Origin: Streptomyces xiamenensis
GTDB taxonomy: Bacteria; Actinomycetota; Actinomycetes; Streptomycetales; Streptomycetaceae
Length of the DNA: 64,000 nucleotides
Reading direction: 5' to 3'
NCBI RefSeq assembly: GCF_000993785.3
Contig: NZ_CP009922.3
Coordinates: 2,666,001 to 2,730,000 of the forward strand
Positions 1-64,000 of the stretch are shown in pieces; positions within the stretch are counted from its first letter, which is position 1; the number at the start of each line of letters is the position of its first letter. Both the position numbers and the translations under genes were made by a program. The notes beneath the pieces were generated by a model. The model made no database searches, was not told the DNA's origin, and worked only from the letters and a program-made list of their open reading frames with translations.

Positions 1-420
1 GTGTCGGCGCTCGTCTTCCGGGGCGACGACGGCATGGACGAGATCACGGTGACCACCACCTCCACGATCTGGTCGGTAGGGAACGGCGCGGTGCGCCGCG
101 AGACGTTCGACCCGGCCGCGCTGGGCATTCCGCGCGCGCACCCGGACGCGCTGCACGGCGGGGACCGGGCGTACAACGCCGCGGTGGCGCGGGCGCTGCT
201 GGGCGGGGAGCCGGTGGCGCGGGCGGTACGGGACGCGGTGCTGCTGAACGCGGCGGCCGGCCTGGCCGCCCTGGAGCCGACCGACGGAACGGTCGCCGAT
301 CGGCTGGCCACGGCGCTGGAACGGGCCACCGCCGCCCTGGACTCGGGCGCGGCGGCGGCCGTCCTGTCCCGCTGGACGGACGCCTGCGCGAAGCACGCGG
401 AGGGCGCGCCGGTCGCCTGA
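1..420 (+). CDS. trpD: Anthranilate phosphoribosyltransferase, C-terminal part (gene enters from the left edge)
   Basis: This is the last 139 residues of a TrpD, which transfers phosphoribose from PRPP to anthranilate in the second dedicated step of tryptophan synthesis. The family is about 350 residues long, so the 5' part lies outside the window and the GTG at base 1 is not a real start. Family features seen are the segment around GDDGMDEI, the STIWSVG stretch and the C-terminal GGEPVARAVRDAVLLNAAAGL helix region. It converges with a leftward trpC only 244 bp away. That neighbour belongs to a secondary-metabolite operon, so this trpD may be a cluster-specific copy rather than the housekeeping one; the left flank would decide. 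Confidence 0.9.
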   Translation: MSALVFRGDDGMDEITVTTTSTIWSVGNGAVRRETFDPAALGIPRAHPDALHGGDRAYNAAVARALLGGEPVARAVRDAVLLNAAAGLAALEPTDGTVADRLATALERATAALDSGAAAAVLSRWTDACAKHAEGAPVA

Positions 421-664
421 TCCGCCCGGGGCGGGGGCCGGAGCGCGCGGCGCCGTTCCCGGCCGTGACCACCGGTGCGCGTGAACCCCGGCAGGCAGCG
501 CATCTTTGGGGCTCGCCGACCGCCCGCCGTCGCCCACCACGAGGCCGGCGATCCGCCGTGCCCGAGCCGGTGCCCGTGCCGTACCGCCCCCGGTGACGTG
601 CGCGCCGCACCCGCCGCGTGCGGGGCCCCGCGCTCAGGGCCCCGCCGGAGTAACCGGGCGGGCG

Positions 665-1474
665 TCATCGCAGGGCGGTGGGTGCCGTCAGGGCCGCGAC
701 CGCCGTGGCCGGATCCCCGCCGGTGACCAGGGACTCGCCGACCAGGACCGCGTCCGCGCCCTGCGCCGCGTACCGGGCGGCGTCCGCCGGGCCCCGGACG
801 CCGGACTCGGCGATCCGCACGACCGTCTCCGGGATCAGCGGCGCGACCCGCCCGAACGTGTCCGGGTCCACGCGCAGGGTGCGCAGATCACGGGCGTTGA
901 CGCCGATCACCTCCGCGCCCGCCTCCAGCGCGCGCCCTGCCTCCTCCTCGTCGTGCACCTCCACCAGCGGGCACATCCCCAACTCCGTGGCCAGCGCGCT
1001 CAGCCCGGTCAGCTGCCGCTGGTCGAGCGCCGCCACGATCAGCAGCAGCAGGTCCGCGCCGTGCGCCCGCGCCTCCCACACCTGGTAAGGGTCGACGATG
1101 AAGTCCTTGCGCAGGACGGGCACGTGCACCCGTTCCCGCACCGCCGCCAGGTCCGCCAGCGAGCCCCCGAAGCGGCGGCCCTCCGTCAGCACGCTGATCG
1201 CCGCCGCGCCACCCGCCGCGTAGGAGGCGGCGAGCGCGGCCGGGTCGGCGATCTCCGCCAGCGGCCCCTTGGACGGGCTCGCCCGCTTCACCTCGGCGAT
1301 CACCCGCAGCCCGCCGGGCTCCAGGCGCCGCAGCCGCGCGGCGGTCGCGGCACCGGCCGCAGGACCGCCCCCGTACGCCGCCGCCCGCTCCCGCAGTTCG
1401 CTCTCGGGCACGGCGGCCTTGCGCCCTTCCAGGTCCGCCCGCACCCCGGTGATGATGTCCGCCAGCACGCTCAT
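665..1474 (-). CDS. trpC: Indole-3-glycerol phosphate synthase
   Basis: Complete 269-residue TrpC, a single TIM-barrel enzyme that closes CdRP to indole-3-glycerol phosphate. Hallmarks are [10 protein letters not shown] (about residues 61-70), the [11 protein letters not shown] strand (about 121-131), a VEVHDEEE segment, [11 protein letters not shown] and the phosphate-binding [11 protein letters not shown] and VLVGESLV loops. Its ATG overlaps the stop of the upstream FrnE-like gene by 4 bp, so it is translated as the last gene of the leftward cluster operon rather than with trpB/trpA. This supports a pathway-dedicated copy supplying indole or a modified indole. Confidence 0.95.
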
Positions 1475-2112
1475 GCGGTGCTCTCCTCACTCTCCCGGCT
1501 CAGCGCCGCTTCGAAAACCCGCGGATCGGTCTGAGCACCTTCGAACCGTTCCCCTCCGTCGAAGCGGTACACGGGTACGGCCCGAATCCCCAGATCACGG
1601 GCCGAACGGACCGCGTTCCTGACCTCTTCGATCCCCTCCCGCGAGCCGAGGAAGGCCCGGGCGGCGCCTTCGTCCATCCCGGCCGCCGCCGCGCGGCCGG
1701 CCAGCACCCCGGGCCGCGAGATGTCGGCGGCCTCCGTGAAGTACGCGGCGAACACCAGCTCCTCCAGATGGCTCTGCGCCCCGCGGCCGTACACCCGCCC
1801 CGCCCACCACAGCAGACGGTGGGCGTCGAGGGTGTTGGCGGCGAACCCCCGCTCGTTGCGGAAGGTGATGCCGTGGCCGCGGCCGGCCGCCGTGACCTCC
1901 TCGCTCATCGCGCGCGCCCGGTCCGCCCCGTACTTGCCGCCGAGCCACTCCAGCATCGGCATCGGCTCGGCCGGATGTTCGCCGTCGATCTGGTAGGGGT
2001 GCGCCACCACTTCGGTGCCGGGCCGCCCGAAGGAGGCGAGGGCGCGTTCGAAGGTCCGCTTGCTGATGTAGCACCACGGGCACGACACATCGGACCAGAC
2101 ATCGATTCTCAC
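1471..2112 (-). CDS. DsbA-family (FrnE-like) thioredoxin-fold oxidoreductase
   Basis: 213 residues, the usual size for FrnE-type DsbA proteins. A CPWC motif sits at about residues 11-14 (SDVSCPWCY) at the start of the thioredoxin fold, followed by the helical insert and a C-terminal cis-Pro region ([10 protein letters not shown], about residues 178-187). There is no signal peptide, so it is cytoplasmic. It overlaps both neighbours by 4 bp (upstream monooxygenase, downstream trpC), so it is a member of the cluster operon. Proteins of this type recur in polyketide clusters (the name comes from the frenolicin cluster); their chemistry there is unclear. Glutathione S-transferase-like or isomerase roles are alternatives. 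Confidence 0.85.
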
Positions 2113-3344
2113 CGGGACACCCCTTCGTTGACGGTGGCCGGGTCGAAGCCGCCGATCCGTGCGAACTCCTGCGATATGTCCTGTAGTTCGGAGCCCGGGA
2201 AGATGTCGTGCACCGCGCGGAAGCCGCCGGGCGCCCGCTGGTGCGCCAGGTCGATGACGATCTCGGGGCCACGACGCCGGGTGCTGCGCTGGATACGGGT
2301 GACGGCGGGCAGCCGTTCCGCCTCGTAGCCGGCGAGCGCCGCCCGTACGTCCGGACCACAGGCCAGGTGCCGGGCCAGCGCTCGGGCGTCGATGACGGCC
2401 TGGGTGGCGCCGTTGGAGCCCATCGGGTACATGGCGTGCGCGGCGTCCCCGAGCAGCGTGACGGGCCCGCGGGTCCAGCGGGGCAGCGGATCCCGGTCCA
2501 CCATCGGGTAGATGTACGCCTCGTCCGCGGTGCGGATCAGCGCGGGCACGTCCAGCCAGTCGAAGGCCAGGTCGGCGAAGTCACCCAGGAACTCCCTGGG
2601 CGGCACCGCACGGTTCCAGTCGGCCGGCGCGAACTCCTCGCCGGGTCCCGCCGCCCGGGCAACCGCCCAGTTCATCAGCACCGGGCCGGTCCCGGTGCCG
2701 CCGGACATCGGGTAGACCACCGCGCGCCGCCGGTCGTCCCCCGCGATGATCATGGTCTGCCCGTCGAGGAACGGCGGCGCCCAGGTGGTGCCGCGCCACA
2801 CGATGAGGCCGCTCCACGGCGGCGGTCCCTCTCCCGGGACCAGGGCGGCCCGTACGGCGGACCGGATCCCGTCCGCACCGATCAGCGCGTCCGCCTCGTA
2901 CCGGGTACCGCTCGCGTGGACGAAGACCCGGCCACCGTTCGGCGGTTCCTCGACGTGTTCCACCCGCGCCCCGGTGACGATCGCTCCTTCCCCGAGCCGC
3001 TCGCGCACCGCGTCCGCCAGCACCGACTGGAGCGCCCCGCGGTGGATGGACAGTTGCGGCCAGTGGTGTCCGGCGGCCCGTCCGCGTGGTTCGCGCCAGA
3101 TCAGCTGGCCGTGGCGGTTGTAGTAGCCGAGTGCGCCGGTGGGCACCGAGACGGCCGACAGCCGCTCCAGCAGGCCGAGGCCGTCCAGCTCACGGACGGC
3201 GTTGGGCAGGATGTTCAGGCCGACGCCCAGCGGCCGGATCTCGGGCACGGCCTCCAGCAGGCGCACCCCGCCGATGCCGGCGGCGTGCAGACTGAGGGCC
3301 GTGGCCAGACCGCCGATGCCGGCCCCCGCGACGAGCACGCTCAC
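2109..3344 (-). CDS. PhzS-like FAD-dependent aromatic monooxygenase (copy 1)
   Basis: 411-residue group A flavin monooxygenase. The N-terminal GxGxxG dinucleotide motif is GAGIGG (about residues 7-12). The DG motif is GADGIRSAVR (about 157-166) and the GD motif is LLGDAAHAMYPMGSNG (about 298-313). Stretches such as RPLGVGLNILPNAV, QLSIHRGALQ and YPMVDRDPLP strongly resemble PhzS, which oxidatively decarboxylates and hydroxylates a phenazine carboxylate. By family analogy the substrate would be an aromatic or heteroaromatic acid. It overlaps the PrnB-like gene upstream and the FrnE-like gene downstream by 4 bp each. A second homologue lies at 10168-11505, so two similar hydroxylations may occur in the pathway. 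Confidence 0.9.
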   Translation of the reverse strand: MSVLVAGAGIGGLATALSLHAAGIGGVRLLEAVPEIRPLGVGLNILPNAVRELDGLGLLERLSAVSVPTGALGYYNRHGQLIWREPRGRAAGHHWPQLSIHRGALQSVLADAVRERLGEGAIVTGARVEHVEEPPNGGRVFVHASGTRYEADALIGADGIRSAVRAALVPGEGPPPWSGLIVWRGTTWAPPFLDGQTMIIAGDDRRRAVVYPMSGGTGTGPVLMNWAVARAAGPGEEFAPADWNRAVPPREFLGDFADLAFDWLDVPALIRTADEAYIYPMVDRDPLPRWTRGPVTLLGDAAHAMYPMGSNGATQAVIDARALARHLACGPDVRAALAGYEAERLPAVTRIQRSTRRRGPEIVIDLAHQRAPGGFRAVHDIFPGSELQDISQEFARIGGFDPATVNEGVSR

Positions 3345-4477
3345 ACCGCCGCCCTCCGCTGCCCGTGCGGCGCCGCACCGGTCCCCGGCTGCGTCAACTG
3401 TGCGGCTGCCCGGGTGAGATCGATGATCTGCCGCAGCAGGTCGACGCTGGCACCGCCGCTGCCCACCGGGTACAGCCGCAGGTCGGCGTCGTACGCCTTG
3501 CGCGCGATGCCCAGGTGGCGGCCCCGGAAGACCACCAGGACACGCAGCAGACGGGCCAGCGCCTCGGTGCTCGCGCGCAGCGCGGGGGCGCGCCGCTCCG
3601 CCTCACCCGGGTCCTCGCCGAACGCCTCCACCAGCCGGCCCACCACGGACGGGGTGCGGATCCAGCGTCCGTACAGGTCGCGCCAGCGGCGCAGGCTGTA
3701 GGGGATGGATTCGCGCAGGAACTCCTGGTAGCCCGGTTCGCTGTGGTCGGCGGCCCAGATCGCCAGGTCGATCAGCCACAGCGGGACCTGGGCGGCGGCC
3801 GGGCCGAGCAGGACCCGGTCACCGACGTCGATCTCCTCGAAGTACGGCCGCAGCACGCGGGCGAAGAACTCGGGGCCGACGTTGGCGACCACCATGTCGA
3901 TGGCGGTGACGGTCGACTCGGTGTGCCGGGACAGTTCGTCGGTCAGCAGCGCGAACTTGGGGTCCGCCAGGTCGGTGTCGCCGAGCACTGCGGCGAGTTC
4001 GAGACCGTCGCGCAGATGCGGGAAGACCATCCGCACCGACTCCTGGAGGTACGCCTCCTGGACGTCCCCGGTGTACATGCGCTGCCGGGTGCCCAACGGG
4101 TTCCAGGTGCAGTAGTGGTGCACGGTGTCGCGGGGCACCATGTCGGTGCGGCGGCCCAGTTCGCGCAGGACGGGCAGTGCTTCGGGAACCAGGTCCAGGG
4201 GTTCGGGACCGTGCCGCTTGACGGAGCCGAGGAACAGGCCCAGATCGCGCATCGCGGCGACGGATTCCTCCACCGAGTAGCCGGCGAGCGCGTCCGCGTC
4301 GGGCAGCAGTGTGCGCAGGGCCGCGGTGAGAGCGCGCACGTCGGCGGTCTCGTTCTGCCGGCGCAGGTCGAAGCAGGCCCGGTCGGCGTCCAGCGGATCG
4401 AGGTCACGGATGGTGGCCACGCGTATGGGGTTGCCGAGGTCCAGGTCGGGCGTGGTGGCTGTGCTGCGGGTGGGCAT
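3341..4477 (-). CDS. PrnB-like heme protein of the IDO/TDO superfamily
   Basis: 378 residues from the ATG at 4477, which has a GGAG box just upstream; a longer in-frame start at 4630 gives an unconvincing Arg/Pro-rich leader. PrnB rearranges 7-chlorotryptophan to an arylpyrrole in pyrrolnitrin synthesis. Here the sequence RGRHLGIARKAY places the probable proximal heme ligand at His321, followed by Tyr at +8 and a GSGGAS loop with Ser at +19. That spacing agrees with my recollection of His313, Tyr321 and Ser332 in PrnB, and the GSGG loop corresponds to the GTGG loop of IDO and TDO. The N-terminal half is all-helical. The presumed substrate is tryptophan or an indole derivative. No halogenase is seen nearby, so pyrrolnitrin itself is unlikely. 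Confidence 0.8.
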   Translation of the reverse strand: MPTRSTATTPDLDLGNPIRVATIRDLDPLDADRACFDLRRQNETADVRALTAALRTLLPDADALAGYSVEESVAAMRDLGLFLGSVKRHGPEPLDLVPEALPVLRELGRRTDMVPRDTVHHYCTWNPLGTRQRMYTGDVQEAYLQESVRMVFPHLRDGLELAAVLGDTDLADPKFALLTDELSRHTESTVTAIDMVVANVGPEFFARVLRPYFEEIDVGDRVLLGPAAAQVPLWLIDLAIWAADHSEPGYQEFLRESIPYSLRRWRDLYGRWIRTPSVVGRLVEAFGEDPGEAERRAPALRASTEALARLLRVLVVFRGRHLGIARKAYDADLRLYPVGSGGASVDLLRQIIDLTRAAAQLTQPGTGAAPHGQRRAAV

Positions 4478-4700
4478 CGCGGTCTCCAGGGGAGTGCGTC
4501 GGACGTTCGGAAGAATCGGCGGAGCGGCACGCGGCACGGCGGCATCGCGGCACGGCGGTGTACGGCGTGCGGCGTACGTCGTCCACGTACGGGCGCGTGT
4601 GGGGATGCCCCGGCGGATGGGCCGGCGCATGCGCTCAGGCGTGAGATGGCGGCCGCGCGGTGGGGTCGCCGCGGCGGAGTGGCAGGGGCGGGGCGCCGCC

Positions 4701-6104
4701 TCAGAAGGCGGGCACGACCGCGGTGCGGGAGTACGGCGGTGGACCGGTGGATTCCGGTGCGGGGGGCGCCGCGGACAGGACGAGGTGGACGTTGACGCCG
4801 CAGATGCTCTGGCCGTTGACGGCGGCCAGGGCGGGCCCGGTCCCTGTGTCGCCCCCGTTGTCGGTCTCGGCGGCGCTGCCGGCGGACGGCAGCGGCTCGA
4901 TGGCGGTGGGCACGGTGATCGGCAGCCGGCCCCACTCCACCTCGGGCGACGGGGTGGTGAAGTGCAGGCTCGGCGGTACGGCGCGGTGTTCCAGGCAGAG
5001 CACCGTCTTGATCAGGCCGGCCACTCCGGCGGCGGCCTCGCAGTGCCCGATGTTGGTCTTGACCGAGCCCACGAGCAGCGGGCGCCCCACGGGCCGTCCA
5101 GCCGCCAGTTCCTCGTTGAGGGCGGCCAGTTCGATGCGGTCGATGCCGGTGCCGGTGCCGTGGGCCTCGACGTACCCGACGCGGCCCGGCTCGGCCCCGG
5201 CCGCCTCGTACGCCCAGCGCATCGCCAGCCGCTGGCCGGTGACGGAGGGGTCGGTCAGGCGTTGTTTGGTGGCGCCGTCATGACTGACGGCGCTGCCGAG
5301 GATCACGGCGCGCACCCGGTCGCCGTCGGCGAGCGCGGCGCGCAGCGGCTTGAGCACCACCACCCCCACCCCGTCCGCGCGCACGAAGCCGTCGGCCGAG
5401 GCGTCCGCGAACTTGCAGCGCCGGTCGGCGGCGAGCACGCCGGCCCGGCCGAAGAGGTCACCGGCGACCGGCGACAGGACGGCGTTGACGCCGCCCGCCA
5501 GGGCCAGGGTGGATTCACCGGCCCGCAGGCTCGTGCAGGCGAGATGGACGGCGGTGAGCGAGGAGGCCTGGCCGGTGTCGACGGTGACGCACGGGCCGTG
5601 GAGCCCGAGCGCGTACGACAGGCGGCCGGCGAGTACGGAGCGCTGCTGGCCGCCGTCGGTGAGTGCGGCGAGCGGCTCCATGCGGCGTTCGGCGCGGGTC
5701 TCGCGCAGCCGCTCCCAGTGGTCGGCCTGGCTCTGGCCGGCGAAGACGGCGGTGCGGGTGCCGGCCAGGGTGGCCGGGTCGCTCCCCGCGTCGGCGAGTG
5801 CCTCGCGGGCGGTGCGGAGCAGCAGGCGCTGCTGCGGGTCGATGGTGGCGGCGGACTCGGCCGTGGTGCCGGCGTCCGCTGTGGCGTCCCGGTCGTGGCC
5901 GGTGACGCCGGTTTCCGCCGTGTGTGCGCCGGTGCCCTCGACGTGGTCGATGTCGTCGATGTGCGGGCCCGGCGCCTCCGCGCCCCGGCACAGCAGGTCC
6001 CACAGCTGTGCGGGCCCGGCTGCTCCCGGCAGCCGGCAGGCCATGCCGATGACGGCGATCGGCTCGGCCGGCGGACGTGTTTCCCCTGGTTGATGCGTGG
6101 TCAT
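4701..6104 (-). CDS. Stand-alone modular-type ketosynthase with Gln in place of the active-site Cys (KSQ)
   Basis: 467 residues with clear PKS ketosynthase motifs: IAVIGMACRLPG at the N-terminus, DPQQR (about 89-93), HGTGT (His315) and KTNIGH (His354). The nucleophile region reads DTGQASS instead of DTACSSS, so Cys is Gln179 and both catalytic His remain. This is the KSQ pattern of PKS loading modules, which decarboxylate malonyl-type thioesters without condensing them. The segment before DPQQR is shortened and low in complexity (Thr/Ala/Asp-rich, about 45-88), lacking the usual FDxxFFxISPxEA block. No acyltransferase or acyl carrier protein lies in the cluster portion seen. The start at 6104 is preceded by a G-rich ribosome site. 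Decarboxylase, acyltransferase-like or scaffold roles are all possible. Confidence 0.85.
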   Translation of the reverse strand: MTTHQPGETRPPAEPIAVIGMACRLPGAAGPAQLWDLLCRGAEAPGPHIDDIDHVEGTGAHTAETGVTGHDRDATADAGTTAESAATIDPQQRLLLRTAREALADAGSDPATLAGTRTAVFAGQSQADHWERLRETRAERRMEPLAALTDGGQQRSVLAGRLSYALGLHGPCVTVDTGQASSLTAVHLACTSLRAGESTLALAGGVNAVLSPVAGDLFGRAGVLAADRRCKFADASADGFVRADGVGVVVLKPLRAALADGDRVRAVILGSAVSHDGATKQRLTDPSVTGQRLAMRWAYEAAGAEPGRVGYVEAHGTGTGIDRIELAALNEELAAGRPVGRPLLVGSVKTNIGHCEAAAGVAGLIKTVLCLEHRAVPPSLHFTTPSPEVEWGRLPITVPTAIEPLPSAGSAAETDNGGDTGTGPALAAVNGQSICGVNVHLVLSAAPPAPESTGPPPYSRTAVVPAF

Positions 6105-6127
6105 GCGTCATTCCCCCCTCTCGCTGG

Positions 6128-6180
6128 TGATCCGGTGGCCGGCACGGGACGGGCCGCGTCCCGTGCCGGCCACCGGATCA
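6128..6180 (-). terminator. 24-bp perfect hairpin overlapping the stop of the NmrA-like gene
   Basis: Left arm 6128-6151 and right arm 6157-6180 are perfectly complementary over 24 bp with a 5-base loop. The outer bases include the TGA stop of the NmrA-like gene. It lies inside a leftward operon only 23 bp before the ketosynthase start codon. It could be a terminator, an attenuator or an mRNA-processing/stability element. No T-run follows, as is normal for actinobacteria. Confidence 0.8.
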
Positions 6181-7101
6181 GTCCTCAGCTCTGGCCCAGG
6201 TGCGCCAGGGCTGTTCGGTGATCCACCGCAGGGCCGGGGTCAGACGGACGCCCAGCTCGCGCTCGACACCGGCCGGCTCCGGGTCCAGCAGGTGCGCGGC
6301 CGTACCGCCGGCCACGTGGTGGTAGATGCCGGCGACCCCGGCGGCGGCCGCGGCGCCCACGACCTGCCCCAGGCCCGCCTCGAACCGGTCCACCTCCAGC
6401 GGCAGATAGCTCACCTCCCGGTCCAGACCCCGGCTGAACCGTTCGGCCAGCTCGGGACCGGTGAGGATCTCGGCGCCGCCCACGTTCAGCACCCGGCCGG
6501 TCAGGTGCTCGGCCTCGAAGGCCGCGGCCACCACCACGGCGAGGTCCTGGTGAGACATCCACGCCACGCGCTGGTCCGCGGGCAGCGGGTACGCCAGGAC
6601 TCCGTCGTTGACCAGAGCGGGGCCGTTCCAGGGGCTGAAGAGGTTGTCCAGGTAGACGGGCGGGCGGATCACCACGGTGGGCACACCGCTGCCGAGCAGG
6701 ATCTCCTCGGCCGCGCGGCGGGTCTCGAACCCGGCGAATCCGGTGACGGTGTCCGGCAGCGGGGTGTTCGTGTTGTAGACGATCCGCTCGACCCCTGCCT
6801 CGCGGGCGGCCTCGGCGATGTTGCGGGCGTAGCGGGCGACGGTGTCCGCCTCGTACTCCAGGGGCATCACCACGGCGGCGTGGGTGACGCCGTCGAAGGC
6901 CTTGCGCAGGTCGTCGGCGCTGCCGAGGTCGGCGGAGACCGGGGTGACAAGGGGGGCGCCCGGGCTGTCGGGACGGGCGGGCTGCCGTGCGACGCCGCGT
7001 ACGTCGGCGCCGCGCCCGGCCAGCAGCCGTGCGACCGCGCCGCCCTGGAAACCGGTGGCGCCGGTGACCAGGTAGCGCCGCTCCCGGCGGTTGTGCGTCA
7101 T
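6178..7101 (-). CDS. NmrA-like / atypical SDR NAD(P)-binding protein
   Basis: 307 residues. The N-terminal Rossmann motif is VTGATGFQGGAVARLL (about residues 13-28), the GxxGxxG pattern of NmrA-type and isoflavone-reductase-like atypical SDRs. No canonical YxxxK pair is evident, as is common in NmrA-like proteins. It may reduce a pathway intermediate or sense the NADP redox state. It sits 55 bp after the MFS gene and ends inside a 24-bp hairpin. The assignment to the superfamily is secure; the substrate is unknown. Confidence 0.85.
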   Translation of the reverse strand: MTHNRRERRYLVTGATGFQGGAVARLLAGRGADVRGVARQPARPDSPGAPLVTPVSADLGSADDLRKAFDGVTHAAVVMPLEYEADTVARYARNIAEAAREAGVERIVYNTNTPLPDTVTGFAGFETRRAAEEILLGSGVPTVVIRPPVYLDNLFSPWNGPALVNDGVLAYPLPADQRVAWMSHQDLAVVVAAAFEAEHLTGRVLNVGGAEILTGPELAERFSRGLDREVSYLPLEVDRFEAGLGQVVGAAAAAGVAGIYHHVAGGTAAHLLDPEPAGVERELGVRLTPALRWITEQPWRTWARAED

Positions 7102-7156
7102 GTGTCTGTCTCCCTTGGTCGGGTGTGGGGGTGAGGGGATCGGGTCGTGGTGCGGT

Positions 7157-8611
7157 TCAGGTGCCGGCCGGCGAGCTGCGGGCGGCGGGCCGTGCCGGTT
7201 CGGCCGGGGCCCCGGCTCCCCCCGCCGGCGGCGGGGTGGGCAGGACCAGCCGCAGGCTGAGCAGCCCCGCCAGCACGGCGATTCCCGCGCCGACCAGGAA
7301 GGCGGTGCCGAACCCCTCGGTGAGCGCCACCCCCGCGTCGGTGGCGTCGCTCGCCCCGGTACGGGCGGCGGCCACCCCGGAGAGCACCGCGAGGCCGATG
7401 ACCGAGCCGAACTGGAGGCTGGTGTTGACCAGTCCGGAGGCCAGGCCCGCCTCCCGCTCCTCGGTGCCCAGCGTGGCGGCCACGTTGGTGGTGATGGAGA
7501 CCAGTGGCAGCGCGACGCCGAGGATCAGTGAGGGCGGCAGGACATCGGTGACGAACGAGCCGTCCGCGGTGAGCAGCGACTGCCAGGCCATCCCGACGGC
7601 CACCAGCACGAATCCGGCGGTCATCACGGCGCGCAGCCCGAACCGTCCGATGAGCCGGTCCGCGAACGACGCGGTCACCACCACCACCAGCGACAGCGGC
7701 AGCAGCCCGAGGCCGCCGATGACCGGCTCGTGGCCGAGCACCGCCTGGAGGTAGAGGCTGACCAGGAAGAACATCGGGAACAACGCCATCTGCCACATGG
7801 CCGCCAGCAGATTCGCCAGGCGCAGCGTGCGGCGCCGGAAGATCTCCAGCGGTACCAGGGGGTGCGCGGCGCGGCGTTCCAGCCCGGCGAAGACGGTGAG
7901 CAGGAGGAGCGCGGCGGCCCCCGTACCGAGGGTCTCGGGTGCCCGCCAGCCGCTCTCGCCCGTGCTGACCAGCGCGTACGCGAGCAGGGCGAGCCCCAGG
8001 GTGACGGTGACGGCGCCCGGCAGGTCGATGCCGCGGCCGTCCGCCACCGGCCGGTCGGCGGGCAGCAGCCTGCGCACCGGCAGCATCAGCGCGATGCCGA
8101 CCAGGACGTTCATGGCGAAGGTGGACTCCCAGCCGAGCCAGCTGGTGAGCACGCCGCCCAGCACCGTACCGGCGGCGCCGCCCGCACCCGCCATGGCGGC
8201 GAAGATACCCAGTGCGCGGTGCCGTTCGGGGCCGTCCTGGAACAGCATCAGCAGCAGCGCGAGCGCGGCGGCCGCGGCCATCGCGGCGCCGACGCCCTGT
8301 GCGGCGCGGGCGGTGATGAGCAGGGCGGCGCTGTTCGCGACCGTGCCGAGCACCGACGCGACGGTGAGGGTGGCCAGTCCCGCGGTGAACACCCGGCGCC
8401 GGCCCAGCAGGTCGGCGGCCCGGCCGCTGAGCAGCAGCAGCCCGCCGAAGGAGACGAGGTAGGCGTTGGCGACCCAGGACAGCGCGGCGGGCGAGATGTC
8501 CAGGTCGCGCCCCATGGAGGGGGCGGCGACGTTGATGACGGAGGTGTCGAGCAGCAGCAGGAACTGGGTGCAGGCCAGCAGGGCGAGCGCCCGCCGGTGG
8601 TCAGCGCGCAT
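7157..8611 (-). CDS. MFS efflux transporter, DHA2 (14-TM) type
   Basis: 484 residues from the ATG at 8611; the extra upstream frame is only a shadow of the hydroxylase gene. It shows the motif-A-like stretch GRAADLLGRRRVF (about residues 62-74) after the second membrane helix, TM1 with LLLLDTSVINVAAPSM, and about 14 hydrophobic segments, the layout of EmrB/QacA-like drug:proton antiporters. The start codon overlaps the end of the HpaB-like gene by 11 bp, indicating coupled translation. The natural role in context is export of, or self-resistance to, the cluster product. The C-terminus is a Pro/Ala/Gly-rich tail. Confidence 0.9.
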   Translation of the reverse strand: MRADHRRALALLACTQFLLLLDTSVINVAAPSMGRDLDISPAALSWVANAYLVSFGGLLLLSGRAADLLGRRRVFTAGLATLTVASVLGTVANSAALLITARAAQGVGAAMAAAAALALLLMLFQDGPERHRALGIFAAMAGAGGAAGTVLGGVLTSWLGWESTFAMNVLVGIALMLPVRRLLPADRPVADGRGIDLPGAVTVTLGLALLAYALVSTGESGWRAPETLGTGAAALLLLTVFAGLERRAAHPLVPLEIFRRRTLRLANLLAAMWQMALFPMFFLVSLYLQAVLGHEPVIGGLGLLPLSLVVVVTASFADRLIGRFGLRAVMTAGFVLVAVGMAWQSLLTADGSFVTDVLPPSLILGVALPLVSITTNVAATLGTEEREAGLASGLVNTSLQFGSVIGLAVLSGVAAARTGASDATDAGVALTEGFGTAFLVGAGIAVLAGLLSLRLVLPTPPPAGGAGAPAEPARPAARSSPAGT

Positions 8612-10121
8612 GCCCGGCCCCCGGTTCGGCCGCTCCGGCCGGCCCCGTACCGAGGTCGTAGCCGTCCAGACAGGACTGGGTGAAGGCCGCCAGCCGATCG
8701 GGGTCGCCGTCGCGGACGATGCCGGGCAGATAGACGTGCGGGGCGCCGTGGTAGAAGCGCTCGTACTGCTCGTGGCGGGAGGCGAACTCCGAACCCAGCG
8801 CGTCCCAGGCGAGCTTGAGCAGTTTGATGCGCTGTTCGGAGGGGGTGCCCGGGGAGCGGACGTACTTGGCGACCAGCGGGCCGAGTTCGGGGTGGGTGAG
8901 GTCGTATCCGGAAGCGGGCAGCTGGATGAGCCCGCCGCCCGCCAGCATCTTGATCTCGGCGAGGAACTTGGGGTACAGATCGCCGGCCATGGCGCGGTGC
9001 GCGGAAGCGATCTCACGGTTGATGTGCACCGGGCCGTCCGGGTCGGTGCCGACCCGCTCGAACTCGCTCTCGGCGGCGATCACCATCGACCTTGCGATGT
9101 TGAGCCAGCCGATGAGCCGCCCGATCTGCATCTGGACGGGCGGCAGTTGGTAGGTGTTGTTGGACTTGGCGATGAGGATGGCCAGGCCGGTGAGGAACTC
9201 CAGCTTCGTCCAGAAGCGGACCGATGCCTGGTGGACGAAGTGGTGGTAGGCGGGAGTGCCCCACCACATCAGGAAGCTGGCCTGCACGTCGCGGTAGGTC
9301 AGCACCCGCTCCCAGGGGACGAACACGTCGTCGCACACCAGCAGCGCGTCGTTCTCGTCGAAGCGGGAGGACAGCGGATTGTCGAAGACGCTGCGCGCGC
9401 TCGCCTCGTAGGAGGCACGGGAGATGAACTTCAGGCCCGGGGTGTCGATGGGCATCGAGAACGTCAGGGCGTGCTCGATGTCCTGCGGGGCGAGCGGCTC
9501 GATGGTGCCCACGATGATCTCGTCGCCGAAGACGGCGGCGGTGCCGATCATCTTCGCGCCGCGCACCACGATGCCGTCGTCGCGCTCCTTGACGACCCGC
9601 ACGTACAGATCGTTCTCCTCCTGCTCGGAGGCGGACTTGGTCCGGTCGATCTGCGGATTGGTGATGGTGAAGGACTGGTACAGGCTCCCGGAGCTCATCC
9701 GGCGGTAGTACGCGGCGAGGTTGTCCCGGCCGTCGAACCCTCCGTCCGTGCCGGCGAAGATCTCCGGGGCGGAGACGAACCCGGCGATGCCGGCCGCCAT
9801 GTAGTCGGGCGAGCGGCCCAGGAAGCCGTAACTGGCCTCGGACCACGTCTTGAACGCAGCGCGGCGGCGCACGAGGTCGGCGTGCGAGCGGGGCACCTGG
9901 TAGGCGCGCAGGACGGGGTCGCCCGGGCCGGTGCCCTCCGGGGTGGCGGTGAGGACGTCCCGCAGCTTCTCGTCCCGTGCGAGGTCGTACAGGTGGGCTA
10001 TGGACCGGGCGGTGTTGCGGAAGGCGGGGTGCTCGGTGATGTCCTTGACGAGTTCGCCGTCCAGCCACACGGACCGTCCGTCACGCAGGGAGTCGAGGTA
10101 GTCCTGGCCACTGCGGGTCAT
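8601..10121 (-). CDS. HpaB-family FADH2-dependent aromatic hydroxylase
   Basis: 506 residues, typical for the large component of 4-hydroxyphenylacetate 3-monooxygenase-type enzymes. These use reduced flavin from a separate reductase to ortho-hydroxylate phenols. Family signatures are the central YQSFTITNPQIDRTKS region (about residues 148-163), GAKMIGTAAVFGDEIIVG and the FVPWERVLTYRD segment. Secondary-metabolism relatives hydroxylate tyrosine, coumarate or hydroxyanthranilate-like rings. No HpaC-type flavin reductase is found in this window, so a housekeeping reductase may serve. It lies 46 bp downstream of PhzS-like copy 2 and overlaps the MFS gene. Confidence 0.9.
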   Translation of the reverse strand: MTRSGQDYLDSLRDGRSVWLDGELVKDITEHPAFRNTARSIAHLYDLARDEKLRDVLTATPEGTGPGDPVLRAYQVPRSHADLVRRRAAFKTWSEASYGFLGRSPDYMAAGIAGFVSAPEIFAGTDGGFDGRDNLAAYYRRMSSGSLYQSFTITNPQIDRTKSASEQEENDLYVRVVKERDDGIVVRGAKMIGTAAVFGDEIIVGTIEPLAPQDIEHALTFSMPIDTPGLKFISRASYEASARSVFDNPLSSRFDENDALLVCDDVFVPWERVLTYRDVQASFLMWWGTPAYHHFVHQASVRFWTKLEFLTGLAILIAKSNNTYQLPPVQMQIGRLIGWLNIARSMVIAAESEFERVGTDPDGPVHINREIASAHRAMAGDLYPKFLAEIKMLAGGGLIQLPASGYDLTHPELGPLVAKYVRSPGTPSEQRIKLLKLAWDALGSEFASRHEQYERFYHGAPHVYLPGIVRDGDPDRLAAFTQSCLDGYDLGTGPAGAAEPGAGHAR

Positions 10122-10167
10122 GTCTGCTGTCTCCTGAGGTCACAAGGGCGGAAAAGAGGTACGGAGG

Positions 10168-11505
10168 TCACGCGGGCACGACTCCGGGCGCGGGCGCGGC
10201 TGCGGGTGCGGGTGCGGATGCTCGGGTGCTGTACGGCGAGGGCAGGTTCGCGGCCCGCGCGTCGAAGTGCCCGGCACGGGCGTAGGAGCGCGTCAGGGCG
10301 ACGAGTTCGGACCGGTCGATGACTTCGCCGATCCGGCCGAAGCCGTCCGGCGCGCGCTCGCAGGCCAGATCGATGACGGCCTCGGGGCCCTTGGCGCGGC
10401 TCATGAGCGCCAGCCGGTTCATCGCGGGACGGCGCTCCCGGTCGTACGCCAGCAGGGCCCGTTCGGGATCGCGGCCGGCGTCGGGGTCGCGGGCCAGGGC
10501 GTGGGCCAGGGCGCGGGCGTCCACAATGGCCTGGGTGGTCGCGTTGGAACCCATCGGGGCCATGGCGTGTGCCGAGTCGCCCAGGAGGGTGACCCGGCCG
10601 AAGGACCAGCGCGGCAGCGGGTCACGGTCGATCAGGGGGAACTGGACGACGGGATCGGGACCCGCCAGGACCTCGCGCAGCCGCAGATCGCCCAGGGCCC
10701 AGGTGTCGAAGTGCGGGGCGAAGGCGGAACGGGGCACCGGACGGGTGGCGCCGTCCACCGGTTCGCCGGGCGCCGCGGCACGGGACGCGGCCCAGTTGAC
10801 GGGCACCAGACCGTCCGTACCGGGGGTGCCGGCCAGCGGATACACCACCACTTTCCAGCGGCCGTCGCCCATCACCACCATGGAGTCGCCGCCCAGGAAC
10901 GGGCGGACCCTGGTGATGCCGCGCCACACGACGGTGCCGCTGGCGGGTGGGGCGCCCTCCCGCGGGTAGAGGGTGGCGCGCACCGCCGAGCGGATACCGT
11001 CCGCCCCGATCAGCAGCCCGGCCCCGGTCGTGCTCCCGGTCACGCCCTCCTTCGCGGTCCCGCCCCGGCGGTGCGCCAGCCGGACCCGTAACCGACCCTC
11101 CCCGGCCCTCTCGAACCCGGTGACCTTGGCATCGGTACGGATCGCCCCCGGCCCCAGCCGGCGGGTGACGGCCTCGGCGAGCACGGTCAGCAACTCTCCC
11201 CGGTGCACGGCCAGTTGTGGGTGCCGGTGCCCGGCGGCCAGGCCGCGCCGCTCGTGCCACACCGTCTGGCCGAGGTGGTTGTGGTACCCGAGGCGGCCGA
11301 TGGTGGCGGAGCGGGCCGCGATCTCCTCGTACAGTCCGAGCGCGGCAAGTTCGCGCACGGCGTTGGGCTGGAGATTCACCCCCGCGCCGTACGGGCGGAC
11401 GGCGGGTGCCGCCTCCACCAGGCTCAGATCGCGAAACCCGGCCTCGTAAAGACTCAGCGCGGCTGCCAGACCCCCAATCCCGCAGCCCGCGATCAGGATT
11501 TTCAT
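10168..11505 (-). CDS. PhzS-like FAD-dependent aromatic monooxygenase (copy 2)
   Basis: 445 residues from the ATG at 11505, which has a GGGGGA ribosome site seven bases upstream; the ATG at 11520 is a less likely start. Motifs are GCGIGG (about 7-12), RPYGAGVNLQPNAV, a DG motif at GADGIRSAVR, FPLIDRDPLPRW and LLGDSAHAMAPMGSN. The protein parallels copy 1 at 2109-3344 throughout, so the two look like an old duplication. It carries an Ala/Pro-rich C-terminal tail. It heads the leftward operon and is divergent from the AraC-type regulator, with the promoter region at 11506-11633. The predicted reaction is (decarboxylative) hydroxylation of an aromatic acid. Confidence 0.9.
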   Translation of the reverse strand: MKILIAGCGIGGLAAALSLYEAGFRDLSLVEAAPAVRPYGAGVNLQPNAVRELAALGLYEEIAARSATIGRLGYHNHLGQTVWHERRGLAAGHRHPQLAVHRGELLTVLAEAVTRRLGPGAIRTDAKVTGFERAGEGRLRVRLAHRRGGTAKEGVTGSTTGAGLLIGADGIRSAVRATLYPREGAPPASGTVVWRGITRVRPFLGGDSMVVMGDGRWKVVVYPLAGTPGTDGLVPVNWAASRAAAPGEPVDGATRPVPRSAFAPHFDTWALGDLRLREVLAGPDPVVQFPLIDRDPLPRWSFGRVTLLGDSAHAMAPMGSNATTQAIVDARALAHALARDPDAGRDPERALLAYDRERRPAMNRLALMSRAKGPEAVIDLACERAPDGFGRIGEVIDRSELVALTRSYARAGHFDARAANLPSPYSTRASAPAPAAAPAPGVVPA

Positions 11506-11633
11506 CGACTGTTCCCCCATTGGTCGGTGATGCGGAGTCGGCGGCCCCCGCCGCCGGTCCCACGCCCGACAGCTTTCAGCAGCGCACGGCTAGGATCAAT
11601 TAATAAGAAACCAGCACGACTTAAGGATCATCC

Positions 11634-12563
11634 GTGGACCAAAAAGACGTGCTCAGCGAACTGCTCAAACCGCTGCGGCTGACGGATACGTACTACAGCA
11701 AGTGGCTGGCGGGCGGGGATTGGGGTGTCGCGGGCCAGGAAGACAGCCACGCCGTCCTGCATTACATGGTGCGCAGCGAATGCTTCATCACCTGTGCGGA
11801 TGCCGAGCCCATCCGGCTGTCCGAGGGGGACCTCGCGCTCTTCCCGCACGGCACCGCCCACACCTTCTCCTCCGCCCCCGGCCTGACGACCACGCAGCTG
11901 CATCAGGTACTGCCCGCACGGGCGGCGGGCAGTTCCCATGTGGTCACGGTCGGTGACGCGCACCCGGACACCGAAATCCTCTGCGCGAGCCTGCACTTCG
12001 ACAGCACCACCGAACCGCCCCTGTACCGGGCACTGCCGCCGGTCATCGTGCTGCGCGCCCACATGCTGATGGACGAGCCCCTGTTGCAGCGCACCCTCCA
12101 GTCCCTTCCGACGGAGATCATCCGCACCGCCCCGGGGGCCAGGATGGTCTCGCTGCGCGCGTTCGAGATGGTGCTGGTGCTCTCCCTGCGCACAGCGATG
12201 GAACGGCTCGCGGCCGACTCCCCGGCCCTGCAGGCCCTGCGGCACCCGGGGATCAGCCGGGCGCTGACCGCGATGTACGCCTCCTACGCGACCCCGTGGA
12301 CCGTGGAGACGCTCTCCCGGGAAGCGGGAATGTCCCGTTCGGCCTTCTCCCAGGCATTCCGCGACCTCGTCGGTGAGCCACCCGCCCGCCATCTGATGGT
12401 GCGCCGGCTCCAGGAGGCCCGGCGGCTGCTGGCGGACCTCTCGGTGCCGCTGGGAGAGATCCACGAACGGGTGGGCTACCAGAGCCATGTGGGGTATCAC
12501 CTGGCATTCCGAAAGGAGTTCGGCATCACCCCCGGGGAGTTCCGCACTTTGCGGGCCGGATGA
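11634..12563 (+). CDS. AraC-family transcriptional regulator with cupin-type sensor domain
   Basis: 309 residues starting at GTG, with a GGAT box upstream. The N-terminal half is a cupin-like ligand-binding domain (cupin_6 type; GDLALFPHGTAH at about residues 64-75). The C-terminal 100 residues form the double helix-turn-helix, with WTVETLSREAGMSRSAFSQAF (about 222-242) as the first and an LGEIHERVGYQSHVGYHLAF segment as the second. It is divergent from the big biosynthetic operon across 128 bp, the usual setting for a pathway-specific regulator. The b5-fusion gene follows 94 bp downstream on the same strand. Confidence 0.9.
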   Translation: MDQKDVLSELLKPLRLTDTYYSKWLAGGDWGVAGQEDSHAVLHYMVRSECFITCADAEPIRLSEGDLALFPHGTAHTFSSAPGLTTTQLHQVLPARAAGSSHVVTVGDAHPDTEILCASLHFDSTTEPPLYRALPPVIVLRAHMLMDEPLLQRTLQSLPTEIIRTAPGARMVSLRAFEMVLVLSLRTAMERLAADSPALQALRHPGISRALTAMYASYATPWTVETLSREAGMSRSAFSQAFRDLVGEPPARHLMVRRLQEARRLLADLSVPLGEIHERVGYQSHVGYHLAFRKEFGITPGEFRTLRAG

Positions 12564-12657
12564 GAATTAACCCGAACCAGACGGTAATTGATTGATCGGC
12601 CCGTTCCCGGGATTGCAGGGTGGACAGCAGCACTCGTCCCTGGCGAAAGGCCCTGCG

Positions 12658-14660
12658 ATGCGCCATACACCCGCCGCACCGGGCGACATTGTGGACCAGG
12701 CGGAAAGCCGGTCGCGAGGACAGGGCCATGACCACGCGGGGCCGCTGTCGTGGACCGCCGGCTTCACCCCGGCCGCGCCGCCCCTCCAGCGGTTTCCCGC
12801 CTCGCACGCCCACTGGGACGAAATGGCGGCGGAACTCCCGGCGCTGTACGCGAGCCTGGAAGTGCGCCGCCGCCTGGAGACGCTCCCCGTGCTGGACGCC
12901 GGGCCGGACGCGCTTGCGGACGCCTTCCTGCAACGGGCCGCGACCGTCCTGGGGATCGTGGTGCACGCTTACCACCGGGTGGAGCCACGGCACGAGACGC
13001 CGACCCCGGCCTCCGTACTCACCCCCTGGCACCAGGTGTGCGCACGCCTCGGCCGGGAGCGCCCCTTCCTGTCCTACCTCGACCTCGTCGTCGCCAACTG
13101 GCGCCCGCGCGATCCGGACACCCCAACGGCCCGGCCACTCCTGGTGGAGGCCGTACGACTGCTGGTACCGACGGTGGGCACCGACGAGGAACAGATCTTC
13201 TACCTCACCCAGCTGGAAATGCTCTCCCGAGGCACCCCCCTGCTCACGGCGGCGGCCGACGCGGTGACGGCCACCGACCGGGACGACCCGCACACCCTCA
13301 CCGACCGGCTGCTGGGCATGACCGCGTGCGTGCGGGAGATCACCGCGTACGGGCTGCGCAAGATCGAGCCCAGGCCGGGACGCCGCTTCCACGTCGACCC
13401 CGTGGTGTGGGCCAAGACCGTGGCCCCGCTGGCGGTGCCTTTGGTGCGGCACGGGCTCGGCCCCAGCGGCACCGCCTCCCCGATGTTCCATCTGCTGGAC
13501 ACGGTCATCGGCCGCACCGGCTACCGCTCGTTCATCGGCGAGGAGGCCCGACGGCTGCGCGCGAGCTACCCGCCGAACTGGCGGGCCTTCCTGGAGAGCA
13601 CTGCTGCCGCGGACATCAGCGGCTATGCGACGGCCCACCCCCACCCCCCGCTGCGCGCGGCACTGACCGGCCTGCGGGCCGCGTACGCCGGCGAGGACGG
13701 GCTGCTGGCCCGGCACCGGCTGAAGGTGGCCGGGTACCTCAACACCTCCTACCGCATCGGCCGGGACGTCACCATCTCCGGCTTCCCCGCCGCAGCCCGC
13801 GTGGCGGGCGAACTGGCCACCTCCCGGACCGAACGCCCCGCCCCGGAGCCGCCCGCCCCCACCACGCCGCACGCCCCCGCGCCGCCCGGGGAGCGGGCGG
13901 TGGGCTTCCCGGAGGTCCTGCGCCACGACCACACGGGCGACCGCCACTGGATCGTGGTGGAGGACGGCGTCTACGACGTGACGGACTTCCTCGCCCGGCA
14001 CCCGGGCGGAGTGGCCCCGCTGCACAGCTATCTGGGCACCGACGCCACCGCGATCTTCGAAGAGCTGGGCCACCACCGCGACCGTGTCGTCACGGCCCGA
14101 CTGCGCCGGCTGCGGGTGGGCCGGCTGGAGCACCCGCCCGGCACCGTCACCGAGCCGTACGCCACCTGGCTGCGCTGGGCCACCGATCTCACCCGGCGCG
14201 GCAACGCCTTCCTCACCGACCTCTCGATCCGCGAGTCCCGCACCAGCCTGGCCTCCGGCACGGGCGACCTCACCCCGTACACACTCCAGTTCGCCATCGA
14301 GGCACACGAACGCTTCCACGACCGCACCTACGGCGACATCACCGGCGCACTCCACCACGACCTGACCGGCTCGCCGGCCGCCCCGCCCCCACCGACCCGC
14401 TCTCTCCACACCTGTACGCGGCCCTGCCCGGGGCCGGCCCGCAGACGCTCCAGCACCTGGAGAAGATCTGGCGCGAGGCGATCACCCTGGACCAACTCCT
14501 GCTGCACACGGTCCGCTCAGCCCTGATAGCCGGGCTGACCCACCTGCACCGTCACCCCGCCCACCTGGCCCCGCTGCTCCCCCACCTCGCCCACGTCACG
14601 ACAGCGGCCACCACCTACCACCACACCCTGGCAGCCCTGGCCGACAACGCCGCCGGGTGA
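12658..14660 (+). pseudogene. Indoleamine 2,3-dioxygenase-like / cytochrome b5 fusion, with one apparent frameshift
   Basis: Read from the ATG at 12658 (AAAGG box upstream), the first about 375 residues match the IDO fold. RPFLSYLDLVVANW corresponds to PPILVYADCVLANW of human IDO1. PSGTASPMFHLLDTVIG corresponds to the GGSAGQSS block. LLARHRLKVAGYL carries the probable proximal heme ligand His353, equivalent to His346. A Pro-rich linker (about 390-412) leads to a cytochrome b5 domain with HPGG (His448) and a second axial His near 472. A helical tail follows. Near 14385-14400, in a C-rich run, the frame shifts and the plausible C-terminus (DPLSPHLYAALP... to 14660) continues in another frame, implying one missing base: a sequencing error or a real mutation. 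Joined length is about 667 residues. The presumed role is oxygenation of an indole with built-in electron supply. Confidence 0.75.
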
Positions 14661-14666
14661 CGGCCC

Positions 14667-16721
14667 TCAGCCGCTCAGCAGCCCGTGCAGCGCGTCACGA
14701 CGGATCTTCCGCGTCAGGGCGAGCTGTTCCCGCAGCATGCGTTCGTGCCCGTCCACCTGCGCCATGATGTCCGCGATCAACCGCTGCGCCGACAGGTCGG
14801 GCAGGACGACGGGCAACTCACCCAGGACCCCGAGCGAGATGGTCTTCATGGTCAGACTCCCGGTGGAGCGTGCCTGGAGCCACGTACGTGCGGGGGCGGA
14901 CCGGAGATAGGCCGCGAAGTAGTCCGCGTCGAGTACGGCTGGCGGCCGCAGGACGAAACAGCCCGTTCCACAGACCCATCCCTCCTGCGCCTCCCGGACC
15001 ACAGCGCATCGCCCCAGCTCTCCACGGCGTGCCAGCACGATGTCTCCCGAGCGCAGGCGGAATCGGCCCAGGCCTGCGGCCTGCTCCTCACCGATGCGCC
15101 GTATCCCCTCCTCGTCGAAGCCACTGTCGGTCAAGTCCGTGGGCATCACCACGGGGATGCCCGCCTCTTGGTAATCCTCGGCGCGGACCAGGCTCCCCGA
15201 AGGCCCGGCGAGGAGCAGGCCGGCCCGCCCGTCCCTGGCGACATCGCTGACCTTCCCGTCCACGATGTCCCGCAGCCGCGCGTGCTGGGGCACGATCCCG
15301 TCACGGGGCAGCCGCGTAGTCTCCAGGATCCACGCAAGGTTGTGGCTGGAGCGGGACATCTTCGCTGCGGATCCCGCCAGTTCCCCGAACAAGTCGTCCG
15401 TGTCCGAAGCCGCCGACTGCTCCTGCCCGGCACCCACGTACCAACGCGGGTCGAGACCGCCCCCCTGCTCCAGGATCTCCCTGTACGACACCGACCGTGA
15501 GAACCCCGGCTCGTCGTGGTCCCCTTCATGAAAACATCGGACGATCAGCGCCCTGTCCCGGGCGGTGAGAACCCGGCGGGACCGCCGCGGCGGCTGGGTT
15601 CCGAGCCCACTGGCGTCGACGAAGACAACCGCATCGCCGTCGGCGGCAGGCAGGCGGGAAGACTTACCCCGGGCCAACAACCAGATGTGTACCGGGACGG
15701 CAGTGTGCGTGAAGAGATGAGGTGGCAGGGCGATGACCCCCTGGAGCGCGCCACCGGAGACCATGGCCTTGCGCATCTCCGCCTCACGACCGTGCCGCCA
15801 CGCGGCCCCTGCGGGCATGACCACCAGCCCGACCCCGTTTTCGCTCAACCGGCTCCAGATGTACTGCAGCCAGGCGAAATCCGCGCTGTGCTCGCTCGGC
15901 CTGCCGAAGGGCCATCCGACATCCTCCACGGGCCCAAGCCGCTGACCGAACGGCGGATTGCTGAACACCAGATCCGCACCGCCCTGTCCCCGGCCTCCGA
16001 ACAGCGACGCCGGTTCGGAGGCCCGGACGACCGGCCGGTCCACTCCGTGCATGGCCAGATTCATCGTCGCCAGCCACGGGTTGCTGCGGTCTGTGGCATA
16101 TGCCTCGAGTGTTGCTCCGTCGACGCCGCCGGCGATCCGCTGCGCGGCAGCCGCCAGCAGTACGCCCGATCCGCAGGCCGGATCGAGGATACGGTCCCCG
16201 GCTCTGGGCGGCGCCAACTCGACCAGCAGGCGTGCGACCTCGCGCGGCGTGTGGAACTCTCCTGCGGTACGGGTGTTCTCCCGGGCGTGACGGTCGAGCA
16301 GTAGGTCGCAGACGTCCGACCACTCGGTCGAATCGAGGTCGGGGCCACGTCCCAGCATGCCGATGAAGTCAGCGGCCCACGGCACGTCCTCCAGGTTCTC
16401 GTCGCTGTTCAGCAGCCCGGCATCCTGGTTGCGCATGTGCGGCACGGGAAAACCCGGATGTCTGCTGGCACTCCGCACCGCGGCACGGATATCGGCCAAG
16501 ACTGACGCCCGACCGCTGCTTTCGCCGGCCGCACGCTTCCACCACTCCACGAACTCGACATCCGCCGCCCCGTCCGACTGCACGAACTTCGCCAGCACCA
16601 GGATAGCGAGCATGGATGCGAGGTCATCGGAGGTGTTACGACCACGCTGGTACGGCGCGTACACGCGCCAGAGTCGCTCAACGAGCTGCGCGGCTGGGCT
16701 ATCTGTGCTCATGGTCTCCAC
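14667..16721 (-). CDS. Type I-like N6-adenine DNA methylase fused to an HsdS-type specificity domain
   Basis: 684 residues, starting at a GTG with an AGGAG site. A helical N-terminus is followed by a gamma-class adenine methyltransferase with SAM motif DPACGSG (about 182-188) and catalytic NPPF (about 253-256). From about residue 460 there is one HsdS-like target-recognition domain (TGSLTMKTISLGVLGELPVVLP) ending in a coiled-coil segment (AQRLIADIMAQVDGHERMLREQL). It would form a methyltransferase that recognises its own site. No HsdR or other nuclease is adjacent. It converges with the b5-fusion gene, with only 6 bp between stops. Base composition is slightly lower in GC than in the cluster, fitting accessory DNA. 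Confidence 0.9.
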   Translation of the reverse strand: METMSTDSPAAQLVERLWRVYAPYQRGRNTSDDLASMLAILVLAKFVQSDGAADVEFVEWWKRAAGESSGRASVLADIRAAVRSASRHPGFPVPHMRNQDAGLLNSDENLEDVPWAADFIGMLGRGPDLDSTEWSDVCDLLLDRHARENTRTAGEFHTPREVARLLVELAPPRAGDRILDPACGSGVLLAAAAQRIAGGVDGATLEAYATDRSNPWLATMNLAMHGVDRPVVRASEPASLFGGRGQGGADLVFSNPPFGQRLGPVEDVGWPFGRPSEHSADFAWLQYIWSRLSENGVGLVVMPAGAAWRHGREAEMRKAMVSGGALQGVIALPPHLFTHTAVPVHIWLLARGKSSRLPAADGDAVVFVDASGLGTQPPRRSRRVLTARDRALIVRCFHEGDHDEPGFSRSVSYREILEQGGGLDPRWYVGAGQEQSAASDTDDLFGELAGSAAKMSRSSHNLAWILETTRLPRDGIVPQHARLRDIVDGKVSDVARDGRAGLLLAGPSGSLVRAEDYQEAGIPVVMPTDLTDSGFDEEGIRRIGEEQAAGLGRFRLRSGDIVLARRGELGRCAVVREAQEGWVCGTGCFVLRPPAVLDADYFAAYLRSAPARTWLQARSTGSLTMKTISLGVLGELPVVLPDLSAQRLIADIMAQVDGHERMLREQLALTRKIRRDALHGLLSG

Positions 16722-16748
16722 GTGTGGGTCTCCTCGCTCGGGGGTGGA

Positions 16749-16964
16749 TTACAGCAGGTGGCTGACGGCCCACGCCATCGCGCCCGCGACCAGCATCAAC
16801 AGGGACAGCCGCAGTGTCTTGTCCGTGCTCTGCATCGCCTGTCCCAACAGTTCGAAGAACGACTTCACTCCACTGTCTCCCCGGTCCACGATCTCGGATG
16901 TCAAAGATTGCGCAGCGATAGTGCGCACTTCCTCTGCCGGGAACTGACTGCGCATGCGGGTCAC
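16749..16964 (-). CDS. Small C-terminally anchored hypothetical protein
   Basis: 71 residues, not recognised. The first about 50 residues are polar (EEVRTIAAQSLTSEIVDRGDSG). The last about 22 are hydrophobic (RLSLLMLVAGAMAWAVSHLL), a single membrane segment at the extreme C-terminus. Its stop is 27 bp before the methylase start, so the two are probably co-transcribed. It could be an accessory membrane component of the methylase module or an unrelated small protein. Confidence 0.5.
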   Translation of the reverse strand: MTRMRSQFPAEEVRTIAAQSLTSEIVDRGDSGVKSFFELLGQAMQSTDKTLRLSLLMLVAGAMAWAVSHLL

Positions 16965-17258
16965 TTGACTCCGAACCAGAGGCTAGCTTCCATGAACTTA
17001 ACAGCAAAGAAGCCCTGTCGGGCATTGAACGAGAGTCCGCCACCCGTTCTCGCGATCTCTGCGCAGCATCTCTGCGCAATGCCCCGTGTGAGATCTTGCT
17101 GCTCATGGGCACGACGAGAGTGGCGCAAGGAGAGAGGGCCCGCACCGAAACAGGCTCCGGATGTGGCGCGCGCCACACGGCATGGTGCGAGGCCGGGTCA
17201 CAGTCCGGCCCACCTCTGCGGACGGTCACCGGCAGGAAGAACTGTCCCGGAAACGCTC

Positions 17259-17290
17259 AGGGGCCCGATCCTCGAAAGGATCGGGCCCCT
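17259..17290. terminator. Hairpin terminator next to the left att site
   Basis: A 14-bp perfect stem (17259-17272 with 17277-17290) and a CGAA loop. It immediately precedes the duplicated tRNA-Pro end, as a different hairpin does at the true tRNA (24889-24924). Confidence 0.85.
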
Positions 17291-17292
17291 GG

Positions 17293-17338
17293 TCTGTCGG
17301 GGTGGCGGGATTTGAACCCACGGCCTCTTCGTCCCGAA
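17293..17338. repeat. att-like direct repeat of the tRNA-Pro 3' end (left copy)
   Basis: These 46 bases are identical to 24936-24981, which cover the 3' half of tRNA-Pro(CGG) and four bases downstream. After this point the two sequences diverge. A perfect tRNA 3'-end duplication 7.6 kb away on the 3' side of the tRNA is the classic mark left by integration of an ICE or island. No integrase is recognisable between the copies. Confidence 0.85.
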
Positions 17339-17587
17339 TTAGGTTCGAGCAGCCCAGTCACCTGGGGTGATGGCATCTCCGCAGGTCAGGCAGGTGGCCT
17401 CGGTTGGTGTGCGGTGGTGTAGAAGGGGCTTGGGGAGCCGGTCGGCTCCCAGGTGGCTCCCAGCGAGGAGCTGGAGATCAGCACGGGCCAGGTTGATCAG
17501 AACTGCGGTGGGACGGTCCGAAAGTAGCGAGACGGGCCCGAAGAGAAGGTCAGCGGCGGCGCGGATGCGATGCGGCGCTAACCCAGG

Positions 17588-19600
17588 TCAGGCCGGTCCG
17601 GTGTAACCGAGATCTTGCAGGCGAGCTCTCAACCGTGCTGCAGCGGCCTCACTTTGCCTCTCCAAGTCCGCGAGCGAGATCGCGTATCGATCGCCCCATG
17701 AGAGATAGAGATCGACCAGTCCCTGTCGTTCCTCAGCGACGAGCCTCTCCAAGCGAGTGCGGAGATCGTCACCAAGAACTTCAAGGACTCGTATGTGCGC
17801 CAGGGGCTCAGGCAGGTACGAACGCTGGCCGTCGGCCGCCGCCCACCGGTCGATCACCCCGGAGAAGCCGCGGTGGTCCAGGCTTCTAAGGTCGTCTTGT
17901 CGACCTGACCACCATGCCGCGAAAACGCCGGCGAGTTGGTACCGGTCCAGGATCCCCTCCTTCAGGAGCTCCTCACGGAAGGAGGCCATGAGTCGGGGGC
18001 GCAACATCAACAGCTGTCTCGTGCCCGCGAGATCGCAAATACGTGATTCCGTCCCCTTCCACCATGCGCGGTAGTGATCGATGAAACCCCGCTCTCGAAC
18101 AGCAGCCAGGTCCGGGATGCGCGCCGCAGTTGCCTCACAGCCCTCGCTCCGGAATGCAAGGTAGTCAGAATCCTGCGCCGTGAACAGGCTAGTGAGGCCG
18201 ATACCAAAAGCAAGGAAAGCCCCTGCTTCTGCCTCGACTTCGCTTCGCGGCACACCACCAGACAGCGCCGCTCGGACGTCCAGCAGTGGCTCGGCAGGCG
18301 GGCCGGCGTCGACGTAGCGCCGAATGTTGAGGTTGAAGTCGTTCGCCGCAATCTCATCCAGCGAGACCACCCGTGAGAAGCCGGGGATGTCCGCCCACTC
18401 GCGGAAGGCGCCCACGATCTTTTCCACGTTCTGCGGCTCCAGGCGGTTTTCCGATCGCCCCGTTACTACTTCGCGTTCGGCATTGATGAACAGTACCTGG
18501 CCGCGCTGGTCCGCTGATGTTCCGTTCGGGCCCCGCAACACCAGGATGCATGCAGGGATGGCTGTGCCGTGGAAAACGTTCGGGCCAATACCGATCACTG
18601 CCTCGAGCCGGGCGTCTTCGACGATTCCCCGGCGGATCTCGGCCTCGGCCCCGCCCCGGAATAGCACGCCATGCGGCGTGACCACCGCTCCGATGCCGTC
18701 CGGACGAAGTGTGGCCAGCACATGCTGGACATTCATCAGGTCGGACTTATTGCCCCGCTCGGGTGTCCAGCCATACCTCATGCGCTCCGGGTACCTCACC
18801 TCCTTCTTGGCGTAGTTCATCGAGAAGGGAGGATTGGTCAGCACACAGTCGAAGCGTCTGAGATGCCCGTCCTCCAGTGTATGGAGTGGATTGACCAGCG
18901 TGTCCCCGCGGAGCACCGAGCTGTCAGTTATGCCGTGCAACAGAAGGTTCAACCGGGCCGTGGACCACGTGGCGCTGTTCACCTCCTGGCCGAAGAGGGC
19001 GAGGTCTGCCCCCTCCCCGCCGTGCTCGTCGATGTACTGGCGGGCCTGAATGAGCATGCCTCCCGAGCCAGCGAAAGGATCGTAGACCGACTGTCCCTCT
19101 TGCGGTCGGACCAGGCGGGTCAACAGCCGGACCACAGAACGGGGCGTGAAAAACTCCCCACCGCGCTTTCCGGCACTGTCGGCGAACGTGCCGAGGATCA
19201 GGTCGTATGCACGACCGAGCACATCGCCGAACTCCAGATCGTCGTCACTCAGCGGAATTTTGTCGAACTGATCGACCAGTGCACTCAACTCGGCACGGCC
19301 CAGCTGTCTGTCGAAGTCGAGAGCTTCGAATACGCCCTCTAGTTCATCCCGGTTGTACCGCTCAAGTTCCCATAGAGCCTCGTTGAGCACGTGCCCCAGT
19401 GCCTTGCCCTCGTAACCGACGATGTGGGACCAGTGCGCGCGCTCGGGTACCTGAAGGATGCCTGGCTGATCAGAGGCTCGCTTGAGGAGCAGCATCCCGG
19501 AGACGATGTCACGGTACTGTGACGCATCCATTTTGCCGCGCAGTACGTCGGCGGCACCGAAGAGGGCCTGCGTCATTTTCCCGAGGGCAAGGGGACTCAT
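17588..19600 (-). CDS. hsdM: Type I restriction-modification methylase subunit HsdM
   Basis: 670 residues. It has the N-terminal HsdM helical domain (SPLALGKMTQALFGAADVLRG), GEFFTPRSVV, SAM motif DPFAGSGG (about 168-175) and catalytic NPPF (about 252-255). It is longer than the common about 500 residues because of a helical, charged C-terminal extension that may substitute for an HsdS conserved region. It overlaps the HsdS-like gene upstream by 4 bp. No hsdR gene is present in the window, so either it is an orphan methylation module or the restriction subunit is elsewhere. It lies within the tRNA-Pro-bounded interval. Confidence 0.9.
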   Translation of the reverse strand: MSPLALGKMTQALFGAADVLRGKMDASQYRDIVSGMLLLKRASDQPGILQVPERAHWSHIVGYEGKALGHVLNEALWELERYNRDELEGVFEALDFDRQLGRAELSALVDQFDKIPLSDDDLEFGDVLGRAYDLILGTFADSAGKRGGEFFTPRSVVRLLTRLVRPQEGQSVYDPFAGSGGMLIQARQYIDEHGGEGADLALFGQEVNSATWSTARLNLLLHGITDSSVLRGDTLVNPLHTLEDGHLRRFDCVLTNPPFSMNYAKKEVRYPERMRYGWTPERGNKSDLMNVQHVLATLRPDGIGAVVTPHGVLFRGGAEAEIRRGIVEDARLEAVIGIGPNVFHGTAIPACILVLRGPNGTSADQRGQVLFINAEREVVTGRSENRLEPQNVEKIVGAFREWADIPGFSRVVSLDEIAANDFNLNIRRYVDAGPPAEPLLDVRAALSGGVPRSEVEAEAGAFLAFGIGLTSLFTAQDSDYLAFRSEGCEATAARIPDLAAVRERGFIDHYRAWWKGTESRICDLAGTRQLLMLRPRLMASFREELLKEGILDRYQLAGVFAAWWSGRQDDLRSLDHRGFSGVIDRWAAADGQRSYLPEPLAHIRVLEVLGDDLRTRLERLVAEERQGLVDLYLSWGDRYAISLADLERQSEAAAARLRARLQDLGYTGPA

Positions 19601-20223
19601 TTGCGCCTCGTTCCTTGAATCAGCTCTCCGAAGATGGCTGGCCGCAGCGCCTCCAAGCGGTCGGCCATCTGCCTCTGAATTCTGATCCGGGCGTCCACAT
19701 CGGTCAGGGCTTCGACGACAGCGTGCTGCCGATCCAAGGGCGGCACGGTGACAGGCAGCGCGTTCAACATCGCTGAGTTGAGCGAGGGGACAGTACCCGG
19801 GAGGGCCTGTCCCACTATGGCCCTTTGCACTGGTGGATAGGACAGATATGACACGAGGTATCTGGGAAGGATGAGCTCACTTCGGGGCCTGATACGAAGA
19901 CAGGCCGAGCCGTAGAACCATGTGGCGTGCTCTGCCTCGATCAACGCCAGCCGGCCGAGTGTCCCCTGCCGCACCACGAGGAGGTCGCCTTCCCGCACCG
20001 CGAAGCGGGAGAGCCGTTTGGCCTCGCTCCAAGGCACCCGCCGCAGCCGCCGGGTGTCCACCGTGTTGTGGTCGGTGAGATTCGGCGGAGAGATCACCGG
20101 CATCCCGTCGGGCCCGTCGTTCAGACTGTCGAGCAGCGATCCGGACGGACCGGCAGCCACCTCACAGAGACTCCCAAGCGGGACCTGCTCAACGTGAGCC
20201 AGGGATGCGTCACCTACTCGCAC
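19597..20223 (-). CDS. hsdS: HsdS-like specificity subunit with one target-recognition domain
   Basis: 208 residues, about half the length of a classic two-TRD HsdS. It starts with VEQVPLGSLCEVAAGPSGS and has the TRD signature VPSLNSAMLNALPVTVPPLDRQHAVVEAL (about 156-184), followed by a coiled coil. Half-size S subunits of this kind dimerise to recognise a symmetric site. The gene precedes and overlaps hsdM, so the pair would form an M2S2-like methyltransferase. Confidence 0.85.
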   Translation of the reverse strand: MRVGDASLAHVEQVPLGSLCEVAAGPSGSLLDSLNDGPDGMPVISPPNLTDHNTVDTRRLRRVPWSEAKRLSRFAVREGDLLVVRQGTLGRLALIEAEHATWFYGSACLRIRPRSELILPRYLVSYLSYPPVQRAIVGQALPGTVPSLNSAMLNALPVTVPPLDRQHAVVEALTDVDARIRIQRQMADRLEALRPAIFGELIQGTRRK

Positions 20224-20318
20224 GGTGTCCTCGTCCTTCTCTCCTCAGGGAAACTTCTCCTACTGCTGGGGGTGGGGGAGCTGTACATGCATAGCTCCCC
20301 CACACGCCCTCGGTCGGG

Positions 20319-20534
20319 TCAGACGGTGCGTAGCCAGGTCCGCATCGCGGTCCGCACCAGCTCCTCCGCCAGCACGGTCAGCAGGGCGGCAGCGACGATG
20401 GCCACGGCGGCCGCGCCATGCCCCATGGACGACGCACACGCCACAGCCACCACGACGATCCCTAGGAGAACCAGCACGGCCCTCCTGGTCCCGGGCGGCA
20501 GGGACGATGCATGATGGACGTTGACGATCCTCAT
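20319..20534 (-). CDS. Small two-helix membrane protein, hypothetical
   Basis: 71 residues from the ATG at 20534, with a GAAGGA ribosome site about eight bases upstream. It has two hydrophobic segments (AVLVLLGIVVVAVACAS and GAAAVAIVAAALLTVLA) around a short loop, then a basic end. Small membrane proteins of this size are common in Streptomyces integrative elements and near plasmid spread genes, but this one is not recognised. It lies 95 bp upstream of hsdS. Confidence 0.55.
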   Translation of the reverse strand: MRIVNVHHASSLPPGTRRAVLVLLGIVVVAVACASSMGHGAAAVAIVAAALLTVLAEELVRTAMRTWLRTV

Positions 20535-22099
20535 TGGGTTGTCCTTCCTGTCCCCGCGCACTGCGTGGGGATGATGTGCCGCACTGCCCTGCCGGGCCTG
20601 CGAACCATGCGGGGTGGTGCGGCGGCTGTTGGACGAGCAGTCTTGCCCGCGGAGCGGGACAGGAAGCCACGAACCCCCGCCCCATCCCACGCACTTAGCT
20701 CGAGCGCGCCCGAGCTTCGATACTAGGATCGTACACTCCGTCAGATTGCGAAGCTAGCTTCGCAATTGATTCCAGGTTGCCGTGCTTCCCCTCAAATGAG
20801 GTCCACCCAAGACGGACTGGGGGAGTCTCAAAATGGTTCAAGGCGCACCCCCTCCGTTCAGCCGAAGCGAGCGTCATTCCTCACCCGCCTCGGGAGCGGG
20901 TCGAGCCCTTCTGGGACGCCGCGATCTCCCCGTGTAGAAAGCCTGCCCGGCGATGAGACCGCGCAGGCTCAGAAGGAAGACCGTTTGGTCCGCCCGCTTC
21001 ACTTCGAGTGGTACCGGCAGGGCGCACACTGATGAGCCGCGTCGAATGTCCTCCCGTAGCGGGCACGCTCCGTCTCGTTCGGGTTGGGGACGCACGAGAA
21101 GCGACTGGCCTGTTGCCCTCGGTGACCAGCACCCGTCCGATGCCGGCAGGCGAGGGGCGGGAGCGCCGCTGTTTGGCGGATCTTCCGCGGCCAGGGGGCT
21201 TGTCGGCCCGGGTGATGGCCGTGCTGGAGATAGAAGCGTCCGACCTTGGTGATCTTCTATTCGCCCCTTCCCATCTTTCTCGGGCATGGTGACGTGCCCC
21301 GCTACCTCAGGGCTCTGGCAGCGATAGCGAGTTCGCGGGGTATCTGACGTGACAGGTTGGGAGCCCTCACTAACCCGGGCCAGGAGGGCGAGCTGTAGAT
21401 CGCTGGAAGGGTCAACGGCGCATGTGATGGTCCTACGGGTCGGCGCTCGTGCCGACACAGGTCGCGCGGTGAACTTGCCGGTAGCCCGGCCCGGCTCCCT
21501 CACGGGAGTTGGATTCCAAGGTCGGCTCCAGAGGCGAAGCCCAGGACAGGACCCAACCCAAGGGCCAGCCCCCAAGCCCTTGACCTGGTCGCACGAAGCC
21601 GGGCGGCGGGGTCCGACGCCACGACCTCTCCGTCCCGAACGAGGTTCGAGCGGGACCGACATGGGGTAGTTCGGTGTTTTTCCTGATCAAGTGCTGGGAT
21701 GGGGCGGCCTGGGGCGGTGCCGAAGGGGCTTGAGGAGTGGGTTGGCTCTGCTGGCTCCCAGTGGGATCTCAGTAGGAGGCTACTGAGTACTGCCTCCGCC
21801 ACACCGGGTAGCTGGCGACTGCAACAGACAGCCTGTTGCCCCGTGCACACGGTCTGGCCGGGGGTTCTCCGGCAGACAGGCGAACACTATGGAGCAAAGG
21901 CTCCTCCCAGCCTTTGCCGCCTTCATTTCGAGGCTCGCGCGGTGACGCCATCAAGGAAACAGCGCGACAGGTAGGCAGCCTTTCGAATCACGCGAAAGCG
22001 TTGTGATCCAAGACTAATCAAAGAGAATCTTACTTGACTCATCCTTCGCCTCGTGTCCGTGTCGCATAACCGCACAGGTGAGGCGCGGTTGGTGAATTA
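20535..22099. other. 1.5-kb region without a convincing gene; decayed island DNA
   Basis: The open frames here lack protein-like composition and the usual third-position GC bias. The region contains a degenerate tRNA-Pro-like segment (21601-21655) and GGCTCCCA-type repeats near 21746. It looks like the remnant of an older integration whose genes, including any integrase, have eroded. Confidence 0.5.
21601..21655. repeat. Degenerate third copy of the tRNA-Pro att region
   Basis: The segment ending CCTCTCCGTCCCGAACGAGG resembles the duplicated tRNA-Pro end with several substitutions. It is then followed by AGGTTCGAGC, a string also found just after the left copy at 17341. A similar downstream arrangement (GAAGGGGCTTG, then GGCTCCCA) follows in both places. 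It suggests a second, older element nested between the two intact copies. Confidence 0.5.
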
Positions 22100-22657
22100 C
22101 TATAGTAGCCCGTTCTGTTTGGCCCAACCTATGAATTGTCCACGAGTGCAAGGGTAGCGTGCTCCGGTATCGATCAATGCGTCGACTAGATTACTGCCCA
22201 CATACTCAGTTGTGTGTCCTGCGCTGACAGCGGTCGCTATTATCCGCAGAGATCCACAAACGGATAGGGAGTGTCTGATGGCGATTCTCCGCGCATCTCC
22301 GTCGTCGACTACTGCTGTTGCGCCATTGACCTCGGCCCATGCAAGGACAGTGGCTTCCCCCTGATTCGACTTATCGCCCGAGACCCTTCCCATCCACTTC
22401 ACCAGTGCCGTGAGCTCGTTCAGGTGATCGACGTGTACAACGTCAAGCCAATCCGCGCCCGCCAGGCTCAGCCCGTAGGCACCTAGCTCATCCACGACTG
22501 TCTGGGTGGTCACATTGCGCCGACCGCCGCCTTGCCAGGTCCGAGCGGTATCACCGAGAACGTCGAGTTTGCCTGCTTTAATGGCATGAAAGAGAGGAGA
22601 TGTATCCCAAGCGAGTAAGCTGGCGGGCGCTCCCGTAGCGGCAGGGGCTGCACTCAC
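22100..22657 (-). CDS. PIN-like domain protein, probable toxin partner
   Basis: 185 residues. A first acidic residue sits in LLAWDTSPLFHA (Asp about 18), VVDELG is the second acidic position (about 60), and NQGEATVLAWAEVNGATAVVDDGDARRIA (about 98-126) carries the conserved Glu and Asp cluster of PIN-type metal-dependent ribonucleases. The gene overlaps the stop of the upstream XRE/ImmA gene by 4 bp, so the pair is co-translated. The likely role is toxin or effector RNase held by its partner. GC content is visibly lower than in the flanks, pointing to horizontal acquisition. Confidence 0.7.
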   Translation of the reverse strand: MSAAPAATGAPASLLAWDTSPLFHAIKAGKLDVLGDTARTWQGGGRRNVTTQTVVDELGAYGLSLAGADWLDVVHVDHLNELTALVKWMGRVSGDKSNQGEATVLAWAEVNGATAVVDDGDARRIAIRHSLSVCGSLRIIATAVSAGHTTEYVGSNLVDALIDTGARYPCTRGQFIGWAKQNGLL

Positions 22658-23757
22658 GGCAGTGGCTCCTCCAGGATGCGCGTGGGCAATTCTTCTACCG
22701 TGATTGCGTCATAAAGAAGCTCGATTGTGCGTGGAGCTGTGATAGCGCCTGTCTCCCAGGCGTTCAGTACCGCTTTGCGCCACAACTTGCCAGTCGTGCC
22801 AGGCTCGAGGTCAGGGATTGGCTGTTCGCCGAGCACAGCTAGGAAGTCTCCCCGTGTTGGTGAATTCGCTCTCTGTCCTCTGGCTTCGTCGCCGTCGATC
22901 AGTCCCAAGCTGCGCACGCGTTTCACAACCGCGCTCCAGGACATTCGATAGCTGGCTGCCAACGCAAGCATGGTGGGCCGAACGCTACTCGGGTCTTTGA
23001 CTTCCTTCCAGGCGTTGTGTACATCCTGGGAAGGAAGAATGAAGCACTCGGCGAAGCGGTCGATCTGCCGCTCGCGCTCATCCCGACTGGCTGCCACACC
23101 AGCATCGCTGTGGTACTCGTCCTGTAGAAGGTGGTGCCCCAGTTCGTGAGCAGCGGTCCATCGCCGTCTTCCGGGCTGTGCTTCGCCGCTAATGACGGCT
23201 ACGCCGTATCCGTCCTGCAGGAGCGAGGCCCCCTCGGCTGGCTCGTCCACGACCGTCAGGAAAAGGCCCAGTTGTTCCACGACATCTGCCATCGGCCCCA
23301 GCGGGCCCGATGGCAGATCCAGGGCCTTACGCGCTGCTGCGGCGAGGGTGCTTGGGTCGGCCTGGCCGTCCGTCCGTTGGAGGGAAGGATCCAAGCGCGG
23401 GGGCGTGAGAAAGCCTTCCGCGATGAGCCAATGGGCGTTGCGAGCGTGCTGCTCAAGCCAGGCATCGAGGCGGTAGCTGGCGCGAGTCGCCTGGTCCGAC
23501 ACGTCCTCCAGCGTGGCTCTACGGGACACGAGAGATGCTGGCGGACGGGAGAGGAAGTGTGCCAGAGGGACGGCAAGCGCCTGAGCGAGGCGGGATAGTT
23601 CAAGGGCGGAGACGCGCCGGTCCCCCGCTTCGATGCGCACAATCGCTGTGCGATCAAGTCCTACTCTGGAGGCCAGGTCGCCCTGGCTCATGTCCGCAGC
23701 TAGGCGTGCCTCAGCGATTCGCTCGCCTACTTCTTCCCAGCTCTGCACTGCTTCCAT
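22654..23757 (-). CDS. XRE-family regulator fused to an ImmA/IrrE-type metallopeptidase
   Basis: 367 residues from the ATG at 23757; alternative in-frame ATGs lie at 23778 and 23793. The N-terminal helix-turn-helix (ADMSQGDLASRVGLDRTAIVRIEAG, about 21-45) is followed by a zinc peptidase with the HEXXH motif in TAAHELGHHLL (about 203-213) and a downstream Glu in FAECFILP. ImmA-type peptidases cleave repressors or antitoxins under stress. Fusion of sensor DNA binding and protease, coupled to a PIN protein, resembles a toxin-antitoxin or element-control module. A perfect inverted repeat covers the start codons (23754-23780), suggesting autoregulation. Confidence 0.85.
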   Translation of the reverse strand: MEAVQSWEEVGERIAEARLAADMSQGDLASRVGLDRTAIVRIEAGDRRVSALELSRLAQALAVPLAHFLSRPPASLVSRRATLEDVSDQATRASYRLDAWLEQHARNAHWLIAEGFLTPPRLDPSLQRTDGQADPSTLAAAARKALDLPSGPLGPMADVVEQLGLFLTVVDEPAEGASLLQDGYGVAVISGEAQPGRRRWTAAHELGHHLLQDEYHSDAGVAASRDERERQIDRFAECFILPSQDVHNAWKEVKDPSSVRPTMLALAASYRMSWSAVVKRVRSLGLIDGDEARGQRANSPTRGDFLAVLGEQPIPDLEPGTTGKLWRKAVLNAWETGAITAPRTIELLYDAITVEELPTRILEEPLP

Positions 23758-23780
23758 GTGTGCGATTTTTGCACACATGG
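23754..23780. promoter_or_regulatory. Perfect 10-bp inverted repeat over the XRE/ImmA start codons
   Basis: Arms at 23754-23763 and 23771-23780 (CCATGTGTGC and its complement) are separated by seven A/T-rich bases. Each arm contains one of the candidate ATGs. Position and symmetry suit an operator for the helix-turn-helix domain of the gene itself. Confidence 0.65.
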
Positions 23781-23793
23781 GGCTGGCGAGCAT

Positions 23794-24305
23794 CCGTGGC
23801 GAGCTGCGCTCTCGGTCAAACGTTGGTATCCAGTCAGCATCGAAAGGACGCCCAGAGCAGGTTGTCGGCCCATAGGAATCGGTTCCGCGGTCGAGCTGCT
23901 GGGGCGCTGACCTGTCGTGATGTTGTTGTGGCCTGTGTCTTGGGTGCTCAGGTCATCCTGGTGGTGAGCTGAGGCGTGAAGAGCGAACGAGTGTTGCAGG
24001 CGTCGTTCGTGATCGCTTAGGGCGGAGACATAGAGCAAGCAGGAGCAAAGCGATGAAAAGGACGACTCGACGCAGTGTAGACTGGACGTCTGATCGTGGA
24101 CTGGGCTGAGTAGTGGCCAGCTCCTAGGTGCCGGTGCTTGGCGCAGGATGAACCGCTCACCTGGGCTACTAGAGTCGTCACCAAACCTGCCCCCTGCACC
24201 TGGTCTCACCGGCAGATACAGGGGGCCGGGTGAAGTCACATGCGACCAGATTCTGGGCTCGGCGTTCTTCACGGATTGACCTTCTGCTCTAGTCTGCCAG
24301 ATGTC
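23794..24305. other. Gap upstream of the XRE/ImmA gene, no gene seen
   Basis: About 510 bp of lower-GC sequence. Open frames have no protein-like composition. It presumably holds the promoter of the XRE/ImmA-PIN pair. Confidence 0.4.
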
Positions 24306-24869
24306 TCAGTAGTCGCTGATGTGCTCAAGCTCCGCTTCAAGGCCCTCGGCCCACGTCGGAGCTGGCAATGCGTCGAAGGCTGCCCGACATGTCAGGATCG
24401 CCTTGCCCAAGCCATGGAGTGCGCTCACTGATCTGGCGTATAGGTACCAGCGGCCCCACTGCTGACCGACTCCGCAGTCGCTGCACTTCGCCAGGTCGGC
24501 GATCATCGCCGCGCGCTGCGCGTCGGGTAGGACGCCCACCGTCGGATACTTGGCATGGTGAGACTTGTCGAGGCCACTAGAGCAGGAGTAGAAGGTCGCG
24601 GCCTTGGCTGCGCTGTGGGCGAGACTGACGCCAGCGACGCCGACATCGTTCCAGTTGAAGGCGGACATGAGTTCGGCGAACTCAACGTCGTCCCTCTCGT
24701 GTGCCTCGGTGAGGATTTCCGCAATGCCATCTGGCGCGCCGCCTCGCACAACCGTAGGGATGACCCCTTCCCAGCGTGAGCGGCAAACAGCGGGCTGGAC
24801 GTCGGAAGGCCGCTCACTGGGAGCCGCCGGGGAGCCGGTTCTGGAAGTCGGCTCCCAAATGGCTCCCAA
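24306..24869 (-). CDS. Hypothetical protein, island-borne
   Basis: Up to 187 residues; not recognised. The part from about residue 60 on looks protein-like, with aromatic and acidic residues and a CSDCG pair (EFAELMSAFNWNDVGVAGV, QQWGRWYLYARSVSALHGLG). The first about 35 residues overlap the GGCTCCCA repeat area and are unlikely to be coding, so the true start is probably near 24780 or further downstream. It lies between the XRE/ImmA module and tRNA-Pro. It could be a remnant. Confidence 0.4.
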   Translation of the reverse strand: MGAIWEPTSRTGSPAAPSERPSDVQPAVCRSRWEGVIPTVVRGGAPDGIAEILTEAHERDDVEFAELMSAFNWNDVGVAGVSLAHSAAKAATFYSCSSGLDKSHHAKYPTVGVLPDAQRAAMIADLAKCSDCGVGQQWGRWYLYARSVSALHGLGKAILTCRAAFDALPAPTWAEGLEAELEHISDY

Positions 24870-24888
24870 AACGGGGTGGCAAAGCAGA

Positions 24889-24924
24889 TCAGGCCCGGTG
24901 CTGATCTCTCAGCACCGGGCCTGA
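24889..24924. terminator. Hairpin terminator downstream of tRNA-Pro
   Basis: A 16-bp perfect stem (24889-24904 with 24909-24924) and a TCTC loop, directly 3' of tRNA-Pro on the minus strand. Confidence 0.85.
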
Positions 24925-24935
24925 CCTGGTGTTTC

Positions 24936-24981
24936 TCTGTCGGGGTGGCGGGATTTGAACCCACGGCCTCTTCGTCCCGAA
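24936..24981. repeat. att-like direct repeat of the tRNA-Pro 3' end (right copy, within the tRNA)
   Basis: Identical over 46 bp to 17293-17338. It spans the T arm, variable loop and acceptor 3' strand of the tRNA up to the anticodon stem. The tRNA remains intact, as expected when the element restores the 3' end on integration. Confidence 0.85.
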
Positions 24982-25013
24982 CGAAGCGCGCTGCCAAGCT
25001 GCGCCACACCCCG
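24940..25013 (-). tRNA. tRNA-Pro (anticodon CGG)
   Basis: 74 nt. The acceptor stem CGGGGTG pairs with CACCCCG, the anticodon loop is TTCGGGA and the T loop is TTCAAAT. CCA is not encoded. It serves as the integration site of the accessory region to its left. Confidence 0.95.
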
Positions 25014-25070
25014 GTGCAGCGAGGCTTACTCTACCCGGCCCGGGGGCGTACGCGAAATCAGGTTTCGCCG

Positions 25071-26009
25071 TCAGCTGTCCCGGGGGGTCAGCGTGAGCAG
25101 CGACGCCTCCGGCGGGCAGGCGAAGCGGACCGGGGTGTAGCGGTTGGTGCCGCAGCCTGCGGAGACGTGGAGGTAGGAGCGTTCGCCCGCGGATTCGTGG
25201 GTGGAGAGGCCCTTTACCCGGTCCGGGTCGATGTCGCAGTTGGTGACCAGCGCCCCGTAGAACGGCACGCACAGCTGGCCGCCGTGGGTGTGCCCGGCCA
25301 GGATCAGCGGGTAGCGGTCGGCCGTGAAGGCGTCCAGCACGCGCAGGTACGGGGCGTGGACCACGGCCAGGGACAGGTCGGCGCCCGGTTCGGGGCCGCC
25401 CGCCACCTCGCCGTAGCGGTCGCGCTTGATGTGCGGGTCGTCCAGGCCGGTCAGCGCGATCTCGGCGCCAGCCGTCTTGACCCGGCCGCGGGTGTTGGTG
25501 AGGTTGACCCAGCCCGCCTCGTCGAAGGCGTCGCGCAGCTCCCACCACGGGTTGCGCGGGACGCCCACGGCCGGTGCGTTGCCGTTGAGGCCGTGCCGGC
25601 CCTGGACGCGTTCCACCAGGTAGCGGCCGGGGTTGCGCAGCTTGGGCGCGTAGTAGTCGTTGGAGCCGAAGACGTACGCCCCGGGGAACTCCAGGAGCGG
25701 GCCCAGCGCGTCGAGGGTCTCCGGGACGGCTTCGGGGTCGGAGAGGTTGTCGCCGGTGTTGATCACCAGGTCCGGGCGGAGGGCGGCCAGGGACTGGAGC
25801 CAGCGCTGCTTCTTGCGCTGGCCGCCGACCATGTGGATGTCGGAGACCTGGAGGATCCGCAGCGGGCGCATGCCCGGTGGCAGGACCGGCACGGTGACCC
25901 GGCGCAGTCGGAAGGACCGGACCTCGAAGCCGGCGGCGTAGGCGAGGGTGGCGGCCCCCAGGGCGGCGATGCCGAGCGGGGCGGCGTAGCGGGCGCGCAT
26001 GCGTCCCAT
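25071..26009 (-). CDS. Calcineurin-like metallophosphoesterase, membrane-anchored
   Basis: 312 residues from the ATG at 26009 (another possible start is at 26000). An N-terminal hydrophobic anchor (APLGIAALGAATLAYAAGF) precedes the metal-binding motifs: DIHMVGG, GDN, GSND in place of the usual GNHD, a lone His in VVHAPY, and GHTHGGQ. It resembles YkuE/YaeI-like phosphodiesterases acting on lipid or cell-surface phosphates. It is divergent from the YqeY gene and is the first core gene right of tRNA-Pro. Confidence 0.9.
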   Translation of the reverse strand: MGRMRARYAAPLGIAALGAATLAYAAGFEVRSFRLRRVTVPVLPPGMRPLRILQVSDIHMVGGQRKKQRWLQSLAALRPDLVINTGDNLSDPEAVPETLDALGPLLEFPGAYVFGSNDYYAPKLRNPGRYLVERVQGRHGLNGNAPAVGVPRNPWWELRDAFDEAGWVNLTNTRGRVKTAGAEIALTGLDDPHIKRDRYGEVAGGPEPGADLSLAVVHAPYLRVLDAFTADRYPLILAGHTHGGQLCVPFYGALVTNCDIDPDRVKGLSTHESAGERSYLHVSAGCGTNRYTPVRFACPPEASLLTLTPRDS

Positions 26010-26057
26010 CGTAGGCAGCCCGGGCCGGCGTTCCGTACCGCCTGTCACAATGACCGC

Positions 26058-26522
26058 ATGACCACGTTGAAGTCCCGGCTCTCCGACGATCTGACCACGG
26101 CGATCAAGGCGCGTGACGAGCTGCGATCGAGCACGCTCCGGATGACGCTCACCGCCGTCTCCTACGAGGAGACGGCCGGCAAGGAGGCACGTGAGCTCTC
26201 CGACGACGACGTGCAGAAGGTCATCGCCCGCGAGGCGAAGAAGCGGCGTGAGGCGGCGGAGGCGTTCGACAAGGGCGGCCGGGCGGAGCAGGCGGAGCGG
26301 GAGCGGGCCGAGGGCAAGGTGCTCTCGGAGTACCTGCCGCAGCAGCTGAGCGACGAGGAACTCGCCGCGATCGTGACGGACGCGGTCGCCGAGGCGAAGG
26401 CCGGCGGCGCCGAGGGTCCGCGGGCGATGGGCGCCGTGATGAAGATCGTGTCCCCGAAGGTCGCGGGGCGGGCGGACGGCGGACGGGTGGCCGGGCTGGT
26501 GAAGCGGACCCTGGCCGGGTAG
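26058..26522 (+). CDS. GatB/YqeY domain protein
   Basis: 154 residues, the standard length of YqeY. It starts TTLKSRLSDDLTTAIKARDELR and has the conserved KRREAAEAFDKGGR and LSEYLPQQLSDEEL stretches and the C-terminal GAVMKIVSPKVAGRADGG. The fold is the tail domain of GatB, linked to tRNA-dependent amidation, but YqeY itself has no proven activity. It is divergent from the metallophosphoesterase across 48 bp and is followed by a strong terminator. Confidence 0.92.
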   Translation: MTTLKSRLSDDLTTAIKARDELRSSTLRMTLTAVSYEETAGKEARELSDDDVQKVIAREAKKRREAAEAFDKGGRAEQAERERAEGKVLSEYLPQQLSDEELAAIVTDAVAEAKAGGAEGPRAMGAVMKIVSPKVAGRADGGRVAGLVKRTLAG

Positions 26523-26536
26523 CGACGGCGGACAGC

Positions 26537-26578
26537 GGTGAAGGGGCGGTGGTCGTGTCCGACCACCGCCCCTTCACC
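26537..26578. terminator. Bidirectional terminator between YqeY and PBP genes
   Basis: A 19-bp perfect stem (26537-26555 with 26560-26578) and a TGTC loop, placed between two convergent genes. Confidence 0.9.
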
Positions 26579-26592
26579 GTGCCGCTCAGTGG

Positions 26593-28854
26593 TCAGCGGT
26601 CACGGCCCCAGCCGTTGCCCGGCCGGTTGTCGCCCCAGTCGAAGTCGTCCCAGTTGCCCCAGTCACCCAGGTCGATGTCCGGGCCTCCGCCGTTGCCGCC
26701 GCTATTGCCGTTGTTGTCGCGGTCGCGGTCCTTCTTGTCGTCCTTCTTGTCATCCTTCTTGTCGTCGCCGCGCGGCACGTCGACCTCGTTGAACGTCGAG
26801 CCGGGTACGCCTGCCAGCGCGCCGGTCATGGCCTGCCGCCAGATCGGGCCGGCCACGCTGCCACCGCCCGCCTTCTCCCAGGTGGTGCCGGCGATCGAGA
26901 TGTTCTCCATCGGGATCAGCGTCGCGTCGCCGCCCACCCGGACGGCGGTGGACAGCTCGGGGGTGTAGCCGACGAACCACACGTTCCTGCGGTTGTCGGA
27001 GGTACCGGTCTTGCCGGCGTTCTCCCGGTCGGTGAGGCCGGCGGTCTGGCCGGTGCCGTCCTCGACGACGCCCTTCAGCATCTGGTTCACCGTGTCGGCG
27101 GTGTGCTCCGACATGACCTGGGTGCAGTTGCCCTCCGGCACGTCCATCTCGTCGCCGTTGCTGTCGGTCACGGACAGGATGGCGACCGGCTCGCAGTAGG
27201 TGCCGCGGTTGGCGAACGTCGCGTACGCGTTGGCCATCATCAGCGGGGTGGTCTCCAGACCGCCCAGCGTGGCGGACGGGCTGGCGGGCAGCTCGGCGTC
27301 GTTGCCGCCGCGCACGCCCATCTCACCGGCCAGGGTGACGGTCTCGCACACGCCCACCCGGCGTTCGAGGTCGGCGAAGTAGGTGTTGACGGACTGGCCC
27401 AGGGCATCGCTCATGTCCCAGGTGCCCTTCATGTCCTCCCGCTCGTTCTGCACGGACCACTCGCGCTCCTCTGCGGAGCCGAGCGGCTTGTTCTCGCAGT
27501 CCTTGAACTCGTTCATGGGCAGCGTGATCTTGCGGTCCGAGCTGTACGTCTCGGCGGGGCTGATCCCCGCCTCCAGGGCCACGGCCGCCGTGATCGGCTT
27601 GAATGTCGAGCCGGGCTGGAAGCCGTAGGTGGTGCCGCCCATGGAGCTGGAGACGTTGAGGTTGAGCGTCGTCTCGTTGGCGGAGATGTCCAGGCCGTAG
27701 GGACGGGACTGGGCCATCGACAGGATGTGCCCGGTGCCCGGCTGGATCTGGACGACGGCCGCCGTGACCTCGTCGTCCTCGTACGCGCCGTCCTTCGCCG
27801 CCTGGGCGGCGGCCGCCTGGGCGGTGGGGTCCAGGGTGGTCCGCACCCGCAGGCCGCCGATGCGCCACAGCTCGCTGCGCTCCTCCTCGGTCTCGCCGAA
27901 GACGGGGCTGTTGAGGATCTCCTTGCGCACGTAGTCGCAGAAGAAGCCGGCGTCGTGGACGGCGGTGATGCAGCCGTTCTGCGGCCGGGAGACGTTGAGG
28001 CCGAGATCCGTCTCCTTGGCCTCGTCCGCCTCGGCGCGGGTGATGTCCTTGGACTCGACCATCTTCTCCAGGACGGTGTTGCGCCGGTTGAGCGCCTTGT
28101 CCGGGGAGTTGACCGGGTCGTAGGCGCTCGGGGACTGGACGAGGCCGGCCAGCAGCGCCGCCTCGTGCAGTTCCAGGTCGGCGGCCGGCTTGGAGAAGTA
28201 CCGCTGCGAGGCGGCCTCGACTCCGTACGCCTGCTGTCCGAAATAGGTGATATTGAGGTAATTGGTAAGGATTTCGTCCTTGGTGAGTTCCTGCTCCAGC
28301 TGGATGGCGAACTTCATCTCGCGGATCTTGCGGCCCATGCCCTCGGCGCCGCTCTGCGCGGTGGCCTCGGCCACCGCCTCCGCGTCGTCGCCCGCCGCCT
28401 CGACGAAGACGTTCTTCACGTACTGCTGCGTGAGGGTCGAGGCGCCCTCCTGGACGCCGCCCTCGGTGACGTTGCGGTTCAGCGCCCGCAGCACGCCCTT
28501 GAGGTCGATCGCGCCGTGCTCGTAGAAGCGCGCGTCCTCGATCGCCACCAGCGCCTGGCGAACGTACGGACCCATCTCGTCCGCCTCGATCACCGTGCGG
28601 TAACGGGAGTACACCTCCGCGATCTTGTTGCCCTCGACGTCCAGGATCATCGTGCTCTGGCTCAGCGGTGGCCGCGTGAGCTCGCTCGGGATCTCGTCGA
28701 AGGTCTGCACCGTTCCCTTGGCAGCCAGCCCCAGGGCGCCGACGGCCGGCAGCGCCAGCCCCGCCAGTACGGCCCCGGACAGCACGCTGACCCCGAGGAA
28801 CTTGGCCATCTGCTGAGTCGTGCTCAGCCCGCCTCCCGGGCGCTTCCTACCCAT
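26593..28854 (-). CDS. Class A penicillin-binding protein (transglycosylase/transpeptidase)
   Basis: 753 residues from the ATG at 28854. A short cytoplasmic N-terminus and one membrane helix (about 18-45) are followed by a GT51 glycosyltransferase domain with EDARFYEHG and a TLTQQ motif (about 106-150). The transpeptidase domain has SxxK in GSTFKP (nucleophile about Ser416), an SVN motif (QSVNTYF) and KTGTSD. A flexible Gly/Asp/Lys-rich tail with three DDKK repeats follows. It polymerises and cross-links peptidoglycan on the outer membrane face. It is divergent from wblA, as in other Streptomyces, and ends at a shared terminator. Confidence 0.95.
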   Translation of the reverse strand: MGRKRPGGGLSTTQQMAKFLGVSVLSGAVLAGLALPAVGALGLAAKGTVQTFDEIPSELTRPPLSQSTMILDVEGNKIAEVYSRYRTVIEADEMGPYVRQALVAIEDARFYEHGAIDLKGVLRALNRNVTEGGVQEGASTLTQQYVKNVFVEAAGDDAEAVAEATAQSGAEGMGRKIREMKFAIQLEQELTKDEILTNYLNITYFGQQAYGVEAASQRYFSKPAADLELHEAALLAGLVQSPSAYDPVNSPDKALNRRNTVLEKMVESKDITRAEADEAKETDLGLNVSRPQNGCITAVHDAGFFCDYVRKEILNSPVFGETEEERSELWRIGGLRVRTTLDPTAQAAAAQAAKDGAYEDDEVTAAVVQIQPGTGHILSMAQSRPYGLDISANETTLNLNVSSSMGGTTYGFQPGSTFKPITAAVALEAGISPAETYSSDRKITLPMNEFKDCENKPLGSAEEREWSVQNEREDMKGTWDMSDALGQSVNTYFADLERRVGVCETVTLAGEMGVRGGNDAELPASPSATLGGLETTPLMMANAYATFANRGTYCEPVAILSVTDSNGDEMDVPEGNCTQVMSEHTADTVNQMLKGVVEDGTGQTAGLTDRENAGKTGTSDNRRNVWFVGYTPELSTAVRVGGDATLIPMENISIAGTTWEKAGGGSVAGPIWRQAMTGALAGVPGSTFNEVDVPRGDDKKDDKKDDKKDRDRDNNGNSGGNGGGPDIDLGDWGNWDDFDWGDNRPGNGWGRDR

Positions 28855-29216
28855 GGACACCAGCGTAAGCGGTCAAACGCCGGACAGGCGGCCGGGCGTT
28901 CGTTAGGCTGCCCATACATCGGACAAAACAAGAGGCGTCAAACGATCTTCACTCATGGGAGTGGGATATCGAAATCGCTCTTGTCATATGCACCGAACTG
29001 TTGCTATCAGCAACCCTCGCCCGACATGCGGATCTTGTTCGGCGTTCACTCACGTGGGTGACCAGCGACGCTGTCTAGTCCGAACGGGCCATTCAAAATG
29101 GGGCCCGCTGGGGGTGTTGCGCTCCCGCCACCTTCCGTAACGTCCTCAACCGGCAAGGTGAATATGCCACTTGCCGCCGTGGGGGAGCCTCGATTCGGGA
29201 GAGGACGGCACCGGTC
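28855..29216. other. Divergent promoter region between the PBP gene and wblA
   Basis: About 360 bp with no open frame of coding quality. It is relatively AT-rich around 28915-29030, as expected for promoters. The long distance to wblA leaves room for a leader and regulator sites, but no specific operator could be identified by eye. Confidence 0.5.
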
Positions 29217-29531
29217 ATGAGCTGGGTCACCGACTGGAGTGGGCAGGCGGCCTGCCGCACCACAGATCCGGATGAACTATTCGTCCAGGGCGCGGCACAA
29301 AACCGCGCCAAAGCGGTGTGCACCGGCTGCCCGGTGCGCACCGAATGCCTCGCCGACGCACTCGACAACCGCGTGGAATTCGGCGTCTGGGGCGGTATGA
29401 CCGAACGGGAACGACGCGCATTGCTGCGCCGCCGCCCCACGGTCACGTCCTGGCGCCGGCTGCTGGAGACAGCCCGCTGCGAGTACGAGAACGCTGACGA
29501 GAGTGACGGAGGTTACGCGGCGGCCGGTTAG
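29217..29531 (+). CDS. wblA: WhiB-family iron-sulfur regulator WblA
   Basis: 104 residues with the four Cys of the WhiB [4Fe-4S] domain: AACRTTDP, then CTGCPVRTEC (C-x2-C-x5-C). These are followed by the GVWGG turn and the basic ERERRALLRRRP stretch. Sequence and context beside a class A PBP match Streptomyces wblA, a pleiotropic regulator that promotes development and represses antibiotic production. The C-terminal tail is acidic (NADESDGG). Cluster size and location on the core side support orthology; no other partner is needed for the call. Confidence 0.95.
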   Translation: MSWVTDWSGQAACRTTDPDELFVQGAAQNRAKAVCTGCPVRTECLADALDNRVEFGVWGGMTERERRALLRRRPTVTSWRRLLETARCEYENADESDGGYAAAG

Positions 29532-29681
29532 GGCCTCCGCAGGGCAGTGTGCCCGGTGCGATGATCGACAATCCCTTCCCGGCCGAGAATCACCGGAATC
29601 CGCGGCCGCGCCCACCGGCGGGCGATCCCCACCTGGGCGGACGCCCCGGCCGTACCGCTCTCGGTCGTTAGAGTGGGCGCC

Positions 29682-29852
29682 ATGACGACCGTGACCAAGT
29701 GGGAATACGCGACCGCGCCGTTGCTGGTGCACGCGACCAAGCAGATCCTCGACACCTGGGGCGAGGACGGCTGGGAACTGGTGCAGGTGCTCCAGAACCC
29801 CGCCAACCCCGAGCAGCTGGTGGCGTACTTCAAGCGCGAGAAGACCCAGTGA
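29682..29852 (+). CDS. DUF4177-type small protein
   Basis: 56 residues beginning TTVTKWEYATAPLLVHATKQ and containing ILDTWGEDGWELVQV, the typical DUF4177 core; it ends KREKTQ. Function is unknown. Its stop overlaps the GTG start of the RidA-like gene (GTGA), so the two are translationally coupled. Confidence 0.85.
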   Translation: MTTVTKWEYATAPLLVHATKQILDTWGEDGWELVQVLQNPANPEQLVAYFKREKTQ

Positions 29853-30352
29853 GCGCCGGGCGCGTGGCGGCCCGGCTCGCCGAGCTGGGAATCACCCTGC
29901 CGCCGGTGCCCGCCCCGGCCGGGGTGTACGTACCGGCACTGCGCTCGGGCCGCTACATCCACACCTCGGGCCAGGTGCCCCTGGTGGACGGCGCGCTGCC
30001 GCGCACCGGCAAGGTGGGCGCCGAGGTCAGCCCGGAGGACGCCAAGGAGCTGGCGCGGATCTGCGCGCTGAACGCGCTGGCCGCCGTCGCCTCCGTGGCG
30101 GGTGACCTGGACCGCGTGGTGCGCGTGGTGAAGGTCGTGGGCTTCGTGGCCTCCGACCCGTCCTTCACCGGGCAGCCGGGCGTCATCAACGGCGCCAGCG
30201 AACTGCTCGGCGAGGTGCTGGGCGAGGCGGGCCGGCACGCGCGCAGCGCGGTCGGCGTCGCGGTGCTGCCGCTGGACGCCCCGGTGGAGGTGGAGATCCA
30301 GGTCGAGATCGACGACAGCGACAGCGAGGGAGCTCCGGGCACGCATGACTGA
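29849..30352 (+). CDS. RidA (YjgF/YER057c/UK114) family protein
   Basis: 167 residues starting at GTG. It has the RidA trimeric barrel features SGRYIHTSGQVPLVDG (about 33-48) and LVRVVKVVGFVAS, but is longer than the about 130-residue norm because of N- and C-terminal extensions. The usual arginine of the imine-binding site is not certain here. The N-terminal RLAELGITLPPVPAPAG is typical of the actinobacterial subfamily. Family role: hydrolysis of reactive enamines or imines. It overlaps DUF4177 and the peptidase gene on either side. Confidence 0.88.
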   Translation: MSAGRVAARLAELGITLPPVPAPAGVYVPALRSGRYIHTSGQVPLVDGALPRTGKVGAEVSPEDAKELARICALNALAAVASVAGDLDRVVRVVKVVGFVASDPSFTGQPGVINGASELLGEVLGEAGRHARSAVGVAVLPLDAPVEVEIQVEIDDSDSEGAPGTHD

Positions 30353-32192
30353 TCACACACCGGCCCAGGACGGGCAGGGCACGGACGGCGCGCACGAGGC
30401 GGACGAGATCACCACCGTCCCCGACTGGGAGCGGCGCTTCCGCGCCCCGCGCCTGAGCCTGCCCCAGTGGGCGCTGGAGGCCCCGCACCGCTCCCTGTTC
30501 ATCTCGAACGCCACCGGCACCTTCGAGCTGTACGCCTGGGACCGCACCACCGGCTCCCGGCGCCAGGCCACCGACCGGCCCAACGGCACCGTGCACGGCA
30601 CGATCAGCCCGGACGGCGAGTGGATCTGGTGGTTCGCGGACAACGACGGCGACGAGTTCGGCGTCTGGCGCCGGCAGCCCTTCGCGGGCGGCGCCGACGA
30701 GATCGCGGTCGAGGGCCTGGAGCCCGCGTACTCGGGTGGTCTGGCCTTCGGCCGCGACGGCACCGTCGCGGTGGGCCGGATGACCGAGGACGTCGGCTCC
30801 ACCATCCATGTGGCGCGCCCCGGCGAGGCGCCGGCGGAGATCTACCGGCACCGCGAGTCCGCGAGCGTCGGCGATCTGTCGCACGACAGCACGCTGCTGG
30901 CCATCGAACACACCGAACACGGCGACGCCATGCACTCGGCCGTCCGCGTCGTACGGCTGGACGGCACCCTCGTCGCCGAGCTCGACGACACCGAGGGCGC
31001 CACCAAGGAACTCGGCCTGGCCGTACTCGGCTTCGCCCCGGTGGACGGCGACAGCCGGCTGCTGCTCGGGCATCAGCGGCACGGCCGCTGGGAGCTGCTG
31101 ATCTGGGACCCGGTCACCGGGGATCAGCGGGAGCTGGCCTGTGAGCTGCCGGGCGAGGTGGGCGCCGAGTGGTACGCCGACGGTTCCGGTCTGCTGATCG
31201 AGCACGACTACCGGGCGCGCAGCGAACTGTGGCGCGCGGACCTGGACGGGAACGTCATCGGCGAGCTGACCCAGGTGCACACCCCGGCCGGCACCGTCTC
31301 GGGGGCGACCGCCAGGCCGGACGGCTCGGTCGAGTTCCTGTGGTCCTCGGCCGCCGAGCCGCCGCGGGTGCAGTCCAGCAGCGGCGCCACCGTGCTGGAC
31401 CCGCCGGGCGAGATCGCCCCGTCCTCGGTGCCGGTGCAGGACGTGTGGGTGGACGGCCCCGGCGGGGCGGTGCACGCGCTCGTGCAGCGCCCGGAGGGCG
31501 AGGGCCCGTTCCCGACGGTCTTCGACATCCACGGCGGCCCCACGCACCACGACAGCGACTCCTTCGCCGCCGCCCCGGCCGCCTGGCTGGACCACGGCTT
31601 CGCGGTGGTCCGCGTCAACTACCGGGGGTCGACCGGCTACGGCCGGGAGTGGACGGACGCGCTGCGGCACCGCATCGGGCTCATCGAGCTGGAGGACATC
31701 GCCGCGGTCCGTGAGTGGTGTGTGGAGACCGGTCTCGCCGACCCGCAGCGGCTGGTGCTCAGCGGCGGCTCGTGGGGCGGCTATCTGACGCTGCTGGGCC
31801 TGGGCGTGCAGCCCGCGCTGTGGACGGTCGGTGTCGCGGCCGTGCCGGTGGCCGACTATGTCACCGCCTACCACGACGAGATGGAGGCGCTGAAGGCGAT
31901 GGACCGTACGCTGCTCGGCGGCACCCCCGAGGAGCAGCCGGAGCGCTGGCGGGCCTCGTCCCCGATCACCTATGTGGACGAGGTGACGGCGCCGGTCTAC
32001 ATCTCGGCGGGCCTCAACGACCCGCGCTGCCCGATCCGGCAGATCGAGAACTACGTGGACCGGCTGAAGCAGCGCGGCGCCACCCACGAGGTGTACCGGT
32101 ACGACGCCGGGCACGGCTCGCTGGTGGTGGAGGAGCGGATCAAGCAGACGCGGATGGAGATCGAGTTCGCGCTGAAGCATCTGCCGGGCTGA
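30345..32192 (+). CDS. S9 family prolyl oligopeptidase-like serine peptidase
   Basis: 615 residues. An N-terminal seven-bladed propeller-type domain (repeated WD- and DG-containing stretches, about 40-350) is followed by an alpha/beta hydrolase domain. The nucleophile is in GGSWGGYL (Ser about 475), the acid is in NDPRCP and the catalytic His in GHGSLVVEE near the C-terminus. It cleaves short peptides or acyl-peptides in the cytoplasm. The start overlaps the RidA stop by 8 bp, and the 3' end overlaps the convergent SURF1 gene by 53 bp. Confidence 0.93.
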   Translation: MTDHTPAQDGQGTDGAHEADEITTVPDWERRFRAPRLSLPQWALEAPHRSLFISNATGTFELYAWDRTTGSRRQATDRPNGTVHGTISPDGEWIWWFADNDGDEFGVWRRQPFAGGADEIAVEGLEPAYSGGLAFGRDGTVAVGRMTEDVGSTIHVARPGEAPAEIYRHRESASVGDLSHDSTLLAIEHTEHGDAMHSAVRVVRLDGTLVAELDDTEGATKELGLAVLGFAPVDGDSRLLLGHQRHGRWELLIWDPVTGDQRELACELPGEVGAEWYADGSGLLIEHDYRARSELWRADLDGNVIGELTQVHTPAGTVSGATARPDGSVEFLWSSAAEPPRVQSSSGATVLDPPGEIAPSSVPVQDVWVDGPGGAVHALVQRPEGEGPFPTVFDIHGGPTHHDSDSFAAAPAAWLDHGFAVVRVNYRGSTGYGREWTDALRHRIGLIELEDIAAVREWCVETGLADPQRLVLSGGSWGGYLTLLGLGVQPALWTVGVAAVPVADYVTAYHDEMEALKAMDRTLLGGTPEEQPERWRASSPITYVDEVTAPVYISAGLNDPRCPIRQIENYVDRLKQRGATHEVYRYDAGHGSLVVEERIKQTRMEIEFALKHLPG

Positions 32193-33018
32193 CCGGGTCC
32201 TGGTCCGGGTCCGCGGGGGTCTCCTCCCGGGCCCGGTCCTGAGCCGGCGCCGGTACGGGCGTCCCGAGGCCCAGCGCGGCATCGTGCTGGGCCTCCAGCT
32301 CGCGGCGGAAGAACCGGTACCACATGAAGAGCGCGAACGCGATGAACGCGAACCACTCCGCCGTGTACCCCAGGTTCTGGAACGCCTTCATGTCCAGGCC
32401 GGTGTTGGTCGCCGACGCCGGCGGCACCGGCAGCATCGGGGCCTCCGCCTCGCGCACCGTCACCCAGGCGTTCTCCACCGGGTACGGCAGCACATTGATC
32501 AGCGAGGCCGCCCCGATCACTCCCAGCTGCCCCGGCGGCAGCCCCGTCGGCGGGCTCACGTCACGCGGCGACTCGGCGCCCTGCAGCGCCCCCACGACCG
32601 TCACCTCGCCGGACGGCGCGGCGGGCACCGCGGCCGGGTCGGCCTCACCGGGCAGCCAGCCGCGCACGACCGGCAGCGCGTCGCCGCCGTCGGCGGGCAG
32701 CAGCGGGGTGAGCACGTAGTAGCCGCGCTCCCCGTTCAGGTCGCGCCGCGGCACGAGCAGTTCCTGCTCCGGGTCGTACGTACCGGTGACGGTGGCCTGC
32801 TCCCCCAGCGTCGCGGTGGTGACGGGCAGCAGTTCACGCAGCGGGCGCGGCTCGGAGGTCTCGGCGCGCGCGGCCTGTTCCTCGCGTTCGCGGTGGGTGT
32901 CCACCCGGCCCTCGAAACGGTCCAGCTGCCAGAAGCCCATCACCAGACAGAACGGGATGGACAGCGCGACGAAGACGTTGATCCCCCACCATCGGGGAGT
33001 CAGCAGAAACCGGTACAC
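32140..33018 (-). CDS. SURF1 family protein (cytochrome oxidase assembly)
   Basis: 292 residues from a GTG start. Two membrane helices bracket an extracytoplasmic domain: FVALSIPFCLVMGFWQLDRF (about 15-34), containing the SURF1 W-QLxR motif, and WFAFIAFALFMWYRFF (about 221-236). The inner conserved YDPEQELLVPRRDLNGERGYYVLTPL block is present. SURF1 delivers or stabilises heme for cytochrome c oxidase. It has a Pro/Ala-rich charged tail. It is convergent with the S9 peptidase gene, whose end it overlaps. Confidence 0.92.
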   Translation of the reverse strand: MYRFLLTPRWWGINVFVALSIPFCLVMGFWQLDRFEGRVDTHREREEQAARAETSEPRPLRELLPVTTATLGEQATVTGTYDPEQELLVPRRDLNGERGYYVLTPLLPADGGDALPVVRGWLPGEADPAAVPAAPSGEVTVVGALQGAESPRDVSPPTGLPPGQLGVIGAASLINVLPYPVENAWVTVREAEAPMLPVPPASATNTGLDMKAFQNLGYTAEWFAFIAFALFMWYRFFRRELEAQHDAALGLGTPVPAPAQDRAREETPADPDQDPVSPADASARTRSPSASA

Positions 33019-33048
33019 GTGCCCACGGTACGGGGTGCCGCCCGGCGG

Positions 33049-34458
33049 TCAGCCGGCCGGGGTGCTCGGCGACTCCAGGACGCCGGTGCGGTAGACGGTC
33101 CCGTTGCAGGTTCCCTCGAGGTGGATGTCGACGGCCGGGCCGCCGGCGGGCGGGGTGTAGCGCAGCACGACGGTGCTGTCGGACGGGTCGGGGTCGGGGT
33201 CCGAGGTGCCGCCGGAGGGGTCGGTGCCGCCGCTGCCCGGCGTGCCGTTCCCGTTGCCGTTGCTGCCGCCGCCCGGTGAGTCGCCGTCGCCCCCGCCGCC
33301 GTTCCCGATGCCGTTCCCCGCGCTCGGCTGGTCGACGCCGGGGGACTCGCCGCCCGAACCGCCGTCCGCGCCACCGCTGCCCGGACCGTCCGAGCCGCCC
33401 GCGCCCGCGGCACCGCCCTCCAGCTCGGAGACCGGGTCCGGGGCGGCGCCGGCGTTCGTGCTCAGCCCTGTGGGGTCGGCCTGCACGGCACACACGGTGC
33501 TCAGCGCGCTGCTGCCGCTGGGCACCCACGCGAAACGCACCTCGTACGCCTCGCCCGGCGGCAGCACCAGCTCGGCGACCGCCTGATCGGGGGTGGGCAG
33601 CCCGGTGGCCCGGTCGCCCTCGGCGCGGTCGGCGATCTGGACGTCGCCCGCCGTGCCGCCGGGGGCCGGCAGAACGGCGAGGTCGTCGGCCGAGCCGCTG
33701 ACCCGGCAGGGCTCGGCGGACACGTTGGCGACGCGGATGGTGCCGTACACCTTGCCCTGCGCGTCGGGCTGTTCGGTCACCGCGCTCACGGCGCCGAGCT
33801 GACCGGCCGAGCAGCGCGGGGAGTCGATGCCGGTGATCTCGCCCTCGTACGGCGCGCCGGTCTCGGCGACGGCGCCGCTCGTCCCGTCCGGCTGGTGGGC
33901 CTGCCCGTCGTCGGTCCCGTGATGTTCGCCGCCCAGCGGGGGTTCACCGATCCCGTCGTACGCCTCGGCGCCGGCGTCCGTACCGCCCGAGGGCACCGTC
34001 TCGCCCTCGGCGGTGCTCTCCCCGGCGAGCCCGGTCGCCTGGTCGTTGCCGCGCCGCCCGCCGTTTCCCGTCGCCTCCAGGACGGCGGGGGCCCCGATGG
34101 CCAGGACGCCGACGGCGGCCACGGTGCTCAGCAGCAGCTGGCGCCGGCGGCGGCGCCGGGCGGCGATGCCCTCCCGCAGCACCTCCAGCGAGACATCGGG
34201 GACCGGGATGACGCCGACCGCGTCGTGCAGCAGGCGGCGCAGCGTCTCCTCGTCGGAGAGCTGGCCGGGGCTGTCGGGGATGTCGATGCCCTCGGGCAGG
34301 GCGGGGAGGTCGCAGTCGTCGCCGGGCAGACCCCTGTCCCCGGGGCGGGACCCGGGACCGGAGGTGGTGCCGGCCCCGCCGTCCGCCCCTTCCCGGTCGC
34401 CGCCACCCCAGCCGCCGGGTTCTCGTCCCTTCGGCGGATCCGGATCGCGGTCGGTCAT
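33049..34458 (-). CDS. Membrane-anchored partner of the upstream sigma factor (putative anti-sigma)
   Basis: 469 residues. An acidic, Gly-rich cytoplasmic N-terminus (about 1-100) includes a helical segment SDEETLRRLLHDAVG. It is followed by an RRRRRR stop-transfer patch and one membrane helix (QLLLSTVAAVGVLAIGAPAVL, about 106-126). The outer part resembles a DUF4232-type domain (CSAGQLGAVSAVTE, and AEPCRVSG with paired Cys). A Gly/Ser/Asp-rich low-complexity stretch and a small C-terminal domain ending in LEGTCNGTVYRTGV follow. Its start overlaps the sigma-factor stop by 4 bp, the usual arrangement for an ECF sigma and its membrane regulator. Confidence 0.7.
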   Translation of the reverse strand: MTDRDPDPPKGREPGGWGGGDREGADGGAGTTSGPGSRPGDRGLPGDDCDLPALPEGIDIPDSPGQLSDEETLRRLLHDAVGVIPVPDVSLEVLREGIAARRRRRRQLLLSTVAAVGVLAIGAPAVLEATGNGGRRGNDQATGLAGESTAEGETVPSGGTDAGAEAYDGIGEPPLGGEHHGTDDGQAHQPDGTSGAVAETGAPYEGEITGIDSPRCSAGQLGAVSAVTEQPDAQGKVYGTIRVANVSAEPCRVSGSADDLAVLPAPGGTAGDVQIADRAEGDRATGLPTPDQAVAELVLPPGEAYEVRFAWVPSGSSALSTVCAVQADPTGLSTNAGAAPDPVSELEGGAAGAGGSDGPGSGGADGGSGGESPGVDQPSAGNGIGNGGGGDGDSPGGGSNGNGNGTPGSGGTDPSGGTSDPDPDPSDSTVVLRYTPPAGGPAVDIHLEGTCNGTVYRTGVLESPSTPAG

Positions 34459-35159
34459 CGGGCCGCCTCCATGGCGACCCGCAGCGCGGCGATGCCCCGC
34501 GAACCGTACGCCTTCACCGATCCGGCCGAGATCCCCAGCGTGCTGGCGACCTCGGCCTCCGTCATGTCCGCGAAGTAGCGCAGCACCAGCACCTCGCGCT
34601 GGCGGCGCTGGAGTCCGCGCATCGCCTGGATCAGCTCGGCGCGCTCCAGCTGCTCGTACGCGCCCTCCTCGGCGCTGGCCATGTTCGGCATCGGCTTGGA
34701 GAGCAGCTTCATCCCCAGGATGCGGCGGCGCAGTGTGGAGCGGGAGAGGTTGACGACGGTCTGCCGCAGATACGCGAGCGTCTTCTCCTGGTCGCGCACC
34801 CGGCCGCGCGCCGAGTGGACGCGGATGAACGCCTCCTGGACGACGTCCTCGCAGGAGGCGATGTCGTCGAGCAGCAGCGCGGCGAGGCCGAGCAGCGAGC
34901 GGTAGTGCGCCCGGTAGGTCTCGGTGAGGTGGTCCGTGGTGGTGCCCTCAGCCATGACGGCGTCCGCGTCCTGGGCGGTGCGCCGGTACGCCGGTGCGGA
35001 GGTGCCGGACGTGGCGGCCGGGGGCGGACCGGAGGCGGCGGGTGGCAGCGGCGCGATCACGGGCATCCCTCCGGTGGCCCCGCCGGCGTCGTGCTCCGGA
35101 TCCCTGGGGCGCGCGAGACGTGGAGGTGCCATTGCGGTGAATTCCAGGACCTCTGCCAC
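34455..35159 (-). CDS. ECF RNA polymerase sigma factor (SigE/SCO3613-like)
   Basis: 234 residues from a GTG at 35159. The recognisable sigma domains begin only near residue 70, and an ATG at 34955 would give 166 residues, so the Ala/Pro-rich leader may not be translated. Region 2 is YRAHYRSLLGLAALLLDD ... EDVVQEAFIRVH (about 80-115). Region 4 is LQRRQREVLVLRYFADMTEAEVASTLGISAGSVKAYGSRGI (about 181-223). The gene is coupled to a membrane partner downstream. It is the usual neighbour of the aspartokinase locus in Streptomyces. Confidence 0.85.
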   Translation of the reverse strand: MAEVLEFTAMAPPRLARPRDPEHDAGGATGGMPVIAPLPPAASGPPPAATSGTSAPAYRRTAQDADAVMAEGTTTDHLTETYRAHYRSLLGLAALLLDDIASCEDVVQEAFIRVHSARGRVRDQEKTLAYLRQTVVNLSRSTLRRRILGMKLLSKPMPNMASAEEGAYEQLERAELIQAMRGLQRRQREVLVLRYFADMTEAEVASTLGISAGSVKAYGSRGIAALRVAMEAAR

Positions 35160-35468
35160 GCCAGTTGGACACTCTCTCCCCCGCGAAGGTTGTACGGCGC
35201 GGGTGGGTTTCTGAATGAGTCACATCGGCTCACACCTACCGCCTACCCTGAAATGCCCGTGTCGTGCAGCGCCACGACGGCCCTCGCGCGAGGGTACGAA
35301 AGACGCTCCCCGCACCGCGCCAGGTTCCATCAGCGGGTGCGGGGAGTTGAAATCGTCCCCCGGGGGATTGGTCCGGATCAAGCGATCCGGACCTACGAAT
35401 TGGTCACGGGAGCTTCACATTCCGCCAATCTCGTTCAAATAGTCATGCATGACCCGGGTTGTCGTACG
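35160..35468. other. Intergenic region between aspartokinase and sigma gene; no asd found
   Basis: About 310 bp with no coding frame of quality. It contains hairpins at 35308-35344 and 35370-35393. In many Streptomyces an aspartate-semialdehyde dehydrogenase gene lies here; only this short spacer is present. Confidence 0.6.
35370..35393 (-). terminator. Hairpin downstream of aspartokinase
   Basis: A 10-bp perfect stem (35370-35379 with 35384-35393) and an AAGC loop, about 75 bp beyond the stop codon of the aspartokinase gene. Confidence 0.65.
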
Positions 35469-36770
35469 TCAGCGGCCGGTGCCCCCGTACACCACGGCCT
35501 CGTCCGACTCGCTGTCGAGCCCGAACGCCGTGTGGACGGCGCGGACCGCCGGGTTCACATCGTCCTCGCGGGTGACGACCGAGATGCGGATCTCGGAGGT
35601 CGAGATCAGCTCGATGTTCACGCCGGCGTTCGACAGTGCCTCGAAGAAGTGCGCCGTGACACCCGGGTTGGTCTTCATGCCGGCCCCGACGAGCGAGATC
35701 TTCGCGATCTGGTCGTCGTAGCGCAGCGCGTCGAACCCGATGTCGGGACGCCGCTTCTCCAGTGCCGTGATGGCCGAACGGCCCTCGTCCTTGGGCAGGG
35801 TGAACGAGATGTCGGTCAGCCCGGTGGAGGCCGCGGACACGTTCTGCACCACCATGTCGAGGTTCAGTTCCGCGTCGGCGAGCGCGCGGAAGATCTTCGC
35901 CGCCTCGCCCGGCTTGTCGGGCACACCGACGACCGTGACCTTGGCCTCGGACGTGTCGTGCGCGACCCCAGAGATGATCGCCTGTTCCATCGACTGCTCC
36001 CCTTGTCCTTCCCTGTGCGCGGGATGCTCCTGCGGCGGCTCGCTGCTGACCCAGGTGCCCTTGAGACCCGAGAAGGACGACCGTACGTGAATCGGGATGT
36101 TGTAGCGGCGCGCGTACTCCACACAGCGGTGCAGCAGCACCTTCGAACCGGAGCTGGCCAGCTCCAGCATGTCCTCGAAGGAGATCCATTCGATCTTGCG
36201 GGCCTTGGACACGACGCGCGGATCGGCGGTGAACACGCCGTCCACGTCCGTGTAGATCTCGCACACCTCGGCGTCGAGCGCCGCGGCGAGCGCGACCGCC
36301 GTGGTGTCGGAGCCGCCGCGCCCGAGCGTGGTGATGTCCTTCTTGTCCTGGGAGACGCCCTGGAAACCGGCGACGATGGCGATGTTGCCGTCGTCGACGG
36401 AGGAACGGATGCGGCCCGGAGTCACATCGATGATGCGGGCCTTGTTGTGAACGGAGTCGGTGATGACACCGGCCTGGCTGCCGGTGAAGGACTGCGCCTC
36501 GTGCCCGAGCGCTTTGATCGCCATGGCCAGCAACGCCATGGAGATGCGCTCGCCGGCGGTCAGCAGCATGTCCATCTCACGTCCGGAGGGGACGGGGGAC
36601 ACCTCACCCGCGAGATCGATCAGCTCATCCGTCGTGTCACCCATCGCCGAGACCACGACGACCACCTGGTGGCCGTTCTTCTTGGCTTCGACGACTCGCT
36701 TGGCGACGCGCTTGATGCCCTGGGCATCGGCAACGGAGGAGCCGCCGTACTTCTGCACGACAAGGCCCAC
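35469..36770 (-). CDS. lysC: Aspartokinase
   Basis: 433 residues. An amino acid kinase domain with [15 protein letters not shown] at the N-terminus and [31 protein letters not shown] (about 158-188) is followed by two ACT domains from about residue 265. It phosphorylates aspartate, the first step to lysine, threonine, methionine and diaminopimelate. An internal ATG at 35990 with a strong GGGGAG ribosome site would yield the separate beta subunit (173 residues), as in Corynebacterium and Streptomyces Ask. The usual downstream asd is missing here. The start overlaps nothing; a 250-bp gap separates it from the YbdK-like gene. Confidence 0.95.
35988..36006 (-). promoter_or_regulatory. Internal translation start for the aspartokinase beta subunit
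   Basis: The ATG at 35990-35988 is preceded by GGGGAG seven bases upstream, in frame within the gene and just before the ACT-domain region. It corresponds to the known alpha/beta overlapping-subunit arrangement. Confidence 0.7.
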
Positions 36771-37020
36771 GTGTGCTCGCTCCTCGTATCTCTCACGCCG
36801 TGATCCGAGCGGGGACCACGGTCTGCTGAAGTCTACCGAGCAGGCGATTTCCGCCCATCCGGTGCCACATCCTGAGACACCGGGCTCATCCAGCGGGAAG
36901 CCCTGCCCGCCAAGGGAAATCGCACACGAAATACGTCCGAAACGTAACGCAGCTCACACGGACGGTCGCCGTCCGGTGGGGGGCGTGTGAGCGGTGCGCG
37001 CCGGGCGGGCCGCCTCGCCG

Positions 37021-38115
37021 TCACTTCAGCAGGTGGGAGTGCAGGTAGGCCGCCACATCGGCCAGCGAGCCGCCAGAGGAAACGATTCTGCGCTGCCGGG
37101 CCGCCCAGGACCCGTTCTCCCGCAGCTCCGCCAGCAACCCGGTGACCAGGGCGAGATCCCCCGCGTCCGCGAGCGCGGGCGTGACGTGTTTGAGCAGCTT
37201 CTCCGTCCAGGACCAGGCCGGTACCGGGTGCCCGGTGAACACGTCCAGGGCGTCCCCCTCCATCCCGTACCGCGCCGCCTGCCAGTGCGCGGCGGCCAGC
37301 AGTTGATCCGATACGGGGGGCGGCGCGGCGCCCGCCTCCGACTCCTCCAGGCAGGTGGCGACCAGCCCCCGGGTCAGGGCGGCGAGCAGCACGGCGGTGT
37401 CGCCGGTGGGGCACACATCGGCGACCCGCATCTCGATGGTGGGCACGAACTCGGACGGGCGGGCGAACCAGTACGCCATCTTCCGGTCGAGAATCACCCC
37501 GGAGGCGACCAGCCCGTCCAGCAGCGCGTCGTACGCGGGCGCGTCGGCGAACAGCGGGGCCGGACCGGCGACCGGCATGTAACCCCACCACACGGAGCGG
37601 AAGCTGGAGTAGCCGGTGTCCTGCCCCAGGGAGAAGGGCGAGTTCCCGGCGAGCGCCTGGAGGCCCGGTAACCAGGGCCGCAGATGGTTGCTCACGCGGA
37701 CCGCGTGCTCCCGGTCGGGCATGCCGATGTGGATGTGCATGCCGCAGGTCATGTGCCCGAAGCGCAGTGCGCCGTACTTCTCGTAGATCCGGCGGTACCG
37801 CGTCCCCCCGGTCGGTGGCGAGGGCGCGGCCGGGAGCAGTTCGGTGGCGGCCGGCACCACGGCGCACCCCACGGTCTCGGCCGCCGCCGCGGCGGCGGAG
37901 CGCAGGGAGCGGAGGTCCTCGGCGAGCAGCCGCAGATCGCTGTGCGGCTCGGTGGCCGTCTCGATGACGGACTGGGAGGTCTCCGGCTTCAGCCGCTCGG
38001 CCGGTCCTGCGGCGGCATCGGCCGCGATGACCTCTTCGGCCACCGGCATCGCCTCCCCGGTCGACGGGTCGGCCAATAAGAACTCTTCCTCAACACCCAC
38101 GGTGAGCGGTTCCAT
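37021..38115 (-). CDS. YbdK-family carboxylate-amine ligase (glutamate-cysteine ligase-like)
   Basis: 364 residues from the ATG at 38115 with a GGGGGAG ribosome site. It begins LTVGVEEEFLL, the GCS2 signature, followed by SQSVIETATEP, CGMHIHIGMPD and VPTIEMRVADVCPT. These residues build the ATP/Mg site of the GCS2 family. YbdK proteins have weak glutamate-cysteine ligase activity in vitro. Actinobacteria make mycothiol and ergothioneine rather than glutathione, so the true substrate is open. It is followed downstream by a 250-bp gap to aspartokinase. Confidence 0.9.
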   Translation of the reverse strand: MEPLTVGVEEEFLLADPSTGEAMPVAEEVIAADAAAGPAERLKPETSQSVIETATEPHSDLRLLAEDLRSLRSAAAAAAETVGCAVVPAATELLPAAPSPPTGGTRYRRIYEKYGALRFGHMTCGMHIHIGMPDREHAVRVSNHLRPWLPGLQALAGNSPFSLGQDTGYSSFRSVWWGYMPVAGPAPLFADAPAYDALLDGLVASGVILDRKMAYWFARPSEFVPTIEMRVADVCPTGDTAVLLAALTRGLVATCLEESEAGAAPPPVSDQLLAAAHWQAARYGMEGDALDVFTGHPVPAWSWTEKLLKHVTPALADAGDLALVTGLLAELRENGSWAARQRRIVSSGGSLADVAAYLHSHLLK

Positions 38116-38206
38116 TGCTGGATGCTCCCCCACCGCCGGGACCGTGAATCCCGGCGGGGCGGCGGCTCCACGGGGAGCCCGCGGACGGTATACGGGCGGG
38201 GCCGGT

Positions 38207-38791
38207 TCAGTGCAGTCCGTGGGCCGCGAGGGTCGCGTCCAGCAGCTCGCTCTGGACGGCCGGGGTGAACGTGTCCGGGTCTCCGGCGGCGAGGGCGGCG
38301 GCGCCCTCGACCGTCGAGATGAGCGCGTACATGACGGTGCTGACCCGCTCCGGCGGCCAGTCGGGGGCGGCGGCGGTGACCAGGCGGGTGACGCGCTGCC
38401 GCCAGGCGCGGTTGTGGGTGCGGTGCAGCGCGGTCAGTTCGTCGTCGCCGACGGCCGCCGCCAGGAAGCCGGTCCACACGACGCTCTCCCGCCGGCCCGG
38501 AGCGTCCAGGGAGAGTCCGTGCCGCAGTACGTCGCGCAGCGCGGCGCGCGGCGTGGGGGCGGCGGCCTCGGCGGCCTCGGCGCGGGAGCGGGTGCGTTCG
38601 TGCATGAGGCGGCGGGCGTGCAGGAGCAGGGCGCGGCGGTGGGGGAAGCGGTGCATGACGAGCCCGGTGGTGCAGCCCGCGGCGGTGGCGACGGCGCGGA
38701 TGGTGAGGCGTTCCAGGCCCTGGTGGGCGAGGACGTCGTAGACGGCGCGGGAGAGGCGTGCGTCGGCGTCGCCGTCGGCCGGTCGTGACAT
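38207..38791 (-). CDS. TetR-family transcriptional repressor
   Basis: 194 residues from the ATG at 38791; a further upstream ATG at 38830 would run through the operators. The N-terminal helix-turn-helix is LTIRAVATAAGCTTGLVMHRFPHRRALL (about 30-57), and the rest is helical with a ligand pocket. It is divergent from a GNAT acetyltransferase. Two tandem 14-bp palindromes lie between them (38824-38852), so the repressor probably controls both genes. Inducer unknown. Confidence 0.9.
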   Translation of the reverse strand: MSRPADGDADARLSRAVYDVLAHQGLERLTIRAVATAAGCTTGLVMHRFPHRRALLLHARRLMHERTRSRAEAAEAAAPTPRAALRDVLRHGLSLDAPGRRESVVWTGFLAAAVGDDELTALHRTHNRAWRQRVTRLVTAAAPDWPPERVSTVMYALISTVEGAAALAAGDPDTFTPAVQSELLDATLAAHGLH

Positions 38792-38823
38792 GGGTCTCGC
38801 CCCCGGGGTCTGGGAAGGCTGGC

Positions 38824-38852
38824 GTAACACTTGTTACCGTAACAGCTGTTAC
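38824..38852. promoter_or_regulatory. Two tandem palindromic operators in the TetR/GNAT divergent promoter
   Basis: 38824-38837 and 38839-38852 are both of the form GTAACA-NN-TGTTAC, perfectly symmetric, with centres 15 bp apart. They sit between the divergent start codons (38791 and 38872). This is the expected layout for cooperative binding of two TetR dimers. Confidence 0.8.
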
Positions 38853-38871
38853 GAAGGCGGAGGGAACGGCG

Positions 38872-39333
38872 ATGAACTGGACGATCGAGGACATGGCCTG
38901 GGAGGACCCCGAGGGGGCCGCCCTGCGCGCCGGGCAACGGGCGGAGCTCAACGCCCGGTACGGGTGCGACGACCACGAACCGGGGGCCGCGCCCTCCGCC
39001 GCCGACATCGATGTCTTCCTGGTCGCCCGGGACCGGGCGACGGGGGCGACGCTGGCCTGCGGGGCGCTGCGGCGGCTGGACGCGGGCAGCGCGGAGGTCA
39101 AGCGGATGTACGTCGCTCCCGGGGCGCGGGGCACGGGGGTGGCCACGGCCGTCCTGCGTGCGCTGGAGGCGGCGGCGCTGGAGCGCGGCTGGGCGACCCT
39201 GCGGCTGGAGACCGGGACCCTGCAGCCGGACGCCGAACGCTTCTACCGGCGCGAGGGCTACCGGGAGATTCCGCAGTTCGGCGCGTACATCGGCTCGCGG
39301 ATCTCGGTGTGTTACGAGCGGGTTCTCGCATGA
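38872..39333 (+). CDS. GNAT family N-acetyltransferase
   Basis: 153 residues from the ATG at 38872, with a GGAGGG ribosome site. The acetyl-CoA motif is VKRMYVAPGARGTGVATAVLRALE (about 78-101), the R/Q-x-x-G-x-G/A loop of the fold. It is followed by the C-terminal LETGTLQPDAERFYRREGYREI element. The substrate is unknown. Its promoter carries the two palindromes, so it is probably the regulated target of the divergent TetR protein. Confidence 0.9.
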   Translation: MNWTIEDMAWEDPEGAALRAGQRAELNARYGCDDHEPGAAPSAADIDVFLVARDRATGATLACGALRRLDAGSAEVKRMYVAPGARGTGVATAVLRALEAAALERGWATLRLETGTLQPDAERFYRREGYREIPQFGAYIGSRISVCYERVLA

Positions 39334-39345
39334 AAAGCTTTCCCC

Positions 39346-39585
39346 ATGCATGATGCGTTGCGGAAAATGATCGGTCTGGCAGGGGTATTTCTGGGGGTCG
39401 GGCTGGCGTTCTGGCTCTTCTTCGGGGCGCCGAACGGCTGGTCGGGCGACATGCGGTACGTCAGGTTCACGCTCGGCCTCGGGGCCTACGCGCTGATCCA
39501 CGCCGGGGTGGTCCTCAGCTACCCCGACGAGCTGAAACCGGGGGGTTCGGTGGCGGACCGGGAGGAGAAGGGCCGCACGGCCTGA
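39346..39585 (+). CDS. Small membrane protein, hypothetical
   Basis: 79 residues with two hydrophobic segments (MIGLAGVFLGVGLAFWLFFGA and LGLGAYALIHAGVVLSY) and a charged C-terminal tail. No family is recognised. It begins 12 bp after the GNAT stop and may be co-transcribed with it. Confidence 0.6.
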   Translation: MHDALRKMIGLAGVFLGVGLAFWLFFGAPNGWSGDMRYVRFTLGLGAYALIHAGVVLSYPDELKPGGSVADREEKGRTA

Positions 39586-39692
39586 CGACGGGTGGGCGGC
39601 GGGGCGGGTGCGCCGCGCCCCGCCTCGCGCGGGCGGGGAAAATCACGGAACAGCCGGCTGCCCGGCGACAACTCCGGCCATACGATGATGAG

Positions 39693-40157
39693 ATGACCAC
39701 CGCCAGGCAGGCATCCATCGGCAACCGCGGTTCGCGCTTCGGGCACCGCGCCGCCGCCGTGCAGTGCTGGCTCAGCGCGCTGGTCCTGACCGGGCTGCAG
39801 ATCACCGGCCAACTCGGCCTGGGGTGGTGGCACGCGGTCATCACCATCGGAGTGTCCGTGTTGCTGCTGCTGTTGGGCCTGGCGATCTGGTCCTCGGCCG
39901 CCGAGCAGAAGCTGGACACCGAGCGGCTGCTGCGATCGGGGCGGCCGGCTGTCGCGGAGGTCCTCGGCGTGGAGGTGAACGAGGACTCCGAAGGCGTGCC
40001 CAACATCGCGGTGCTGGAACTGCGGATCAGCGGTACGGATGTGCCGGAGTTCGTGGCCTCCTACCGTGCCGACCACGCACCCCACTTCCGGACCGGTGCG
40101 CGCTTCCACGCCGTGGTCGACCCGTCCGACAACCTGTTCACCCTCCGGCCGCTCTGA
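39693..40157 (+). CDS. Membrane protein, hypothetical (DUF3592-like layout)
   Basis: 154 residues. Two membrane helices (CWLSALVLTGLQITGQLGLGW and AVITIGVSVLLLLLGLAIW) are followed by a soluble domain of about 90 residues with alternating beta pattern (AVAEVLGVEVNEDSEGVPNIAVLELRI, then FHAVVDPSDNLFTLRPL). The order and the ending NLFTLRP recall DUF3592-type proteins of unknown function. Not certain. Confidence 0.65.
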   Translation: MTTARQASIGNRGSRFGHRAAAVQCWLSALVLTGLQITGQLGLGWWHAVITIGVSVLLLLLGLAIWSSAAEQKLDTERLLRSGRPAVAEVLGVEVNEDSEGVPNIAVLELRISGTDVPEFVASYRADHAPHFRTGARFHAVVDPSDNLFTLRPL

Positions 40158-40276
40158 GCGCCCGCGTCACGGGGCGGGCCGGCACGGCGCCCGCGTCACC
40201 GCGGTGCGAGGCGCACCGACGCGGCCGAGCCGTACGCGGCCGGCGGTGGGGTGGACAGCCCCGAGCCGCGCCCCGG

Positions 40277-40996
40277 TCAGGCGCGCGGTTGCGGGCGCAG
40301 CCCCAGCGGGGCGGCGATCTCGGCGGCCATCACCCGGCCCGCCTGACGCTCCAGGTCGCCCTCCGCCGTCTCGGCCGCCTCGCTGTCGGTGTCCAGACCG
40401 TCCAGCTCGGCCAGCGGCGTGTCCAGCCGTACGTGCGCCACCAGGGACTGGAGCGCGCGCAGGGCGGCGCTCGCCGTCGGGCCCCAGTTGGACAGGTAGG
40501 AGAACTGCCACCACCACAGCGCCTCGCTGACCCGGCCGGCCCGGTAGTGGGCCATGCCGTGCCGCAGGTCGGTCATGACGTCGGCGAGATCGTCGGAGAT
40601 CCGGCTCGGCACCGGCGTGCTGCGGGGCACGTACGGGTCGAAGACCTCCGAGTAGACGTCGACCGGCGCGAGGAGCAGGGCGAGGCGTTCCCGCAGCTCG
40701 TCCATGTCGGGCTCGGGGCCGGTGTCCGGCTCGTACCGCTCCTCCGGAACGATGTCCTCGTGCGCGCCGAGACGGCCGCCGGCGAGCAGCAGTTGCGAGA
40801 TCTGGAGCAGCAGGTACGGTACGGCGGCGTCCGGATCGTCGCCCTTCGCGACCTCCGCCACCGCGACCGTGAAGCTCTCGATCTGGTCGGCGATCTGTAC
40901 GGCGAAGGCATCGGGCCCGTCCGGGCCCCCGGCCCCGCCGTTATCACCGGCCCCGCTACTGAGGGTGTTGGCTTGGGCGTGGACGGTGGACGTCAT
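40277..40996 (-). CDS. DUF5063 domain protein
   Basis: 239 residues, acidic and helical. Features are FAVQIADQIESFTVAVAEVA (about 30-49), RTSDRLAPEL-like aspartate-rich loops, and YRAGRVSEALWWWQFSYLSNWGPTASAALRALQSLV (about 155-190), the core conserved block of DUF5063. It neighbours recR, ybaB and dnaX, its usual place in Streptomyces. Function unknown. Confidence 0.8.
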   Translation of the reverse strand: MTSTVHAQANTLSSGAGDNGGAGGPDGPDAFAVQIADQIESFTVAVAEVAKGDDPDAAVPYLLLQISQLLLAGGRLGAHEDIVPEERYEPDTGPEPDMDELRERLALLLAPVDVYSEVFDPYVPRSTPVPSRISDDLADVMTDLRHGMAHYRAGRVSEALWWWQFSYLSNWGPTASAALRALQSLVAHVRLDTPLAELDGLDTDSEAAETAEGDLERQAGRVMAAEIAAPLGLRPQPRA

Positions 40997-41029
40997 GCGA
41001 TCGCCTCCCCAGCGACAGCTCCCCTGGCG

Positions 41030-41629
41030 TTACACATCGAGCAACCGCCTTCCCTCGAAGGCTCGTCCCAAAGTGACCTCGTCGGCGTACTCCAAGTCTC
41101 CCCCCACCGGCAGCCCACTGGCCAGCCGGGTGACTCTGAGCCCCAGCGTGCTGACCATCCGGGCCAGATAGGTGGCGGTCGCCTCGCCCTCCAGATTGGG
41201 GTCGGTGGCCAGGATCAGCTCCGTGACCGTGCCATCGGCGAGGCGGGCGAGCAGTTCCCTGATCCGCAGATCGTCGGGGCCCACGCCCTCGATGGGACTG
41301 ATGGCGCCGCCCAGGACGTGGTAGCGGCCCCGGAACTCGCGGGTGCGCTCGATGGCCACCACGTCCTTGGCCTCCTCCACCACGCAGATGACGGCGCGGT
41401 CGCGGCGCGGATCCTGGCAGACCCGGCAGTGCTCCTGCTGCGCGACATTGCCGCACAGGGCACAGAAGCGGACCTTCTCCTTCACCTCGGTCAGCGCGTG
41501 CGCGAGCCGCCGTACGTCGGTGGGCTCGGCCTGAAGGATGTGAAAGGCGATCCGCTGGGCGCTCTTGGGACCGACACCGGGCAGCCTGCCCAGCTCGTCG
41601 ATCAGGTCCTGGACCACGCCTTCGTACAC
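41030..41629 (-). CDS. recR: Recombination mediator protein RecR
   Basis: 199 residues. It has an N-terminal helix-hairpin-helix ([24 protein letters not shown]), a C4 zinc finger with [18 protein letters not shown] (about 57-74), a Toprim domain around [15 protein letters not shown] and a C-terminal [22 protein letters not shown]. RecR loads RecA with RecF and RecO during gap repair. It sits between ybaB/dnaX and DUF5063 in the conserved order. Confidence 0.96.
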
Positions 41630-41717
41630 GAGATGCCTTATGCCTTCCGCTGGTTCCTGCGGATGAGGCTAGTTGCCGGTGGGCCGCAGGGCTAGAGAAA
41701 CCGAGGTACTGGGGGGC

Positions 41718-42062
41718 CTAGAACGGCAGTCCGGGGATTCCGCCACCGCCGCCGAGGCTCTGGGCGAGCGGGCCGAGCTTGGCCTGGGCCAGCGCCTGCG
41801 CCGCGTTGTTGGCGTCGCGGATGGCGGCGACCACGAGATCGGCGAGGGTCTCGGTGTCCTCGGGGTCCACGGCCTTCGGGTCGATCTCCAGGCTCTTCAG
41901 CTCACCGGCACCGGTGACCGTCGCCTTCACCAGGCCGCCGCCCGCGCTGCCCTGCACCGGAGTGCCGGCCAGCTCCTCCTGGGCCGCCGCGAGGTCCTGC
42001 TGCATCTTCTGGGCCTGCTGCAGCAGCTGCTGCATGTCGGCCCCACCACCACCGGGAAACAC
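41718..42062 (-). CDS. YbaB/EbfC nucleoid-associated protein
   Basis: 114 residues. [19 protein letters not shown] forms the N-terminal helix, the central beta hairpin is [21 protein letters not shown], and a Gly-rich end ([12 protein letters not shown]) follows. It is a DNA-binding dimer that shapes nucleoid structure, universally found between dnaX and recR. Confidence 0.95.
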
Positions 42063-42142
42063 GGGCGATCACTCCTGGCTCGTCGGCAACGTTTCTCTCT
42101 TCGCTGTCCTGTCCGAGCCTACGGGCTCACGCCGCCGGGGTC

Positions 42143-44224
42143 TCATTCGTGGTGGAACTCCTCGATGACCGTCGCGCCCAGCTCGCGCATGATCAGTTCG
42201 TGGCCGGAGAGCGAGGAGCTGCCCGGATCACGGTCGCCGGGCTCCGGCAGGTCCTCCTCGGGCGCGGGCGGCGGAGGCGGGGGCGGCACGGCGGCGGGAG
42301 ACGGCTCGGGGGTGGGGGGTACGGGCGGGGGCGCGGAGACCGGGGCGGGAGCGGATGCGGCGGGCGGGGGCGGCGGGGCCTGCGGGGCCGGACCCGGCGG
42401 GAGGGGGCGGGTCACGGCGGGGGCCGGCGTACCGCCGATGCCGCCGTCGATGACGGTGTCGACCTTCCACTGCACGTGGAAGACCTCGCTGAGGGTCTGG
42501 CGCAGCACCTCCTCGCTGCCGCTGCCGAGGAAGCTGTCCCGGGCGCCGACGGTGGCGAAGCCGAGCTGGAGGGTGGTGCCGTCGAACCCGGCGACGTGGG
42601 CGTTCTGGCTCAGCAGAATCCAGCTGAACCGCCGCCGCCCCTTCACCGCGTCGAGGATGTCCCCCCACATGCTCTGCACCCGGCCCAGATCCGCGCCTGC
42701 GCCGGGGGCGGGAGCGGCGGCCGGAACGGGCGCTGCGGGAGCGGGGGCGGGTGCCGGGGCAGGCGTGGGAGCCGGAGCGGCGGGTGCGGCGGGCGCGCTG
42801 GTGGGCCAGGCTCCGGGACGCGGGCCGTCCCCCTGCGCGGGCGCGGCGGGGGGCGTCGGGGGCGCGGCGGGAGCGGCGGTGGGCCAGGCCCCGGGCCGGG
42901 GCCCCGAGGGAGCGGGAGACGCGGGAGGCGGTGCCTGGGGCGCCGGAGCGGCCGGTGCCTGCGGGGCGGCGGCCTGCGGCGCGGGAGCGGGCGGGGCAGG
43001 AGCGGCCTGCGGTGCGGGCGCGGCGACCGGCGGAGCCTGTGCGGCGGCGGCCCCGGCGGGCGGCCCGAGCCTCTCCAGGCGCTCCACCCGGGACTGCAGC
43101 GCCCGCTCGTCGTTCCCGTACGCGGCGGGCAGCAGCACCCGGGCGCAGATCAGCTCCAGCTGCAACCGGGGCGAGGTGGCGCCCCGCATCTCCGTCAATC
43201 CGGTGTTGACGAGATCGGCGGCGCGGCTCAGTTCGGCGGCGCCCAGCTCACGCGCCTGACCCAGCAACCGCTCCAGCACATCCGCCGGGGCGTCGATCAG
43301 CCCCTTGTCGGCGGCGTCGGGCACCGCGGCCAGGATCAGCAGGTCCCGCAACCGCTCCAGCAGATCCGCGACGAACCGCCGCGGATCGTGCCCGCCCTCG
43401 ATGACCCGGTCCACCACGTCGAACGCGGCGGCCCCGTCCCCCCGGGAGAACGCCTCCACCACGGAGTCCAGCAGCGCCCCGTCCGTGTAGCCGAGCAGCG
43501 CGGTGGCCATGTCGTACGTCACACCGCCCTCCCCCGCACCGGCGAGCAGCTGGTCCATGACGGACATGGAGTCCCGTACGGACCCGGCCCCGGCCCGGAC
43601 CACCAGCGGCAGCACCGTGCCCTCGACGGGGATGGCCTCCTGCTCGCAGACCTGGCCCAGGTACTCGCGCAGTGTGCCGGGCGGCACGAGCCGGAACGGA
43701 TAGTGATGCGTGCGCGACCGGATGGTGCCGATGACCTTCTCGGGCTCGGTGGTCGCGAAGATGAACTTCAGATGCTCGGGCGGCTCTTCGACCACCTTCA
43801 GCAGGGCGTTGAAGCCCGCCGGGGTGACCATGTGCGCCTCGTCGACGATGTAGATCTTGTAGCGGCTGGACGCCGGCCCGAAGAACGCCTTCTCCCGCAG
43901 CTCCCGCGCGTCGTCCACACCACCGTGCGAGGCGGCGTCGATCTCGATCACATCGATGGACCCGGGGCCGTTGCGCGCCAGATCACGACAGGACTGGCAC
44001 TCCCCGCACGGGGTGGGCGTGGGACCCTGTTCACAGTTGAGGCAGCGGGCGAGAATGCGCGCACTGGTCGTCTTGCCGCAGCCGCGCGGGCCGCTGAAGA
44101 GGTAGGCGTGGTTGACCCTGTTGTTCCGCAGCGCCTGCTGCAGGGGGTCGGTCACATGCTCCTGCCCGATGACCTCGGCGAAGGTCTCGGGACGATAGCG
44201 GCGGTACAGCGCGAGAGACGACAC
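42143..44224 (-). CDS. dnaX: DNA polymerase III tau/gamma subunit
   Basis: 693 residues from the GTG at 44224 (SSLALYRRYRPETFAEVIGQ follows). Longer in-frame extensions would run through the SRP RNA gene and are rejected. It has Walker A GPRGCGKTTSA, Zn Cys in CLNCEQGPTPTPCGECQSC, and Walker B VDEAHM. The large Pro/Ala-rich linker (about 370-520) is a typical Streptomyces feature. A domain V-like C-terminus (MWGDILDAVKGRRRFSWILLSQNAHV) binds polymerase alpha. It is part of the clamp loader at the replication fork. Confidence 0.95.
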   Translation of the reverse strand: MSSLALYRRYRPETFAEVIGQEHVTDPLQQALRNNRVNHAYLFSGPRGCGKTTSARILARCLNCEQGPTPTPCGECQSCRDLARNGPGSIDVIEIDAASHGGVDDARELREKAFFGPASSRYKIYIVDEAHMVTPAGFNALLKVVEEPPEHLKFIFATTEPEKVIGTIRSRTHHYPFRLVPPGTLREYLGQVCEQEAIPVEGTVLPLVVRAGAGSVRDSMSVMDQLLAGAGEGGVTYDMATALLGYTDGALLDSVVEAFSRGDGAAAFDVVDRVIEGGHDPRRFVADLLERLRDLLILAAVPDAADKGLIDAPADVLERLLGQARELGAAELSRAADLVNTGLTEMRGATSPRLQLELICARVLLPAAYGNDERALQSRVERLERLGPPAGAAAAQAPPVAAPAPQAAPAPPAPAPQAAAPQAPAAPAPQAPPPASPAPSGPRPGAWPTAAPAAPPTPPAAPAQGDGPRPGAWPTSAPAAPAAPAPTPAPAPAPAPAAPVPAAAPAPGAGADLGRVQSMWGDILDAVKGRRRFSWILLSQNAHVAGFDGTTLQLGFATVGARDSFLGSGSEEVLRQTLSEVFHVQWKVDTVIDGGIGGTPAPAVTRPLPPGPAPQAPPPPPAASAPAPVSAPPPVPPTPEPSPAAVPPPPPPPAPEEDLPEPGDRDPGSSSLSGHELIMRELGATVIEEFHHE

Positions 44225-44256
44225 AACCCCGACGATAACGGCCACCACTGACAAGG

Positions 44257-44342
44257 GCCCCCCACGCACCCACCAGAGCCCGCCTACCCTTGCTGCCTTC
44301 CGGCCCTGGGGGAGTTCAGCGAGATAGCGCCACGTGAGGGGC
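44257..44342 (-). ncRNA. ffs: Signal recognition particle RNA (bacterial small type)
   Basis: About 86 nt on the minus strand, immediately upstream of dnaX. It contains the conserved apical GGCCGGAAGGCAGCA motif for Ffh binding. Terminal strands GCCCCTCACG and CGTGGGGGGC pair (one G-U). The position upstream of dnaX is standard in actinobacteria. Exact ends are approximate. Confidence 0.9.
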
Positions 44343-44430
44343 TGACGCCAGCCTACCCGATCGGAACCCGTCCCCGCCCCCACCCCCAGCTGGTCGCGAC
44401 CACCCCTCCGCGTCTTGTATTGTTTCCGGC

Positions 44431-44515
44431 GGAGGATTCGCCTAGTGGCCTAGGGCGCACGCTTGGAAAGCGTGTTGGGTTCACACCCTCACGAGTTCGA
44501 ATCTCGTATCCTCCG
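44431..44515 (+). tRNA. tRNA-Ser (anticodon GGA)
   Basis: About 85 nt. The acceptor GGAGGAT pairs with ATCCTCC, the anticodon loop carries GGA within CTTGGAAAG, and there is a long class II variable arm. The T loop is TTCGAAT. CCA is not encoded. Its 3' half is duplicated at 45581, marking an integration site. Confidence 0.95.
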
Positions 44516-44563
44516 CCCAGCCTTCACCGGGCTGTACACGAAGGTCCCGACCGGTTCGCCGGC
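44471..44563. repeat. att-like repeat, original copy (tRNA-Ser 3' half plus terminator)
   Basis: This matches 45581-45673 with about four mismatches over 93 bp, offset by exactly 1,110 bp. It covers the 3' half of tRNA-Ser and the start of its terminator hairpin (44538-44575). Confidence 0.85.
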
Positions 44564-44575
44564 CGGGACCTTCGT
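44538..44575 (+). terminator. Terminator of tRNA-Ser
   Basis: A 17-bp stem (44538-44554 with 44559-44575, one A-C mismatch) and a TTCG tetraloop, 22 bp after the tRNA. Confidence 0.85.
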
Positions 44576-44771
44576 CGTTCTCCGTCTCAGCTTCCGCCCC
44601 GTTCCGCCCCGTTCATGGTCGTTCAGTCCAGCAGGGCAAGGCGGCCTGGGACGGGAGCCATGCGCGGGGAGGCCGTTCGCCGTGCGTGACGCGGGCCGCG
44701 GAACGTGCCCGGAGGGATCAACGTGAACGAATGAGGCGGCTGTTGTCGCCACACCTGAGCCCGCCCGGCTG

Positions 44772-45029
44772 TCAGTAGCGGTAGCGGGCCTTGATGATCT
44801 TCATTTCCTTGTCATCGGTGCGGTAGACGAGCCGGTGTTCGTCATTGATCCGCCGCGACCAGTAACCCGTGAGGTCACCCTTCAGCGGCTCCGGTTTGCC
44901 GATGCCCTCGAAGGGGGTGCGTTGGATCTCGGCGATGAGACGAGTGATCCGCCGGGCCGTCTTCCTGTCCGACGCGAGCCAGAACAGAAAGTCGTCCCAG
45001 GCGGCCGGGTCGAAGTTGACGTTCCTCAC
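44772..45029 (-). CDS. yoeB: YoeB/Txe-family ribosome-dependent mRNase toxin
   Basis: 85 residues, the normal YoeB size. It starts [23 protein letters not shown]; the [28 protein letters not shown] stretch (about 42-69) carries the conserved Glu, Arg and His-Arg, and it ends KARYRY with the C-terminal catalytic-site Tyr. YoeB cleaves mRNA at the ribosomal A site and is neutralised by YefM. The start overlaps the antitoxin stop by 4 bp. It lies inside the 1.1-kb unit bounded by the tRNA-Ser repeat. Confidence 0.95.
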
Positions 45030-45301
45030 TCCTCACCCCCAGCCATGTCCCGGAGCTCGTCGAGCGTCCTGGCGACTTCGGCCTCGCCCGCTTTGTCCCG
45101 GGCTACCGCCTCCATGAGCCGCTGGGCATTGGCGGGGGAACGCAGAAGGTAGATGGTCTCCTGCCAGGAGTCGTAGTCATCGGCGGACATCAGGACGGCG
45201 TCCCCGGCCTTGGACGTGATCCGCACCGGGTCGTGGTCGGTGTTCACACGTTCGATGAGCGGGAACAGGCTTTTTCTGGCTTCACTGGCACTGATACTCA
45301 T
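45026..45301 (-). CDS. yefM: YefM/Phd-family antitoxin
   Basis: 91 residues from the ATG at 45301. The N-terminal Phd/YefM DNA-binding domain is [34 protein letters not shown]-terminal acidic helix ([14 protein letters not shown]) would wrap the toxin. It binds and blocks YoeB and represses the operon. It is transcribed before the toxin, away from the tRNA-Ser duplicate. Confidence 0.95.
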
Positions 45302-45307
45302 GCCCAC

Positions 45308-45808
45308 CTCCCTTTCTTGACGGTAGCCGAAAGTGGTATCGAACTGGTACGAGATTTTGGTACCACAATGGCGCTTTCAGGGTCCATCAGGGCAGGGATT
45401 CATCGGGCCCGGAAGAACCCACATGAGCACGCGGAGTGCCGACAACGATGGAACTCTGGTGGCAGTGCTGGTTGCGTTCACCGTCGTGCGGCGCGGCTCG
45501 TGGGTCCGGCTCGCATCACCCGCACCGCAGGTCAGGACGTGCCCGCACACCGCGGAACCTTCCGGCGAACATTCGGAATGCGTGTTGAGTTCACACCCTC
45601 ACGAGTTCGAATCTCGTATCCTCCGCCCAGCCTCCACCGGGCTGCGCACGAAGGTCCCGACCGGTTCGCCGGCAGCAACGCGATCCGCCTCACCTGGCCG
45701 CGCTTGACGACCGCGGCGGCCACGTCGCCGAGCAGGGGGTGTGGCTGCGCCATCCGCGTCAGACCCCATCGCGATACTTTCCTCCACCTTTGATATCAGG
45801 AGATACGT
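45308..45808. other. Gap with the tRNA-Ser att duplicate and a segment repeated after vapC
   Basis: No gene is seen. It contains the promoter of yefM-yoeB near 45310-45360, the duplicate tRNA end (45581-45673) and a roughly 80-bp stretch at 45458-45537 that resembles 46445-46524, on the other side of vapBC. Confidence 0.5.
45581..45673. repeat. att-like repeat, duplicate copy of the tRNA-Ser 3' half
   Basis: Nearly identical to 44471-44563. Here the 5' half of the tRNA is missing (the bases before 45581 do not complete the anticodon arm), so it is not a second tRNA gene but an integration scar. Confidence 0.85.
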
Positions 45809-46012
45809 ATGAGTCGGACAGTCATCGTCCTGGTCGCGGACGTAGCGAAAGCCCTCGGGACGAGTACCAGGAAGGAGACCGTCAACACCGCTCTTCGCGA
45901 GGTGCTGGAGAGCCGGCGTCGCGCTCTCGCCCTCGCCCGGCTGCGGGCTGCGGCCGGAGACGGTGCATTCGATCTGGAACTTTTTGAGAACAAGGAGAAC
46001 TACCGCCGGTGA
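45809..46012 (+). CDS. vapB: VapB-type antitoxin
   Basis: 67 residues. The N-terminal part with DVAKALGTSTRKETVNTALREVLESRRR (about 11-38) matches VapB ribbon-helix-helix antitoxins. The C-terminal AFDLELFENKENYRR binds the toxin. It overlaps the start of the vapC remnant by 4 bp (GTGA). Confidence 0.88.
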   Translation: MSRTVIVLVADVAKALGTSTRKETVNTALREVLESRRRALALARLRAAAGDGAFDLELFENKENYRR

Positions 46013-46432
46013 ATGCGGCCCAGTTCCTGATCGACACGAGCGTGCTCGCGCGGTTCATGCGCGGGGATGTGGAGCAGTACGGCTGGGACCAGGCCGCCGC
46101 GGCCGGACTCATCGCGACATGCCCCGTCACCGAGCTTGAGTTTCTCTACAGCCCCCGGTCGGCCGCCGACCGAGCACGCGGTATCGACGGACATACGGCT
46201 GATCGTCGGCTGGGTTCCCGTGGACGACCGTGCCTACGATCGCGCCTGGCACGTTCAGGAAGCCCTCACCGAACAAGGCAAACACCGAAGCGCGGGAGCG
46301 GTCGACCACGTCGACGCGGCGACGGCCGAGTTACAGGGCCTCACTCTGCTCCATCGCGATCACGACTTCGAGTGCATCGCCTCAGTGACCGGTCAGGCCC
46401 TCCAGTGGTACGGACCGGAGCAGGGCAAGTAG
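46009..46432 (+). pseudogene. vapC: VapC PIN-domain toxin, broken by a frameshift
   Basis: The first frame gives AAQFLIDTSVLARFMRGDVEQY with the initial catalytic Asp, up to TELEFLYSPRSAADR. From about 46165-46195 the homology moves to another frame (GWVPVDDRAYDRAWHVQEAL, then the acidic end ATAELQGLTLLHRDHDFECIA). One extra base (or two missing) explains it. The residue pattern before ATAEL also differs from a normal VapC (DHVDAATAEL). The toxin is therefore probably dead while its antitoxin remains intact; a sequencing error is the alternative. Confidence 0.8.
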
Positions 46433-46868
46433 GCCGACGGCAGTGGTGGCGGTCCCGGTTGCGCTTTACCGTCGGAACAACGCCGTTCAGGGAATCGGCC
46501 CGCGTGACCCGCACCGCACGTCGGATGCTGCTGGAGTTCCGTGGCGGCGTACTCGGCTGCATAACGCACCCCATGGGTCCCGTGTCGCACGGCGGCCTCG
46601 GGACGGAGGTCGAGATGCCCGGGGATCAGCATCTGAAGGTCGTACTCGTGACCGTGACGGACAAGAATTCCTTCCCCGTCACGGAGGGCACGGCTGCGGT
46701 GCCCGAGGTGCGGGATCTCGGCCATTTCGAGGGTGAACTCGGCGTCGGGGTGGGGGGCGCCCTCCCCGCCGATGAGCCGCTGTCCTATCGGGTCACCGTC
46801 AGGGAGAAGCAACTCCTCGTCGACATCGCGCACACCGGGCACGGCCGCCACTAGGTACCAGCGCGCGC
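46433..46868. other. Gap after vapC; possible but unproven open frame
   Basis: A plus-strand frame from about GTG 46503 to 46854 (117 codons, GC-rich third positions) has no recognisable domain or clear ribosome site. The opposite strand has a competing frame. The first 80 bp resemble 45458-45537. I call no gene with confidence. Confidence 0.3.
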
Positions 46869-48311
46869 CTACGCGTCCGCCAGCAGGGGGTCGTAGGGGG
46901 TGGAGCGGTGGCGGCCGGTCATGAAGGCGAGGAAGTCGCGGACGAACGCGCCGCGCGAGTAGGCCTCGTGTGACCCGGCCTCCGGGGTGCGGTGGAATCC
47001 GGTGCGGAACAGGGCGCGGTACTCGGCCTCGTCGATGACGCCGTTGCCGTCCGTGTCGGTGACGTCGAAGAGGACTTCGGCCACCCGGATCAGCGCGGGA
47101 CCGGCGTGGGTGGGGGCGGCCGTGGTGTATTCGGCCTTGCTGATGCGGCCGTCGCCGTCGGTGTCCAGCGCCGTCTGGAGTTCGCGCCACCAGTCGGCGA
47201 ACGCCTGGTAGAGCCGGGTCTCCTCCGGTTCCTCCAGGTCGAGGCGGGTCGACAACTCGCGGGCCATGGCGGCGAGGTCGGGCCATTCCAGGAAGCCGTC
47301 GCCGGTCTGGTCGAGTACCTGGGTGAAGAACTCCTCGGCGCTCCGGGAAGCACCGCCGCCCCCGGACGGCTCGCCCCGGTCGGCGAACGGAGTGACCAGC
47401 CGCAGCAACGCGCCCGCCTGCTGCATCCGTTCGCGCAGTGCGGTGAGCGTCGCGGCGTGTGGGGAGTCGCTGCCCGGGGAGAGATAGGCCAGGTCCATGA
47501 GGGCGTCGGTGCGGACCCAGCCGTCGGGCAGGAAGCGGGCCAGGCCGGTGGCCAGGTAGGCACCCTGCATGAGGGTCTGGGCGCCGGGGATCTCCGGCAG
47601 GCCGGCCCGGCGGCGGAACGGTTCGGGGAGGGACGCGACCGTGATGGTGCCCAGAGCGGGCCCGGCGACCGCGCGGCCGGCCGCCCAGAGGGTGGGCAGT
47701 CCGGCCAGCAGCGGCGGTGCCGGAAGGTGGTCGAAGAGCCGGTACAGGATGATCCGCAGCGCCTCGGTGTTCTCCAACTCCTCCTCGACCACCCGGTCGT
47801 AGTACCGCCAGAACTCCGGGAGGGTGGAGGGCAGCCGGTCCGCGTCCACGCCGAGGGCCGCCATGAAGGCGCGGAATTCGGCGTAGAGCTGCTCCATCTC
47901 GGCCTGGTCGAGCGCCTGTCCGCTGAGTCGGCACATGGTGACGGAGCTTTCGAAGAGCGTCGCGACCACCCAGGCCCGCACCTCGGGGTCCATCGCGTCG
48001 TACGGCCGTTCCTGCGCGTCGGTGCCGCTCAGCCGGGAGTGCAGCCGGTTGAGGCGCGAGGCCTCCTTCTGCCGCACGGCCTCGTCGGCGCCGAACATGC
48101 GCTGCAGGCTCACCAGGGTGTTGCGCAGCCGTCGCCACGGATGCATCACGAACGGCGAGTTGTCGATCAGCGCCGCGCCGACCTGGGGATGGGCGGCCTC
48201 CAGGACCGTGGCGCGGACGACGGCGAGCGCCCACCGGGGGTCGTTGAAGAACCGGTGGAACTGCGTGTCGGGGCCGAACAGGGTGCCGGGCGGTGTGCCG
48301 GTGTCCGTCAT
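46869..48311 (-). CDS. MpaB/Lcp-like (DUF2236) oxygenase with EF-hands
   Basis: 480 residues. The N-terminal DUF2236 region has EAAHPQVGAALIDNS (about 38-52), the HP-x-V/G motif of the MpaB and latex-clearing-protein superfamily, and a further His in RLFDHLPAPP (about 191-200). These proteins are heme oxygenases that cleave isoprenoid chains (MpaB: farnesyl side chain; Lcp: polyisoprene). Three EF-hand-like loops follow at about 334-345, 383-394 and 419-430, the latter two canonical (DTDGDGRISKAE, DTDGNGVIDEAE), so calcium may control it. Its start overlaps the stop of the upstream cis-prenyltransferase by 4 bp. Confidence 0.85.
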   Translation of the reverse strand: MTDTGTPPGTLFGPDTQFHRFFNDPRWALAVVRATVLEAAHPQVGAALIDNSPFVMHPWRRLRNTLVSLQRMFGADEAVRQKEASRLNRLHSRLSGTDAQERPYDAMDPEVRAWVVATLFESSVTMCRLSGQALDQAEMEQLYAEFRAFMAALGVDADRLPSTLPEFWRYYDRVVEEELENTEALRIILYRLFDHLPAPPLLAGLPTLWAAGRAVAGPALGTITVASLPEPFRRRAGLPEIPGAQTLMQGAYLATGLARFLPDGWVRTDALMDLAYLSPGSDSPHAATLTALRERMQQAGALLRLVTPFADRGEPSGGGGASRSAEEFFTQVLDQTGDGFLEWPDLAAMARELSTRLDLEEPEETRLYQAFADWWRELQTALDTDGDGRISKAEYTTAAPTHAGPALIRVAEVLFDVTDTDGNGVIDEAEYRALFRTGFHRTPEAGSHEAYSRGAFVRDFLAFMTGRHRSTPYDPLLADA

Positions 48312-49081
48312 CGTGGGGGTTCTCCGTTCGCGTGCGGGGCGATGTCGCCGAAGCGGCGGGCGCGTCGCCGGTAGGCGTGCAGACACTCCACGAAGTGCGG
48401 GGCGCGGAAGTCGGGCCACAGCACCGGCGGGAACATCCACTCCGCGTACGCCACCTGCCAGAGCATGAAGTTGGAGATGCGCTGTTCGCCGGAGGTGCGG
48501 ATGACGAGGTCCACGTCGGGGGTGTCCGGGTAGGGCAGGTGGGCCGCAAAGTGCCGCTCGTCGACGGCGTCGGCCGCTATGCCGCTGCGGATGAGGGAGC
48601 GCGCCGCCTCGACGATGTCGCCGCGTCCGCCGTGGTCGAACGCCACGGTCAGCGTCATCCCCCGGTTCGAGCGGGTCAGCGTCATGAGGTCGGTGAAGTC
48701 CCGGGCCAGCGGGGCGGGAATCCTCGGGTCGCTCACGCCGAGGAACCGGCAGCGGATGCCGCGCGCGTGCAGCAGCGGGGCGTGTTTGCGCACCACGCGG
48801 CGCACCAGGCGCATGAGGAAGTCGACCTCGCCGGCGGGGCGCCGCCAGTTCTCGGTGGAGAAGGCGTACAGGCTCAGCCACTCGACACCGGCCGACCGCG
48901 CGGCCGTGATGACGTCGATGACGGTGCTCTCGGCGGCCCGGTGGCCGGAGGTACGGGGCAACGAGCGCTGGGCGGCCCACCGGCCGTTCCCGTCCATGAC
49001 GCAGGCGACGTGGCGGGGGACCGCGCCGGGCCGGGCCGGCGGTTCCGGGGTCGTCAATGGGCGTCCACCGACCTGTTCCAT
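48308..49081 (-). CDS. uppS: cis-Prenyltransferase (undecaprenyl diphosphate synthase family)
   Basis: 257 residues from the ATG at 49081; an ATG at 49171 would add a Gly/Ala-rich leader. It shows MDGNGRWAAQR (catalytic Asp), STENWRRP and the C-terminal RTSGEQRISNFMLWQVAYAEW signature. The usual NYGGR motif reads FDHGGRGDI. The enzyme condenses isopentenyl diphosphate in cis to make polyprenyl diphosphates. It is probably not the housekeeping copy because it is coupled to an oxygenase. This spelling suggests a different chain length or pathway. Confidence 0.88.
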   Translation of the reverse strand: MEQVGGRPLTTPEPPARPGAVPRHVACVMDGNGRWAAQRSLPRTSGHRAAESTVIDVITAARSAGVEWLSLYAFSTENWRRPAGEVDFLMRLVRRVVRKHAPLLHARGIRCRFLGVSDPRIPAPLARDFTDLMTLTRSNRGMTLTVAFDHGGRGDIVEAARSLIRSGIAADAVDERHFAAHLPYPDTPDVDLVIRTSGEQRISNFMLWQVAYAEWMFPPVLWPDFRAPHFVECLHAYRRRARRFGDIAPHANGEPPR

Positions 49082-49426
49082 CACCACAAGTGCCCCCCGT
49101 ACTGCCGGTCGACCGTCCCCACGACGCGCGGGGCCACCGGCGTCGGCCGGGTCTGCGGTGCCCGGCGGCACGGGCAGCGCCGGGATGTCCTGCCGCCCGC
49201 GCGTGCCACTCAGCAGTGTGAGGCCGTCGGATCCCGGCCGCCCTGTTCTCTCGGCACGTTCACCCGCCGGACTCCTGTCCTATTAACTGCCTCACGTGCG
49301 CGGCCAGCCTGCTCCGGCCCCGGGCCCGGCGGAACGAAATCCGCGCATCCCCCGATCCGTACCCGGAAGTCGGGTAGCGTCCCAGACCCACCAGCACACC
49401 GAGCGACGAAGAGATCACCGAACGCC

Positions 49427-50446
49427 ATGACCGGCCCCCGCCCCGCGCCACCCCGTACGACATGGCGGCACCCCGTGGTGATCGTTCTGCTGCTGGTGGT
49501 CGTTCCCCCGGTCGGCATCTGGCTGGCCTGGCGAGGCGGTTGGCGGGGGCGGGGGAAGACGGCGGCGATGGGGCTGTCCGCCCTGTGGTGCGTCGCGCTC
49601 GTGGTCTCCGACCCGCCCGAGGAGAAGGCAGCCGGTGACGCCGAGATGGCGGTGGCGGAGATCGGCGACGACAAGGGGGCGGACCTCCTCGAAGTCCCCG
49701 ACTACACCGGCCAGAACCTCGCGACCGCCATCGCGTCCGCCGCCGCGCACGGCTACCCGGCCGTGTCGCACGACGCGACCGACGCGGACGCGCGGCAGGT
49801 GGTGGACGGCAACTGGACGGTCTGCTTCCAGAACCCCGGGCCGGGAACCACGATCTCCCCGGGGGGCGAGATCGACTTCGCCGTGGTGCGCCGGGAGAGC
49901 CCTTGCCCGCCGGCCGATGGCCTCGCCGTGGTGTACCCGAGGATGCCGTCCGTCACCGAGATGACCTTCGGCGAAGCTCTGGGGCTGCTCGCCGACCACG
50001 CGTTGACGGGCGTCGAGGCGCGCAACGCGTACCGGGACGTGGCACTTCCGAGCCATCCCGGCGCCTGGACGGTCTGTTTCCAGAGCCCCGGCGCCGGTGA
50101 GGAGGTGACGGAGCCGGAAGAGGTCGCCGTGCGCCTGTCCGTCGCCGAACCCGGGGTGGAGTGCCCGGCGTTCGACCGCGCGCGGTTGATCCCCGAGCCG
50201 GACCCGGAACCCGTGCCCATGCCGGAGCCCGCGCCCATGCCGGTGCCGGTGCCGGTGCCGGAGGCGGCCCTCGAACCGACGGCCGTCTCCGGTGGCTCCG
50301 GTGAGCCGGCTGGTTCCGGTGGCCTCGCCTACTACCCGAACTGCGACGCCGTCCGCGCGGCCGGACAGGCGCCGCTGTACCGCGGTGAACCGGGATACCG
50401 CAGTGGGCTGGACCGGGACGGCGACGGGGTCGCCTGCGAGACCTGA
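49427..50446 (+). CDS. PASTA-like/Excalibur domain membrane protein
   Basis: 339 residues. An N-terminal hydrophobic segment and a second one (VVIVLLLVVVPPVGIWLAW and MGLSALWCVALVVS) come first. Two PASTA-type modules follow (VPDYTGQNLATAIASAAAHGY and MPSVTEMTFGEALGLLAD), each with a WTVCFQxPGxG signature. A Pro/Glu repeat linker (EPDPEPVPMPEPAPMP) leads to a C-terminal Excalibur domain (YYPNCDAVRAAGQAPLYRG then DRDGDGVACE). The latter is an extracellular calcium-binding domain. A cell-envelope role is likely; function unknown. Confidence 0.82.
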   Translation: MTGPRPAPPRTTWRHPVVIVLLLVVVPPVGIWLAWRGGWRGRGKTAAMGLSALWCVALVVSDPPEEKAAGDAEMAVAEIGDDKGADLLEVPDYTGQNLATAIASAAAHGYPAVSHDATDADARQVVDGNWTVCFQNPGPGTTISPGGEIDFAVVRRESPCPPADGLAVVYPRMPSVTEMTFGEALGLLADHALTGVEARNAYRDVALPSHPGAWTVCFQSPGAGEEVTEPEEVAVRLSVAEPGVECPAFDRARLIPEPDPEPVPMPEPAPMPVPVPVPEAALEPTAVSGGSGEPAGSGGLAYYPNCDAVRAAGQAPLYRGEPGYRSGLDRDGDGVACET

Positions 50447-50596
50447 GCCACCGGCGCCGCTCCCGTACGGCACCGTCCACGTGCACGCCGACGCGTGGCG
50501 TGCTGGCGGCGCGGGCGTCGGGTTGCGGAGGGGGTGCGGGGTTTTGTCTGTTCCTACAATGCGGCGGACGGTGCACCCACAGGGATCGGAACGTAC

Positions 50597-52291
50597 ATGG
50601 GACGGCAGGGGCCGCGCGGCGGGCTGGAGCGGGAGCTGGAACGGCTCGACGGGGCGCCGTACGGGCGGTACAAGGGGCTGGTCGGCACCTGGGAGCTGGG
50701 CCCGGGGCGTACGGTGCGCATCGTGCGGGCGCAGGCCGATCCGTTCGCGCCGCCCGGCCGGGTGGCGCTGCGGCTGGACGGCGAAGCGGCGGGTTTCGAA
50801 CCGGAGTTGTGGGCGACCCCGGTGCGGCGGCGGGCGCTGGCCGGGTATCTGGTGCGGTCCGCCGCCCGGGAAGTGCGCGGGGAGCGGGCGTACCAGCTGG
50901 ACGCCGGCGGGCAGGAGGTGCTGGACCGCGGCTCCTGCACGGTCGGGGCGGACGGCTCGGTGACGCTGCGGTTCGGGGTGTCGCTGCCGGGGCCGCGGCG
51001 CCGGATCGACGGGCACCAGGCGTGGCGCCTGCTGGGCCCGGGGGCGGCCCGGATCGCCGACCGGGCGCTGGTCGCGCGGGCCCACGAGGCGGCGCTGGTA
51101 CGGGAGTTCGTGGAGACGGTGGAGGACTCGGCGGCGCTGCGCGCGGAGTTGCCGCAGCGGGGCCTGGTCGGTTTCGTGGCGGACGGCGCGCTGCTGCCGC
51201 GCCGCAGCGGGGCCGATGACCGTCCGGCGCGCGGCGCGGGCGTGGTGCCGTTCCGTTCGCCCCAGGAGTTGCGGGTCACCGTGCGGCTGCCGAACGCCGG
51301 TGAGGTCAGCGGCATGGGCGTGCCGGAGGGGGTGACGCTGATCGTCGGCGGCGGTTTCCACGGCAAGTCGACGCTGCTGCGGGCGCTGGAGTCGGGCGTG
51401 TGGGACCACGTGCCGGGCGACGGGCGGGAACGGGTGGCCGCCCGCGCGGACACCGTGAAGCTGCGCGCCGAGGACGGGCGGCGGGTGGAGCGGGTGGATC
51501 TGCACGCGTTCGTCGACCATCTGCCCGGCGGCGCGGACACCACCGACTTCTCCACGGACAACGCCTCGGGGTCCACCTCGCAGGCGGCGTCGCTGTGCGA
51601 GGCGGTGGAGGCCGGGGCCCGGGTGCTGCTGATCGACGAGGACACCGCCGCGACCAATCTGATGATCCGGGACGCCCGGATGCAGGCCCTGGTGGCGAAG
51701 GAACGGGAGCCGCTGACCCCGCTGGTGGACTCGGTGCGCTCGCTGCACCGCGACCACGGGGTGTCCACGGTGCTGGTGATGGGCGGCAGTGGCGACTATC
51801 TCGATGTCGCGGACCGGGTGATCATGATGGACGCCTACCGGCCGGCGGACGTCACGGCGCGGGCCCGGGAGGTCGCGGCGGTGCCCACCGGGCGGCGGGC
51901 CGAGGCGGAGTCCTTCCCCGGTGTGGTGCACCGCCGTCCCGACCCGGCGTCGCTGGACGCCACCGCGCGCGGCCGTACCCGTATCCGCTCGCGGGGTACG
52001 GACCAGCTGGTGTTCGGCGAGCACGAGGTGGACCTGCGGTCCGTGGAGCAGGTGGTGGACGGTCCGCAGGTGACGGGGATCGGGCTGGCGATGGAACTGC
52101 TGGTGCGCCGGGGCCATCTGGACGGACGGCGGACGCTGGCGGAGGCGCTGGATCTGCTGGACGCGGAGCTGGCGGGCCCCGAGGGTGTCGCGGCGCTGCT
52201 GTCGGTGCACGACGAGGATCTCGCCGTACCGCGCCGGTTCGAGGTTGCCGCCGCCGTCAACCGGCTGCGGGCGCTGCGGGTGTTCCGCTGA
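50597..52291 (+). CDS. ABC-class ATPase of the PF09818-like family
   Basis: 564 residues from the ATG at 50597. After an N-terminal region conserved in this family (RYKGLVGTWELGPGRT), the P-loop is GGGFHGKSTLLRAL (about 251-264). Further conserved stretches are DFSTDNASGSTSQAASLCEAVEAG (an ABC-like signature) and LLIDEDTAATNLMIRDARMQ (Walker B, about 348-367), with a switch region in VMGGSGDYLDVADRVIMMD. These stand-alone ABC-type ATPases lack membrane domains; their role is unknown. It is soluble and convergent with the nuclease gene at 52307. Confidence 0.88.
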   Translation: MGRQGPRGGLERELERLDGAPYGRYKGLVGTWELGPGRTVRIVRAQADPFAPPGRVALRLDGEAAGFEPELWATPVRRRALAGYLVRSAAREVRGERAYQLDAGGQEVLDRGSCTVGADGSVTLRFGVSLPGPRRRIDGHQAWRLLGPGAARIADRALVARAHEAALVREFVETVEDSAALRAELPQRGLVGFVADGALLPRRSGADDRPARGAGVVPFRSPQELRVTVRLPNAGEVSGMGVPEGVTLIVGGGFHGKSTLLRALESGVWDHVPGDGRERVAARADTVKLRAEDGRRVERVDLHAFVDHLPGGADTTDFSTDNASGSTSQAASLCEAVEAGARVLLIDEDTAATNLMIRDARMQALVAKEREPLTPLVDSVRSLHRDHGVSTVLVMGGSGDYLDVADRVIMMDAYRPADVTARAREVAAVPTGRRAEAESFPGVVHRRPDPASLDATARGRTRIRSRGTDQLVFGEHEVDLRSVEQVVDGPQVTGIGLAMELLVRRGHLDGRRTLAEALDLLDAELAGPEGVAALLSVHDEDLAVPRRFEVAAAVNRLRALRVFR

Positions 52292-52306
52292 CGCGCCCAC
52301 GGCCGG

Positions 52307-53434
52307 TCAGCCGAGGCCGAAGTGCCGGCTCACCTCCTCGGCGGTGAAGCGGGCCCGGAGCTTGCAGGCGGAGTTCTGGTTGGCGAAGAACCCGGTGCGC
52401 CACAGCGCCAGTTCGCGGGGGACCGTCCGCTCCCAGGTGACCGGCACCACCCATTCGCGCCGGTCCTCGCCGTCCGCGCCGTCCTCGGCGGGGCCGGCGG
52501 AGGCGGGGCGGGTGTACGTGCCGCTCAACGGCAGTGCGGAGAGCGGCTGTTCCTGGCCGTCGACGTCCAGGACGGCCTCCTCGAAGGGCCGGGCCCGGCC
52601 GGTGACGGTGCCCACGCCCACGTACCCGGACTTGGGGATGTGGGTGAACACCCGCGCGCCGGGCGGCAGGGCGCGCAGGGTGCGGGAGAACCACGCGCCG
52701 CCGCCCGCCGAGACGAAGCCGTGGCGCCGCGCGTCGTCCCAGTCGCGGCCGCCGCTCTCGTCGCCGAAGGAGACGTACCAGTCGGTGCCGTTCCACGGTT
52801 CGCGGGTGCCGGTCCTGCGGCCTCCGGTGGGGTCGGTCGCCGTCTCCGGTTCGTCGATGAGCCAGGTACGGGCCAGGTAGGAGCGGCCGTCGTCCTCGAA
52901 GGCGCGGAAGAACATGACGTTCACCGGCACGCCGAAGCCGGTGGCGAGGTAGGTGATGATCCGTTCGGTGGCGGGGTCGAGTTCGCCGGCCACGACGGTG
53001 AGGGTGTGCGTGCTGTTGAGGGTGTCCGGCGGGGAGCCGCCGAAGCGGGCGGCGAAGGCCTCGTCGAGTTCGGTGGGCAGGCCGAGTTCGCGCGCGTGGT
53101 GGGCGTAGAGGGCGCGGATCTCGTCGTTGCCGAGGTCCCGTACCCAGGAGCCGTAGTCGAGGACCTGGGCCACCACGTCGCGCGGGGTGCGGTCGCGTTT
53201 GAGTTCCAGGACGTGCAGGGAGCCCTCTTCGTCCATGCCGAGCAGGTCGATGAACCCGTTGTGGCCGGTGTGCACCTGGCGTCCGATGAGCAGCATGGGG
53301 CGGCCGAGGACGTCCGGGTCGGCGACGATGAGGTCCTCCAGCGCGGCCTCACGCGCCAGGGCCTGCTCGGGGACGCGCTGGGGGACGCGTTCCGGCTTTC
53401 CGTCGATCCGCCACAGTCCGAACTCCAGTGGCAT
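52307..53434 (-). CDS. NucS/DUF91-like endonuclease-family protein
   Basis: 375 residues from the ATG at 53434. The N-terminal half contains the PD-(D/E)xK-type nuclease core with FIDLLGMDEEGSLHVLELKRDRTPRDVVAQVLDY (about 67-100), i.e. Asp, Glu and Lys of the active site, and a conserved GLGNDEIRALYA-like helix. The C-terminal half has a different beta domain. NucS cuts mismatched or branched DNA in actinobacteria; this one is larger than the typical 225-residue NucS, so it is a relative, not necessarily the mismatch-repair enzyme. Confidence 0.75.
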   Translation of the reverse strand: MPLEFGLWRIDGKPERVPQRVPEQALAREAALEDLIVADPDVLGRPMLLIGRQVHTGHNGFIDLLGMDEEGSLHVLELKRDRTPRDVVAQVLDYGSWVRDLGNDEIRALYAHHARELGLPTELDEAFAARFGGSPPDTLNSTHTLTVVAGELDPATERIITYLATGFGVPVNVMFFRAFEDDGRSYLARTWLIDEPETATDPTGGRRTGTREPWNGTDWYVSFGDESGGRDWDDARRHGFVSAGGGAWFSRTLRALPPGARVFTHIPKSGYVGVGTVTGRARPFEEAVLDVDGQEQPLSALPLSGTYTRPASAGPAEDGADGEDRREWVVPVTWERTVPRELALWRTGFFANQNSACKLRARFTAEEVSRHFGLG

Positions 53435-53611
53435 GTCGTGTCCCCCCGTGGGTTGGGTGCGGGTGTCCCGGACCGGACCGGACCGTCCGGACAGGACCGG
53501 CCGGGCCGGCGCTCCGGCGGAGGTCAGGGTATCCCCGTCCACCGGGTCCCGCCCCCGGCTCAACTCCTTTGCTCAGCCGTCTGGTTGGGGAATCGAGGAG
53601 GCCGGGGCGGG

Positions 53612-54550
53612 CTACCCCTCCGTGCCCGCCCGCTGCCGGGGGACCGGGCGGGCGCAGGCGAGCAGCGTCCGGGCGGCGTCGCCGGGGGGCCGGTCGGGGC
53701 GGTGGACGGCCCGCAGCCGGCGGGTGAGGTCCAGACCGCGTACCGGCAGCGGCACCACGGCCCCGGCCGCCGCGTCCCGGGCGGTGGCCAGCGAGCTGAG
53801 CACGGCCGGGCCGACGCCCTCGCCGACCGCCGTCTTGATGGCGGTGGTGCTGGAGAGTTCGAGCAGCGGCGGGACCGGCCCGGCGCCGGTGTGGCGGTGC
53901 AGCGCCCGGTCCAGATGCTGCCGCGTTCCGGAGCCGGACTCCCGGGCGATCAGCGGAGTGGCGGCGAGCTCCTGGGCCGGGACGCCGTCCGCGCCGTACC
54001 GGGCCCAGGGGTGACCGGGCGGGACGATCACGGTCAGGGTGTCGCGGGCCACGGTGAGGCTGACCAGCCCGGCCGGGTCCTCGGGCCCCTCGACGAAGCC
54101 GAGGCGGGCGGTGCCGGAGCGGACCGCCCGCGCCACGTCGTCGGAGTTCCCGGTGGTGAGGGAGACGGCGGTGTCCCGGGCCACGGCGCGGAAGCGCGCG
54201 AGCCAGTGCGGCAGCAGATACTCGGCGACGGTGAGGCTGGCGGCGACCGGCAGCCGGGCCCGTTCGGCGCGGGCCAGTGAGCCGATGCCCGCCTCCAGGA
54301 CCGCCGCCGCGTCGGTGGCGGTCCTGGCCCAGTCCGCGACGAGGGCGCCCTCGTCGGTGAGCCGGGAGCCGCGCGGCGAGCGTTCCAGCAGGCCGAGCCC
54401 CAGGCGCCGCTCCAGCTGCCGGATGCGGGAGCTGGCGGCGGGCTGGCTGATGCCGTGCTCGCGGGCGGCCGCCCCCAGACTGCCCAGCCGGGCGACGGAG
54501 AGCAGCAGCTCGAAGGGGGCGAGGTCGCTGACGCGACGGGGCAGGGGCAT
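53612..54550 (-). CDS. LysR-family transcriptional regulator
   Basis: 312 residues. The N-terminal winged HTH is LLSVARLGSLGAAAREHGISQPAASSRIRQLERRLG (about 14-49). It is followed by a periplasmic-binding-protein-like effector domain with DTLTVIVPPGHPWA and a GLVSLTVAR region. It is divergent from the TDT transporter (54622), which it may regulate. The ligand is unknown. Confidence 0.9.
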   Translation of the reverse strand: MPLPRRVSDLAPFELLLSVARLGSLGAAAREHGISQPAASSRIRQLERRLGLGLLERSPRGSRLTDEGALVADWARTATDAAAVLEAGIGSLARAERARLPVAASLTVAEYLLPHWLARFRAVARDTAVSLTTGNSDDVARAVRSGTARLGFVEGPEDPAGLVSLTVARDTLTVIVPPGHPWARYGADGVPAQELAATPLIARESGSGTRQHLDRALHRHTGAGPVPPLLELSSTTAIKTAVGEGVGPAVLSSLATARDAAAGAVVPLPVRGLDLTRRLRAVHRPDRPPGDAARTLLACARPVPRQRAGTEG

Positions 54551-54621
54551 AAGAGCAGTTTATGGGCTCATACCGGAATGATCCCTACCGTCGTCCGCCC
54601 CCGGACGACAGGCTGGAGACC

Positions 54622-55812
54622 ATGGCCGTCGACTCCCCCACCCGTCCGCTCACCCCGACCGCGCCCGAGGACCGGCCCCCGCGCCGCCTGCTCCCCGAAC
54701 TCGACCGGCCCGCCGACGCCCTCCGGAACCTGGGCCCGAACTGGTTCGCCGCCGTGATGGGCACCGGCATCGTCGGCAACGCGGCGATCGCCCTGCCCGT
54801 GGGCGGCCAGGCGCTGCGCCCGGCGGCCACCGTGGTGTGGGCGCTGGCCTGCCTGCTGCTCCTGGCGCTGCTCGGCGCCTGGACCGCGCACGCGGTCCGG
54901 CACCCGGAACGGGCCAGGGCCCTGGCCGGGCACCCGGTCATGGGCCACTTCTGGGGCGCCCCGGCGATGGCGCTGCTGACGGTGGGGGCGGGCACGGTGG
55001 CGCTGGGCGCCGATGTCCTGGGAACCGCGGTCGCGGTACGGGCCGGCGCCGTGCTGTGGGCGGCCGGCACCGCGCTGGGACTGCTGACCTGCGTGGCCGT
55101 CCCCTACCGCACGATGACCGGGAGCCCGGCCCCCGCGGACGCGGCCTTCGGCGGCTGGCTGATGCCGGTCGTCCCGCCCATGGTGTCCGCCGCCACCGGC
55201 GCCGCCCTCGTCCCGCACCTGCCGGCCGGCCAGCCCCGGCTGACGCTGCTGCTGGTGTGCGGCGCGCTGTTCGGCGTCAGCCTGTTCTCCTCGCTGATCC
55301 TGCTGCCGCAGCTGTGGTCGCGGCTGGTGCACCACGGCACCGGACCGGCCGCCCTGGTGCCCACGCTGTGGATGGTGCTGGGGCCGCTGGGCCAGTCGGT
55401 GACGGCCGTCCATCTGCTCGCCGACGCCGCACCCGGGGTGCTGCCGCAGCCGTACGCCGCCGCCGCGCGGGCCGCGGTGCCGCTGTACGGGGTGCCGGTG
55501 TGGGGGTTCGCGCTGATGTGGCTGGCGCTGGCCGCCGCGCTCACCGTGCGCCAGGCCCGGCTGGGGCTGCCGTTCTCCCTGGCCTGGTGGGGCTTCACCT
55601 TCCCCGTGGGCACCTGCGTGACGGCCTCCGCCGGGCTGGCGCAGCGACTCGGCTCGGACCTGTTCACGGGTACGGCGCTCGCGCTGTACGCCTTCCTGGT
55701 CCTGGCCTGGCTGACGGTCAGCGCCCGCACCGCCCGGGCCGCCCTGCGCGGCGGCATCTTCCTCCCCCCGCCGGGCCCGGCCCCGGCACCGGAGGGGACA
55801 CCCCGACTCTGA
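54622..55812 (+). CDS. TDT-family (TehA/SLAC1-type) transporter
   Basis: 396 residues from the ATG at 54622 (54562 is an alternative). It has the N-terminal signature LGPNWFAAVMGTGIVGNAAIALPVG and about ten membrane helices. These belong to the tellurite-resistance/dicarboxylate transporter family, whose members carry anions such as tellurite, malate or sulfite. It is divergent from the LysR regulator and preceded by a GGAG site. The C-terminal Pro/Ala tail is cytoplasmic. Confidence 0.85.
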   Translation: MAVDSPTRPLTPTAPEDRPPRRLLPELDRPADALRNLGPNWFAAVMGTGIVGNAAIALPVGGQALRPAATVVWALACLLLLALLGAWTAHAVRHPERARALAGHPVMGHFWGAPAMALLTVGAGTVALGADVLGTAVAVRAGAVLWAAGTALGLLTCVAVPYRTMTGSPAPADAAFGGWLMPVVPPMVSAATGAALVPHLPAGQPRLTLLLVCGALFGVSLFSSLILLPQLWSRLVHHGTGPAALVPTLWMVLGPLGQSVTAVHLLADAAPGVLPQPYAAAARAAVPLYGVPVWGFALMWLALAAALTVRQARLGLPFSLAWWGFTFPVGTCVTASAGLAQRLGSDLFTGTALALYAFLVLAWLTVSARTARAALRGGIFLPPPGPAPAPEGTPRL

Positions 55813-55919
55813 GCACAGCCTGCGGGCGGAAGGCGCGAGGCGCTCTGGCGGGACGGGGTGAGCCGTGGCATGTTCACGGGGTTACCCGCGTTCACCTGCG
55901 TGAAAGGGCTCCATCACCC

Positions 55920-57044
55920 ATGCACAGACGCCAGTTGCTGCGTACCGCGGCCACCTCGCTGACTCTGGCCGCCACCCTGCTGGCCACCACCGGCGCCGCA
56001 GCCAACGAATCGACGGCCCAGACCCGTTGGGAGATCTCCTTCTCCGGGAACTCCCCGATCGCGTCCGTGTACTCGGTCACCTCCGCCGGCGAGAACACCG
56101 CATGGGCGGCCGGCAGCAAGGACACGCGCGGCGTCGTCCTGCGCTGGGACGGGGCGGGCTGGAGCGAGGACACCACCCCCGGGCTGCCCCGGGTGTGGCA
56201 GTGGTCGTCGGTCAGCGCGGTCGCCGAGGACGACGTGTGGGCCTTCGGCACGCTCGTGCGGGACCCGGTGCTGGCGCACTACGACGGCACCCGCTGGAAC
56301 ACCGCCCCCGCGCCCCCGTTCGTCGGGGACTCCTGGCCGAACGCACCGATCAAGGCCGTGCCCGGGCGGCTCTTCGCGGGCGGGGAGGCGCTGCACACCT
56401 ACACGGACGGCGTGTGGTCGGCCACCGCCCTTCCCGAGCAGGTCGTCATCAGGGACATCGACGCCCTGGGCCCGGACGACGCCTACGCGACCGGCATGCG
56501 GTACCCGGTGACCACCGGCCATCCGGTCGTCCATCACTGGGACGGGACCGGCTGGACCCAGCTGCCCACACCTCCCGTCCCCGCCGGTACGGAACTCGAC
56601 CACGTCACGGTCGCCGGGCCCGACGACGTGTACGTCGCGGGATACGCCGAAGGCGAGGACGCGGGCCCGGCCGTTCCGGCCGTCGTGCACTGGGACGGGT
56701 CGTCATGGCGGGACATCACCGGCTCCCTGTCGAGCCTCTACCTGAACGCGATCACCGCCGATGGCCACGGGGGCCTGTGGGTCACCGGCATGGACCAGAC
56801 CGAGCCCGCCTTCGCGGAACCGGTGTTCTGGCACTACGACGGGACCGCCTGGACCAAGGAAGCCGGTGCCCTGGCCACCGGCACAGACGTCCGCTGGCCG
56901 AGCTACACGTTCCACGACCTGGCACCGGCCGGCGACACCGGCACCTTCTGGGCCGTCGGGGACTTCTCCGCCTACCTGCCCGACGGTGATGAGGTCGGCG
57001 GCGGACTCATCCAGCGGTCGCGGACGGCCTCCGAGGCTCCGTGA
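55920..57044 (+). CDS. Secreted repeat (propeller-like) protein
   Basis: 374 residues with a twin-arginine-like/Sec signal (MHRRQLLRTAATSLTLAATLLATTGAAA). The mature part has repeats of W-DG-x-W and AxxxDDV/xWAxG type (for example LRWDGAGWSE, AVAEDDVWAFG, HHWDGTGWTQ, VAGPDDVYVAG, WHYDGTAWTK), typical of beta-propeller-like extracellular proteins. No enzyme motif is seen. It stands alone and ends at a strong terminator. Confidence 0.75.
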   Translation: MHRRQLLRTAATSLTLAATLLATTGAAANESTAQTRWEISFSGNSPIASVYSVTSAGENTAWAAGSKDTRGVVLRWDGAGWSEDTTPGLPRVWQWSSVSAVAEDDVWAFGTLVRDPVLAHYDGTRWNTAPAPPFVGDSWPNAPIKAVPGRLFAGGEALHTYTDGVWSATALPEQVVIRDIDALGPDDAYATGMRYPVTTGHPVVHHWDGTGWTQLPTPPVPAGTELDHVTVAGPDDVYVAGYAEGEDAGPAVPAVVHWDGSSWRDITGSLSSLYLNAITADGHGGLWVTGMDQTEPAFAEPVFWHYDGTAWTKEAGALATGTDVRWPSYTFHDLAPAGDTGTFWAVGDFSAYLPDGDEVGGGLIQRSRTASEAP

Positions 57045-57067
57045 CCCGGCGGCCGGCGGCATGAGGA

Positions 57068-57101
57068 CCGAGGGCCCCACCGTGAACGGTGGGGCCCTCG
57101 G
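57068..57101. terminator. Bidirectional terminator
   Basis: A 15-bp perfect stem (57068-57082 with 57087-57101) and a TGAA loop, between two convergent transcription units. Confidence 0.9.
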
Positions 57102-57126
57102 AGGAATCCGCTGCGGGGCCGACCCC

Positions 57127-58497
57127 TCAGGCCACGCCCGCCAGGGTGAGCACCAGGTCCTTCACCTCCGTCGCCGCCAGCTCCGTCCGGGCGGCGGCGG
57201 GGTCCGAGCACAGCAGGACCGGGCCGTCCTCGGGGGTGGTGGGGAGGCGGCCGTGGGTGCCGGTGACCCAGGTGCCGGTCATCGGGACGACGTTCATCGC
57301 GTACCGCAGGCCCAGCTTCTTGCGGGCCAGGCCGGCCGCCGCCTGGAGGCGGGCGCGCGGGTTGTCCGGGTCGAAGAAGAGCTCCGCCGGGTCGTAGCCG
57401 GGTTTGCGGTGGATCTCCACGCCCCGGGCGAAGTCGGGGGCGCGGGCGTCGTCCAGCCAGTAGTAGTACGTGAACCACGCCTCCAGCTCGGCCACCAGGA
57501 CCAGTTCGCCCGAGCGTTCGTGGTCCAGGCCGTACTTCCCCTGCTCGTCCTTGGTCAGCACCTCGGCCACGCCGGGCAGTTCGGCGCACAGCCGCGCCAC
57601 CTGCTCCAGGTCGGCCGCGTCCGGCACGTAGACGTGGGCCACCTGGTGGTCGGCGACGGCGAAGGCGCGGGAGGTCCAGGGGTCCAGGTACTCCATGCCC
57701 TCCTGGGTGTAGACCTCCAGCAGACCGGCCCGGCGCAGCGCGCGGTTGATGTCCACGGGCTGGGACGCCTTGGTGATGCCGTACTCGCTCACCACCACGA
57801 CGGTGGTCCGGCTCTCGCGCGCGTCCCGCAGCAGGGGGGCCAGGATCCGGTCCACGTCCTGGACGGCGCGGATCGCCTGCGGGCTGTCGGGGCCGTAGCG
57901 CTGCAGGTCGTAGTCCAGGTGCGGGACGTAGGACAGGGTCAGGTCGGCGCGCGGCATCAGGCGGCGGGTGGAGGCGACGATCCATGCGCTGGAGCGGATC
58001 GAGGCGGTCGGTCCCCAGTAGTGGAAGAGGGGGAACGGGCCCAGTTCCTCGGTCAGTTCGTCGTGCAGCTCGGGCGGCCTGGTGTAGCAGTCGGGCGATT
58101 TGCGGCCGTCGGCGTGGTAGACGGGGCGCGGGGTCACCGTCCAGTCGGTGTCGGCGCCCATCGCGTACCACCAGCAGACGTTGGCCACCCGGTAGCCGGG
58201 GTCGGTCCTGCGGGCGGCGTCCCAGATCTTCTCGCCGCCGACCAGGCGGTTGTGCTGGCGCCACAGGTGGATCTCGCCCTGGTCGCGGAAGTACCAGCCG
58301 TTGCCGACGATGCCGTGTCCGGACGGCGGGAGGCCGGTCAGCATCGAGGACTGTACGGAACAGGTCACGGCCGGCAGCACCGGAGTGAGTTCCGCCTGCC
58401 AGCCGGCGTCCGCCACGGCGCGCAGGTTCGGGGCGTGGGCCAGCAGGCGGGGGGTGAGGCCCACCACGTTCAACAGGAGGATGCGGTTGCGGCTCAT
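57127..58497 (-). CDS. Alkaline phosphatase-superfamily nucleotide pyrophosphatase/phosphodiesterase (ebo locus)
   Basis: 456 residues. It begins NRILLLNVVGLTPRLLAHAPNL. The nucleophile and metal region is LPAVTCSVQSSMLTGLPPSGHGIVGNGWY (about 45-73, Thr or Ser of the NPP active site), with later metal ligands in VSEYGITK and the DHQVAHVYV segment. It would hydrolyse a phosphodiester or pyrophosphate bond. Its start overlaps eboE by 4 bp; it is the last gene of the operon. In cyanobacteria and pseudomonads this family is called EboF or the alkaline phosphatase of the ebo locus. Confidence 0.85.
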   Translation of the reverse strand: MSRNRILLLNVVGLTPRLLAHAPNLRAVADAGWQAELTPVLPAVTCSVQSSMLTGLPPSGHGIVGNGWYFRDQGEIHLWRQHNRLVGGEKIWDAARRTDPGYRVANVCWWYAMGADTDWTVTPRPVYHADGRKSPDCYTRPPELHDELTEELGPFPLFHYWGPTASIRSSAWIVASTRRLMPRADLTLSYVPHLDYDLQRYGPDSPQAIRAVQDVDRILAPLLRDARESRTTVVVVSEYGITKASQPVDINRALRRAGLLEVYTQEGMEYLDPWTSRAFAVADHQVAHVYVPDAADLEQVARLCAELPGVAEVLTKDEQGKYGLDHERSGELVLVAELEAWFTYYYWLDDARAPDFARGVEIHRKPGYDPAELFFDPDNPRARLQAAAGLARKKLGLRYAMNVVPMTGTWVTGTHGRLPTTPEDGPVLLCSDPAAARTELAATEVKDLVLTLAGVA

Positions 58498-59645
58498 CGG
58501 TCGACGACTCCCACTTCGTGCAGCGCTTGTGCGGTCCAGTTCAGTTCGGCGGCCAGGCCGTCGGCCAGCTCCGCCTCCGTCGTCGGGCGGTGGTGTTCGG
58601 GCAGGACGGACCAGGTGTACGTCTCGACCTCCAGGTGGTCGGTCAGTGCCCTGGGGCCGCCCAGCAGTGTCGTGAGGGTCGAGCGCAGGTGGCCGGTGGT
58701 CGAGGTCAGCGGGGGTTCGGGGCGGCGGTGCAGGGGGGCGTGGAAGTGGACGCGCCACGGCGAGCCGGTGGGCAGGGAGTCGAGCGCCTCGGGGAGGTCG
58801 TCGGTCGATCCGCCCCACGCGTCGCGGACCTGGTGGAGGAAGCGTTCCTCGGTGTAGCGCGACAGTGCCGCGGCGGTGGCCGGGTCGGCGGGGTCGGCCG
58901 CTTCGAGGGCGGCCGACACCTGGGCCTTGACGATCGGCAGGCCGGCCCCGGCGAGGTTCCCGATGGCCCGGTCGGGGTTCTCGAAGGCCACCGCCAGATG
59001 GCACAGGTCCAGGCAGACGCCCAGGCGGTGGGTGTCGACGCCGGACAGTTGCCGCGCGGCCTGCTCCGTCGTCTCCACGACGCAGCCGGGTTCCGGTTCG
59101 AACGCCACCCGGATGGTGCGGCCGGTCTCCGCCTCGATCTTCGCCAGGCCGTCCGCGAGCCGGTCCAGCTGGAGCCGGGCGCGGGCCGCGCTCGCGGGGT
59201 CCCAGGGGGTGCGCCAGGCCAGCGGAACGGTGGAGACGCTGCCGCGCGCCGCGTCGTCCGGGAGGAGGGCGGCCAGCACCCGGGCGCAGTCCAGCGTGTA
59301 GGCGAGGCGGTCCTCCTGCGTCCAGTCGGGGTGGTAGACCGCCTGTTTGACCACCGGGGCGTGGAAGCCGCGGTAGGGGAAGGCGTTGAGCGTCACCGTT
59401 TCCAGGCCGTGCCGGGCCAGTTCGCCGCGCAGGGCGGACAGGTCCGCCGCGTTCCGGGCCAGGTTGCGGGCCAGCGGGGCGGGGAGCCACAGGCCCAGGG
59501 AGAGGCTGGGGACGCCCAGCCGGGCGCGCACCGCGGCCCCGTACACCTCCAGTTGGCGGTGGACGCCGGCCAGGTCCTCGGCGGGGTGGACGTTGGTGCA
59601 GTACGCGAGGTGGACGGTCGTGCCGTCGGGGTGCCGGAACCTCAT
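58494..59645 (-). CDS. eboE: EboE-like TIM-barrel protein
   Basis: 383 residues from the ATG at 59645 (a longer frame to 59813 is a leader shadow). A xylose isomerase-like TIM barrel with the conserved RFRHPDGTTVHLAYCTNVHPAEDL N-terminus, TLNAFPYRGFHAPVVKQAVYHPDW and EPEPGCVVET stretches, and a HFHAPLHRR near the end. It overlaps eboB by 4 bp upstream and the phosphatase gene downstream. Substrate unknown; the family is diagnostic of the ebo cluster. Confidence 0.85.
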   Translation of the reverse strand: MRFRHPDGTTVHLAYCTNVHPAEDLAGVHRQLEVYGAAVRARLGVPSLSLGLWLPAPLARNLARNAADLSALRGELARHGLETVTLNAFPYRGFHAPVVKQAVYHPDWTQEDRLAYTLDCARVLAALLPDDAARGSVSTVPLAWRTPWDPASAARARLQLDRLADGLAKIEAETGRTIRVAFEPEPGCVVETTEQAARQLSGVDTHRLGVCLDLCHLAVAFENPDRAIGNLAGAGLPIVKAQVSAALEAADPADPATAAALSRYTEERFLHQVRDAWGGSTDDLPEALDSLPTGSPWRVHFHAPLHRRPEPPLTSTTGHLRSTLTTLLGGPRALTDHLEVETYTWSVLPEHHRPTTEAELADGLAAELNWTAQALHEVGVVDR

Positions 59646-60553
59646 GCCGTCTCCCCGTCGCCGCCCGCTGCCCCGCCCGCCGCCGGGGCCTGGTCCTTGC
59701 GTTCTCCGCGCAGGATCGAGTTGCCCTCCCAGGTGGCGGCCCCGGCGACGTCCTCGTCCTCGTCCAGCAGCAGCCGGCCGCTCTGGGCGTAGAACTCCAC
59801 CGGGTTGCGCCACAGCACCTTGTCGACGTCGTCCTCGGTGAACCCGGCCGCCCGCATGGCGGCGCCGGTCTTCGCCGTCTTCAGCGGGTCGCTGCGGCCC
59901 CAGTCGGCGGCCGAGTTCACGATCATCCGCTCGGTGCCGTACTCCTTCAGCACAGCGGTCATCCGGCCCTCGTCCATCTTGGTGTCGGGGTAGATGGAGA
60001 AGCCCATCCAGCAGCCGCTGTCCGCGACCAGGCCCACCGTCACCTCGTTCAGGTGGTCGATCAGCACCATCCCGGGCGGCAGTCCGGAGGCCGCCACCAG
60101 TTCCAGGGTGCGGCGGGTGCCTTCCGCCTTGTCGCGGTGCGGGGTGTGCACGAGGACGGGCAGGCCGTGTTCGCGGGCGAGGTCCAGGTGGTGGATGAGG
60201 ACCTTCTCCTCCGCCTCCGTCATCGCGTCGAAGCCCGTCTCGCCCACCGCCACCACGCCGTCCTTCACGAGGTAGCGCGGCAGCAGGTCAAGGACGCCGG
60301 CCAGCCGGGGGTCGTTGGCCTCTTTCGGGTTCAGCGCGATGGTGCAGTGGTGCCGGATGCCGAACTGGGCGGCGCGGAAGCGTTCCCAGCCCACCAGCGT
60401 GTCGAAGTAGTCGCGGAAGGAGCCCACCGTCGTACGGGGCTGGCCCAGCCAGAACGCCGGTTCGGTGACGGCGCGCACCCCCGCCTCGTACATCGCCTGG
60501 TAGTCGTCGGTCGTGCGGGACGTCATGTGGATGTGGGGGTCGAAGATGCGCAT
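59642..60553 (-). CDS. eboB: EboB-like TatD-family metal-dependent hydrolase
   Basis: 303 residues. Starts RIFDPHIHMTSRTTDDY; metal-binding HxH is in DPHIHM, then GETGFD, VHTPHRDKAEGT and the closing region ADWGRSDPLKTAKT. This is a TatD/amidohydrolase barrel. It overlaps eboE and joins eboA with a TGATG junction. Family role in the locus is unproven; it probably hydrolyses a small intermediate. Confidence 0.88.
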   Translation of the reverse strand: MRIFDPHIHMTSRTTDDYQAMYEAGVRAVTEPAFWLGQPRTTVGSFRDYFDTLVGWERFRAAQFGIRHHCTIALNPKEANDPRLAGVLDLLPRYLVKDGVVAVGETGFDAMTEAEEKVLIHHLDLAREHGLPVLVHTPHRDKAEGTRRTLELVAASGLPPGMVLIDHLNEVTVGLVADSGCWMGFSIYPDTKMDEGRMTAVLKEYGTERMIVNSAADWGRSDPLKTAKTGAAMRAAGFTEDDVDKVLWRNPVEFYAQSGRLLLDEDEDVAGAATWEGNSILRGERKDQAPAAGGAAGGDGETA

Positions 60554-61062
60554 CAGTCGGCGTTCCGTTCCGTCAGTCGTATGGCGTCGTCCGGGATCGC
60601 CCGGCCCGCCGCCGCCCGTTCGGCCACGAAGGCGCGGGTCATCCGGGCCAGTTCAGCGTCGGCGCGGCGCTCCCAGCCGGCGACGGCGTCCAGCGGCACC
60701 TCCATGAACAGGCACTTCAGTACGCCGTGCCGCCAGGGGGAGTCCGGCAGGTGCCGGGTCGCGTAGCCGCCCATGGCCGCCGCCACCAGGCGCGGGTCGT
60801 TGGTGCGCAGCGCGTCCTCGACGAGCGGCAGCAGGCCCGGGCGGCCCAGGAGTTCGGGCTCGCCCAGGGCCCGCAGGATCGCGTGCTTCTCGTCGGTGTC
60901 GCCGAAGTCGTACAGCTCGCTCAGTTCGGTGTCGGTGAGCGTGCCGGCCCGTGCCGCGTCCTTCAGCAGCGCGATCCGGGTCTCCTCCGCCCGCGCGCGG
61001 CCGACCTTTCTGGCCACGGCGGGGAAGACGAGGGCGAGCGGGGCGTGGCTCCCGTGCGTCAC
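60553..61062 (-). CDS. eboA: EboA-like protein
   Basis: 169 residues from a GTG start (VTHGSHAPLALVFPAVARKVG). It is all-helical, with GDTDEKHAILRALGEPELLGRPGLLPLVEDALRTNDPRLVAAAMGGYAT (about 53-101) typical of EboA. Function unknown; the start overlaps the TIM-barrel gene stop (GTGA). The position between the sugar-isomerase-like gene and eboB fits the ebo order. Confidence 0.78.
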   Translation of the reverse strand: MTHGSHAPLALVFPAVARKVGRARAEETRIALLKDAARAGTLTDTELSELYDFGDTDEKHAILRALGEPELLGRPGLLPLVEDALRTNDPRLVAAAMGGYATRHLPDSPWRHGVLKCLFMEVPLDAVAGWERRADAELARMTRAFVAERAAAGRAIPDDAIRLTERNAD

Positions 61063-61910
61063 AGCGTCGCCTCCGCCGCGCGCAGGGCCGCCAGGGCGCG
61101 GGCGGCCACGGTGGGGGCGGCGTGGGCGTGGCGCGGGAGTTCGACCGCGACCAGGCCCCGGTACCCGACCTCGCGCAGCGCCGCCAGCGTCGCCGGCAGG
61201 TCGATGTCGCCCTCGCCGAACTCCAGGTGGTCGTGGACGCCCGGGCGCATGTCGTCCGCCTGGACGTTGGCCAGCAGCGGGCCGACGGAGCGTACGCAGG
61301 TGGCGGTGTCGGCCGGTTCGTTGCACACGGTGTGGCCGATGTCGATGGTGTGGCGCAGGCCCGGCGGGTCGCCGAGGCGGCGGCGCAGTGCGGTGACGCC
61401 GGCCAGGGTGTCGAGGAACATGCCGGGTTCGGGCTCCACCGCGCAGAGCACCCCGTGCTCCTCGGCCGTGGCCAGGACCTGGGCCGTGCCCTTGGTGATC
61501 CGTTCCCAGCCCTCCTGCGGCGTGGTGTCCTCGGGCAGGATGCCGGACCAGAAGGAGACGGCCTGCGCGCCGAGGTCGGCGGCCACCCGTACGGCCAGGT
61601 CGAGGTATTCCACGCGCCGGTCGCGGCCCTGGGTGGACACGAGGGTGGGCTCGTGCTTGTGCCGGGGGTCCATGAGGTAGCGGGCGCCGGTCTCGATGAC
61701 CACCGACAGGCCGAGCCGGTCCAGGCGGCGGGCCACTTCCTGGGTGCGGGCGGCCAGCCGGGGGGCGAACGGGTCCAGGTGGTGGTGGTCCAGGGTCAGT
61801 GCCACCCCGTCGTACCCCAGGTCCGCGATCACCTCCAGGGCGTCTTCGAGGCGGTGGTTGGCGAAGCCGTTGGTGCCGTAGCCGTAGCGCAGCGGTGCGG
61901 GGGTCGTCAT
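61059..61910 (-). CDS. Sugar phosphate isomerase/epimerase-like TIM-barrel protein
   Basis: 283 residues. It has the AP endonuclease 2-type barrel motifs GTNGFANHRLEDALEVIADLGYDGVALTLDHHHLDPF and, near the end, the metal-binding ADDMRPGVHDHLEFGEGDIDL and AVELPRHAH. It probably isomerises or epimerises a sugar-like or polyol substrate. Given the adjacent inositol phosphate synthase, an inositol derivative is a good guess. It overlaps eboA downstream and the UbiA gene upstream by 4 bp each. Confidence 0.85.
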   Translation of the reverse strand: MTTPAPLRYGYGTNGFANHRLEDALEVIADLGYDGVALTLDHHHLDPFAPRLAARTQEVARRLDRLGLSVVIETGARYLMDPRHKHEPTLVSTQGRDRRVEYLDLAVRVAADLGAQAVSFWSGILPEDTTPQEGWERITKGTAQVLATAEEHGVLCAVEPEPGMFLDTLAGVTALRRRLGDPPGLRHTIDIGHTVCNEPADTATCVRSVGPLLANVQADDMRPGVHDHLEFGEGDIDLPATLAALREVGYRGLVAVELPRHAHAAPTVAARALAALRAAEATL

Positions 61911-62782
61911 GTGGGGGACACCTTTCGGGAGGCGATGCGGGCCAGCCCGCCCAGCGCGGTGAGCGCGCCCGCCACCACGGGGGCGCCCGCCGCCGCCAGC
62001 AGTGCGGATTGCAGGCCGGTGACGCCGCGGACGCCGGTGCCGGTCGCGGCGCGTACGGTGCCGGCGTCGCCGGGGGTGCGCAGCGCGGCGAGCTGGGCGC
62101 GGCCGACGGTCGCCGCGTAGCCGGCCAGCGATGCGGCGACCGCCCAGCGGTCCCGGGAGCGGCGGCGCGGTCCGGCCAGGGCGGTGGCGGTGGCGGTGGC
62201 CGCCGCCGCGGTTCCGGTCGCGGCCAGGGCGGCGGTGGCGGTGGCCGGGGTGGCGCCGTGCACCTCGCCGCGGCTGAGCGTGGTGACGCCCGCCGTGTGG
62301 GCGGCGATCGCCAGCGCGGGCAGGGCGGCGCGGCGCGGGTCGCCGCCCGCTCCCAGCAGCACGTCCAGGCCGCGGGCCAGCGCCATGACGGCGGGTCCGG
62401 CGGCGGTGCGCTGTGCCCACAGGTCGTAGGTCCAAATGGTGGCGGTCAGCGGGATCGCGACCCGCAGGGCCCGCTTGCCGCCGGCGACCGCCGACAGGGT
62501 GAGGCCGGCGCCGGTGAGGGCGGCGGCCAGGCCGAGGGCCTCGAAGGCGTCCACCCGCCCGGAGGGGATGGGCCGTTCGGGGCGTTCGACGGCGTCCAGG
62601 TCGGCGTCGGCGAAGTCGTTGAGGGCCATGCCCGCCAGGTAGAGGCAGACGGACGCGGCGGGTGCGGCCCAGGTGCGGCCGCCGTACGGCCAGCGGGCGG
62701 CCGCCGCGCCGGCCAGGCTGTCGCCGGGGACGGTCAGGGCGGCGGGCAGCCGGACGAGTTCGGCGGCGTCGCGCGGCTTCAC
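61907..62782 (-). CDS. eboC: EboC-like UbiA-family prenyltransferase
   Basis: 291 residues from a GTG start. A multi-helix membrane protein with the Asp-rich motif NDFADADLDAVERPERPIPSGRV (about 55-77), the first prenyl-diphosphate site of UbiA enzymes. The second motif is weak or altered. It would attach a prenyl group, or a related chain, to a polar acceptor. EboC homologues are a hallmark of the ebo locus. It overlaps both neighbouring genes by 4 bp. Confidence 0.85.
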   Translation of the reverse strand: MKPRDAAELVRLPAALTVPGDSLAGAAAARWPYGGRTWAAPAASVCLYLAGMALNDFADADLDAVERPERPIPSGRVDAFEALGLAAALTGAGLTLSAVAGGKRALRVAIPLTATIWTYDLWAQRTAAGPAVMALARGLDVLLGAGGDPRRAALPALAIAAHTAGVTTLSRGEVHGATPATATAALAATGTAAAATATATALAGPRRRSRDRWAVAASLAGYAATVGRAQLAALRTPGDAGTVRAATGTGVRGVTGLQSALLAAAGAPVVAGALTALGGLARIASRKVSPT

Positions 62783-63948
62783 GCGCGGGCCCCCAGTGCC
62801 GTGCACCAGTCGGTCAGCGCCTGCCACTGCCGGCCGAGGTCGTGTTCCGCGGTGCCGGCCGGGTCCTTGAAGAAGAAGCCGAGTGCGGGCAGCGGGCCGG
62901 CCTCGCCCGCCTCGCGGGCCCGGGCGGCGAGCCGCACCAGGTCCAGGACGAGGGGTGCGGCCAGTGCCGAGTCGCAGCCGTTCCAGGTGAACTGGAGGGA
63001 CATGCGGGTGCCGAGGAAGCCCTCGAAGGAGACGTGGTCCCAGGCGGTCTTCCAGTCGCCGAGGTCGGCGACGTAGTCGATGTGCATCGGGCCGTCGACC
63101 GGGTGGCCCAGGATCGCCTCCAGGCCCTGGCCCTTGGTGCGCAGCTTGCTCTGTGCCGCCTCGGGGTCGGCGAGGGTGCGGCCGTCGCCACCGCCGAGCA
63201 GGTTGACGGAGGCCCAGGACCGTACGGCCAGTGCCCGGTGGGCGAACATCGGGGCCAGCGCGGACTTCAGCAGCGTCTCGCCGGTCTTGCCGTCGGAGCC
63301 GGCCCACGGCAGGCCCTCGCGCAGGGCGAGTTCGCCGAGCGCGGGCAGCTTGGGGCCGGGGCTGGGGGTGAACGCGACCACGGGGCAGCCGGCCCGGAAG
63401 GCGGCGTACGCGTACAGGGAGCTGGTGGGCAGCGGGGACTCGCCCCGGTCCAGGGCGGCCTCCAGCAGGTCCAGGCTGTGCAGTTCGGGGGTGTCGGGGG
63501 CGGGCGGTTCGGTGCTGGAGACGTCCACGACGACGACCTCGTCCAGGCCGTGCCGGTCGCGGAACGCCCGCAGGTCCTCCTGGATCCGGTCGGCCGCCGC
63601 CCGCTGGGTCTCGCCGCCGGGGCCCGCGCCGGGGCGTATCCGGTCGTCGGCCTCGGCGAGTTCGGCGCACAGCGCGCGCGCCAGGGCGGTGGGGAAGACG
63701 CCGCCGGCCGCGAGTTCCTCGGCGCGCTTGGGCAGGGAGCCCTCGCCCACCTCGTGGCCGCCGGTGATGATGCCGGTGAGGGCGGGCAGCCCGGCCGCCG
63801 CCACCTCGGGCAGTTCGCTCACGCAGCCGTCCGGCGTTCCGAGCCCGGCGCGCAGCGCGAGGGTGCCGACCGTGGCGGTGGTCGCCACCGATCCCCTGGC
63901 GCCGATGAACCACGCCCCGATGCGTGGGGTGAGCGGTGACGGTGACAT
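62779..63948 (-). CDS. Inositol-3-phosphate synthase-like protein
   Basis: 389 residues. It starts with the NAD-binding IGAWFIGARGSVATTATVG and has the family segments GPKLPALGELALREGLPWAGSDGKTGETLLK (about 194-224), NLLGGGDG and KTAWDHVSFEGFLGTRMSLQFTWNGCDS. It would convert glucose 6-phosphate, or a relative, to an inositol-phosphate-like product. It is the first gene of the operon, with the stop overlapping eboC. Its presence supports a cyclitol-containing ebo product in this organism. Confidence 0.9.
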   Translation of the reverse strand: MSPSPLTPRIGAWFIGARGSVATTATVGTLALRAGLGTPDGCVSELPEVAAAGLPALTGIITGGHEVGEGSLPKRAEELAAGGVFPTALARALCAELAEADDRIRPGAGPGGETQRAAADRIQEDLRAFRDRHGLDEVVVVDVSSTEPPAPDTPELHSLDLLEAALDRGESPLPTSSLYAYAAFRAGCPVVAFTPSPGPKLPALGELALREGLPWAGSDGKTGETLLKSALAPMFAHRALAVRSWASVNLLGGGDGRTLADPEAAQSKLRTKGQGLEAILGHPVDGPMHIDYVADLGDWKTAWDHVSFEGFLGTRMSLQFTWNGCDSALAAPLVLDLVRLAARAREAGEAGPLPALGFFFKDPAGTAEHDLGRQWQALTDWCTALGARA

Positions 63949-64000
63949 GTGCAGACCTCCTGGTCAGTGGTTCCGCCCGGGTGGCCCCGGCCCGTCGTCC

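Follow-up and report, generated by a model that had tools for sequence, protein, structure and literature searches.

The 64,000-nucleotide window of Streptomyces xiamenensis analysed here (contig NZ_CP009922.3) carries on its reverse strand two overlapping genes, a complete cis-prenyltransferase gene (cPT, polyprenyl diphosphate synthase; P0002, 48308..49081) and, downstream of it, the gene for a predicted haem oxygenase of the MpaB/Lcp type (DUF2236; P0001, 46869..48311), a protein of 480 amino acids with a C-terminal EF-hand domain. The earlier note on this DNA had described such an overlapping pair, and its coordinates proved right to the base. The oxygenase ATG lies at 48311-48309 and its stop codon ends at 46869, while the cPT stop codon TGA occupies 48310-48308, so that the cPT stop and the oxygenase start share an ATGA (48308..48311, reverse strand). 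Either ATG 49081 or GTG 49087 could be the start codon of the cPT, which leaves its N-terminus open to a shift of a few codons. An in-frame oxygenase start giving an equal overlap was present in 57 of 65 paired loci and absent in the remaining eight, i.e. the overlap is not universal; judged by the nearest start, 28 of 30 loci had overlapping genes, and the annotation of one plasmid places the oxygenase start 143 nt past the cPT stop. The ATGA suggests that translation of the two genes is coupled. Both proteins are small and contain no long hydrophobic segment by hydropathy.

The cPT matches the full PF01255 profile (amino acids 28-245; E 7.8e-72; 241.8 bits against a cut-off of 27), and its motifs MDGNGRW, FSTENW, RTSGEQRISNF and YAE are invariant or nearly so in 91 distinct homologues (101 loci minus L106 and L150, which are short or frameshifted, and minus eight duplicate oxygenases). 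The alanine in LYAFSTENW is presumably that of the long-chain kind. Homology to the undecaprenyl/decaprenyl diphosphate synthases 7cpn and 2vg2 extends over nearly the whole length (E 5.8e-70 to 7cpn) with common catalytic motifs, but in the tree the paired cPTs separate from the remaining cPTs of their genomes as a clade of their own (support 97/98). The signature of the paired clade is FDHGGR (48623..48640, reverse strand), where the other enzymes of the tree have NYGGR or GYGGR. Unlike other Streptomyces cPTs, the paired enzyme is missing from most sampled genomes and its gene overlaps that of an oxygenase. In six pair-bearing genomes it is a third paralogue beside two others; it is thus an accessory third enzyme, free for a special product. 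A single-sequence model of the cPT (mean pLDDT 42.3) was left out of the analysis.

The N-terminal part of the oxygenase is an MPAB_Lcp_cat domain (amino acids 20-249; 47565..48254, reverse strand; PF09995, E 1.5e-50, 172.9 bits, cut-off 23), also matched by all 33 homologues compared with this profile. The name-giving member of PF09995 is the fungal MpaB of mycophenolic acid biosynthesis, an ER-bound enzyme whose substrate is a prenylated phthalide and for which we know of neither a cPT partner nor EF-hands. Likewise, no EF-hand domain is known to us in Lcp. Sequence and profile searches of the PDB with P0001 returned only EF-hand chains among the best 60 of 235 and the best 60 of 364 matches, and nearly all of the 50 Foldseek matches listed for the oxygenase model were EF-hand proteins; the fold matches of the oxygenase domain came from a second look with VIA-align, using the predicted model (mean pLDDT 74.6). 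They were the t-anethole oxygenase of Stenotrophomonas maltophilia (8s1j; Z 18.2, rmsd 3.4, 251 aligned residues, 11% identity) and the latex-clearing protein LcpK30 (5o1l, Z 15.8, rmsd 4.1, 249 aligned residues; 5o1m, Z 15.2; 12% identity). As 8s1j illustrates, DUF2236 enzymes also act on non-isoprenoids.

The putative distal haem-site residues are D50, R61, N64 and T65 (48117..48164, reverse strand), presumed counterparts by family alignment of LcpK30 E148, R164, K167 and T168, and the presumed proximal ligand is H91 (48039..48041, reverse strand), the counterpart of LcpK30 H198 and invariant in the family alignment. R61, N64, T65 and H91 were each conserved in 91 of 91 homologues; position 50 was D or E in 84 and non-acidic in seven. 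A DUF2236 profile reaches LcpK30 weakly (E 0.14), over a stretch that lies outside the haem residues, so the residue correspondence was taken from the family alignment and from the spacing in Nro1 rather than from superposed coordinates: the MpaB-family haem oxygenase Nro1 of Gordonia has D57-R68-K71-R72 spaced exactly as D50-R61-N64-T65 (D-R-K/N-R/T; PMC12724181). The present protein differs from 8s1j and Nro1 by its C-terminal EF-hand domain and by the overlap of its gene with a cPT gene. According to PMC12724181, Nro1 cleaves C=C bonds in nitrile rubber, and MpaB one such bond within a farnesyl chain; LcpK30 cleaves those of polyisoprene and requires R164 and T168 for activity (PMC5522427). 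The acid, R, T and H of the haem site are shared with LcpK30 by alignment, as is the fold by structural comparison, and the protein probably binds haem. The earlier assignment of the oxygenase to a family that cleaves isoprenoid chains is therefore upheld by the profile match, the fold and the retained haem-site residues.

The oxygenase nevertheless appears to lack two marks of Lcp proper. The distal lysine K167, which is stated to be 59% conserved across Lcps (PMC5522427), corresponds by alignment to N64 in all 91 homologues. Secondly, Lcp is extracellular (PMC5522427), whereas a 19-residue hydropathy analysis detected no hydrophobic N-terminal segment of the signal-peptide kind before the domain, which starts at amino acid 20; the oxygenase is presumably cytosolic.

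Three EF-hand loops follow the catalytic domain, in agreement with the number proposed earlier: loop 1 (amino acids 334-345, DQTGDGFLEWPD; 47277..47312), loop 2 (383-394, DTDGDGRISKAE; 47130..47165) and loop 3 (419-430, DTDGNGVIDEAE; 47022..47057), all on the reverse strand and all conserved among the 91 homologues. Pfam EF-hand models match amino acids 381-437 (EF-hand_7, 44.3 bits against a cut-off of 30) and thereby cover loops 2 and 3. Loop 1 lies outside the best Pfam stretches and is the least canonical, with D at positions 1 and 12 in 91 of 91 homologues; D1, D3, D5 and E12 of loop 2, and D1 and E12 of loop 3, were each found in 90 of 91. In the predicted model this region has the same fold as an EF-hand protein of S. 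coelicolor (3akb; Z 14.3 over amino acids 320-467) and calerythrin (1nya; Z 14.1 over amino acids 317-471), from which it differs in being fused to an oxygenase and in its degenerate fourth EF-hand, which is intact in the relatives L058, L059 and L061. The domain would presumably bind calcium.

In a sample of 150 genomes from the genus, 35 have a member of the oxygenase clade and 34 a member of the cPT clade, with 34 carrying both; in the sole genome with the oxygenase clade and no cPT, the oxygenase was truncated. All 51 named oxygenase loci (at least seven of them from genomes already within the 150-genome sample) were paired with the cPT, as were all 14 newly fetched intact homologues from a class-wide sample, five of which belong to another family. 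The survey of genomes suggested in the earlier note thus showed that the two genes do co-occur, and chance pairing was rejected by the genus, class and named-locus surveys alike. Damaged loci were also found: L074 retains only oxygenase amino acids 165-480 and no cPT, L094 has an oxygenase fragment and no cPT within its 3.3-kb locus, and in L073 the oxygenase is split over two frames. The protein distance matrices of cPT and oxygenase were correlated (Mantel r 0.81; 0 of 2000 permutations), a value that is not corrected for species relatedness and to which the shared ancestry of the genomes contributes.

Both families were present in 52 of 52 neighbourhoods, some of which have short flanks (3.1 kb in L106), while the next families occurred in at most five, and no phosphatase, transporter or other gene travelling with the pair was recurrent among them. 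A first, cruder clustering of 21 loci gave no third family in more than three; overlapping frames had been partly merged or missed there (the two families appearing in 20 and 15 of 21 loci), and the 52-locus count is preferred. A larger biosynthetic cluster was rejected on this basis, and any further enzyme of the pathway would be encoded elsewhere. The flanks vary while the pair stays, and this holds for members of both families, for chromosomes and for all three linear plasmids examined. The distribution of the pair, which S. harbinensis (L147) also carries, is patchy and partly plasmid-borne. A related EF-hand MpaB clade of approximately 35% identity had no adjoining cPT in four of four loci (L058-L061; approximately 7 kb on each side), and the four genomes concerned have no member of the cPT clade. 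The EF-hand oxygenase architecture therefore works without the cPT elsewhere, and a polyprenyl substrate cannot be deduced from the EF-hand fusion by itself.

Upstream of the cPT gene lies a two-part element conserved across loci, GTnC-N3-GGGTGA followed after 37-41 nt by CAnnCTG (49214..49272, reverse strand). The pattern G[G/A]GTGA-N38-40-CAnnCT was found in 63 of 87 upstream regions, compared with a mean of 0.1 and a maximum of two in shuffled regions, which do not correct for shared ancestry; it was missing in 24, including all five from the other family. The 87 regions are what remained of 100 sequences after dropping 10 that duplicated another sequence, fell short in length or showed no match to the cPT, and then three near-duplicates. 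In its own genome the two-part pattern occurs once, but so does the reversed control; this uniqueness carries no weight, and what counts is the conservation of the element across loci. The element could possibly consist of an activator site and a -10 box. Its GGGTGA part is shared with one half of BldM target sites (PMC4125116), but the other half of the 16-bp BldM or BldM-WhiI sites (TCACcCgnncGgGTGA or TGnnCCGnnCGGGTGA) differs, and control by BldM/WhiI was rejected because only the half-site matches. Scans for sigma-70 promoters and terminators found nothing.

Building on the observed gene anatomy, pairing, active-site residues, predicted oxygenase fold and upstream element, we propose that the two genes form an accessory, self-contained two-step unit in which a cis-polyprenyl chain is made and then oxidatively cleaved or oxidized by an enzyme with a calcium-binding module, a reading to which we assign a probability of about 0.5. 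The dedicated cPT would make a cis-polyprenyl diphosphate, perhaps of medium to long chain length, from IPP and an allylic primer, and this product would be the substrate of the oxygenase. The co-translated cytosolic enzyme, with b-type haem and O2, would cleave or oxidize a C=C bond of the chain, dephosphorylated or not, to yield a polyprenoid that is shortened or carries a carbonyl group, while the C-terminal EF-hand domain may bind calcium and stabilize or gate the oxygenase. The LcpK30 substrate poly(cis-1,4-isoprene) is chemically a chain of the cPT type. Against the proposal stand the asparagine N64 in place of the LcpK30 distal lysine, the non-acidic position 50 in seven of 91 homologues, the EF-hand clade without a cPT, the action of DUF2236 enzymes on non-isoprenoids, the lack of any gene that accompanies the pair and the loci without the overlap.

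It is also conceivable, though rather unlikely, that the product of the cPT serves as a lipid carrier or polyprenyl donor and that the substrate of the oxygenase is another molecule of the same pathway, e.g. a prenylated or glycosylated compound whose biosynthetic enzymes are encoded elsewhere. The several substrates of DUF2236 enzymes, including t-anethole in 8s1j, and the EF-hand oxygenase clade without a cPT would fit such a role, but no third gene family accompanies the pair in more than five of the 52 neighbourhoods and the one-to-one pairing suggests a direct substrate-product link. We consider it improbable that the role of the unit is to adjust the pool of polyprenyl phosphate, with the oxygenase destroying cis-polyprenyl carriers and the cPT replenishing or diverting them, e.g. 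in the course of development or to protect the cell from carrier-targeting agents. The patchy, partly plasmid-borne distribution is compatible with this, and the GGGTGA half-site (PMC4125116) would fit developmental timing; however, the remainder of the BldM consensus has no match, one operon making and destroying the same lipid would be wasteful, and pair-bearing genomes retain two other cPTs. Slightly less credible again is a haem/calcium sensor or structural partner controlling the cPT, as the globin-like fold, the EF-hands, N64 at the distal-lysine position and the tight pairing might suggest, because R61 and T65, whose counterparts R164 and T168 are the LcpK30 activity residues (PMC5522427), are invariant in 91 of 91 homologues, beyond what a sensor needs. 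An accident of gene order between functionally unrelated genes has nothing in its favour beyond the general risk and can practically be dismissed, as the pair persists among differing flanks in members of two families, whether on the chromosome or on the three linear plasmids examined.

The cis-polyisoprene of environmental rubber is known to be cleaved oxidatively; we know of no dedicated step of this kind on polyprenyl chains that a cell has made itself. Should the two enzymes work one after the other, they would constitute a minimal route, of two enzymes, to a new class of lipid, its oxygenase bearing a calcium-binding module. A wider view, that of a calcium-gated cleaved-cis-polyprenoid pathway yielding a new bacterial lipid or signal class and spread over Streptomyces chromosomes and linear plasmids as a promoter-plus-two-gene cassette with its own activator site, is put forward only tentatively, as we think it may well be wrong. 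No description of a cPT/EF-hand-oxygenase pair was found in searches of an open-access library, yet more than one-fifth of the genus sample (34 of 150) carries the unit. Elsewhere in the genus, an 'oxygenase MpaB family' gene of Streptomyces sp. AC04842, for which the part of PMC9108482 available mentions neither a cPT nor an EF-hand, adjoins lcp1 in a rubber-oxygenase setting.

The cis-prenyltransferase (cPT; P0002, 257 amino acids, 48308–49081, minus strand) matches the full PF01255 profile (residues 28–245, E 7.8e-72), and the oxygenase (P0001, 480 amino acids, 46869–48311, minus strand) carries a PF09995 MPAB_Lcp_cat domain (residues 20–249, E 1.5e-50), with EF-hand models matching residues 381–437 in a profile search. 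The gene overlap described in the earlier note was confirmed, a shared ATGA (48308–48311) holding both the oxygenase ATG (48311–48309) and the cPT stop codon (48310–48308). Because the AMIN-like gene downstream (46525–46854) is convergent and the upstream gene, whose product has PASTA repeats plus an Excalibur calcium-binding domain (49427–50443, plus strand), is divergent, the pair is set apart from its neighbours and probably forms a two-gene operon.

The survey across genomes that the earlier note had proposed revealed that the pair is kept far beyond chance. A close oxygenase homologue was detected in 35 of 150 genomes of the genus (66–80% identity, leaving out the window's own), the next matches lying at ≤39% identity, while a cPT search at E 1e-85 of 150 genomes of the genus retrieved 34, all within these 35 and all (34/34 checked) with the cPT adjoining the oxygenase (cPT identity of 78–87% in 29 loci, the window's own excluded). 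The thirty-fifth oxygenase genome (locus L074) encodes residues 165–480 only, with no cPT nearby. All 14 newly fetched intact homologues from a class sample of 394 genomes were paired (49–84% identity; five from another family, f17), and an oxygenase fragment from this sample (L094) was unpaired. Named genomes yielded 52 loci, one of which (L151) matched in the EF-hand part only; the other 51 encode the oxygenase, with a cPT adjoining on the same strand in 51/51, several of these being genomes also counted among the 35 of the genus sample. Four genomes in a phylum sample of 396 matched at E 1e-40, all from the window's genus, one belonging to the EF-hand clade without cPT described below. One named locus (L141, JOFO01000020.1) is labelled Microtetraspora glauca, although its apparent counterpart (G076:C20) sits in the window's genus, and the name may be wrong.

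Genes of the window and the 51 named loci, taken with 6 kb of flank unless the contig ended sooner, were clustered, and only the cPT and oxygenase families occurred in 52/52 loci, the next families reaching 5/52; the pair alone travels together. The distance matrices of the two proteins were correlated (r 0.81, 0/2000 permutations; 91 distinct pairs, uncorrected for species relatedness). A 4-nt overlap was present by nearest start in 28/30 loci, and an in-frame start allowing it in 57 of 65 paired loci; in seven of the other eight the candidate starts fall elsewhere, from −38 to +62, and the eighth has no start close by. The oxygenase also occurs in seven Streptomyces plasmid records (67–74% identity); cPT was looked for in three and the pair found in all, with transposase genes nearby in two. 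The two genes carry the annotations uppS and 'oxygenase MpaB family protein'; as annotated they share 4 nt in two plasmids, whereas in the third the oxygenase start is placed 143 nt past the cPT stop codon.

The region upstream of the cPT contains G[G/A]GTGA and, 38–40 nt later, CAnnCT (within 49214–49272 in the window) in 63 of 87 cases, compared with an average of 0.1 and at most 2 over 200 shuffles, and the reverse strand gave no match; the 24 regions lacking this two-part element include all five of the other family. With its fixed spacing, the element would be compatible with an activator site followed by a −10 box. GGGTGA is, in an extract of PMC4125116, a half-site of the BldM targets TCACcCgnncGgGTGA and TGnnCCGnnCGGGTGA, but the other half of the target has no match in the element, so that BldM control of the pair would be a lead only.

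Residues D30, N32, H47, S75, N78, W79, R81, R195, R201, S203 and E214 of the cPT are conserved in 91/91 homologues and R34 in 90/91, with catalytic roles that we take to be those of E. coli UppS. A tree of 24 cPTs, drawn from six pair-bearing genomes and two lacking the pair, puts the paired enzymes in a single clade (support 97/98); these six read FDHGGR where the others read NYGGR or GYGGR, D149 and H150 of this motif being present in 90 and 91 of the 91 homologues, respectively. The A of LYAFSTENW presumably places the paired enzyme among the long-chain kind. Since all six pair-bearing genomes hold two further intact cPTs each, and given its separate clade, the paired cPT is an additional enzyme, available for a specialised product. 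The window's genome (one contig of 5,961,402 bases) also contains a broken cPT (L006 and L007, G000:C1:633704–634524), split over two frames and probably a pseudogene or a sequence error.

Membership of the oxygenase in the MpaB/Lcp-like family, as originally claimed, is borne out by the PF09995 match and a predicted fold like that of LcpK30. The AlphaFold2 model (33 sequences, mean pLDDT 74.6) matched t-anethole oxygenase 8s1j (Z 18.2, 251 residues) and LcpK30 5o1l (Z 15.8, 249 residues), with residues 320–467 matching the S. coelicolor EF-hand protein 3akb (Z 14.3). In a 16-row alignment that includes further DUF2236 proteins, the invariant arginine and histidine correspond to R61 and H91; these two, N64 and T65 are invariant in 91 distinct homologues, and an acidic residue (D or E) occupies position 50 in 84/91. 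D50-R61-N64-T65 reproduces the spacing of D57-R68-K71-R72 in Nro1, residues that an excerpt of PMC12724181 equates with LcpK30 E148, R164, K167 and T168 (and H104 with H198). Among the LcpK30 haem-site residues, R164 and T168 are required for activity, according to a portion of PMC5522427; K167, replaced by N64 in the window oxygenase, is a distal lysine 59% conserved in Lcps by the same portion. No hydrophobic N-terminal segment was seen by hydropathy, and thus the oxygenase, unlike Lcp, probably stays in the cytosol. A second PF09995 gene in the window's genome (L002, G000:C1:3275852–3276376; 453-aa ORF, 19% identity in the 16-row alignment) encodes a more divergent protein.

The EF-hand-like loops noted earlier are kept in nearly all oxygenase homologues and are likely to bind calcium; calcium control of the enzyme would be a guess. 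Four loci of an EF-hand MpaB clade (L058–L061, about 35% identity to the window oxygenase) have no cPT within about 7 kb either side, and the cPT clade was absent from their genomes in the 150-genome cPT search. A fourth EF-hand loop is intact in three of these four members as aligned, the last row ending early. Hence the EF-hand fusion either predates the pairing or is independent of it. On visual inspection, a DUF4142-like gene lies upstream at L058 and a polyketide synthase at L061; L092 also falls in this EF-hand-fused MpaB clade, whose four loci with long flanks are those above without a cPT neighbour.

Members of the oxygenase's family cleave C=C bonds in isoprenoids or polydienes; in chemical terms, what a cPT produces is a short poly(cis-1,4-isoprene). 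Three features, namely one-to-one pairing, gene overlap and a probably common location, favour the cPT product as the oxygenase substrate: the cPT would make a chain that the oxygenase uses, a two-step reading to which we assign a probability of about 0.5. The oxygenase would cut or oxidise this chain, the outcome most likely being a shortened or carbonyl-bearing polyprenoid. Every part belongs to a known family, and the two genes already carry separate names in database annotation; a search of the open-access literature, with subscription papers mostly outside its scope, found no description of the pair, the promoter-plus-two-gene cassette or a DUF2236 oxygenase fused to EF-hands.

The divergent PASTA/Excalibur gene is not among the 22 commonest families listed for the 52 neighbourhoods, and hence this second calcium motif beside the oxygenase's EF-hands may be a coincidence. 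A YoeB/YefM toxin-antitoxin pair (44772–45307, minus strand) lies between the cassette and a gene that by eye resembles dnaX. A VapBC-type locus (45809–46432, plus strand) has its PIN-domain part split over two frames (46009–46200 and 46067–46429, each a part-match to PF01850 slightly under the cut-off), so that vapC seems disrupted or affected by a sequence error.
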